A DNA stretch of 35,328 nucleotides from a bacterium. Its GTDB lineage: Bacteria; Desulfobacterota; S145-22. The first letter of the stretch is position 1. Each line of letters begins with the position of its first letter. A model generated the notes under the pieces. The model did not search any database. It was not told the DNA's origin and saw only the letters and a program-made list of their open reading frames with translations. The stretch is taken from contig JAOZMY010000016.1 in NCBI GenBank assembly GCA_029934085.1, forward strand, positions 1 through 35,328, written 5' to 3'. Positions 1-35,328 of the stretch are shown here, piece after piece. The translations under genes and the position numbers were made by a program.

Positions 1-1343
1 ACTGCTTCTGCCTGATGACCTCGGCAGATGAACCGCCCCGGCGGGGATGGGATCTGCTCATCGAGGATAACCGGGTGGCTCATATTGCCGAAACAATCGA
101 CTTTGTGCCTGCGGCGGGTGATCGAGTCATCGACTGTTCCACCTTCGTTGTGGTACCCGGATTCGTGAATACCCATCACCACTTCTATCAGACCCTGACA
201 CGCAATCTGCCGGCGGTCCAGAACGCCAAACTGTTCGACTGGCTGGTCTATCTCTACGAGATCTGGAAGAACATCGATGAGGACGCCGTTTATACCAGTT
301 CCATGCTCGCCATGGGGGAGCTGCTGAAAACGGGGTGCACCACTTCGACGGATCATCACTATCTCTATCCCCGAGCCATCACGGGGGATATCATGGGCCT
401 CCAATTCGAGGCGGCGGAGCGATTGGGGATTCGGTTTTCCCCCACTCGGGGCTCCATGTCCCTGAGCAAAAAGGACGGGGGGTTGCCTCCCGACTCTGTG
501 GTACAAACGGACGAAGAAATTCTGAAAGACAGCGAGCGGGTTATTCAGCAGTTCCATGACACTTCGGAGCTCTCCATGCGGAAGATCGTCCTCGCCCCCT
601 GCAGCCCCTTCAGTGTGACAGAACCGCTGATGAGAGAAACGGTGGCCCTGGCGCGGCGGCATGGGGTCCGGCTGCACACCCATCTGGCGGAGACGGCGGA
701 CGAGGATGATTTCTGTATCAAGATGTACGGCCGGCGTCCCTTGAAACTGATGGAGGATACGGGCTTCATCGGGGATGATGTCTTCTACGCGCATGGGATT
801 CATTTCAACGACGAGGAATTGAAGCTGTTGAGCGAGACGGGAACCCATATTGCCCACTGCCCCTCCTCCAACATGCGGCTGGGTTCCGGGATCTGCCGGG
901 TAAAGGAGATGCTTGCCCTGGGAATCAACGTGGCTCTTGCAGTGGACGGTTCCGCCTCCAACGACACCTCGGATATGCTGGGTGAGATGCGGCAGGCCCT
1001 GCTGCTCCAGCGCGTCCGATACGGCAGCGACGCGGTTAACGCGATGGATATCTACCGCATGGCCACGGTGAACGGAGCGAAACTGCTCAATTTCGAGAAG
1101 GTGGGGGAGCTCCGGGAAGGCTGGGCGGCGGATGTGGCCGTTTTTAATATCGATCAACTGGGGTACGCGGGGGCACTGTCGGATCCCCTGGCGGCCCTCA
1201 TTTTTTCCGGTTATGACCACCAGACAGCCTTTACCATCGTTAATGGGAAGATCGTGGTGGACGAGGGAAGGCTCGTGGGAATCGATGAACAGGAACTGAC
1301 CCGCAAGGCCAACGCCATATCGGAACGGCTGATGAAGAAATGA
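1..1343 (+). CDS. 8-oxoguanine deaminase-like amidohydrolase (5' partial)
   Basis: This is an amidohydrolase-superfamily deaminase (SsnA/TrzA/AtzA group). The best match I recall is 8-oxoguanine deaminase, which makes urate from 8-oxoguanine. Seen in the sequence: the metal-binding motif VNTHHHFYQ, then HTHLAE, AHGIHF, HCPSSNMRLGSG and AVDGSASND, in the order expected of the family. The QTLTRNLPAVQNAKLFDWL stretch is typical of 8-oxoguanine deaminases. The frame is open upstream of the first ATG (position 15), and the usual N-terminal beta segment before LLIEDNR is incomplete, so the gene probably begins before the window and about 10-20 residues are missing. It precedes a molybdenum hydroxylase, which fits purine breakdown. 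Guanine or a triazine-like substrate cannot be excluded. Confidence 0.85.
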   Translation, partial: CFCLMTSADEPPRRGWDLLIEDNRVAHIAETIDFVPAAGDRVIDCSTFVVVPGFVNTHHHFYQTLTRNLPAVQNAKLFDWLVYLYEIWKNIDEDAVYTSSMLAMGELLKTGCTTSTDHHYLYPRAITGDIMGLQFEAAERLGIRFSPTRGSMSLSKKDGGLPPDSVVQTDEEILKDSERVIQQFHDTSELSMRKIVLAPCSPFSVTEPLMRETVALARRHGVRLHTHLAETADEDDFCIKMYGRRPLKLMEDTGFIGDDVFYAHGIHFNDEELKLLSETGTHIAHCPSSNMRLGSGICRVKEMLALGINVALAVDGSASNDTSDMLGEMRQALLLQRVRYGSDAVNAMDIYRMATVNGAKLLNFEKVGELREGWAADVAVFNIDQLGYAGALSDPLAALIFSGYDHQTAFTIVNGKIVVDEGRLVGIDEQELTRKANAISERLMKK

Positions 1344-1369
1344 AGCTCGAAGCTCAAAGCTGAAAGTGG
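1342..1369. repeat. degenerate 7-bp tandem repeat after the deaminase gene
   Basis: Four consecutive 7-bp units (GAAGCTC twice, then AAAGCTG, then AAAGTGG) start at the stop codon of the deaminase gene. The same kind of unit occurs in the spacers at 18103, 21261, 30996 and 34128. The following stretch to about 1405 is A/T-rich with repeated TTAAGTT-like words. No coding potential is apparent. Confidence 0.6.
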
Positions 1370-1418
1370 AGAATTTTAAGTTGTTAAGTTTAAAGTGATT
1401 AAGCAACTTGGGAGTCTA

Positions 1419-1463
1419 ACGAAACAAACCAGATGGACCAGATCAACGAAATGAACGAAACGG
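1419..1463. repeat. degenerate 9-bp tandem repeat before the FAD-subunit gene
   Basis: Five back-to-back 9-bp units fit the pattern ACNARAYRA loosely. ACCAGATGG, ACCAGATCA and ACGAAATGA are the middle units. The array ends 13 bp before the ATG at 1477, next to the GGGAG ribosome-binding site. The same 9-mer family recurs at 19961-20037. Confidence 0.6.
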
Positions 1464-1476
1464 TCGGGAGAAAAAT

Positions 1477-2253
1477 ATGATTCAACATGCTTACAAGCCC
1501 GCGTCCCTTGAGGAGGCGGTGGAACTCAGAAACAAGGAGAAGGCTATCTATCTCAGCGGCGGCACGCAGGTAAACTGGGCGGGATCGAACCTCCACCCTG
1601 AGAAGGTCGTCCTGCTGGAAGGTCTCCTGCCGGATACGGTGAAGAAAGTAAATGACCGCCTGGAGATCGGCGCCGGAATTACTCTCCAGGCGCTGATGGA
1701 CACGAGGGATGTTCCCGAACCTTTGCGGCGCGCGGCGGAGTTTATTTTCTCCCGGAGCGTTCGCAACATGGCGACCCTCGGCGGCAATATCGCGGCAAAT
1801 CGGACGGATTCTTACGTGATTCCCGCTTTGATCGCACTGAACGCCTGGGTCAAGACCGTCGATGGTGGAGAGATCCCGGTGGAAGAGTATCTCACCCGGG
1901 GCAAGGATGCCCTCATCGAGTGGGTGATCCTGCCTGAGGTGGCGGGCCGGTGTGTGGTGGACCGGGCGGCGCTTTCGGCGGCCGCTTATCCGACGCTGAC
2001 TCTGGCCGTCCGGGTGGCCGATGGAGAGACCGTGATTGCCGTGGGGTGTTTGGCAGATCATGTCATCCGATTGAAGGCGGTGGAAGAAAACATAACCTCA
2101 GGAGAGCTTACATCCGAAGAAGCGGTTTTCAACGCGGTGTGCGAGGCGGTTGATCCGCCGGACAGCCTGAAGGAGAGTGGCCCCTATCGTAAATATATCA
2201 CGGCCACGATGGTCGCCCGCGCGGTGATGGAATGTATGGGGGTGACGTCATGA
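1477..2253 (+). CDS. ygfM: FAD-binding subunit of molybdenum hydroxylase (YgfM-like)
   Basis: This 258-residue protein is the medium, FAD-binding subunit of a xanthine dehydrogenase-type enzyme. It would carry electrons from the molybdenum subunit to an acceptor in the cytoplasm. Seen: an N-terminal YLSGGTQ segment (about residues 25-31), which corresponds to the first FAD pyrophosphate loop, and ATLGGNIAAN (about 99-108), the second FAD motif, followed by the small C-terminal CO-dehydrogenase flavoprotein domain. Length and opening residues resemble E. coli YgfM as I recall it. The start has a GGGAGAAAA ribosome-binding site. Its stop overlaps the ATG of the next gene (ATGA at 2250), so the two subunits are likely translationally coupled. 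Confidence 0.88.
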   Translation: MIQHAYKPASLEEAVELRNKEKAIYLSGGTQVNWAGSNLHPEKVVLLEGLLPDTVKKVNDRLEIGAGITLQALMDTRDVPEPLRRAAEFIFSRSVRNMATLGGNIAANRTDSYVIPALIALNAWVKTVDGGEIPVEEYLTRGKDALIEWVILPEVAGRCVVDRAALSAAAYPTLTLAVRVADGETVIAVGCLADHVIRLKAVEENITSGELTSEEAVFNAVCEAVDPPDSLKESGPYRKYITATMVARAVMECMGVTS

Positions 2254-5123
2254 AGATAAGAATCGTTTTGAACGGCACACCCCGGGAGATCACCACGGAG
2301 CCGGGAGAAAATGTCCAGAAACTTCTGAAACGCGTCGGCATCAACTCGGTCCGCGACAGCGATAACGGTTACGCCTTCGCGGGATCCGACCTGATCTGGT
2401 TGAACGGAAAGATTGTTTACGCGTCCCTGCTTATCGCGGCACAGATCGACGGAAAGGAGATCCGCACCGTGGAGTGGCTGTCCCGGGATGGGGTCCTTTC
2501 TCCCGTTCAGTCCGCCATGGTGGACGCAGGAGTAGTCCAGTCAGGCTACAATATGCCCGCGGCGGCTCTGCTTCTCGATGACCTTCTGAATCGGATTCCC
2601 AATCCCACGAAGGAGGATATCAGGGACGCCCTATCCCCCCTCTACGTTCGGGACAGCGGATACGAGCAGTTCTTCAAGGCAGTGGAGCTGGCCGTGGCAC
2701 GTCGGAAGGACCCGGACTATATCACCACCATCGCCCCGGAGTTCCGGGACGACCTTCGGTTCGTAGGGAAAGTCAAGAGAAAGGTGGATGCGGCCAAGCT
2801 GGCACGGGGGGAGCGGGTTTTCGTGGAGGACCGGGTCGAGCCCGGCTCCTGCGTGATGAAGGTCTTGCGCAGCCCCCATGCCCATGCCTATATCAATGCC
2901 ATCGATACGTCTGAGGCAAAAGAGATCCCCGGCGTGGTGGAAATCTTCACGTATGAGAACACGCCGGAGGTCTGGTATACCCAGGCGGGACAGTGCTTTC
3001 CCGAACCGTCCCCTTATGACCGGCGGCTCATCGGACGCAAGGTGCGACACGTGGGAGACCGGGTCGCGGCGGTGGTAGCGGAGACAGAAGAGATCGCCGA
3101 GACGGCCCTTGAGAGGATCCGGGTGGACTACGAGGTGCTGCCCCCCGTTCTGACTATTGACGAGGCGGCCGCGCCGGACGCCCCGATCATCCATCATTCG
3201 GAGACCCGGTACCGCACAGGGGCCCCGGCGGACCTGGAAGAAAGGAACAAGGATCTGGATCCCCGCGAAGGCAAGGTGATTTATATGTTTCCCATCGGTG
3301 GGAATCCCCATAAAAATATAGCCGCCAGCGTATCGGGCGGCATCGGAGATATCGAGAAGGGGTTTGCCGAGGCCGACGTGGTGATCGAGCGAACATATGA
3401 GCCGTCTTCCCATGTTCAGTGCACGCCTTTGGAGACTCATACCGTTTATACCAAGATGGAAGGGGACCGGCTGATCATGCACTGTTCCACCCAGGTCCCG
3501 TTCCACGTGCGACGGATCACCGCCTCGGTCCTGGGCATCAGTGAGAATCGTATTCGGGTCGTCAAAGAGCGAGTGGGGGGAGGCTACGGTTCGAAACAAG
3601 ATATCCTCCTCGAGGAACTGTGTGCCTATGCCACCTACAAGACCGGACGGGCAATCTTCTACCAGTATTCGAGAAGGGAGGAATTCGAGGCTGCCAGCAC
3701 CCGGAAGCCGATGAAGATCCGGATGAAGTTGGGGGCGAAAAAGGACGGCACACTCACTGCGATTTACATGGACCTTAAGGCCAATACGGGACCCTACGGG
3801 GCGCACGCCCTGACGGTCCCCATGAACGCCTGTTCCAAGTCGCTGCCCCTCTTCCTCTGCGAGAACGTGAAGTTTGACGTGACGGTCTATTATTCAAACA
3901 TCTCTCCTACCGGGGCATATCAGGGTTACGGCGCTCCGAAAGGCTCCTTCGCTATGCAGATGGCCGCGGCCGAGATGGCGGAGACCCTCGGGATGGACCC
4001 CTTCGAATTCATCGAGAAGAACCGGGTGCGGGAGGGAGTCATGCTCGAGATCCTGAAGTGCCTCGGTGAGGGCCGGGAGGGAGCGGCCGCCCCCGTGGAG
4101 AGCTGTGGCCTGAGCCCCGCCCTGGAGCAGGGGGCCCGGATGATTGAATGGGGAAAACGGGAGGTCTCCGACGATCCCGACGTGAAGATCGGCAAGGGAG
4201 TGGCCATCGTCCAGCAGGGATCGGGCCTGCCCGGGCTGGATCAGTCCAACGCAACCATCAAGATGCTGGGAGACGGAACCTTCATGCTCTTTACCGGCGG
4301 GGCGGACCTGGGCACCGGCCTGGATACGGTTTGCGTCAAAATGGCGGCGGAGGAGCTGGCAACGGACATGGACAATATCGGCATCCTTTCCGGGGATACG
4401 GACAACACGCCCTTCGATTCTGGGGCCTTCGCCTCGAGCGGAACCTTCTTTTCCGGAAGCGCCGCGCTCCTGGCCGCCCGTGACATGAAACGGAAGATCC
4501 TCGAGGCCGCTGCACGGGTGATGGGGGAATCCGAGGAAGACCTAACTATTACCTACCCCGGCAAGGTGGTAGGTAAAAAGGGCGAGCTGACCTACAAGGA
4601 ACTGGCCTGGCACACCCAGGCCGGCGAGGGAATCGGCCAGCTCATCGGCGAGGGGCACTTCACCACGGACAAGTTCGCCTTTCCCTACGGGGCCCACTTC
4701 GCTCAGGTGGCCGTCAATACACGGACCGGGGCCATTGAGGTGCAAAAGTATTACGCCCTGATGGATGCGGGGATGCCCATCAACCCGGAGCTGGCCGAGG
4801 GGCAGATCTACGGAGCTGTTGTCAAGTCGATCGGGCATACCCTCTATGAAAACGTCGTCTATGACCGGGAAGGCCATCCGCTGAACACCGAGCTTCGGTC
4901 CTACGGTCCTCCCATCATCAAGGACATCCCGGACGACTTCAAGGCGGTGCTCATCTACACGGACGACCCTTACGGTCCTTACGGTGCCAAGTCCGTCTCG
5001 GAGGTCAGTGTCAATGGTGCCGCCCCGGCCATTGCAAGTGCTATCCACGACGCCGTCGGTGTCTGGCTTCGAAGCTGGCCCATCACGCCGGAGGCGGTGT
5101 TGAAAGAGTTAGGGAAGATTTGA
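2250..5123 (+). CDS. xdhD: XdhD-like molybdenum hydroxylase with degenerate 2Fe-2S domain
   Basis: This 957-residue protein fuses a ferredoxin-like N-terminal region (about 1-150) to a molybdopterin-binding large subunit. Length and sequence match E. coli XdhD (YgfN), a putative selenium-dependent hypoxanthine or purine hydroxylase. Seen: the cofactor-site segments GGGYGSKQD, AYQGYGAPKG and YGAKSVSE, the last carrying the likely catalytic Glu. The Arg of the xanthine dehydrogenase FRGFG motif is Gln here, so xanthine need not be the substrate. Residues 1-150 contain no cysteine: the CGYC position reads SGYN and the CRCTGY position reads VRDSGY. I chose ATG 2250, which overlaps the previous stop, over an upstream ATG at 2232. 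No Se-cofactor or Mo-cofactor gene is in the window. Confidence 0.87.
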   Translation: MKIRIVLNGTPREITTEPGENVQKLLKRVGINSVRDSDNGYAFAGSDLIWLNGKIVYASLLIAAQIDGKEIRTVEWLSRDGVLSPVQSAMVDAGVVQSGYNMPAAALLLDDLLNRIPNPTKEDIRDALSPLYVRDSGYEQFFKAVELAVARRKDPDYITTIAPEFRDDLRFVGKVKRKVDAAKLARGERVFVEDRVEPGSCVMKVLRSPHAHAYINAIDTSEAKEIPGVVEIFTYENTPEVWYTQAGQCFPEPSPYDRRLIGRKVRHVGDRVAAVVAETEEIAETALERIRVDYEVLPPVLTIDEAAAPDAPIIHHSETRYRTGAPADLEERNKDLDPREGKVIYMFPIGGNPHKNIAASVSGGIGDIEKGFAEADVVIERTYEPSSHVQCTPLETHTVYTKMEGDRLIMHCSTQVPFHVRRITASVLGISENRIRVVKERVGGGYGSKQDILLEELCAYATYKTGRAIFYQYSRREEFEAASTRKPMKIRMKLGAKKDGTLTAIYMDLKANTGPYGAHALTVPMNACSKSLPLFLCENVKFDVTVYYSNISPTGAYQGYGAPKGSFAMQMAAAEMAETLGMDPFEFIEKNRVREGVMLEILKCLGEGREGAAAPVESCGLSPALEQGARMIEWGKREVSDDPDVKIGKGVAIVQQGSGLPGLDQSNATIKMLGDGTFMLFTGGADLGTGLDTVCVKMAAEELATDMDNIGILSGDTDNTPFDSGAFASSGTFFSGSAALLAARDMKRKILEAAARVMGESEEDLTITYPGKVVGKKGELTYKELAWHTQAGEGIGQLIGEGHFTTDKFAFPYGAHFAQVAVNTRTGAIEVQKYYALMDAGMPINPELAEGQIYGAVVKSIGHTLYENVVYDREGHPLNTELRSYGPPIIKDIPDDFKAVLIYTDDPYGPYGAKSVSEVSVNGAAPAIASAIHDAVGVWLRSWPITPEAVLKELGKI

Positions 5124-5305
5124 TTGGCGGAAGAGGCGATAAAAACGGGAACTTAGTGCTTCGAAGGGTGATGAGACAGACAAGGAGTGTAAAAAGTTCA
5201 AGCGGATAAAATGGTTGTAAAAGAGCCAGACAAACAAGACACTATCCCCTGAATCCTGAGGTGGGACGGTTTTAGAAAGCAACACTGGTAAAATTCTGAA
5301 AGCCC

Positions 5306-5321
5306 CACCTTACGTAAGGTG
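5306..5321. promoter_or_regulatory. perfect 16-bp palindrome, candidate MerR-family operator 1
   Basis: CACCTTACGTAAGGTG is a perfect inverted repeat centred on ACGT. It lies 10 bp upstream of a TATAAT hexamer and would cover the -35 position of such a promoter. A related 16-mer at 5373-5388 matches 13 of 16 positions, and a segment just upstream of the merR gene matches 12 of 16. Assignment to the MerR protein is inference. Confidence 0.5.
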
Positions 5322-5367
5322 ATAAAATATTTATAATTGTTAATAAAATTACATTGTTATAAATTAA

Positions 5368-5393
5368 TTTGCCAGGTTACGGAAGGTGGCAAA
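5368..5393. promoter_or_regulatory. 26-bp imperfect dyad, candidate operator 2
   Basis: Perfect 7-bp arms TTTGCCA and TGGCAAA flank the core GGTTACGGAAGG, giving 20 of 26 symmetric positions. The internal 16-mer CAGGTTACGGAAGGTG is a variant of operator 1. The dyad ends 15 bp upstream of the TTGACA hexamer, a position suited to an activator or a nearby repressor. Confidence 0.45.
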
Positions 5394-5408
5394 GAACCTT
5401 TTTTGTAC

Positions 5409-5438
5409 TTGACAACCTTTTTCAAACTATGTTATGAA
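5409..5438 (+). promoter_or_regulatory. sigma70-like promoter for the transporter/ligase operon
   Basis: A perfect TTGACA -35 hexamer (5409-5414) is followed after 18 bp by TATGAA (5433-5438), a 4 of 6 match to the -10 consensus. Transcription from it would give a leader of about 70 nt before the livG start at 5515. Confidence 0.5.
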
Positions 5439-5514
5439 CAGTTTTGTCTTATGAAAGTTCGTTGCCGACATATCGGAAATTTCGGGCGGGTATTTCGAAA
5501 AGGGAGATGAATCC

Positions 5515-6330
5515 ATGGCACAGGATATCAAGGAAGGGGAAGAACTTCTAAGAGTAGATAATGTCCACATGAGTTTTGGAAAGGTGGCCGCCCTTTCTGG
5601 TGTGAGTTTTACGGTTAGGAAGGGGGAAATCCATTCGATCATCGGCCCCAACGGAGCGGGAAAGACTGTTATGATGAATTGCATCAACGGTCTTTACCAT
5701 CCTCAGAGGGGAAACATTATCTATAAAGGCGAGAATATCAATCGCTTAAAGCCGTACCAGCGCGCTCAGATCGGTATATCCAGAACCTTCCAGAAGATCG
5801 AACTTTTTTCGGGAATGACGGTCCTGGACAATATCCGTTTGGGGCGTCACATCCATATGAAGACAGGCATCGTGAGCGGTGCCCTTTATGTTGGAAAGGC
5901 CTCGAAGGAAGAGATCGAGAACAGGGCGTTTATCGAGGAAGAGATCATCGACCTCCTTGAGATCGAGCATATTCGGGATAAGATCGTGGGGATGCTTCCG
6001 TACGGGTTGCAAAAACGGGTGGAGCTGGGACGCGCCTTGGCGTTGGATCCCGAGTTGCTGATTCTGGATGAGCCGTTGGCCGGATTAAATTTGGAGGAAG
6101 TGGAGGATATGGCCCGGTTTATCCTGGATGTGAACGAGGAGGAACGGTGGAAAGTGACTTGCATCCTTGTGGAGCATGATATGGGCGTGGTGATGGATCT
6201 ATCCGATTCCGTCACGGTCCTTAATTTTGGGGAAATGATTGCGGATGGAACGCCTGACGAGATCCAATCCAATCCGGAAGTGATCAAGGCCTATCTCGGA
6301 GCGGAAGACCTTTACGTTTCAAGGGCATAG
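5515..6330 (+). CDS. livG: branched-chain-type ABC transporter ATPase LivG
   Basis: This 271-residue ATPase is one of two energising a LivFGHMK-type importer of small organic acids or amino acids. Seen: Walker A GPNGAGKT (44-51), the LivG-typical signature LPYGLQKRVE (161-170) in place of LSGGQ, Walker B LLILDEP (181-187) and the switch His in LVEHDMG (221). An AGGGAGA ribosome-binding site precedes the ATG. It opens an operon preceded by two candidate operators and a promoter. The next gene is an acyl-CoA ligase and not a permease, which suggests that the imported ligand is a carboxylic acid activated on entry. The actual ligand is not visible from the sequence. Confidence 0.92.
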   Translation: MAQDIKEGEELLRVDNVHMSFGKVAALSGVSFTVRKGEIHSIIGPNGAGKTVMMNCINGLYHPQRGNIIYKGENINRLKPYQRAQIGISRTFQKIELFSGMTVLDNIRLGRHIHMKTGIVSGALYVGKASKEEIENRAFIEEEIIDLLEIEHIRDKIVGMLPYGLQKRVELGRALALDPELLILDEPLAGLNLEEVEDMARFILDVNEEERWKVTCILVEHDMGVVMDLSDSVTVLNFGEMIADGTPDEIQSNPEVIKAYLGAEDLYVSRA

Positions 6331-6343
6331 CAGGGGGAAAAAG

Positions 6344-8266
6344 GTGGAGATTACCAAAGACCTGACATTATCTAAGCTCTTTTACCAGAAAGCAAAACAA
6401 TACTGGGCTGACAAGGTCGCCATGCGTGAGAAGGAGTATGGGATATGGCGGCCGTTTACCTGGGAAGATTATTTCAACCACGTGAAGCGATTGACCCTTG
6501 GGTTTGTTAAACTTGGCCTGAAGCCTGGAGACAAAGTGGCCATGATCGGTGATAACCGGCCCGAGGGGTTGTGGGCGGAGATGGCGGCCCTTTGCGCTGG
6601 TGGGATTGCTGTCTGGCTGTTTCAAGAGAGTATGCTGGAAGAGGTTCAGTATATCATCGATCATTCTGATACGCGTTTTTTCGTGGGTGAGGGCCAAGAA
6701 GAGGTGGACAAGGCCTTGGCCATCAAGGACCAATGTCCCAAGCTGGAGAAAATTTTCTGGGATGATCCAAAAGGGATGCGTCATTATCACCAGGATTTTC
6801 TGATGAGCCTCAAGGAATTGGAAAAGCTGGGGGAAGAACTGGATAGGGAACAGCCGGACCTTTTCGAGAAACTGGTTTTTCAGGGTAAAGGTGATGATGT
6901 GGCCCTCCTCTTTTATACCTCCGGAACGACTTCCAAGCCGAAGGGAGCGCTTTTGTCCCACTGGAATATGCTGACGATGGGGAAACATCTCATGGAAGTG
7001 GACCCCTGTTATGAGAGCGACGATTTTGTTTCTTATCTTCCCTTTGCCTGGATCGGGGAACAGATGATGTCCATCTCCTGCGGGCTTCAGGTAGGATTTA
7101 CCATCAATTTTCCCGAGGAGCCTGAGACCGCCCAGGAGAATATCCGGGAGATCGGGCCCCACGTTATGTTTGCCCCGCCCCGCATGTACGAGCAGATGAC
7201 GCGAACCGTGCAGGTCAAACATCTTGATTCCTCTTTTACCAAACGGCTTTTCTTCAATTTTTCCACAAAGATCGGATACAAGGTCGCGGACTTGAAATTT
7301 TCAAAAAAGCCGGTTCCGTTTTATCTGAATCTCCTCAACAAGCTGGCCTATGTTACGGTTCAAAAGAAACTTAGGGATCATTTGGGACTGTCTCGGGTGC
7401 GCCACGCGTACACGGGGGGTGCCGCCATGGGTCCGGATCATTTCCGTTTCTTTCATGCCTTGGGCGTGAACCTGAAACAGATCTATGGCCAGACCGAGAT
7501 CGCAGGGATTTCCGTGGTTCACCGGGACGGAGACATCAAATTCGACACGGTGGGGAAGCCCCTGCCTGAGACTGAGGTAAAGATTACAGAAGAAGGGGAA
7601 ATCATATCGAAAGGTCCGTCTGTCTTCCTGGGTTACTACAAGAATCCGGAGGCGACGGAGAAGACCTTGCGGGATGGGTGGCTCTATTCCGGCGACAGGG
7701 GATTTATTGACGAGGACGGCCATTTGGTCGTCTTTGACCGTTCCAAGGATGTCATGACCCTGAGTGATGGTCGACCTTTCTCTCCCCAGTACCTCGAGAG
7801 TCGATTGAAATTTAGTCCCTATATCAAGGACGCCTGGGTGATCGGTGATCAGCGTCCATACGTCACCGCAGTGGTCTGCATCGATTATTCCGTCGTCGGG
7901 AAGTGGGCCGATGACAAAAAACTCAACTATACGAGTTATCAGGAACTGTCCCAAATTCAGGATGTTTACGATCTGGTGGAATCACAGATAAAGATGGCGA
8001 ATAAGGATTTGCCGGACGTGGCCCGGATCAGGAAATTTGTCAACCTCTATAAGGAGTTCGATCCGGACGATGGGGAATTGACCCGAACCCATAAATTGAG
8101 GCGGGCCTTTGTGGAGGATCGTTACAAGGATATCGTCGAGGCCCTTTATACCGACGCGGATGTGGTTCATATGGATACCACCATCACGTATGAGGACGGA
8201 CGGGTGGCGGAGATCAAGACCGATCTCCGAATTCAAAAGGTTCCAGAGGAGGGAAAGAAGAAATGA
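6344..8266 (+). CDS. AMP-forming acyl-CoA ligase (FadD-like)
   Basis: This 640-residue ANL-superfamily enzyme makes acyl-CoA from a free acid, CoA and ATP with release of AMP and pyrophosphate. Seen: P-loop YTSGTTSKPKG (191-201), YGQTEIAG in the substrate/adenylate region, the GWLYSGDRG motif, the hinge FDRSKDVMTLSDG and a late Lys in ELTRTHKLRR that fits the A10 catalytic position. The length and the HWNM/FAWIGEQ region resemble long-chain-type ligases, but these are also used for branched and aromatic acids. It starts with GTG at 6344 behind CAGGGGG, and its stop overlaps the livH start. Its place inside a Liv operon links activation to uptake. Substrate is inferred from context only. Confidence 0.9.
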   Translation: MEITKDLTLSKLFYQKAKQYWADKVAMREKEYGIWRPFTWEDYFNHVKRLTLGFVKLGLKPGDKVAMIGDNRPEGLWAEMAALCAGGIAVWLFQESMLEEVQYIIDHSDTRFFVGEGQEEVDKALAIKDQCPKLEKIFWDDPKGMRHYHQDFLMSLKELEKLGEELDREQPDLFEKLVFQGKGDDVALLFYTSGTTSKPKGALLSHWNMLTMGKHLMEVDPCYESDDFVSYLPFAWIGEQMMSISCGLQVGFTINFPEEPETAQENIREIGPHVMFAPPRMYEQMTRTVQVKHLDSSFTKRLFFNFSTKIGYKVADLKFSKKPVPFYLNLLNKLAYVTVQKKLRDHLGLSRVRHAYTGGAAMGPDHFRFFHALGVNLKQIYGQTEIAGISVVHRDGDIKFDTVGKPLPETEVKITEEGEIISKGPSVFLGYYKNPEATEKTLRDGWLYSGDRGFIDEDGHLVVFDRSKDVMTLSDGRPFSPQYLESRLKFSPYIKDAWVIGDQRPYVTAVVCIDYSVVGKWADDKKLNYTSYQELSQIQDVYDLVESQIKMANKDLPDVARIRKFVNLYKEFDPDDGELTRTHKLRRAFVEDRYKDIVEALYTDADVVHMDTTITYEDGRVAEIKTDLRIQKVPEEGKKK

Positions 8267-9156
8267 GCCAGACGAATCTGTTTTTCATGACGTTGACCAC
8301 GGGCTTGATGGTAGGTGGGATCTACGCCCTCGTAGCATTGGGATGGGTGATTATCTACAAGTGCTCTGGCGTGCTGAACTTGGCTATGGGGGAATTAACC
8401 ATTATCGGGGCGTATGTCACGCTGACGTTCTACCAGATGGGGGTTCCCTTTGTCCTCGCGGTTGTCATCTCTCTGATCATCGGCTTGGTTCTCGGGATCC
8501 TTACGGAACGGGTCTTTCTTGATCGTCTTATCGGCGAGCCGATCCTGACGGTTATCATGGTGACGGTTGGACTCTCCTTCTTTTTCCGTGGCCTGGTGGA
8601 GTTCATCTGGGGAACGAATACGCGGGTGTTCCAGCCTCCCGTCTTTCCATTGAAGCCCGTAAAAATCGGCTTCCTGGTTATTGGAAGCGTTTACCTCTGG
8701 AGCTTTGTCACCGCCATTGTCCTTCTTTTGATTCTGGTGGCCTTTTTTCAGTATACCCGGTGGGGGTTGGCCATGCAGGCTACGGCGGACGATGAAATGG
8801 CGGCCATTTCCCTGGGCGTGAGCGCCAGATTTGTTTATGCTGCGGCCTGGGCCATCGCCTTTATGGCGGCCGGTGTGGGGGGAAGCCTTCTGGGAAATAT
8901 TAATGGCTTGAATATCTCTGTGAGCTACCTGGGGCTTCTCGTCTTGCCTGCAGTTGTGCTGGGTGGGCTCAATTCCATACCGGGTGCGATCGTGGGGGGG
9001 TTGGCCATTGGGATTTTGCAGAATTTTGCCGGGGCCTACCTGGATCAGTATTTTCCAGGCGGCGTGAAGCAGATTTTTCCCTTTGTGTTCATGGTGGTTT
9101 TTCTCCTCTTCAAGCCTTATGGGCTTTGGGGATGGGAGCGGATTGAACGCGTTTAA
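8263..9156 (+). CDS. livH: branched-chain-type ABC permease LivH
   Basis: This 297-residue inner-membrane permease has about eight hydrophobic segments and no signal peptide. The opening GLMVGGIYALVALGWVIIYK and the following VLNLAMGEL are standard for LivH proteins. The C-terminal part has GGLNSIPGAIVGGL, the typical coupling region with LivF/LivG. It begins with an ATG that overlaps the ligase stop (ATGA), so ligase and permease translation are probably coupled. It would form the translocation channel with LivM. Confidence 0.93.
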   Translation: MSQTNLFFMTLTTGLMVGGIYALVALGWVIIYKCSGVLNLAMGELTIIGAYVTLTFYQMGVPFVLAVVISLIIGLVLGILTERVFLDRLIGEPILTVIMVTVGLSFFFRGLVEFIWGTNTRVFQPPVFPLKPVKIGFLVIGSVYLWSFVTAIVLLLILVAFFQYTRWGLAMQATADDEMAAISLGVSARFVYAAAWAIAFMAAGVGGSLLGNINGLNISVSYLGLLVLPAVVLGGLNSIPGAIVGGLAIGILQNFAGAYLDQYFPGGVKQIFPFVFMVVFLLFKPYGLWGWERIERV

Positions 9157-9182
9157 CGTTGGACGTATGTAGGAGCTGAGAC

Positions 9183-10280
9183 ATGGCAAAAGGTTTTCTC
9201 CCCTGCGGTACTTATCATCAAGACTACAAGCATGATCATGCCTGGTGGCAGACAAAGTTTGTCAAGGGGAAAATGATTCTCTTGGCGATCATCCTCTTTA
9301 TCGTCATTCCCCGGATGGATCCTTACTGGGTAGGGATCGCCAACATGATCGGCTATACGATTCTCGGGGCCCTGGGTGTTGACCTCCTCATCGGTTTTAC
9401 GGGGCAGATCACGCTGGGGCATGCGGCCTTTATTGCCGTGGGTGCCTACACGAGTACCCTTTTGATTCTTGAGTTTCCGTGGCCTCAGGTTTTCCACTAT
9501 CTCGGGATAGCCTATCCCATCAGTATCATTGTGGGGGCTGTTGTCGCCGGCCTCTGGAGCGTCCTTTTCGGGTTGCCCTCCGCTAAAGTAAAAGGTTTCT
9601 ATCTGATCTTGACTACCATGGCCGCTCAGTTCGTCACAGTCGACTTCATTATTACCCAATACGTGGCCAAGATCGGCGGGCGAGGGCAGGCCTTCTCACT
9701 GCCGCCGGGGACCATCAAGATTGGTCCGTGGATCGTTGATAATCCCACCAAGGTCTATTACCTGATGATTGTTCTCGTCTTGCTTTGTATAGGTATGGTG
9801 GCGAACCTGTTACGGACCAAGCCGGGACGGGCCTGGATGGCGATTCGAGACAACGACATCGCGGCGGAGACATTGGGAATCAACATCGTGGTCTACAAGC
9901 TTCTCTCCTTCTTCGTGGCTGGCTTTATCGGTGGGATTGCCGGGGCCTTCTGGATCAGTAATCTGGCGGCCATCAGCCCGGAACACTTCCCATGGTCATG
10001 GTCCTTGTGGTTAGTCGGAGTCATCCTCATCGGGGGGACCGGTTCCATCCATGGAACGATTTTCGGTTCCATGTTCATGGTGCTGGTCATGGAATTCCTT
10101 CAGATGGGGATTCTCCCACTTGCGGATGTCTATCCCCAGTTGCTTGAGAAGTTCCTGTTCGTGAAGGAATCGACGTTTGGATTGGCGATTTGTGCCTTTT
10201 TGATCTTCGAACCCAACGGGTTGTCTTATCGTTGGTGGCAGATCAAAAACTATTTCAACCTTTGGCCATTTTCTTATTAG
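9183..10280 (+). CDS. livM: branched-chain-type ABC permease LivM
   Basis: This 365-residue polytopic membrane protein pairs with LivH. Seen: a hydrophilic N-terminus of about 30 residues, then hydrophobic segments, the family motif LIGFTGQITLGHAAFIAVGAY in its shortened core GQITLGHAAF, a DNDIAAETLGIN segment (typically the coupling helix) and GGTGSIHGTIFGS near the C-terminus. The gene follows livH after 26 bp, with AGGAG upstream of the ATG. No unusual feature is apparent. Confidence 0.93.
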   Translation: MAKGFLPCGTYHQDYKHDHAWWQTKFVKGKMILLAIILFIVIPRMDPYWVGIANMIGYTILGALGVDLLIGFTGQITLGHAAFIAVGAYTSTLLILEFPWPQVFHYLGIAYPISIIVGAVVAGLWSVLFGLPSAKVKGFYLILTTMAAQFVTVDFIITQYVAKIGGRGQAFSLPPGTIKIGPWIVDNPTKVYYLMIVLVLLCIGMVANLLRTKPGRAWMAIRDNDIAAETLGINIVVYKLLSFFVAGFIGGIAGAFWISNLAAISPEHFPWSWSLWLVGVILIGGTGSIHGTIFGSMFMVLVMEFLQMGILPLADVYPQLLEKFLFVKESTFGLAICAFLIFEPNGLSYRWWQIKNYFNLWPFSY

Positions 10281-10387
10281 AAAGGGGGTGGTGGCCCAAG
10301 ACGAGACTTTTTAATGGGAAGGGGATGATCCCTTTCGGAATGCCGTAAAAAAATTAGTGTTAAACCTTCTAAAAAGGGGGAAAAAGG

Positions 10388-11629
10388 ATGAAAGCGCGTG
10401 AGATTTTATTGAAACTGGGAATAATTCTTCTTGTGATGGGGCTTGTAGCGAGCTTTCCTGGAGCGGCGGTTGCCAAGACCATCCGGGTCGGCGGTATTAT
10501 GGATATGACGGGGGCAACCTCTGACGTGGGAAAGGACTACGCCCTTGGTATGGCGGAGGCTTTTAACTATTTTAATGAAAAGGGCGGCATCAACGGCAAA
10601 AAAATCAAATACACCTATTTCGATTATGGATACCGTATCCCTGAAGCTTTAACGAAATATACCTTGTTGAAACGGTTGCGGTGCGTGGCCATCGAGGGAT
10701 GGGGCACGGGAGACACCGAGGCCTTGTCCCCGACGGTTACGAAGGACAAAATTCCTTATGTATCCGCGTCTTATTCGGCTCACCTGACCGACCCCAAAAA
10801 GACGCCTTACAACCTCTTTTTCTCCTCTGACTATTCGACCAATGCCCGTGCCTGCTTGACGGCCTGGTATGACAAGATCTGGAAACCCAAAAACCTGAAG
10901 CGGAAGCCGCGGTTTGCCTGCTGCTACATGTTTGCGTCTCCTTACTGCAGTGCCGCAATTAAGGCCATCAAAGATCAGGCAAAGCTCCTCGGTTTCGAGA
11001 TCGGCCCGGATCAGGATGTGTCCCTGTTTGCCTTGGACACGAAGAGCCAGATCCTCGCCCTCAAGAAATTCAAACCGGATGTCGTTTGGCATGGGAATAC
11101 GGTTATGTCCGTGGCGGCAACCCTGCGGGATGCCTATTCCCTTGGGCTTGGTGCAAGCTGGATTATCGACAACTGGGGGTTTAATGAGTATCTTCCCAAG
11201 CTTGCCGGCAAGGCTGCCGAGGGTGCCATCGGCGCGACGCCTTGTGCCTTCTTCGGCCAGAAGTCCGATATGATGGACGTGGTCGTGGCGAGCGCCAAGA
11301 AGTATAATCCCAGTTTGCCCCTGGAAAAGCGAACCATTTGTACCATTCAGGCGTGGTGTGACGCCCTCATCCTGTGGGAAGCCATGAAACGCGCGGACAA
11401 GGCCGGCGATCTCACGGGTGAGGGAATTCTCAAGAAGGGATTTGAGACCTTCCGTAATTTCCATATCGGTCTCGGCGCCAGTGATGTGACCTATACCACG
11501 ACGGACCATCGTCCCGCTCCCGGGTGTATGGTTCAGCAGTATAAAAATGGGAAGTTTGTCCGGTTGGAATATGTCAACTTGAAGAAACGCTGGCCGCAGA
11601 AGTGGGAGAAAGAGTGGCTGGGATGGTAA
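10388..11629 (+). CDS. livK: periplasmic substrate-binding protein, LivK/type 1 fold
   Basis: This 413-residue protein is a type 1 periplasmic binding protein for the transporter. Seen: a signal peptide with a charged start, a hydrophobic core (about residues 10-25) and an AVA-K cleavage site near residue 29. The mature start KTIRVGGIMDMTGATSDVG and the GKDYALGMAEAFNYFNE segment are the family's ligand-domain opening. It is followed by a type 1 fold ending in GKFVRLEYVNL. A strong GGGGGAAAAAGG ribosome-binding site precedes the ATG. A 107-bp leader with a small GGGAT/ATCCC hairpin separates it from livM, perhaps to allow higher expression. Ligand unknown; such proteins in anaerobes often bind aromatic or branched acids. 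Confidence 0.9.
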   Translation: MKAREILLKLGIILLVMGLVASFPGAAVAKTIRVGGIMDMTGATSDVGKDYALGMAEAFNYFNEKGGINGKKIKYTYFDYGYRIPEALTKYTLLKRLRCVAIEGWGTGDTEALSPTVTKDKIPYVSASYSAHLTDPKKTPYNLFFSSDYSTNARACLTAWYDKIWKPKNLKRKPRFACCYMFASPYCSAAIKAIKDQAKLLGFEIGPDQDVSLFALDTKSQILALKKFKPDVVWHGNTVMSVAATLRDAYSLGLGASWIIDNWGFNEYLPKLAGKAAEGAIGATPCAFFGQKSDMMDVVVASAKKYNPSLPLEKRTICTIQAWCDALILWEAMKRADKAGDLTGEGILKKGFETFRNFHIGLGASDVTYTTTDHRPAPGCMVQQYKNGKFVRLEYVNLKKRWPQKWEKEWLGW

Positions 11630-11656
11630 AAATTTAGCTTTAAAGGAAGCTAATTT
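11630..11656 (+). promoter_or_regulatory. stem-loop between livK and livF
   Basis: TTAGCTT and AAGCTAA form a perfect 7-bp stem around a 6-nt loop, extendable to about 10 bp with one bulge. A stem-loop behind a binding-protein gene often stabilises its mRNA relative to downstream genes. It lacks a proper U-tract, so I do not call it a terminator. Confidence 0.4.
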
Positions 11657-11664
11657 CTCGATCC

Positions 11665-12498
11665 ATGGAGGGAAAGGATTTGGAAAACAAACCGGAACCG
11701 ATCTTAAAATTGAATAACATCGAGGTCAAGTACCACGAAGTGATTCTCGTGCTCAAAGGTGTCTCCATTGAGGTTCCCAAGGGGGGAATCGTTGCCCTCC
11801 TCGGGGCCAATGGCGCGGGGAAGAGCACGACCTTGAAGGCGATCTCCGGGCTCTTGAAACATGAAGATGGTGAAGTCACCGACGGCTCCATCGAGTTCCT
11901 GGGTGAACAGATCCATAAGAAACGAGCCGTTGAAATCGCGAAGATGGGGATCGTTCAAGTGATCGAGGGCCGACGGGTCTTTGAACACCTGACGGTAGAG
12001 CAGAATCTCCTCGTGGGTGGCCACATGCGGAAGGGTGGTGACAAAACGGTTAAAGAACGCCTTGAGATGGTGTACCATTACTTCCCACGTTTGAAGCAGA
12101 AGCGGAAAGAGATCGCGGGTTTCGTCAGTGGTGGCGAACAGCAGATGACGGTGGTGGGACGTGCCTTGATGACCAATCCGAAATTGATGCTTTTGGATGA
12201 ACCCTCCATGGGATTGGCGCCACTTTTAATTCACGAAATTTTCGAGATTATCACCCGTCTCCACGAGAAAGAGGGGATCTCCATTCTTCTCGTGGAGCAG
12301 AATGTCAAGCTGGCCCTGAACGTTGCCCCTTACGCCTATGTCTTAGAAAATGGTCGAATTGTCCTGGATGATACATCGGAAAGGCTTAAAGAGAACGAGG
12401 ACATTAAGGACTTTTATCTCGGCCTGACGGATGTGGGGGGAAGAAAGAGCTTCAGGGATGTCAAACATTACAAGCGGCGGAAACGCTGGTTAACTTAA
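11665..12498 (+). CDS. livF: branched-chain-type ABC transporter ATPase LivF
   Basis: This is the second ATPase of the importer, 277 residues from the ATG at 11665. Seen: Walker A GANGAGKS (47-54), signature VSGGEQQ (154-160) and Walker B LMLLDEP (174-180). A C-terminal basic tail (about 30 residues after the ABC domain, ending KHYKRRKRWLT) makes it longer than E. coli LivF, as is common in LivF homologues encoded with acyl-CoA ligases. The start is uncertain: a TTG at 11680 lies in frame with GGAGGG seven bases upstream, whereas the ATG at 11665 has no well-spaced site. The TTG start would shorten the protein by five residues. Confidence 0.92.
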   Translation: MEGKDLENKPEPILKLNNIEVKYHEVILVLKGVSIEVPKGGIVALLGANGAGKSTTLKAISGLLKHEDGEVTDGSIEFLGEQIHKKRAVEIAKMGIVQVIEGRRVFEHLTVEQNLLVGGHMRKGGDKTVKERLEMVYHYFPRLKQKRKEIAGFVSGGEQQMTVVGRALMTNPKLMLLDEPSMGLAPLLIHEIFEIITRLHEKEGISILLVEQNVKLALNVAPYAYVLENGRIVLDDTSERLKENEDIKDFYLGLTDVGGRKSFRDVKHYKRRKRWLT

Positions 12499-12516
12499 AG
12501 AAAGAGGGGTAAAAGA

Positions 12517-13134
12517 ATGAAAAGGAAATGGAGCCCTATCAAGGCAGTCATGGTTGGTATCATTGGAATCGTGTTCCTTGCCGGGATGGTGGGATGTGCC
12601 ACGACCCAGGGAGGAGGAACCGCGAGCGTATCGAGTATTAAAACCCCGACCATAAAACTTGTCGACGTCCAGTTGGCCCACTACTGGGGCTGGTGGTATT
12701 TCTCCAAGAAGGTCAAACCGACGAAGGGGAAAGCGGGCAATTACGGTGCCCCGATGGACCTTGCCTTTGTGTTCGAAATTACGAATCCCAATCCCTTTCC
12801 CATTCAGTTGGATGGTTTCAAATTCACGGTGGCCTTTGAGGAATTTGACGTGAATACCATCAATGCCTTCGAGACCATGTGGATTCCTGCGGGAAAGACG
12901 AACCAACTGGCGGTTCATGGTATGTTTGATGCCCGAACCTCTCTGTTGAGTCTGCTCGTAACGGGTGGCTTCAAGCTCAAGGCGAAGAAGATGAACGTGT
13001 GGCAGCAACTGGAGAAGTGGTGGACAGGTATTACAACCTTTTCCTTCCCGATTACGGTTAAAGAGGGTGCGGCCACGTTCCATGCGGGAGACAAGACCAT
13101 CGTAGCGAGTTTCGGCGGAAAATTTCCACAGTAA
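12517..13134 (+). CDS. lipoprotein with LEA14-like (WHy) domain
   Basis: This 205-residue secreted protein has a basic start, a hydrophobic segment (about 9-24) and a lipobox-like LAGMVGC with Cys27, so it is probably a lipoprotein. Residues 85-101 (FEITNPNPFPIQLDGF) are the hallmark of LEA_2/WHy beta-sandwich domains, which bind or stabilise other macromolecules. The protein is rich in Trp near residues 55-62. It is the last gene of the transporter operon, 18 bp after livF, with an AAAGAGGGG ribosome-binding site. It might help a hydrophobic acid or the binding protein at the cell envelope, but no function can be assigned from sequence. Confidence 0.8.
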   Translation: MKRKWSPIKAVMVGIIGIVFLAGMVGCATTQGGGTASVSSIKTPTIKLVDVQLAHYWGWWYFSKKVKPTKGKAGNYGAPMDLAFVFEITNPNPFPIQLDGFKFTVAFEEFDVNTINAFETMWIPAGKTNQLAVHGMFDARTSLLSLLVTGGFKLKAKKMNVWQQLEKWWTGITTFSFPITVKEGAATFHAGDKTIVASFGGKFPQ

Positions 13135-13145
13135 GTTCCAGACAA

Positions 13146-13178
13146 GTGGGAAGAGGGGGTGTTGCCTCTTCTTCCCAC
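13146..13178 (+). terminator. probable terminator of the transporter operon
   Basis: GTGGGAAGA (13146-13154) pairs perfectly with TCTTCCCAC (13170-13178), and an alternative inner pairing AGG/CCT can extend the stem. It sits just after the lipoprotein stop and before the merR gene. The following ACTATCTTTA is a weak U-tract, so termination may be partial. Confidence 0.5.
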
Positions 13179-13269
13179 ACTATCTTTAACCCGAAGGTTA
13201 GGGGAGACATTATCAACGGATAGGGAATATCGTGATTCGGTGATTTCATTTTTTATTTTACAAATATTG

Positions 13270-13286
13270 CCAGTTAACGTAAAGTG
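13270..13286. promoter_or_regulatory. candidate MerR autoregulatory site
   Basis: CCAGTTAACGTAAAGTG lies two bases before the merR start codon. It matches operator 2 at 13 of 17 positions (compare CCAGGTTACGGAAGGTG) and operator 1 at 12 of 16. The position just before the start suggests autoregulation. The ACGTAAA half site is reminiscent of LiuR-type sites as I remember them. Confidence 0.45.
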
Positions 13287-13288
13287 TT

Positions 13289-13678
13289 ATGAGTGAAGAA
13301 AAACAGTACCAGATAGGCGAGTTGGCGAGCATTTTAGACATGAGTCCCCGAACGATTCGGTACTACGAAGAGGTCGGGTTGCTCAACTCCATCAAAAGGG
13401 TCGAGGGGGCCAAGCGGGTCTATACGGATCAGGACCTGCGGCGGTTGCGTTTTATCAAGCGCCTGAAACTTCTTGGGCTAACCCTTGTGGAGATGAAGGA
13501 GCTGGAGGACATATATCGGATTCATAAGACGAATAAAAAGGTTTTACCAAAGTTGCTGGAACTTTTGGATCGGCGCATGCGGGAAATCGATGAGCGCGTC
13601 AATAGCCTTAAGAAACTAAAGACCGAGATTATGAGTTATCGGGAAAAGATAGAAGAAAAGCTGAACGAGGGGACTTAA
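13289..13678 (+). CDS. MerR-family transcriptional regulator
   Basis: This 129-residue DNA-binding protein has a winged helix-turn-helix at the N-terminus (YQIGELASILDMSPRTIRYYEE, quoted here in part, about residues 7-28) and a C-terminal coiled coil (about 85-125) for dimerisation. It has no cysteines for metal sensing and no large effector domain. That is like the short MerR regulators (LiuR type) that control branched-chain acid or fatty acid breakdown. The ATG at 13289 has no real Shine-Dalgarno sequence (only AAAG), so expression may be low. It stands between the uptake operon and the beta-oxidation operon, and related dyads lie upstream of both itself and livG. An acyl-CoA effector is an inference. 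Confidence 0.85.
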   Translation: MSEEKQYQIGELASILDMSPRTIRYYEEVGLLNSIKRVEGAKRVYTDQDLRRLRFIKRLKLLGLTLVEMKELEDIYRIHKTNKKVLPKLLELLDRRMREIDERVNSLKKLKTEIMSYREKIEEKLNEGT

Positions 13679-13700
13679 TTATCGGATTCAGGAGGATAAG

Positions 13701-14876
13701 ATGGAAGAGGTTGTAATCGTCAGTGCCGTTCGAACCCCTATCGGAAATTTCCTGGGGGGATTGTCTTCTTTTACCGCAACACAATTGGGGGCGATGGTGA
13801 TCGTGGAGGCGATCGAGCGGGCGGGAATCGAGAAGACGGACGTGGATGAGGTGATTATGGGAAATGTCCTGCCCTGTGGCCTGGGGCAGAATCCCGGAAG
13901 GCAGGCTATGCTTCAGGCGGGACTCCCTGTGGAGGTAGGAGCGATAACCGTGAATAAGGTGTGCGGTTCCGGCCTCAAGGCCGTTATGCTGGCCGCCCAG
14001 GCGATCCAGGTAGGGGATGCCGAGGTTGTGGTGGCCGGGGGAATGGAGAGCATGTCCAACGCCCCGTATTACCTGGATGGGGCACGGAAAGGCTATCGGC
14101 TCTGGGACGGCAAGTTGGTGGACGGCATGGTTCATGACGGTCTCTGGGATGTCATCAACGACTATCACATGGGATACACAGCCGAGCTGGTTTCCGAGAA
14201 ATTCAAGATTACCAAGGAGGATCAGGACACCTTTTCCCTGAACTCCAATCAGAAGGCCATCGAGGCCATGGAAAAGGGGCTTTTCAAGGAAGAGATCATG
14301 CCGGTTGAGGTCAAGACGCGAAAGGGTGCGACGGTGGTCGAGGCGGATGAGGGACCGAGAAAACCGGATCCGGAGAAGATTAAGAAACTTGCCCCTGTGT
14401 TCAAGGAAGGGGGGCTGGTTACGGCAGGAAACTCGTCCAAATTGAGTGATGGCGCCTCGGCCCTGGTGGTCATGTCCGCCGCGAAGGCGGAGGTCTTGGG
14501 GGTGAAACCCATGGCGCGGGTGATTTCGCAGGCGTCGGCGGGTGTTTCCCTGGAAGACGTCCTTGTGGCTCCGATCCAGTGTATCCCCAAGGTCTTGAAA
14601 AAGGCCGGGTGGGCCCTGGAGGAGGTAGACCTCTTCGAGATCAACGAGGCGTTTGCCGCGTCCACCGTGGCCATCATTCGCACCCTCGGGATTCCCGAGG
14701 AGAAGGTCAACGTTCACGGAGGTGCCGTGGCGCTGGGACATCCTATCGGCTGCAGTGGCGCGCGGGTTTTGACGACCCTTTTATACGCCATGAAGGAAAA
14801 AGGGGCGAAGAAGGGATTGGCGACGCTTTGCCTTGGTGGAGGCGAGGCTGTTGGCCTGACCGTGGAGAGACTGTAG
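13701..14876 (+). CDS. acetyl-CoA acetyltransferase (thiolase)
   Basis: This 391-residue thiolase cleaves acetoacetyl-CoA (or a related 3-ketoacyl-CoA) with CoA to acetyl-CoA, or runs in reverse. Seen: nucleophile Cys88 in NKVCGSG, His347 in GHPIGCSGAR and Cys377 in LCLGGGEA, all three expected catalytic residues, and a full-length fold. An AGGAGG ribosome-binding site lies upstream of the ATG. It starts the beta-oxidation run 22 bp after merR, so it is probably co-transcribed with the regulator. The next gene is the 3-hydroxyacyl-CoA dehydrogenase, which would supply its substrate. Confidence 0.94.
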   Translation: MEEVVIVSAVRTPIGNFLGGLSSFTATQLGAMVIVEAIERAGIEKTDVDEVIMGNVLPCGLGQNPGRQAMLQAGLPVEVGAITVNKVCGSGLKAVMLAAQAIQVGDAEVVVAGGMESMSNAPYYLDGARKGYRLWDGKLVDGMVHDGLWDVINDYHMGYTAELVSEKFKITKEDQDTFSLNSNQKAIEAMEKGLFKEEIMPVEVKTRKGATVVEADEGPRKPDPEKIKKLAPVFKEGGLVTAGNSSKLSDGASALVVMSAAKAEVLGVKPMARVISQASAGVSLEDVLVAPIQCIPKVLKKAGWALEEVDLFEINEAFAASTVAIIRTLGIPEEKVNVHGGAVALGHPIGCSGARVLTTLLYAMKEKGAKKGLATLCLGGGEAVGLTVERL

Positions 14877-14926
14877 ATTAGTGAAAAAAGTTTATCCGAG
14901 AACGATCTTGGATGGGAGGAAAGATC

Positions 14927-15781
14927 ATGGCAATTAAAACGATTGGTGTTGTAGGTGCGGGACAAATGGGTGGTGGCATTGCTCAGGTCGCGGCCGTTTC
15001 CGGGTTTGACGTGATCATGTCGGACATCAAGGATGAATTTGTCCAGCGTGGACTGAACACGATATCCAAAAGTCTGGACCGCTTTGTCAAAAAGGAGAAG
15101 ATGACCCAGGCTGAAAAGGATGCGGCCATGGAAAGAATCAAGGGAACTACGGAGCTTTCCGACATGAAGGACGCCGATTTTGTGGTAGAGGCGGCCACCG
15201 AAAATGAGTCTTTGAAATTGGGAATCTTTAGAGACCTGGATAACATTTGCGGGAAGGATATCATCCTGTCTTCCAATACGAGTTCCATATCCATTACCAA
15301 GATTGCCGCGGCAACGAAGCGGCCCCAAAAGGTCATCGGGATGCATTTCATGAATCCGGTGCCCATGATGGTGCTTGTGGAGGTCATCCGGGGGTTGGAA
15401 ACGGATGATGAGACCTATCAAACGGTGGAAGATCTCGCGAAAAAACTGGGGAAGACCCCGGTTCCGGCCAACGATTTCCCCGGTTTCATCTCGAACCGGA
15501 TCCTCATGCCCATGATCAACGAGGCGATCTACGCCCTTTTCGAGGGGGTGGGAACGCCGGAGTCGATCGATGCCATCATGAAACTGGGAATGAACCACCC
15601 GATGGGTCCCTTGACCCTGGCGGACCTCATCGGGCTGGATACCTGTCTCGCCATCATGAATGTCCTCTATGAGGGGTTTGGGGATCCCAAGTATCGTCCC
15701 TGTCCCTTGCTGAAAAAGTACGTGGACGCGGGATTTCTTGGGAGAAAAACAGGGAGAGGTTTCTACACGTACGAATCTTAA
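14927..15781 (+). CDS. 3-hydroxybutyryl-CoA dehydrogenase
   Basis: This 284-residue NAD(P)-dependent dehydrogenase oxidises 3-hydroxybutyryl-CoA to acetoacetyl-CoA. Seen: Rossmann motif [14 protein letters not shown] at the N-terminus, SNTSSISIT, the catalytic HFMNPVPMM segment, [17 protein letters not shown] and a C-terminal helical domain with LADLIGLD. The length is that of the single-domain bacterial enzyme. I chose ATG 14927, six bases after GGGAGGA, over an in-frame ATG at 14912 that would add five residues and lies upstream of the ribosome-binding site. It sits between thiolase and an acyl-CoA dehydrogenase. A canonical short crotonase is missing from this run. Confidence 0.94.
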
Positions 15782-15793
15782 GGAGATAGTGGG

Positions 15794-16942
15794 ATGATTT
15801 TTGATTTGACCGGCGAACAGGAGATGATCCAGCAGATGACGCGCGACTTTGCCGAAAGGCATCTCAAGCCCGTGGCCGAAGAGCTGGATCGCACCAAGGC
15901 CTTCCCCTTTGAGAATCTCAAGAAATTGGCCCAACTGGGATTGATGGGGATGAACATCTCCGTCGATTACGGAGGCTCGGACGTGGGTGTGATCGCTTAC
16001 AGTCTGGCCATCACGGAGATCGGGAAGGCCTGTGCCGCCACGGGGGTGACGACGTCGGTGACCAACATGGTGGCGGAGGTGATTCAGGAGTTTGCCACGG
16101 AGGCGATCAAGAAGGAACATCTCCCAAAGATCTGTGACGGGACGTATCCGGCCGGCTCCTTTGCTTTGACGGAACCATCTGCGGGATCCGATGCAGCCAG
16201 TATCCGCGCCACAGCGGTCAAGGACGGAAACGGCTACCGGATCAATGGAACAAAGACCATGATTACCAGCGGGGAACATTCGGGTATCACGGTGGTCTGG
16301 GCGGTGACTGACAAGTCGGCTCGCAAGGGAAAGGGGATCAGCGCCTTTGTGGTGGAGAAAGGGCGTGAGGGATTCCACGTGGGGAAGAATGAAGAGAAGC
16401 TCGGCCAGCGGGCCTCTACCACCAATGAGCTGATCTTCGAGGAGTGCTGGGTTCCCGATGAAAACCTACTCGGCAAAGAAGGGGATGGTTTCAAGATCGC
16501 CATGATGGAGCTGGACGGCGGGCGGATTGGGATAGGTTCTTTGGCCTTGGGGATTGGGTTTGCGGCCATCGAATACGCCACCGAATATGTCAAGAATCGG
16601 GAACAGTTCGGGAAGCCCCTCTCGAATTTTCAGGCGATCCAGTGGATGATTGCGGATTCCTACACGGAATTGGAGGCGGCCCGCTTCCTGATCCTGAGGG
16701 CGGCCTATCTCAAGGAAAATGGCCGCAAGTTTACCAAAGAGGCCTCCATGGCCAAGGTGTTTGCCAGTGAGGCGGCCCGTGGTGTGACGATCCGTTCGGT
16801 TCAGATGTTGGGAGGATATGGCTACACGAAGGACTATCCCGTGGAGCGTTTTTTGAGGGATGTCATCGTAACGACCCTGTATGAGGGGACCTCGGAAGTG
16901 CAGCGAATGGTTATTGCACGTGAGATCCTTCGAGGAGGTTAG
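15794..16942 (+). CDS. acyl-CoA dehydrogenase 1
   Basis: This 382-residue flavoprotein introduces an alpha-beta double bond into an acyl-CoA and gives the electrons to ETF. Seen: the FAD/substrate motifs FALTEPSAGSDA and INGTKTMITSG, RQ-containing FAD contact region NREQFGKPLSNFQAIQ, and the catalytic base Glu364 in YEGTSEVQ. All are in the positions expected of short- and branched-chain enzymes. It follows the hydroxyacyl-CoA dehydrogenase by 12 bp and precedes the HdrD-like and ETF genes. Given the neighbouring mutase, butyryl-CoA is a reasonable guess, but chain length cannot be read from the sequence alone. Confidence 0.92.
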   Translation: MIFDLTGEQEMIQQMTRDFAERHLKPVAEELDRTKAFPFENLKKLAQLGLMGMNISVDYGGSDVGVIAYSLAITEIGKACAATGVTTSVTNMVAEVIQEFATEAIKKEHLPKICDGTYPAGSFALTEPSAGSDAASIRATAVKDGNGYRINGTKTMITSGEHSGITVVWAVTDKSARKGKGISAFVVEKGREGFHVGKNEEKLGQRASTTNELIFEECWVPDENLLGKEGDGFKIAMMELDGGRIGIGSLALGIGFAAIEYATEYVKNREQFGKPLSNFQAIQWMIADSYTELEAARFLILRAAYLKENGRKFTKEASMAKVFASEAARGVTIRSVQMLGGYGYTKDYPVERFLRDVIVTTLYEGTSEVQRMVIAREILRGG

Positions 16943-16944
16943 AC

Positions 16945-18096
16945 GTGGAAGAATTGCAACAGCCGCTGCCGGAGCGGCTGGACCTGTTTACATGTATTCA
17001 ATGCGGGAAATGCACGGGGGGATGTCCGGTTTCCATTAAGTCGCCCCTGAATATTCGGCGGGTCATTCGGGAATCGACGGTGCGGGAGGACCTCCATATC
17101 TTTTTTGACCGACTGGAGATCTGGGATTGCACGACCTGCTCCACCTGTGCGATCCGGTGCCCGAGGGGACTCCGTCCCGTGGATGCCATTATCGGCCTCC
17201 GGGAGATGATGGTGGAAGAGGGGCGAATAGAGAAAACCATCATCGACGCCTTGGATGGGGCCTATAAGTACGGCAACCCTTGGGGACGAGCCAAGAACAA
17301 GCGCGCAGAATGGGCTCAGGACCTTGAGATTCCGAACGCCTTGGAAATGGATCCTGGCCAGGTTCTCTATTTTGTGTGTTGTGCCGCGTCCTACGACCCG
17401 CGAGTCCAAGTGGTGGCGAAATCTCTTGTGACAGTCCTTCGGGCCGCCGAGGTTTCCTTTGGGATTTTGGGAAACAAGGAGGTCTGTTGCGGTAGTGAGA
17501 TCCGGCGTATGGGAGAGGTGGGGCTTTTCGAGATGTTGATGGAAGAGAATATGAAAAACTTTACCAAGATTGAACCGAAGACCATTGTGACGACCTCGCC
17601 CCACTGCATGAACGCCCTGAAGAATGAATACGAGGGTCTCGACTCTGAGGTTCTCCATTACAGCCAGTTTGTCTGGCGGTTGATCGAGGAGGGGAAACTG
17701 AGTTTTAACACGGAAGTTCCCATGAAGGTAACGTATCACGACCCCTGCTATTTGGGGAAACAGAACGGGGTCTTTGATGAGCCCCGTGATGTCTTGAAGA
17801 GTATTCCTGGGATCGAATTGATTGAATTCGGACGATGCCGGGAAAACAGCCTTTGCTGTGAAGGGGGCGGCGGCCGCATGTGGATGGAAGGCACCGGGAT
17901 AGGAAAGCGCCTTTCAGAGGTTCGGGTGGAGGATGCCCTTGAGATGGGGGTCGAGGCGATTATCACCGCCTGCCCCTTCTGCCTGCTGACCCTGGAGGAT
18001 GCGGTCAAGACCACGGGGAACGAGGAGAAGATCAAGGTCATCGATCTGATGGAGCTGGCGTCTATGGGATTGGGCGTCACGCCGGAGGTAGAGTGA
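16945..18096 (+). CDS. HdrD-like Fe-S oxidoreductase (ferredoxin plus two CCG domains)
   Basis: This 383-residue protein has an N-terminal double [4Fe-4S] ferredoxin region (Cys17, 20, 23, 27 and Cys62, 65, 68, 72) followed by two cysteine-rich CCG domains. The first has FVCCAAS, EVCCGSE and PHC. The second has DPCYLG, SLCCEGGGG and CPFC. This is the layout of HdrD/GlpC-like proteins, where CCG domains hold unusual Fe-S clusters. There is no membrane segment, unlike the ETF-linked Fe-S oxidoreductases with a fused membrane domain. It starts with GTG behind GAGGAGG that overlaps the end of the previous gene. With ETF and HdrA genes next to it, it is probably an electron relay from acyl-CoA oxidation. 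Confidence 0.87.
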   Translation: MEELQQPLPERLDLFTCIQCGKCTGGCPVSIKSPLNIRRVIRESTVREDLHIFFDRLEIWDCTTCSTCAIRCPRGLRPVDAIIGLREMMVEEGRIEKTIIDALDGAYKYGNPWGRAKNKRAEWAQDLEIPNALEMDPGQVLYFVCCAASYDPRVQVVAKSLVTVLRAAEVSFGILGNKEVCCGSEIRRMGEVGLFEMLMEENMKNFTKIEPKTIVTTSPHCMNALKNEYEGLDSEVLHYSQFVWRLIEEGKLSFNTEVPMKVTYHDPCYLGKQNGVFDEPRDVLKSIPGIELIEFGRCRENSLCCEGGGGRMWMEGTGIGKRLSEVRVEDALEMGVEAIITACPFCLLTLEDAVKTTGNEEKIKVIDLMELASMGLGVTPEVE

Positions 18097-18102
18097 GAGG
18101 GG

Positions 18103-18155
18103 TAGTAGATAATAGGTGGTAGGTAGTAGGTTGACGGCCGAAGGTCGTACTTCGG
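18103..18155. repeat. 7-bp tandem array ending in a hairpin, before etfB
   Basis: Six 7-bp units run from 18103 to 18144: TAGTAGA, TAATAGG, TGGTAGG and TAGTAGG are followed by TTGACGG and CCGAAGG. The end forms a perfect 6-bp hairpin, CCGAAG (18138-18143) with CTTCGG (18150-18155). The array starts 7 bp after the HdrD-like stop. The same units and layout recur at 30996-31049. Confidence 0.65.
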
Positions 18156-18191
18156 ACTGAATAAAAACCATCCCTAAGGAGGAAGAAAAAT

Positions 18192-18983
18192 ATGGATATT
18201 ATCGTATGTATCAAGCGGGTTCCAGAGACAGCGGAAGCGGACCTGGTCATCGACGGGAGCAAAAAGGCCATCGACACGGACGGCCTCGTCTTTTCCATCA
18301 ATGAGTGGGACAACTACGCCGTCGAGGCGGCCATCCAGCTAAAAGAGGCTGAGGGCGGGACAATCACAGTAATCTCTGTGGGACCTGAAGAAAACAACGA
18401 GGTCCTGCGTCGTGCCCTGGCCATGGGTGCGGACGAGGCCCTGCGCCTGACCGATCCCGCATTCGAGGGGTCCGATGCCTATGCCATGGCGAAGATCCTC
18501 GCCGCGGCTATCAAGGATATTCCCCACGATCTCATTCTCACAGGGGTCCAAGCGGACGACGACGGCTTCGGCGCGGTAGGGGTTGCCTTGGCGCAGATGC
18601 TGGAACTCCCCTATGCGGCCCTCGTCACGGATATCAAGAAAGAGGGGGATACCCTCACCGTGCACAGGGAATTGGAGGGTGGTCTGGAGGAAGTGGATAC
18701 TCTCAAGCTCCCGGCCCTTTTGACCATCCAGACGGGAATTAACGAACCCCGGTATGTTTCCATCATGGGGATTCGCAGGGTAGCCAAGAAGGAGATTGGC
18801 GCCAAGGGCGTAGCAGACTTGGGATTGTCAGAGGAAGAAGTGGGATTGAAGGGTTCCCTGAGCCAGATCGAAGAGCTCTTCTTCCCACCTGTGGGAGAGG
18901 GCGCGGAGATCATCGAAGGCACCATGGATGAAAAGGCTGAAGCACTCGTCAAGATTCTTAAAGAGCGAGGAGGGATTGGATAA
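18192..18983 (+). CDS. etfB: electron transfer flavoprotein beta subunit
   Basis: This 263-residue protein is the small ETF subunit, which binds AMP or a second FAD. Seen: the opening IIVCIKRVPET, the INEWDNYAVEAA segment, VGPEENNEVLRRALAMGADEA, and the GVQADDDGFGAVGVALAQ signature around residues 115-132. Length is normal. A strong AAGGAGG site lies nine bases before the ATG. Its stop abuts the etfA ATG. It would accept electrons from the three acyl-CoA dehydrogenases encoded here. Whether it is a bifurcating type cannot be decided by eye, but the Hdr-like neighbours make the question relevant. Confidence 0.95.
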   Translation: MDIIVCIKRVPETAEADLVIDGSKKAIDTDGLVFSINEWDNYAVEAAIQLKEAEGGTITVISVGPEENNEVLRRALAMGADEALRLTDPAFEGSDAYAMAKILAAAIKDIPHDLILTGVQADDDGFGAVGVALAQMLELPYAALVTDIKKEGDTLTVHRELEGGLEEVDTLKLPALLTIQTGINEPRYVSIMGIRRVAKKEIGAKGVADLGLSEEEVGLKGSLSQIEELFFPPVGEGAEIIEGTMDEKAEALVKILKERGGIG

Positions 18984-19958
18984 ATGGAAAAGATAGCGGT
19001 ATTGGTGGAACATCGACAGAATGAGGTGAGAGATATTACCTTTGAGATGCTGGGCAAGGCTCACCAACTCCTTGAGGGTGGGGGAGAGGTCATTGCCCTC
19101 TTTTTAGGCGACGTATCCCAGAAGGGACTTTTGGACCAGATTACACCCCATGCCCATCGAACGGTTGCCTATCTCGATTCCAACCTGAAGGACTTTGAGC
19201 CCCTGCGGTATCAGGCGGCGTTTACCAATATTTTTGAAAATGTGGACTGCCAGCTCATCCTAATGGGGCAGACGGCCTTTGGGATGGACTTTGCACCGGC
19301 CATTGCAGCGAAATGGAAGATTCCCTTCACCACCGACGTGGTGGATATCGAGGCATCTGAGGAGCTTCATGCCATCCGTCAGATGTACAGCGGAAAGGTC
19401 AATGCGAAGGTTTCCCTGAAACCGGGAGAAAAAATGCTGTGTACCGTCCGCGCCGGAGCCTTCCCCGCGGAAGACATCCCGACTGTTTCCGGAGAGCTTC
19501 AGGAGATCACAGGGGCTATCGAGGGCGATTTCTCCGCTCGCACCTTTGTGGAATACCTGGAGGCGGCCGTGGGAGACGTGGACATCACCCAGGCGGATAT
19601 CATCGTCTCGGTAGGACGGGGGATCAAGGATGCGGATAACATCCCCATCGCTCAGGAACTGGCGGATGCCCTGGGGGGGGTCGTGGCTTGTTCAAGACCC
19701 GTGGCGGACAAGAAGTGGCTGCCGAAAGAACGCCAGGTGGGCACCTCTGGCAAGACCGTCAAACCCAAGGTCTATATCGCCCTCGGCATCAGCGGGGCCT
19801 TCCAGCATCAGGCGGGCATGAAAGGGGCTAACACGATTATCGCCGTGAACAAGGACCCGAAGGCGCCCATCTTCAGTATTGCCCACTACGGGATCGTGGA
19901 TGACCTCTTCAAGGTGGTGCCGGCCCTGACGGAGAAGGTGAAGGAGTTAAGAGGATAG
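18984..19958 (+). CDS. etfA: electron transfer flavoprotein alpha subunit
   Basis: This 324-residue protein is the large, FAD-binding ETF subunit. Seen: an N-terminal domain starting IAVLVEHRQNEV and the C-terminal FAD domain with SVGRGIKDADN, ACSRPVADKKWLPKERQVGTSG, ALGISGAFQHQAGMKG and NKDPKAPIF, all hallmark EtfA segments in order. The ATG follows the etfB stop without spacing, with GAGGAGGG inside the etfB end. It forms the heterodimer that passes electrons from acyl-CoA dehydrogenases to the Hdr-like proteins or to a membrane acceptor encoded elsewhere. Confidence 0.95.
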   Translation: MEKIAVLVEHRQNEVRDITFEMLGKAHQLLEGGGEVIALFLGDVSQKGLLDQITPHAHRTVAYLDSNLKDFEPLRYQAAFTNIFENVDCQLILMGQTAFGMDFAPAIAAKWKIPFTTDVVDIEASEELHAIRQMYSGKVNAKVSLKPGEKMLCTVRAGAFPAEDIPTVSGELQEITGAIEGDFSARTFVEYLEAAVGDVDITQADIIVSVGRGIKDADNIPIAQELADALGGVVACSRPVADKKWLPKERQVGTSGKTVKPKVYIALGISGAFQHQAGMKGANTIIAVNKDPKAPIFSIAHYGIVDDLFKVVPALTEKVKELRG

Positions 19959-19960
19959 AG

Positions 19961-20037
19961 CGTTTCTTTCGTTTATCTCGTTTATTCTGTTTGGAGGATG
20001 AACGAAATGAACCAGACAAACTAAACAAACGGGAGAA
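19961..20037. repeat. inverted array of 9-bp repeats between etfA and acyl-CoA dehydrogenase 2
   Basis: The left half has three 9-bp units (CGTTTCTTT, CGTTTATCT, CGTTTATTC). The right half has ACGAAATGA, ACCAGACAA and ACTAAACAA in the opposite sense. The two halves form an imperfect inverted repeat of about 33 bp per arm (19961-19994 and 19998-20031) with mismatches spaced every four to five bases. The array begins just after the etfA stop and reaches the ribosome-binding site of the next gene. Confidence 0.6.
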
Positions 20038-20040
20038 TAT

Positions 20041-21195
20041 ATGGATTTTGAGCTGAACATGGAACAAAGGGAGATCGTCAAGGCGGCCCGTGAGTTCGCG
20101 GAGGGGGAATTTGATCCCCAAGTTGCCATGGAACTGGAGAAATCCCACCAGTTTCCCTTCGATATACGAAAGAAGGCCTGTCAGTTGGGCTTCATCGGGA
20201 TTCATTTTCCCGAGGAATACGGCGGTCAGGGCTACGGAATCTTTGAGAATGCCTTGATCGTGGAGGAATTCTGTCGTAGGGATTCCGGGATTGGCAGCGC
20301 GGTGGTCCTGTCTGATTTTTCTTCCGAGATTATCATGCGCTTTGGCTCGGAAGAACAGAAAAAAGCGTATCTCCCCAAGGTTGCTTCGGGAGAGTATATC
20401 TCCGGTGGCGGTTATACCGAGCCGGATCACGGCAGTGACATCACTTTGATGAATACGACAGCGGTGAAAGATGGGGACTCCTACGTCATCAATGGCTCCA
20501 AGACCTTCATTACCAATGGAGGGATTGCTAAGTTCCTCATCGTACTCTGCCAGACGGATGAGAACGCCTCTCCCACCTACCGGGGGCAGAGCACCTTCAT
20601 CGTTCCCACGGACGTGGAGGGGTTTGAGGCGGTGGAAATCGAGGACAAGATGGGGCTGAAGATGACTTCCACGTGCGAGATCTATCTGAACAACGTCCGA
20701 GTGCCCGCGGATAACCTCATTGGAAAAGAGGGAAGGGGATTCTACCAGGTTCTGGAATTCTTCGACGAGAGCCGCGTGGAGATAGCGGCACAGGCCTTGG
20801 GGATTGCCCAGGGGGCGCTGGATCGAACGATCGCCTATATCAAAGAACGGACCCAGTTTGGAAGGAAGATCGCGGCGTTCCAGGTCAACCAGCACAAAGC
20901 GGCGGATATGGCGACCCGGGTGGAGCTTGCGCGATTGATTGTTTATAAGGCCGCCTGGAACTATGACAAAGGAAGAATCGATCCGGTCCTGACCTCCATG
21001 GCCAAGATGACGGCAGGTCGGACGGCAGTGGAGGTTTGTGACGAGGCCATCCAGATGCACGGTGGCTATGGATACATATTGGAAAACGAGGTGGAGAGAT
21101 TCTATCGGGATGCCAAGATCACGGAGATCTACGAAGGAACCCGAGAGATCCAGAAGAACACCATTGCCTCCACGATCGTGGGACGGTTTAAGTAG
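20041..21195 (+). CDS. acyl-CoA dehydrogenase 2
   Basis: This 384-residue acyl-CoA dehydrogenase differs clearly from the first one: its TEPDHGSDI segment replaces the usual TEPxAGSD, and INGSKTFITNGG follows. The FAD contact region ERTQFGRKIAAFQVNQ and the catalytic base Glu365 in YEGTREIQ are present, so it should be active. It lies between etfA and the HdrA-like genes, which suggests that its electrons go to this ETF. The GGGAG site before the ATG is supplied by the end of the 9-bp repeat array. Substrate unknown. Confidence 0.91.
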   Translation: MDFELNMEQREIVKAAREFAEGEFDPQVAMELEKSHQFPFDIRKKACQLGFIGIHFPEEYGGQGYGIFENALIVEEFCRRDSGIGSAVVLSDFSSEIIMRFGSEEQKKAYLPKVASGEYISGGGYTEPDHGSDITLMNTTAVKDGDSYVINGSKTFITNGGIAKFLIVLCQTDENASPTYRGQSTFIVPTDVEGFEAVEIEDKMGLKMTSTCEIYLNNVRVPADNLIGKEGRGFYQVLEFFDESRVEIAAQALGIAQGALDRTIAYIKERTQFGRKIAAFQVNQHKAADMATRVELARLIVYKAAWNYDKGRIDPVLTSMAKMTAGRTAVEVCDEAIQMHGGYGYILENEVERFYRDAKITEIYEGTREIQKNTIASTIVGRFK

Positions 21196-21260
21196 AGGAG
21201 GCCGATTTCTCAGCATGAGTTTGGAACGATTCAGAACCGGCAGACCTGGGGAGAAAATGA

Positions 21261-21316
21261 GGAGCCCGGAGCCTGAAGTCCGAAGTCCGAAGTTCTGGCT
21301 TTCAGTTTTCAGCCTG
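21261..21316. repeat. 7-bp tandem array before the first hdrA-like gene
   Basis: Eight 7-bp units in a row: GGAGCCC, GGAGCCT, then GAAGTCC twice, GAAGTTC, TGGCTTT, CAGTTTT and CAGCCTG. The GAAGTCC units resemble GAAGCTC at 1342. The array lies 65 bp after the dehydrogenase stop and 17 bp before the start at 21334. Confidence 0.65.
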
Positions 21317-21333
21317 GGGCTTGAGGCCGGACA

Positions 21334-22650
21334 ATGCGGTTGGAGCCGGCCATGAAAGACGTGCTCGTCATCGGAGCCGGTATTGCGGGGATCCAGGCGT
21401 CCCTGGACATGGCGGATGCCGGCTTTACCGTCCATTTGGTGGAGAAAGAACCCACCATCGGGGGGCATATGGCCCAGACCGACAAGGTGTTTCCGACGCT
21501 GGACTGCTCGTCCTGTATCCTGACACCCAAGATGGTTAGTGTGGGGCAGCATCCCAATATTCGCCTCTACACCCTCAGTGAGGTGACGAAGATCGACGGC
21601 AGGGCCGGGGACTTCACCGTCGAAATCCTCCGACATCCCCGATATGTGGATGAATCGGCCTGTACGGGTTGCGGGGCTTGTGCCGAGGCTTGTGTCATGA
21701 AGGGCCGCATCAAGAACGCCTTCGACATGGGGATTGGTAAGCGCGGGGCGATCTATATCGCGTTCCCCCAGGCGGTTCCCTTGAAATACGCCATCGATCC
21801 GGAGACGTGCCTGACATTGAGCCGGGGGAAGTGCAAGAAGGGTCCTCCCTGCAAGCTGGCCTGCGATGCCGATGCCATCAACTTCGAGGATACTGAAAAG
21901 ACCCTGACGGTCCACGTGGGGGCCATTGTCGTGGCTACGGGATACGACCCCTTCGATCCCAGGCTCAAACCCGAATACGGTTACGGGAAGTACCCGGAGG
22001 TTCTAACCGCCCTGGAGGTGGAACGGCTGTGCAGTGCATCGGGACCCACATTGGGGGAGATCGTGGTCAACGGGAAAAAACCGAGCAAGGTTTTCTTTAT
22101 CCACTGTGTGGGATCCAGGGATCACACGGTGGACAATCTCTATTGTAGTCGCGTTTGCTGTATGTTCACGGCGAAACAGGCACACCTGGTGAAGGACAAG
22201 GTCCCCGAAGCTAAGGTAACGGTGACGTATATCGATATCCGAGCCTTTGGGAAAGGCTACGAGGAGTTCTACGAGCGGGTACAGAGCGAGGGAATCATCT
22301 ACCGCCGCGGGGTCATCTCGGAGGTCTTCAAAAAAGGGGACAAACTTTACGTGAGAGGGGAAGATACATTTCTGGGTGAGACCTATGAGGAAGAGGCGGA
22401 TATGGTCGTCCTGGCGGCGGGGCTCGTGCAGCGGAAGGGACTGGAGGTGATTGAGGCGCTGGGTGTCCAGAAGGGTGACGACCGGTTTTTCTGCGGTCCC
22501 TCCCCCTTGGATCCGGTTGAGACGGGGATAGAGGGGGTTTATCTGGCGGGATGCTGCGCAGGCCCGAAGGATATCCCGGATACGGTTGTTCAGGCCAGTG
22601 GAGCGGCGTCTCGTGCCATGACGATCCTGTCGAGGGAGGAGGCGGCATGA
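21334..22650 (+). CDS. HdrA-like FAD/Fe-S protein, short form
   Basis: This 438-residue HdrA-family flavoprotein starts directly with the FAD domain (VLVIGAGIAGIQA, PTIGGHMAQTDKVFP) and lacks the N-terminal HdrA domain and C-terminal ferredoxin. Seen: TLDCSSCILTPKM, one [4Fe-4S] motif CTGCGACAEAC, a second Cys-rich segment around CKKGPPCKLAC, the HdrA-specific HCVGSRD then CSRVCCMFTAKQ, and the C-terminal GCCAGPKDIPDTVVQASGAA segment that closes the flavin domain. Start is ambiguous: ATG 21334 or ATG 21352 (six residues shorter, matching the usual family start). Its stop overlaps the next start. HdrA proteins carry the flavin that splits or merges electron pairs, so it likely works with the long HdrA and ETF. 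Confidence 0.87.
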   Translation: MRLEPAMKDVLVIGAGIAGIQASLDMADAGFTVHLVEKEPTIGGHMAQTDKVFPTLDCSSCILTPKMVSVGQHPNIRLYTLSEVTKIDGRAGDFTVEILRHPRYVDESACTGCGACAEACVMKGRIKNAFDMGIGKRGAIYIAFPQAVPLKYAIDPETCLTLSRGKCKKGPPCKLACDADAINFEDTEKTLTVHVGAIVVATGYDPFDPRLKPEYGYGKYPEVLTALEVERLCSASGPTLGEIVVNGKKPSKVFFIHCVGSRDHTVDNLYCSRVCCMFTAKQAHLVKDKVPEAKVTVTYIDIRAFGKGYEEFYERVQSEGIIYRRGVISEVFKKGDKLYVRGEDTFLGETYEEEADMVVLAAGLVQRKGLEVIEALGVQKGDDRFFCGPSPLDPVETGIEGVYLAGCCAGPKDIPDTVVQASGAASRAMTILSREEAA

Positions 22651-24605
22651 GGATCGGGGTTTACGTCTGTCATTGCGGCATCAATATCGCCTCGGTTGTG
22701 GACGTGGCCGCCGTGCGGGATTACGCAAAGACCCTTCCGGATGTCGTGCTCGCCAAGGATTACCAGTACATGTGTTCCGATCCGGGACAGGAGATGGTTC
22801 GGGAAGATATCGGGGAACATCAACTGGACCGAGTGGTTATCGCGGCCTGCTCCCCCAGGATGCACGAGGCGACCTTTCGAAAGGTCATGGAGAAGGGTGG
22901 GATCAACGCCTACTATTTCGAGGAGGCCAATATCCGGGAGCAGTGTTCCTGGGTGCATTCGGACCGCGAGGTTGCCACGGAGAAGGCGAAGGAGCTGGTG
23001 GCCGCGGCGGTTGCCCGCGTGCATCTTCAAGAATCCCTTCAGGAAAAAGAAGCCTCCGTGATCCCCGCCGCTCTGATCATCGGGGGGGGAATTGCGGGAT
23101 TGACGGCAGCCAAAGACATGGCGGAGGCAGGCTTTAAGGTGACCCTGCTCGAACGGAAGCCCTATCTGGGGGGGCACGTGGCCAAATGGACCGACACCTT
23201 TCCCAACATGGCCAAGGCAAGCGAGTTCCTGACACCTTTGATGGAGCTGGTTAAGACCCACGAGAATGTCGAGGTCCTGACTTCGGGGGAACTGGTTGAC
23301 CTGGAAGGGTTTGTAGGAAATTATCAGGCGAAGGTTTCCCTGAGTCCCCGGTATGTGGACGAGACGGCTTGCACACGGTGCGGGAAGTGCCTGGAGGTAT
23401 GTCCCGTAGAGGTGCCGGATGAGGAGACATGGGGGCTTATGGAACGGAAAGCTATTGTCTTGCCCCCGCCACCGCATGACCCGGATACCGCTTTCATCGA
23501 TGCGAGTAGCTGTCGCCATTTCACGGAAGAGGGGTGTAATGCCTGTGTGTCGGCCTGTCCGGAGGGGGCGATTTCTTTAGAGGCGCAGTCCGAGGAGCGG
23601 ATTATCGATACCGGCGTGATTATTGTCGCCACAGGATACAATCTCTTTGACCCAGCCCGCAAACCGGAATTGAATTATGAGAAACTCCCCACGGTTATTA
23701 CGGGGCCCCAGCTTGAGAGGCTTTTGGACGAGAATGGCCCAACGAAGGGGAAGCTTGTTCTGAATGGGGAAAGCCCCAAAAGAATTACCTTCATTCACTG
23801 TGTGGGCTCTCGGGATCACACCGTCGGCAATCTTTACTGCAGCCGGGTCTGCTGCATGTTCACGGCGAAGCAGGCCATGATGATCAAGGGACGGTATCCC
23901 GATATGCGGATTCGCGTCTGTTACATGGACATGCGGACCTTCTGCCGAGGGTGCGAGGAGTTTTACAACGCCGTTCAAGGCATGGGGATTTATTATACTC
24001 GCGGGATGGTTTCAGAGATCTTCCCCAAAGAGGGGAAACCCGTGGTGCGATTTGAAGACACCTTTCTCGAAGAGATGATGGAGGAACCCTCAGACTGGGT
24101 GGTTTTGGCCGTGGGGATGGAACCTCCGGAGGGCACGGAATCTCTTCAGAACCTCTTGAAGCTTTCCCGATCCGCGGATGGCTTCTTCTTGGAGGCTCAC
24201 CCCAAACTTCGTCCCGTGGACACGGATACCGACGGGATCTTTCTCGCGGGATGTTGCCAGGGACCGAGGGATATTGCGGACACGGTTTCGTCCGCCCACG
24301 CTGCAGCCTCCCGGGCATCGATCCCCCTCTTTGCCGGAAAGGTGGCCATTGCTCCTATTGTGGCGGAAGTGGATACGGAGGTCTGCGCGGGATGTGCCCT
24401 TTGTGAGCAGGTCTGCGTCTATGGGGCGCTGAAATTGGATGAGATGAGCAAGAAGATGACCGTGAACGAGGCGGTCTGCAAGGGGTGCGGGGCATGCAGC
24501 GCCACCTGCCCATCCAGCGCCATCAAGCTGAGGAATTTCAAGAATCACCAACTCTTGGCGCAAATCGACGCCCTCTGCGTGAAATCGGCGGAGATAAGCG
24601 GATGA
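22647..24605 (+). CDS. HdrA-like FAD/Fe-S protein, long form
   Basis: This 652-residue protein has the full HdrA layout: an N-terminal domain (1-130, Cys8, Cys10, Cys43, Cys68, Cys100), FAD motif GGGIAG (146-151), Fe-S motifs at Cys242/245/248/252 and Cys289/297/300/304, the CSRVCCMFTAKQ motif and two C-terminal [4Fe-4S] motifs (CAGCALCEQVC and CKGCGACSATC). It lacks the DCSSCIL cysteines that the short HdrA has (it reads NMAKASEFL there) and has extra cysteines in FCRGCEEFY. I chose ATG 22647, which overlaps the previous stop and opens with VYVCHCGIN, over in-frame upstream ATGs. The two HdrA proteins may form a heteromer fed by ETF. Confidence 0.88.
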   Translation: MRIGVYVCHCGINIASVVDVAAVRDYAKTLPDVVLAKDYQYMCSDPGQEMVREDIGEHQLDRVVIAACSPRMHEATFRKVMEKGGINAYYFEEANIREQCSWVHSDREVATEKAKELVAAAVARVHLQESLQEKEASVIPAALIIGGGIAGLTAAKDMAEAGFKVTLLERKPYLGGHVAKWTDTFPNMAKASEFLTPLMELVKTHENVEVLTSGELVDLEGFVGNYQAKVSLSPRYVDETACTRCGKCLEVCPVEVPDEETWGLMERKAIVLPPPPHDPDTAFIDASSCRHFTEEGCNACVSACPEGAISLEAQSEERIIDTGVIIVATGYNLFDPARKPELNYEKLPTVITGPQLERLLDENGPTKGKLVLNGESPKRITFIHCVGSRDHTVGNLYCSRVCCMFTAKQAMMIKGRYPDMRIRVCYMDMRTFCRGCEEFYNAVQGMGIYYTRGMVSEIFPKEGKPVVRFEDTFLEEMMEEPSDWVVLAVGMEPPEGTESLQNLLKLSRSADGFFLEAHPKLRPVDTDTDGIFLAGCCQGPRDIADTVSSAHAAASRASIPLFAGKVAIAPIVAEVDTEVCAGCALCEQVCVYGALKLDEMSKKMTVNEAVCKGCGACSATCPSSAIKLRNFKNHQLLAQIDALCVKSAEISG

Positions 24606-25123
24606 AGGGGATGGTACAGGTCTATACGGGAAACGGAAAGGGAAAGACGACGGCGGCCCTGGGGCTTGCCATGCGAGCCATTGGGCAAGGACTCAAGGTT
24701 CACATGATCCAGTTCATGAAAGGGAACATCGAATACGGTGAGCTCAAGACGGCAAGGCGCCTGGCCCCGGATTTTACCATCACACAGATGGGACGTGAGA
24801 CCTTCGTGGATCATGACAACCCGGACGAGATCGACCGTGAATGGGCCAGGAAGGGGATGCGCCTGGCGAGGGAGCTGTTCAAAAAGGAAGAACTGAATGT
24901 CTTGATCCTGGATGAGATCAACGTGGCCATTGATTTCAAGCTCGTTTCCAAGGAGGAAGTCCTGGCGCTGATCCGGGAGAAGCCCGACGCGCTGGAGCTG
25001 ATTCTCACGGGGCGATACGCCCCCGTCGAGATTGTTAAGGAGGCAGACCTGGTCACGGAGATGCTGGAGATCAAGCACTATTATCATCGGGGGATAGAGT
25101 CCCGAAAGGGATTTGAGTTGTAA
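24602..25123 (+). CDS. cobO: corrinoid adenosyltransferase (CobO/BtuR type)
   Basis: This 173-residue enzyme transfers the adenosyl group of ATP to cob(I)alamin and makes coenzyme B12. Seen: an N-terminal P-loop GNGKGKTT (10-17) followed by [13 protein letters not shown], then [15 protein letters not shown] as the Walker B region and LTGRYAP. Length fits CobO/BtuR. The ATG at 24602 overlaps the HdrA stop, so a longer upstream reading frame is not needed. Its position just before the B12-dependent mutase shows the purpose: to keep that enzyme supplied with adenosylcobalamin, or to repair inactivated cofactor. Confidence 0.93.
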
Positions 25124-25136
25124 AAGGGGTGAGATT

Positions 25137-26813
25137 ATGTGGGACGAAAAGAAACTCGAGTCACTGAAGGAAAAAGAGGCGGCCTGGAGGGAGGATTACA
25201 AGGAGGCCACGAAGAAACATCCGGAACGGATGGAACGCTTTTCTACTGTCTCGGACCAAGAAATCGACGCCCTTTACACGCCGAATGATATTGCCAACTT
25301 CGATTACGAGCGCGCCCTGGGGTTTCCTGGTGAATACCCCTACACGCGTGGTGTCCATAAAACCATGTACCGGGGGCGGCTCTGGACCATGCGGATGTTC
25401 TCGGGCCTGGGGAGCGCCAGGGATACGAACCAGCGTTTTCACTACCTACTCAAGCACGGTGAGACGGGGCTGAGCATCGCCTTCGACATGCCGACTTTGA
25501 TGGGATACGACTCGGACCACCCCATGTCCCGAGGAGAAGTGGGGAAATGCGGGGTTGCCATCGACTCCCTCGCCGATATGGAGGTCCTTTTTGACGGGAT
25601 CCCCCTGGACAAGGTAACCACCTCCATGACCATCAATCCGCCCGCTTCTATCATGTTGGCCATGTATATCGCCGTTGCGGAGAAACAGGGAGTTCGGCGG
25701 GACCAGATTGGTGGGACCATCCAGAACGATATGCTGAAGGAATTCATTGCCCAGAAGACCTTTATGCTGCCACCGAAGCCGTCCATGCGGTTGATCGTGG
25801 ATACCATTGAGTTCTGTACCAAAGAGGTTCCCCGGTGGAATACCATCAGCATCAGTGGCTACCACATCCGGGAGGCGGGATCCACGGCGGTGCAGGAATT
25901 GGCCTTTACCTTGGCGGACGGGATCGCCTACGTACAGGCGGCTGTGGACAGGGGTCTCAATGTGGACGATTTTGCCCCGCGTCTCTCTTTCTTTTTCAAC
26001 GCTCACATCGACTTTTTTGAGGAGATTGCCAAATATCGGGCGGCCCGGCGTATCTGGTCCCGGGTCATGCGGGAACGGTTCCATGCCAAGAATCCCCGTT
26101 CCTGGATGCTTCGGTTCCATACCCAGACGGCGGGATGTTCCTTGACAGCGCAGCAACCTTACAACAACGTGATCCGTACCGCCTATGAGGCCCTTTCAGC
26201 CGTGCTTGGCGGAACCCAGTCTCTCCATACCAATTCCCTGGACGAGGTCCTGGCCTTGCCGAGCGAGCATGCGGTCACCATCGCCCTGAGGACCCAACAG
26301 ATTCTCGCGGAGGAGACGGGAGTGACCAACACCATCGATCCCCTGGCCGGGTCTTATTTTGTGGAGGCCTTGACGGACAAGATGGAGGCCCAGGCCATGG
26401 AGTACATCGAGAAGATCGACGAGATGGGGGGGATTCTCGAGGCGATCGAACGGGGATATCCCCAGGGAGAAATCGCCAATGCCGCTTATGACTACCAAAA
26501 ACAGGTGGACGAGGGCAAAAAGACGATCGTTGGGGTCAACAAGTATGTGAGCGACGTGGAGACCCCTATCGAGATTCTGAAGATAGACGAGACCGTAGAG
26601 GAAGAACAGATTAAGCGACTCAAGGCCCTGAAAGAGTCGCGGGACAACGACGCGGTTCAAAAGGCCCTGGATGGGCTCCGAAAAGCGGCAGAGGGGGAGG
26701 AGAACATGATGCCCCATATCATCAATGTGGTGAAGGTGTATGGCACAGAGCAGGAAATCTGTGATGTCTTCCGGGAGGTCTTTGGAACCTATCGTGACCC
26801 GGGTATGTTTTAG
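25137..26813 (+). CDS. B12-dependent acyl-CoA mutase large subunit, isobutyryl-CoA mutase type
   Basis: This 558-residue TIM-barrel subunit rearranges the carbon skeleton of an acyl-CoA by a radical route. Family segments seen: [56 protein letters not shown] (His243), [20 protein letters not shown] and [14 protein letters not shown]. The substrate-selecting pair is Phe88 (RMFSG) and Gln206 (KEFIAQ), 118 residues apart. Methylmalonyl-CoA mutase has Tyr89 and Arg207, and isobutyryl-CoA mutase Phe80 and Gln198, at the same spacing. An Ala at residue 115 argues against hydroxyisobutyryl-CoA mutase. I chose ATG 25137 behind AGGGGTGAG. The B12 domain is encoded by the next gene. General annotation would call it methylmalonyl-CoA mutase; isobutyryl-CoA or a related branched acyl-CoA is more likely. 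Confidence 0.92.
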
Positions 26814-26824
26814 AAGGAGGAGGT

Positions 26825-27232
26825 ATGGCTGGAAAGCGTAAGATCAGGATACTGGTGGCGAAACCGGGGCTGGATGGCCATGACCGAGGAGCAAAGATTA
26901 TCGCGCGGGGATTTCGTGACGCAGGTTTCGAGGTTATCTATACCGGACTTCACCAGAGCCCCGAACAGATCGTGGAGGCGGCCATTCAGGAAGATGTGGA
27001 TGTCATCGGCCTGAGCAGTCTGGCCGGGGCACATAATCACCTCTTCCGGGAGGTTCTTCGACTCCTGAAGGAGAAAGGGGCGGAGGACATCCCCGTGTTT
27101 GGCGGGGGTATTATCCCTGATGAAGATATCCCGAAGCTGAAGGCCGACGGGATCCTTGAGATCTTCACGCCGGGGACCAAGGTGGAGGACGTGGTTAAAT
27201 GGGTGGAGGAAAATATCCATCCAAGGGGATAG
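26825..27232 (+). CDS. acyl-CoA mutase small subunit (B12-binding)
   Basis: This 135-residue protein is a stand-alone B12-binding domain. Seen: [12 protein letters not shown] with the DxHxxG motif (Asp17, His19, Gly22); His19 is the lower ligand to cobalt. [13 protein letters not shown] and [10 protein letters not shown] follow, the loops that hold the nucleotide tail. It follows the large subunit by 11 bp with GGAGGAGG before the ATG. The split large/small arrangement is that of IcmA/IcmB and of archaeal methylmalonyl-CoA mutases. It must pair with the 558-residue subunit to make the active enzyme. Confidence 0.94.
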
Positions 27233-27256
27233 AAGCTACAGATAAAGGGGGATGCA

Positions 27257-28426
27257 ATGGGACTTAGCTTTGATTTGACAGAAGAACAGGACATGATGCG
27301 TCGAATGGTGCGCCAGTTCGCGGAAAAGGAGATCCTTCCTGTCTGCGTCGAGCTGGATGAGAAGGAAGAATTCTCTGTTCATCTGACCCGCCGTATGGCG
27401 GAACTGGGTTTGTTTGGATCGATTGTTTCCGAGGAGTACGGGGGGACGGATGTGGGGTATCTCTCCTATATCATCTCGGTCGAGGAGATCGCGCGGGTGG
27501 ATGGTTCTCAGGCGGCGACCCTGGCTGCGGGGGTTTCCCTGGGAATCTCCCCGATCTTTTATTACGGGAATGAGGAGCAAAAACAGGAGTGGTTGCCCAA
27601 GCTCTGCAGTGGAGAGATCCTTGCCTCTTTCGGTCTCACAGAGCCCAACGCGGGGTCAGATGCCGGATCCTCCAAGACGACGGCGGTTCTGGAGAACGGC
27701 TACTGGGTGATCAATGGGAGCAAGATCTTCATTACGAATTCGGCTTCTGAGATCAGCGGGATCTGTGTGGTTCAGGCCGTTACGGGGAAACGCTCCGATG
27801 GGAAAAACGAGCTGAGCTGTATCCTTGTTCCGAACGGCACGGAAGGGTTCGAGGCCCGACCCATGCACGGGAAGATGTGTTGGCGTGCCTCCAACACGGG
27901 AGAACTCTACTTTACGGACTGTATGGTCCCGGAGAAGAATCTGCTGGGCCGTCGAGGCGAAGGGTTCCATCAGATGCTGGCGACCCTGGACGGGGGGCGG
28001 TTGAGTATCGGCGCAATGGGACTGGGCGGCGCCCAAGGGGCCTTCGAGGCGGCCCTGAACTATTCAAAGGAGCGGGAGCAGTTCGGACGTCCTATCGGTT
28101 CTTTCCAGGTGAATGCGTTCAAGATGGCGGACATGGCGACCCAGATCGAGATGGCCCGCCTCCTTCTCTACAAGGCCTGCTGGTTGCGGGACAACAACCG
28201 GGAGTTTTCCAAGGAAGCGGCGATGGCAAAGCTCGTCTGTTCAGAGGTCTTTCGTATGTGTGCGAACCACGCCGTCCAGCTGCACGGTGGGTATGGCCTG
28301 ATGAATGAGTATAGGGTTGAGAAGTTTTATCGGAACCAGAAGCTTCTGGAGATCGGAGAGGGGACCTCGGAGGTTCAAAGGATCGTCATCGCCCGCCATA
28401 TCGGTGTGCCGGGACGCGCCTTGTAA
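27257..28426 (+). CDS. acyl-CoA dehydrogenase 3
   Basis: This 389-residue acyl-CoA dehydrogenase has FGLTEPNAGSDA, INGSKIFITNS, REQFGRPIGSFQ and catalytic Glu368 in GEGTSEVQ. The residue before that Glu is Gly and not the Tyr of the other two copies, which may change the pocket. It lies between the mutase small subunit and the MeaB-like chaperone, so it probably acts on the mutase substrate or product, for instance oxidising a branched or linear C4-C5 acyl-CoA. A GGGG site precedes the ATG. Electrons should pass to the EtfBA encoded upstream. Confidence 0.92.
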   Translation: MGLSFDLTEEQDMMRRMVRQFAEKEILPVCVELDEKEEFSVHLTRRMAELGLFGSIVSEEYGGTDVGYLSYIISVEEIARVDGSQAATLAAGVSLGISPIFYYGNEEQKQEWLPKLCSGEILASFGLTEPNAGSDAGSSKTTAVLENGYWVINGSKIFITNSASEISGICVVQAVTGKRSDGKNELSCILVPNGTEGFEARPMHGKMCWRASNTGELYFTDCMVPEKNLLGRRGEGFHQMLATLDGGRLSIGAMGLGGAQGAFEAALNYSKEREQFGRPIGSFQVNAFKMADMATQIEMARLLLYKACWLRDNNREFSKEAAMAKLVCSEVFRMCANHAVQLHGGYGLMNEYRVEKFYRNQKLLEIGEGTSEVQRIVIARHIGVPGRAL

Positions 28427-28450
28427 AAGTAAAAACGACGGAGTCTTGAT

Positions 28451-29401
28451 TTGAACCCGAAAGAATGGGCAGAAAAAATTATCGAAGGGGATGTTCGCGC
28501 GGCCTCGCGCCTCATGCGGGATATTGACGATCGGATGCCCTGGGTTTCCGACGTCATGAAGGAGCTCTATCCCCATACGGGAAGGGCCTATATCATCGGG
28601 GTGACGGGATCCCCCGGCGTGGGTAAGAGTACCCTGGTTGATAGTTTGATCGAGGTTTTCCGGAAAAAGGGACACAGTATCGGTGTGGTGGTTATCGACC
28701 CTACCAGCCCTTTTACCGGTGGTGCGATCCTTGGGGATCGAATCCGGATGCAGCGTCATAGCACGGACAGCGGCGTTTTTATCCGAAGCCTTGCCACGCG
28801 GGGGAGCATGGGGGGATTGTCCCGTTCCACCTCTGATATCCTCCGTGTCATGGACGCCATGGGAAAGGATATTATCCTTTTGGAAACGGTGGGGGTAGGG
28901 CAAGACGAGGTGGACGTGGTCAATACCGCCCACACCTCCATGATCATTATGATTCCGGGCCTGGGGGATGACATCCAGGCCATCAAGGCAGGGATTCTTG
29001 AGATCGGGGACATTTTTGTCATCAACAAGTGCGAACGAGAGGGCGCCGAGCGGATGGAGCGGGAGATCATGATGATGCTCGAGTTGGGTGCCAAGCGGAA
29101 GGATGGGTGGGTTCCAAAGATCGTGAAGACCGAGGCCATCAAGGGGAAGGGAATCAAGGAACTGGTTGAGGCGATAGAGGAACACCGGACCTTTCGAGAG
29201 GATCCTGAACACAAGAGGAAGTTCCTGCAAAAGGCTTTACGTATCGAACTTTTGAACAACCTGAAGGATCAAATCTCCAATCGTGTCCTGGAGGTGATTG
29301 GCCACGAGGAGGGGCTTACCCAGGCGGTTAACGAAATCATCGATGGAAAGAAGGATCTCTATACCAAGTCCGAGGAGATACTCAAGCAATTATTATGTTG
29401 A
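28451..29401 (+). CDS. meaB: MeaB/ArgK-type GTPase chaperone for the acyl-CoA mutase
   Basis: This 316-residue G3E-family GTPase loads cofactor into, and protects, B12-dependent mutases. Seen: Walker A GSPGVGKS (53-60), VVIDPTSPFTGGAILGDRIRM (switch region, quoted as family core VIDPTSPFTGG), LETVGVGQDE as the G3 element and NKCE (192-195) in the place of the NKxD guanine-specificity motif, with Glu for Asp. It starts with TTG at 28451; ACGGAG lies nearby and the residues MNPKEW fit the family start. It follows acyl-CoA dehydrogenase 3 by 24 bp and shares the operon with the mutase, its expected partner. Confidence 0.92.
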   Translation: MNPKEWAEKIIEGDVRAASRLMRDIDDRMPWVSDVMKELYPHTGRAYIIGVTGSPGVGKSTLVDSLIEVFRKKGHSIGVVVIDPTSPFTGGAILGDRIRMQRHSTDSGVFIRSLATRGSMGGLSRSTSDILRVMDAMGKDIILLETVGVGQDEVDVVNTAHTSMIIMIPGLGDDIQAIKAGILEIGDIFVINKCEREGAERMEREIMMMLELGAKRKDGWVPKIVKTEAIKGKGIKELVEAIEEHRTFREDPEHKRKFLQKALRIELLNNLKDQISNRVLEVIGHEEGLTQAVNEIIDGKKDLYTKSEEILKQLLC

Positions 29402-29443
29402 TAAGGATGTCATAATTCGTGTAACTGATACAAGGAGGGTGTC

Positions 29444-30994
29444 GTGACGTACGAGAAAAGGCGGAAAGAAATACTTGAGATGAGCCGCCAAGCGGAGTTG
29501 GGTGGCGGCGAGAAGTATATCGAATCCCAGCATAGTAAGGGTAAGCTGACAGCGCGGGAGCGGCTGGATATCCTTTTGGACCCCGGGTCCTTTGTCGAAA
29601 TCGACAAATTAGTGGTACACCGCTGCACAAACTTTGGGATGGAGAATAAGAAGTATTACGGCGACGGCGTGGTGACGGGCTATGGGAAGATTCATGGACG
29701 GCCCGTTTACGTTTTCTCACAGGACTTCACCGTTTTTGGCGGGGCGTTGAGCATGACCTTCGCGGAGAAAATCTGCAAGATCATGGATTTCGCCATGAAA
29801 AACGGCGCGCCGGTCATCGGCTTGAACGATTCTGGCGGCGCAAGGATTCAAGAGGGGGTGGAGAGTCTGGCAGGATACGCCTATATCTTTCTCCGCAACA
29901 CACTGGCCTCGGGAGTCATTCCACAAATCTCGGTCATTTTAGGACCTTGCGCGGGGGGGGCGGTCTATTCCCCAGCCATTACAGACTTCATCTTCATGAG
30001 TAAAAAGACCAGTTATATGTTCATTACGGGACCCAACGTTATCAAGTCCGTGACTCACGAAGACGTGACTAAAGAGGCCCTTGGCGGAGCCGTAACCCAC
30101 AGCACCCGGAGCGGGGTGGCCCATTTCATGCGGGAGGACGACGAGGAAACCTTAAAACTCGTGCGTGATCTACTTCCCTACCTTCCCCAGAACAACGAGC
30201 AGAAACCCCCACGTATCTCCTGTGAAGACCCCATTGAACGGAAGAATGAAATCCTGAAGGATCTCATCCCAGAGAATTCCAGAAAGCCCTACGACATGCA
30301 CGTTCTCATCAAGGAGGTGCTGGATGACCATCAGTTCCTGGAGGTTCATGCTCATTATGCCCGGAACATGATCGTTGGGTTCGGCCGACTCAACGGTTAT
30401 TCCGTGGGTATCGTGGCGAATCAGCCCAATTTCCTCGCGGGTTGCCTCGATATCAACGCATCGAAGAAGGGAGCCCGGTTCGTGCGTTTCTGTGACGCCT
30501 TTAATATTCCGATCATTACTTTTGTGGATGTGCCGGGATTCCTGCCGGGGACGGCTCAGGAGTATGGGGGAATTATCAAACACGGTGCGCAACTTCTTTA
30601 CGCCTTCTGCGAGGCCACGGTTCCAAAGATTACCTTGATTACCCGGAAGGCCTATGGCGGGGCTTATGACGTCATGTCGTCCAAGCATATTCGGGGAGAT
30701 ATCAACTTCATCTATCCCTCGGGAGAGGTGGCCGTGATGGGGCCGGAAGGGGCCGTTAACATCATCTTTCGGAAGGAGATTGCTGCCTCCGAGGAGCCGG
30801 AAAAAAAGAAAGAGGAGCTGGTCCAAGATTATGAGGAACGGTTTGCCAGCCCTTATCGCGTCGCGCAGTTGGGTTTTGTTGACGGGATTATCTTTCCGGA
30901 GGATACCCGGACCAAGCTCATTACCGCCCTGGAGATGGTGAAAGATAAGAGGGATACAAATCCGAAGAAGAAGCACGGGAATATACCGATTTAG
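29444..30994 (+). CDS. biotin-dependent acyl-CoA carboxyltransferase (PccB/MmdA-like)
   Basis: This 516-residue carboxyltransferase moves CO2 between carboxybiotin and an acyl-CoA. Seen: [18 protein letters not shown], the first oxyanion site [26 protein letters not shown], the second site [20 protein letters not shown] and VPGFLPG, and [11 protein letters not shown]. The Asp in that last motif corresponds, as I recall, to the residue that favours propionyl-CoA over acetyl-CoA. It could be propionyl-CoA carboxylase beta or methylmalonyl-CoA decarboxylase alpha. No biotin carboxylase, biotin carrier or membrane decarboxylase subunit is in the window. Start is GTG 29444 behind AAGGAGGG. It ends the long operon and could connect C3/C4-dicarboxyl metabolism with the mutase products. 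Confidence 0.9.
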
Positions 30995-30995
30995 G

Positions 30996-31049
30996 TAGTA
31001 GGTAAATAGGTAGTAGGTAGAGTAGGTTGAAGGTTGAAGGAACAACCTT
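30996..31049. repeat. 7-bp tandem array ending in a hairpin, after the carboxyltransferase gene
   Basis: TAGTAGG units (30996 and 31011) alternate with slipped 8- and 9-bp variants, then TTGAAGG occurs twice (31027-31040). The end folds into a perfect 7-bp hairpin, AAGGTTG (31030-31036) with CAACCTT (31043-31049). It begins 2 bp after the stop codon. Unit sequence and layout match the array at 18103-18155. Confidence 0.65.
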
Positions 31050-31079
31050 GGTGGGATGGATGGAGTTGAAGATGGTGTC

Positions 31080-31113
31080 AAGCGGGAAGAGATTTTTTGG
31101 AAAGCCCGCTTTT
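31080..31113 (+). terminator. terminator-like hairpin before the crotonase-like gene
   Basis: AAGCGGG (31080-31086) pairs with CCCGCTT (31105-31111) around an 18-nt loop and is followed by a short T run. It may end the long operon that finishes at 30994, so that the 31167 gene has its own promoter. The loop is long and the U-tract short, so this is tentative. Confidence 0.4.
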
Positions 31114-31166
31114 AACGAACGTTTGGTAAGAGAGAAAAACCTTTAACGGACAAAGGGGGTGAAAAT

Positions 31167-32384
31167 ATGTCAGGCCCAATAGATATTTTCAGGTCGGGCA
31201 AACTCAAGGGTGTGAAGAATCAGGGCCCTGTCTACGCGTGGGAGGAGGGACGCGCCTCGTTGTTTCTTGACGAGATTTCGTTTGGGGGTGCACTAGGGGG
31301 AATTCTGTGTTATTATAATCCGCCCGTGCATCAGGTAGGGAATCCGGGCTTGGATGCCTACCATGCCGCACTGGATGAGATCTTTGAAAACAAGTTGAAC
31401 GAGTGGTCTTTCCTGATTTTTTACGGTGGATGCGATCCGGTTCACGCGGGTGGAGACTTGAAGGAGAGCCTCAACCGCCTCACGGAGACCATTGAGAAGC
31501 GGAAAGAGCTGGAAAAAGAGGGACGACCTCAGGAGGAAATTGAGGCCCTCTACGCATGGGGTGACAAACGAATCGAAAAAGGGGTAGGCCTCTATAAGAA
31601 GGTCCGTCAGGTTTCACAACACATGCGGACGCTGGCTATCTGTGGGGGCGGAACACGGTTCGGGGGATCCGCGGAGATTACCTTGATGACGGATGTCCTC
31701 ATCGGGGATTCGCGTTCCGGTATGTGTTTCAGCGAGGCACAAATCGGGCTGATCCCAGGATGGGCCGGAGTAGGGCGGAGCTATACCAAGGCGGGATATC
31801 TGAATGCCAAATTTATGGCGTCCACCAGCCGGGAAGTGAAGGCGGGAGACTTGAAGGCGTGCGGGATTTACAATACCGTTGTAGAGGTAGCGCAGCCTTT
31901 CCCGAGGAAAGAGCGAACCGACGATCCTCAGAGGGATAAGCAAAGATATGCTGAGGCCCTTCAGGCGCACAACGATGAGATCGGGGCGTTGCTTGCACCG
32001 GTAGCCTTGGAATTGGCCACATGCCCGAAACATCAAATGCCGGTGTTGACGGGAAAGGACCGAAGGGTGCTTGCCACGGAGCGCGAGATCGAGGAGGAAG
32101 TGACCCGGAGAGTCGACCCCATGAACTATGAGGGTTTGTGGGGAAGGCCCTTGAGGGAAGTAAAAGAGGAGATTAAGAAATTGGGTAGGCCCCTGGCCCC
32201 CCAATCTATCAAGGAGCTGAAACATCTTTTCGAGACCTATCCGGAGGATCGTTTCGACGAGGCAAAGTTTGTGGAAGATGAAAAGCAGGCGGATTCCCGC
32301 CTCTATAGGGACCCCCGCTTCAAGCTGGGAATTATTGCAACCTTGGAACAGAAAGTAGCAGATTTTAGGGAGGTACAAGAATGA
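31167..32384 (+). CDS. crotonase-superfamily protein, long form (405 aa)
   Basis: This crotonase-fold acyl-CoA enzyme is about 140 residues longer than a classical enoyl-CoA hydratase. Seen: first oxyanion segment HAGGDLKE (93-100), second oxyanion segment GGTRFGGSAE (161-170) and GLIPGWAGVG. Glu170 and Glu190 stand 20 residues apart, as do the two catalytic Glu residues of enoyl-CoA hydratase (144 and 164). Extra sequence lies between the oxyanion segments (about 101-150, charged, possibly helical) and in a C-terminal region of about 150 residues. AAAGGGGG precedes the ATG. Its stop overlaps the gcdA start. It could be a hydratase for a glutaconyl- or methylglutaconyl-CoA-like substrate, or a ring-opening hydrolase of the BamA kind; I cannot decide. 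Confidence 0.75.
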   Translation: MSGPIDIFRSGKLKGVKNQGPVYAWEEGRASLFLDEISFGGALGGILCYYNPPVHQVGNPGLDAYHAALDEIFENKLNEWSFLIFYGGCDPVHAGGDLKESLNRLTETIEKRKELEKEGRPQEEIEALYAWGDKRIEKGVGLYKKVRQVSQHMRTLAICGGGTRFGGSAEITLMTDVLIGDSRSGMCFSEAQIGLIPGWAGVGRSYTKAGYLNAKFMASTSREVKAGDLKACGIYNTVVEVAQPFPRKERTDDPQRDKQRYAEALQAHNDEIGALLAPVALELATCPKHQMPVLTGKDRRVLATEREIEEEVTRRVDPMNYEGLWGRPLREVKEEIKKLGRPLAPQSIKELKHLFETYPEDRFDEAKFVEDEKQADSRLYRDPRFKLGIIATLEQKVADFREVQE

Positions 32385-34120
32385 GGAAGTATTTTGAGAA
32401 GATGCAGGAATTTGGGAAACCGTTAAACGAGAAACAGATCGAGCGTATGGAGGAGAATGTCAAGCAGATCAAGCAGGTCGAAGAGGAAGTGGCCAAAGAG
32501 GTAGAGCGCGTCAAAAACGCGGGTCTCCCTGCTGAGCGGGTCAATAAACGCGGTCAGTTGACGGTATGGCAGCGGTTGGAATACCTTGTTGATCCTGGGA
32601 CCTGGTGTCCCCTTCATACCCTCTATAATCCCAAGAATAACGAGGAAGGTACCACGGGTGTCGTCGACGGATTGGGAAAGATCAGTGGTCGCTGGGCGGT
32701 CATTATCGGTTTCGACAACAAGGTCATCGCGGGGGCCTGGATTGCGGGTCAGTCGGAGAATATTCTCCGGGTCACTGATATGGCGAAACGGCTTCATGTC
32801 CCTCTCGTCTGGCTGGTCAACTGCAGCGGTGTGAAATTGACGGAACAACAGGAGGTCTACGCGGACCGTCGAGGTGGCGGGACGACCTTCTATCGCCACG
32901 CGGAGCTGGAGAAACTGGGAATCCCCGTTCTGGCGGGCGTATATGGGACGAATCCCGCGGGCGGTGGTTATCAGGGCATTAGCCCTACCTATATCATTGC
33001 TCATAAGGACGCCAATATCGCCGTGGGCGGTGGCGGTATCGTGGGCGGTATGAGCCCCAAAGGGCATTTTGACATGGATGGCGCCCTTCAGTTAATTGAG
33101 GCCACGCGGCATTTCAAGGCCGTTCCTCCGGGACGTGTTGAGATCCACTACAATGAGACAGGCTTTTTCAAAGAAGTCTATGAAACGGAAGAAGGTGTTC
33201 TCGATGCCCTCAAGCGTCTCATGAAGGACATGCCGGCCTATAACCCGGATTTCTTCCGCGTTGCAAAGCCCAAGGAACCGAAGCTGAGTCCGGAGGAGAT
33301 CGATCGGGTCGTCCCCTTCAATCAAAAAATGGTTTATAGCTTCGAGGAAGTTGTGGCTCGTTTGGTGGACGGTAGTGAACACATGGAGTTCCGTCCCGAT
33401 TATGGTCCCGAGATCTACACAGCACTGGCCAAGGTGGACGGCTTCCTCGTGGGCGTGGTAGGTAACCGCCAGGGATTCCTTGGCAAAGACTACCCCGAAT
33501 ACGCCAAGGGTCAGTATATCGGCGTTGGCGGAAAGTTCTATCGGCAGGGTCTCATTAAGTTAAACGAGTTCGTGACCCTCTGCGGTCGTGACCGGATCCC
33601 CATGATTTGGTTCCAGGATACCACGGGGATTGATGTGGGTGATTTGGCCGAGAAGGCGGAGCTTTTGGGACTTGGACAGGCGTTGATCTACTCCATTGAA
33701 CAGTCTGATCTTCCCATGATGCTGACCGTGCTCCGGAAAGGAACCGCGGCGGCGCACTACATTATGGGCGGGCCCACGGCCAACAACAACAATGTCTTCA
33801 CCCTCGGAACCCCAACAACCGAGATCTACGTTATGCACGGAGAGACCGCGGCGGCGGCGTCCTTCTCTCGCCGGCTTGTTAAAGAGCAGGATGCGGGACG
33901 TCCACTGGAGCCGGTCATCGAGAAGATGAATGCCCTGGCGAAACAGTATTACGAGCAATCCCGCCCGGTTTACTGCGCCATTCGTGGTTTCGTGGATGAG
34001 GTTGTCTCGTTTGCCGATATCCGCCGGTATATGGTGGCCTTTACAGGGGCTGCCTATCAGAATCCGCCTTCCTTCTGCCCGCATCATCACTTGATAACCC
34101 CACGGATTATCAAGGGATAG
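32381..34120 (+). CDS. gcdA: glutaconyl-CoA decarboxylase alpha subunit-like carboxyltransferase
   Basis: This 579-residue protein matches GcdA of Acidaminococcus in length and in many segments as I recall them: NKRGQLTVWQRLEYLVDPG, VNCSGVKLTEQQEVY, GIYGTNPAGGGY-like VYGTNPAGGGYQGISPT, ETGFFKEVYETEEGVL, KFYRQGLIKLNEFVTLC, WFQDTTGIDVG and RKGTAAAHYIMGGP. GcdA transfers the carboxyl group of glutaconyl-CoA to biotin, giving crotonyl-CoA; with partner subunits this pumps Na+. The GcdB, GcdC and GcdD partners are not in the window. It is coupled by ATGA overlap to the crotonase-like gene. A related dicarboxyl-CoA such as methylglutaconyl-CoA is possible. Confidence 0.9.
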   Translation: MRKYFEKMQEFGKPLNEKQIERMEENVKQIKQVEEEVAKEVERVKNAGLPAERVNKRGQLTVWQRLEYLVDPGTWCPLHTLYNPKNNEEGTTGVVDGLGKISGRWAVIIGFDNKVIAGAWIAGQSENILRVTDMAKRLHVPLVWLVNCSGVKLTEQQEVYADRRGGGTTFYRHAELEKLGIPVLAGVYGTNPAGGGYQGISPTYIIAHKDANIAVGGGGIVGGMSPKGHFDMDGALQLIEATRHFKAVPPGRVEIHYNETGFFKEVYETEEGVLDALKRLMKDMPAYNPDFFRVAKPKEPKLSPEEIDRVVPFNQKMVYSFEEVVARLVDGSEHMEFRPDYGPEIYTALAKVDGFLVGVVGNRQGFLGKDYPEYAKGQYIGVGGKFYRQGLIKLNEFVTLCGRDRIPMIWFQDTTGIDVGDLAEKAELLGLGQALIYSIEQSDLPMMLTVLRKGTAAAHYIMGGPTANNNNVFTLGTPTTEIYVMHGETAAAASFSRRLVKEQDAGRPLEPVIEKMNALAKQYYEQSRPVYCAIRGFVDEVVSFADIRRYMVAFTGAAYQNPPSFCPHHHLITPRIIKG

Positions 34121-34127
34121 GAAGAGG

Positions 34128-34163
34128 TAGTAGGGTAAAAGGTGAAAAGTTAAAGGTAATAAA
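34128..34163. repeat. 7-bp tandem array after gcdA
   Basis: TAGTAGG (34128-34134), an 8-bp variant, then TGAAAAG, TTAAAGG and TAATAAA (34143-34163). It begins 7 bp after the gcdA stop and starts with the same TAGTAGG unit as the arrays at 18103 and 30996. A strong hairpin follows at 34167. Confidence 0.55.
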
Positions 34164-34166
34164 TAA

Positions 34167-34190
34167 GTGAGGGGGTTGATTCCCCCTCAC
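34167..34190 (+). promoter_or_regulatory. strong stem-loop between gcdA and the HMG-CoA-lyase-like gene
   Basis: GTGAGGGGG (34167-34175) and CCCCCTCAC (34182-34190) form a perfect 9-bp stem with a 6-nt loop. A second CCCCCT at 34192-34197 could pair with AGGGGG instead. No U-tract follows and a perfect ribosome-binding site lies 10 bp downstream, so it may act as a processing, stability or attenuation element and not as a plain terminator. Confidence 0.55.
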
Positions 34191-34216
34191 GCCCCCTACC
34201 AAAGGAGGTGAGTGAT

Positions 34217-35328
34217 ATGAAATATCACTTGTCGTTTCCCGAAAGGGTGGAAATCGGGGATCTTACCGTTCGTGACGGGATGCAAGCCCTGGAGCATGTT
34301 TTCAGCACGGAAGAAAAGCTATCCATTGTAGAGGATCTCATTCTGGCCGGATTCGAGCACGTGGAAGTGACCAACTTTGGCCATCCGAAGTATCTCCCCC
34401 AGTTTGCTGACGCCGAGGAGTTTTTGGAAAGGCTTTTCCAGAGCAAGCGGGTGGGGCATCTCCTCCGTCAGAACGGAGGGAAGGTATGGGTGACCGCCAT
34501 CACCATCAATGAGCGGGCCTGTACACGCGCGCTCGATTTCAAGGCAAAACACGGTGTGGGACCGGACATCGTGTTGCAGATGGTTTCTACGGATCCGGTT
34601 CATCACAAAACAAACTCTGGGATGACACTGGATGACTACTGGAAAATGACGGAACGCTGCATCAAGATGGTCAAAGAACAGGACATCCAGATGTGCGGGA
34701 CCGTCAGTACCATTTGGGGTTCTCCGATGGAGGGTGCCCGGGTCACCGACTTGAAACGGGCCGTGGAGTTTTCCAAGATCTATCTGGATCTGGGAGCCAG
34801 CTATATCGAACAGGCGGACCACGATGGTTCGGCCGACCCGGCCCGGGTCTATGAATATTTCTCCATGATCCTCGACCCTGAGGTTATGGGTAAGTGGGCG
34901 GATCCCAAGTATCATCTGGCTCATTTTCACACCTCTCGCGGGATGGGGCTTGCCAATGTCCTGGCGGCTCTCCAGGCGGGGATCTATAGGTTCGAATCGA
35001 CCTTGAGCGGTATCGGGGGTCAGCCCGCCAATATGATCGATGGGCGTTTGATCAAGGGAACTGGAAAATACTACCATAAGGAGCATCTCCTCTCTGGCCT
35101 TGTGTCCACAGAGGACGTGGTCGTCATGATGGAGGCCATGGGGGTTAAGACGGGCGTGGATATCCGTAAACTCCTTGCCGTTGGGAAAAAGTTCCGAGAC
35201 GAGTACCTTAAGATCTCACCGGATCAGATGGATACGATTGTTACGGCCGTCTCCGAGGTGACGGGTATTGCCAAAGACCGTCTCTTAAGCCTGAGAGATT
35301 CAGACAAAGATCTCGACACCTTCGTGGA
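34217..35328 (+). CDS. HMG-CoA-lyase-like DRE-TIM metalloenzyme (3' partial)
   Basis: The frame is open from ATG 34217 to the window end (370 residues so far), with the near-perfect ribosome-binding site AAAGGAGGTGAG upstream. Seen: LTVRDGMQ with Arg19-Asp20, EVTNFGHPKYLPQ (compare ETTSFVSPKWVPQ of HMG-CoA lyase), metal-binding HFH (236-238) and STLSGIGGQPAN (262-272). The catalytic loop of HMG-CoA lyase reads GGCPYA; here the Cys is Gln269, and about 17 extra residues follow before STEDVVVMMEAMGV. The C-terminus is longer than in HMG-CoA lyase (about 300 residues). It belongs to the pyruvate-carboxyltransferase fold family, but HMG-CoA cleavage is doubtful. A related C-C lyase or condensing role next to GcdA is possible. 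Confidence 0.82.
   Translation, partial: MKYHLSFPERVEIGDLTVRDGMQALEHVFSTEEKLSIVEDLILAGFEHVEVTNFGHPKYLPQFADAEEFLERLFQSKRVGHLLRQNGGKVWVTAITINERACTRALDFKAKHGVGPDIVLQMVSTDPVHHKTNSGMTLDDYWKMTERCIKMVKEQDIQMCGTVSTIWGSPMEGARVTDLKRAVEFSKIYLDLGASYIEQADHDGSADPARVYEYFSMILDPEVMGKWADPKYHLAHFHTSRGMGLANVLAALQAGIYRFESTLSGIGGQPANMIDGRLIKGTGKYYHKEHLLSGLVSTEDVVVMMEAMGVKTGVDIRKLLAVGKKFRDEYLKISPDQMDTIVTAVSEVTGIAKDRLLSLRDSDKDLDTFV

Follow-up and report, generated by a model that had tools for sequence, protein, structure and literature searches.

In E. coli, XdhD catalyzes the first step by which urate is broken down in the gut, and it has been built into an engineered probiotic against gout. The purified enzyme, accompanied by a 30 kDa protein that is assumed to be YgfM, converts urate to yanthine with NADH, and YgfK acts with SsnA on yanthine in the step after XdhD (Li et al., 2025, PMC12507026). 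The assay was performed with 10 μM enzyme and 1 mM substrate, the components listed being urate, NADH and enzyme only, and the sections describing it give no rate (PMC12507026). Li et al. interpret it, from modelling, as electron entry via FAD in YgfM, and propose that Glu606 of XdhD orients urate for yanthine formation (PMC12507026). The xanthine oxidase family is defined as having, minimally, a pair of [2Fe-2S] clusters (review PMC9370002), and some molybdenum hydroxylase loci of C. difficile are without genes for separate FeS or FAD subunits (PMC11448449). In the literature searched we found no mention of a loss of cysteines from XdhD; the available parts of PMC11448449 do not refer to it, and those of PMC2276186 and PMC2997495 name the genes of E. 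coli but say nothing of a loss.

We analyzed a stretch of 35,328 nucleotides (the window) from a bacterium of the Desulfobacterota (S145-22; assembly GCA_029934085.1, contig JAOZMY010000016.1), which carries an xdhD gene (Table 1). Its product resembles E. coli XdhD-YgfM (b2881/b2880) in the ygfM-xdhD pairing, in 57% identity over the molybdenum domain, in the Glu606 column and in the absence of the eight cysteines, whereas E. coli has ssnA where the window has an 8-oxoguanine-deaminase-type gene. Some other members of NCBIfam TIGR03313 pass the same cut-off, with the same fused domain order and Glu606 column and, in the Spirochaete rows, the same kind of gene cluster, but retain all eight cysteines and have a YgfM partner in which E. 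coli position 113 is a Cys. D. gigas aldehyde oxidoreductase (1SIJ), the structure that matches best over the full length, also has an N-terminal domain fused to a molybdenum domain; it holds two [2Fe-2S] clusters, the ligands for which are missing from the window protein. The selenium-dependent xanthine dehydrogenase model TIGR03311 recognizes the homologous molybdenum domain with 308.1 bits, far under its cut-off of 830.45.

With the deaminase-type gene and ygfM adjoining xdhD, the neighbourhood is uricolytic, and XdhD of the window is predicted to be a urate dehydroxylase of the anaerobic uricolytic gene set, converting urate to 2,8-dioxopurine ("yanthine"). The amidohydrolase frame is open from base 3 of the window, and the gene may in fact begin beyond the window's edge. 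Elsewhere in the genome, a separate 3 kb contig carries an N-terminal fragment of ygfK and an ssnA-like gene (368.5 bits, below the cut-off of 444), and the uricolytic cluster is more complete in the relatives L056 and L206. With E. coli yqeB, yqeC and mocA as queries there was no match within the window.

Table 1. Features of the ygfM-xdhD locus (window coordinates; XdhD residues numbered from 2232)
Feature	Position	Strand	Details
Amidohydrolase, 8-oxoguanine deaminase type	15..1343	+	NF006055, 588.9 bits (cut-off 532)
ygfM, FAD-type subunit	1477..2253	+	4-base overlap (ATGA) with xdhD start; PF00941, 81.5 bits
xdhD	2250..5123	+	Fused N-terminal ferredoxin-type domain and molybdenum domain; TIGR03313, 1360.8 bits (cut-off 1101.9)
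Cys-less [2Fe-2S]-type domain of XdhD	2250..2711	+	Residues 7-160; Fer2_2; 0 cysteines
Former cluster site, ferredoxin subdomain of XdhD	2361..2426	+	Residues 44, 50, 53, 65 = D, A, D, S; columns taken from Cys-bearing relatives
Former cluster site, helical subdomain of XdhD	2541..2654	+	Residues 104, 107, 139, 141 = S, N, V, D; columns taken from Cys-bearing relatives
Hammerhead and molybdopterin-binding domains of XdhD	2808..4931	+	PF01315, PF02738, PF20256
Glu613 of XdhD	4068..4070	+	Equivalent to E. coli XdhD Glu606; residue number inferred from alignment offset

The N-terminal domain of XdhD

The first-pass annotation had reported that the N-terminal ferredoxin domain is without any cysteine. 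This was confirmed: the domain has 0/8 ligands, and the cysteines of the protein lie at residues 207, 255, 397, 418, 464, 534, 543, 610, 625 and 701 (counted from 2232, the start in the ORF listing, which gives 963 amino acids), with none before 207. The true start is probably the ATG at 2250, which overlaps the ygfM stop codon and fits E. coli XdhD and a same-genus homologue better than 2232. The domain is nevertheless matched by Pfam Fer2_2 (51.3 bits; cut-off 30.3) and, using phmmer, to solved iron-sulfur subunits. By its molybdenum domains (Pfam MoCoBD_1 and MoCoBD_2) and fold XdhD belongs to the xanthine oxidase family, although with all eight ligand positions replaced it falls outside the two-cluster definition of PMC9370002. 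By score it is a member of TIGR03313, yet it has none of the iron-sulfur ligands that the name "Mo/Fe-S-binding subunit" (NCBIfam) implies; that name is misleading for 43/52 rows of our sample, and "Fe-S binding subunit" (RefSeq) misleads likewise for these proteins.

Five other molybdenum hydroxylases were found in the same genome, all five domains having 8/8 cysteines. Because these domains are complete, and because the protein of E. coli K-12 is also Cys-less, as are 41 more rows, neither chance nor an assembly error can be the cause; sequencing error was likewise rejected, since many independent genomes share the loss. XdhD of the window almost certainly holds no [2Fe-2S] cluster, and the engineering of uricolytic strains should not take iron-sulfur clusters for granted in the urate step.

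In the XdhD model (pLDDT 87 overall, and 83-95 in ten-residue blocks across residues 11-160), the N-terminal part forms an intact ferredoxin-plus-helix domain. Residues 6-962 superposed on 1SIJ with a Z score of 37.6 and 2.6 Å over 860 residues, and the fold also matched 1RM6 and the mammalian xanthine oxidoreductases. With every ligand gone, the domain might be decaying and the enzyme inactive. However, this is scarcely credible: dN/dS against a same-genus homologue was 0.153 for the N-terminal domain and 0.098 for the molybdenum domain, identity to E. coli XdhD was 56-59% and 57%, respectively, Cys-less XdhD is found in several phyla, and the E. coli enzyme is active (PMC12507026). The domain is under purifying selection and, in agreement with the first-pass annotation, is not decaying, and a pseudogene reading was rejected on the grounds of selection, conservation and E. 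coli activity. Two measures count on the other side, i.e., the mean top-residue frequency, 0.63 in the N-terminal domain versus 0.71 in the molybdenum domain, and the L056-L142 pair, in which the N-terminal domain is clearly less conserved (80.4% versus 89.7%).

Distribution and history of the cysteine loss

In a TIGR03313 sample of 52 rows, 43 were without the cysteines (39 with 0/8 ligands and four with 1/8), while nine had all eight, i.e., L060, L111 and seven rows from the Spirochaete phylum (L148, L162 and L164 among them). A scan with two short peptide patterns covered the best 80 of 104 loci; in five distant loci among the 80 (L105, L106, L107, L129 and L133), the domain was not found in the DNA examined. 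Left out of the table were 25 named loci: the fragment L193, ten same-locus repeats, the outgroup loci L180, L188 and L189, and 11 enterobacterial loci that are close relatives, all 11 Cys-less. Also omitted from the counts were L082, L113 and L125 (too partial) and L094 (frame-broken), all four Cys-less, whereas L085, L086, L087, L089 and L104 were rejected as XdhD and assigned to the outgroup (they are distant, at 39-44% identity, and their small subunits, with 8 Cys, are separate). Among 34 Spirochaete-phylum genomes above the TIGR03313 cut-off, 25 were taken as loci and seven left out; the remaining two, read later, were Cys-less (L217) and Cys-bearing (L218). A further set of 25 genomes gave 12 matches, six Cys-less, five with eight cysteines, and one (L222) in which no domain was found.

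The Cys-less clade spans several phyla and includes E. coli XdhD, for which the first-pass annotation had stated the same loss, correctly as judged from its sequence. It had also called the loss a trait of the whole family. This does not hold, because 9/52 sampled rows keep all eight cysteines, L060 and L111 included, which are 61-62% identical to the window XdhD over the full length and score above the family cut-off. The alignment of homologues thus contradicted the family trait but left the loss itself standing. A single loss within XdhD suffices and was not rejected in a tree test (p = 0.53), so that one ancestral event may explain the main Cys-less clade. A second complete loss was found in six Chloroflexi rows forming one clade (support 100/100), and a shared origin with the first was rejected (AU p = 3.6e-8). 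Complete loss of the cluster ligands has therefore arisen at least twice; both trees used LG+G4 with no mixture model, and the careful tree did not resolve the backbone inside XdhD. In one genome (L108) there was a half loss, with only the ligands of the ferredoxin-subdomain cluster, presumably the flavin-side one, gone.

The emptied columns are nearly fixed in the Cys-less rows (D44 in 40/43, D53 in 42/43, S104 in 40/43, N107 in 42/43 and D141 in 36/43), and polar residues occupy the emptied sites at a frequency of 0.797, against a background of 0.377. In the molybdenum domain, the column of E. coli Glu606 was Glu in 52/52 XdhD rows and in the 7/7 outgroup rows checked. Elsewhere in that domain, columns 788 and 841 gained Tyr in Cys-less rows.

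The flavin subunit YgfM

YgfM of the window scored 162.6 bits against TIGR03312, under the cut-off of 241.5, and folds like the FAD subunits of such enzymes for which structures are solved. Most members of the xanthine oxidase family have a FAD subunit or domain; of its features, YgfM keeps the fold and the glycine motifs and is without the motif Asp. The first-pass annotation had raised a reaction that does without FAD, which may be so: the gene for the flavin subunit persists beside xdhD, with an altered flavin motif. The two glycine motifs were kept in 32/34 and 28/34 partners of Cys-less XdhD, the second being present in just 11/16 controls. The motif Asp occurred in 16/16 xdhB-type controls (those scoring best against E. 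coli XdhB, some of them closely related) and in 14/15 readable outer Cys-bearing relatives, a count that omits L183, the match of which seems to be another xdhB-type subunit; in many loci the sequence stops short of the motif. By contrast, it was found in 0/34 partners of Cys-less XdhD and 2/8 partners of Cys-bearing XdhD (L108 and L213 left out), as well as in none of the five Chloroflexi Cys-less partners read, and it is Ala in L108. Among the inner Chloroflexi that are Cys-bearing and readable, it was also gone in 7/8, the alignment being poor for two of them. Because the Asp is absent from 6/8 partners of Cys-bearing XdhD and from those 7/8 inner Chloroflexi, its loss alone does not equate to loss of flavin or clusters. 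The Cys at E. coli YgfM position 113 was present in 8/8 aligned Cys-bearing partners, plus two more read by pattern only, versus 0/34 Cys-less partners. The motif Asn (E. coli YgfM 106) was dropped as a weak sign of flavin loss, since solved FAD subunits have Asp or Ser there.

Routes for electrons to molybdenum

With the cluster ligands gone, the claim of the first-pass annotation that electrons need another path is right. Electrons would reach molybdenum without iron-sulfur, and the N-terminal domain may now serve as a scaffold and docking face for YgfM. We tentatively favor, as having a little less than an even chance, a reading in which molybdenum is the sole metal redox center left and is reduced in one two-electron step, with no one-electron carriers involved, the donor being NADH or a different source of hydride at or near the molybdenum site; the canonical NADH-FAD-FeS-FeS-Mo chain would have been taken apart starting at its flavin end. 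Its strongest form is that XdhD-YgfM has no electron chain left, with neither of the [2Fe-2S] clusters nor a functional flavin, and is the first enzyme of the xanthine oxidase family to be Mo-only, that hydride passes straight to molybdenum from NADH or some other donor and serves to dehydroxylate urate, and that dismantling went outside-in (flavin site, flavin-side cluster, Mo-side cluster) at least twice; in this full form we regard it as unlikely. Counted in favor of the proposal were the half loss in L108, the second loss in Chloroflexi, the pattern of the motif Asp, the fixed polar sites and urate reduction in vitro by the E. coli enzyme (PMC12507026). Against a Mo-only enzyme, which would not obviously need YgfM, ygfM adjoins xdhD in every Cys-less locus with enough flank. 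Also counted against the proposal were the reading by Li et al. of electron entry via FAD (PMC12507026) and the glycine motifs and fold that most YgfM proteins keep. The occurrence of Cys-less and Cys-bearing relatives in the same type of cluster makes the electron route directly testable.

The retention of ygfM, with the FAD-subunit fold of YgfM, agrees with NADH reducing FAD in YgfM and electrons crossing slowly, without a relay, from flavin to molybdopterin directly, a route we consider somewhat unlikely. The flavin-molybdenum distance in solved homologues is over 20 Å, past the usual limit for fast tunnelling, and the motif Asp is missing in 34/34 Cys-less partners. Moreover, when columns with aromatic shifts were compared between Cys-less and Cys-bearing rows, the N-terminal domain had gained only Phe49 (42/43) and Phe138 (41 Phe and two Tyr of 43), and the idea of a Tyr/Trp relay where the clusters would sit was rejected. 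Nevertheless, purified E. coli XdhD-YgfM does form product with NADH, and a very slow enzyme is compatible with the enzyme and substrate concentrations of that assay (PMC12507026). The components listed for that assay (PMC12507026) speak against a redox-neutral transhydroxylase, oxidizing one purine while reducing urate, which we rejected.

A separate iron-sulfur protein (YgfK, AegA/YgfT or a ferredoxin) might instead stand in for the lost clusters as donor. The gene for YgfK, which the first-pass annotation had suggested as a replacement partner, is present in many of these clusters, with YgfK scoring above cut-off in 10/17 locus genomes searched, and as the fragment in this genome; according to a review, a role in the formate-dependent degradation of urate has been put forward for AegA (PMC8097209), and the physiological donor of clostridial XdhAC is called unknown in a commentary (PMC12990295). 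However, YgfK has its own step, the reduction of yanthine (PMC12507026), so its candidacy was downgraded. Two alphaproteobacterial genomes with Cys-less XdhD (completeness not given) had no YgfK match at E 1e-60, the ygfM-xdhD pair of L062 sits among unrelated housekeeping genes, and electrons from an outside donor would still meet no cluster close to molybdenum, making this option improbable. It is more improbable by far that the Asp, Asn and Ser residues now found at the emptied sites hold different metal ions, as a relay or as structural ions, because buried polar residues may just form hydrogen bonds and the two clades do not share the same replacements; such residues do recur, with at least three of four polar side chains at site 1 in 39/43 rows and at site 2 in 43/43, and polar replacements in the Chloroflexi clade too.

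Ligand columns in the N-terminal domain of XdhD

The N-terminal domain of the window XdhD (N-domain) matched Fer2_2 and the iron-sulfur subunits of solved enzymes. As the first-pass annotation had proposed, it contains no cysteine: the first in the protein is residue 207, and a column comparison with relatives showed that the eight [2Fe-2S] ligands are replaced by D, A, D, S, S, N, V and D. By contrast, the domain retains 8/8 cysteines in each of the five further molybdenum hydroxylases that the search of this genome recovered.

The accompanying claim that this loss is not decay was upheld by selection on the N-domain, by conservation and by the modelled fold. Identity with E. coli XdhD was 56% and 59% in the two halves of the N-domain and 57% in the Mo part. 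Values of dN/dS for the N-domain and Mo domain were 0.153 and 0.098 against a same-genus homologue, and 0.100 and 0.054 against the relative at locus L082; silent sites were saturated in most other pairs. The N-domain was clearly less conserved in the L056-L142 pair (80.4% versus 89.7% for the Mo domain), and among Cys-less sequences the most frequent residue of a column accounted on average for 0.63 of the N-domain and 0.71 of the Mo-part positions. An AlphaFold2 model (25 sequences) had a pLDDT of 87 overall, and of 83-95 per block over residues 11-160, with the strands and helices expected for the ferredoxin and helical subdomains. Its best full-length structural match (Foldseek rank 1) was aldehyde oxidoreductase 1SIJ, with Z = 37.6 and 2.6 Å over 860 residues, covering residues 6-962 of the model.

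Several replacements are nearly fixed in the Cys-less XdhD clade, i.e., D44 (40/43), D53 (42/43), S104 (40/43), N107 (42/43) and D141 (36/43), and a new Phe49 (42/43) adjoins a lost ligand. Former-ligand cells in the XdhD clade had a polar share of 0.797, versus a mean of 0.377 over N-domain columns, and the fraction of random sets of eight columns reaching 0.797 was 0.0009. A Cys-less clade from Chloroflexi carries a different set (S, T, A/S, D/E, S, A/S, D, E). Because the replacements are polar and nearly fixed, with another set in Chloroflexi, the former cluster sites look, from these alignments, rebuilt rather than abandoned.

Distribution of the loss

Public genomes were searched using the Mo domain alone, so that cysteine state was not selected for; the family profile TIGR03313, which the window XdhD matched with 1360.8 bits (cut-off 1101.9), was additionally searched in several groups. 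After removal of repeats the XdhD clade comprised 52 sequences. The earlier suggestion that the loss is a family trait does not hold for the whole clade: 43 sequences are Cys-less (0/8 ligands left in 39, 1/8 in four), and nine keep all eight. Seven of these nine come from the Spirochaete phylum, the other two being L060 (Deltaproteobacteria) and L111 (Terriglobia); a further Cys-bearing Spirochaete-phylum XdhD, L218, lies beyond the 52. On the Mo-domain tree one change suffices for cysteine state across the clade, and a single loss was not rejected (AU test, p = 0.53), the backbone of the careful tree being unresolved.

Within one order of Chloroflexi, 12 of 25 genomes gave a match: six Cys-less, five with eight cysteines (L221, L223, L226, L228, L229) and one in which no domain was found. 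The Cys-less members (L184, L219, L220, L224, L225, L227) form one clade with support of 100/100 and represent a second full loss, a common origin with that in the XdhD clade being rejected (AU test, p = 3.6e-8). A half loss was seen in L108 (Anaerolineales; 2341-5505), where only the four ferredoxin-subdomain cysteines are gone, replaced by D, S, D and Y, and the helical-subdomain ones are kept.

In L094 (Flavobacterium paronense) numerous frame breaks, probably read errors, interrupt the genes ygfK-ssnA-ygfM-xdhD; the xdhD pieces are Cys-less. Five distant molybdenum-hydroxylase genes (L105, L106, L107, L129, L133; 26-34% identity) had no [2Fe-2S] domain found in the locus DNA examined, and their small subunit may be encoded elsewhere in the genome.

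Urate reduction and the route of electrons

According to the available text of Li et al. (2025; PMC12507026), E. coli XdhD with a co-purifying 30 kDa protein, taken as YgfM, converts urate to yanthine with NADH, and YgfK and SsnA perform the step after yanthine formation. The complex was modelled there on R. capsulatus XDH, with electron entry assigned to FAD; Glu606 was proposed from the model as a specificity residue, and the final purification buffer contained DTT. A text search found neither "2Fe-2S" nor "cysteine" in the main text; the available text gives no rate and describes no cofactor analysis of XdhD. No printed mention of cysteine loss in XdhD was found in the open-access literature, as far as its available text goes. 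A commentary (PMC12990295, available text) names two open questions, namely which donor serves XdhAC physiologically and what kinetic parameters the enzymes of the pathway have. The Glu606 column is Glu in 52/52 XdhD and 7/7 outgroup sequences, so that, judged by this residue, Cys-bearing and Cys-less forms probably share their chemistry. Both forms are present in the Spirochaete phylum (Cys-bearing L199; Cys-less L207 and L208) within gene clusters of one type, with ygfK, ssnA, ygeY, a deaminase-type gene, ygfM, xdhD and ygeW.

Lacking a cluster, XdhD would need another way to bring electrons to molybdenum. We tentatively favor a two-electron reduction at the Mo site or close to it, which would dispense with one-electron carriers. 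Slow transfer from flavin to Mo, ranked second, seems somewhat unlikely, and an external iron-sulfur donor, ranked third, quite improbable. YgfK, for which the first-pass annotation had suggested a search, is unlikely to be such a donor as a rule, because it has a pathway step of its own, because it was not found at E 1e-60 in two alphaproteobacterial genomes with Cys-less XdhD (L062, L090), and because ygfM-xdhD in L062 lies next to the housekeeping genes trigger factor, clp and lon.

The flavin subunit also differs between the two forms. A ygfM gene adjoins xdhD in every Cys-less locus with enough flank, and the window YgfM model has the fold of solved FAD subunits. Cysteine at E. coli YgfM position 113 was present in 8/8 aligned partners of Cys-bearing XdhD and 0/34 partners of Cys-less XdhD, and was read by pattern in two further Cys-bearing partners; the loci with it are L060, L111, L199-L205 and L218 (subunit 5' of xdhD). 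An Asp nine residues past the TxGGN Asn, which we take to be an FAD contact in bovine xanthine oxidase, was found in 16/16 xdhB-type controls, 2/8 Cys-bearing partners and 0/34 Cys-less partners. This position is Glu in 5/5 Chloroflexi Cys-less partners read and Ala in that of L108, where the lost cluster is presumably the flavin-facing one. Outer Cys-bearing relatives keep the Asp in 14/15 readable cases, and Cys-bearing inner Chloroflexi in only 1/8 (L241), L189 and L237 being poorly aligned. In these data iron-sulfur loss was seen solely where the Asp is gone, whereas the Asp is often gone without such loss; together with the half loss in L108, these few events suggest that the electron chain may have been dismantled from the flavin side inward.

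Gene order and neighbors

Features of the window (bases 1-35328 of contig C145; genome of 2.4 Mb, 94% complete, 170 contigs)
Feature	Position	Remarks
Amidohydrolase, 8-oxoguanine deaminase type	15-1343	Left end; frame open to first bases
ygfM	1477-2253	Left end; tight order between amidohydrolase gene and xdhD
xdhD	2250-5123	Left end; directly after ygfM
Acyl-CoA degradation region	5515-34120	3' of xdhD
First part of region		Branched-chain-type ABC transporter genes, acyl-CoA ligase among them
Later part of region		Thiolase, hydroxyacyl-CoA and acyl-CoA dehydrogenases, ETF genes, 4Fe-4S/NAD-binding protein, methylmalonyl-CoA mutase, two carboxyltransferases
405-aa ORF	31167-32384	Flanked by the two carboxyltransferase genes; no Pfam match at E 1e-10

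An amidohydrolase gene of the same type also lies immediately 5' of ygfM-xdhD in L056, L057, L081, L199 and L206-L210; in these uricolytic clusters it could provide entry of 8-oxoguanine into urate breakdown. Near ygfM-xdhD in L062 and L090 there are no other recognised uricolytic genes. Another contig of the window's genome (L001; C151, 3064 bases) carries an ssnA-like gene and, behind it, a ygfK that the contig end cuts off after its 560 N-terminal residues; both probably belong with the gene set at the left end of the window.
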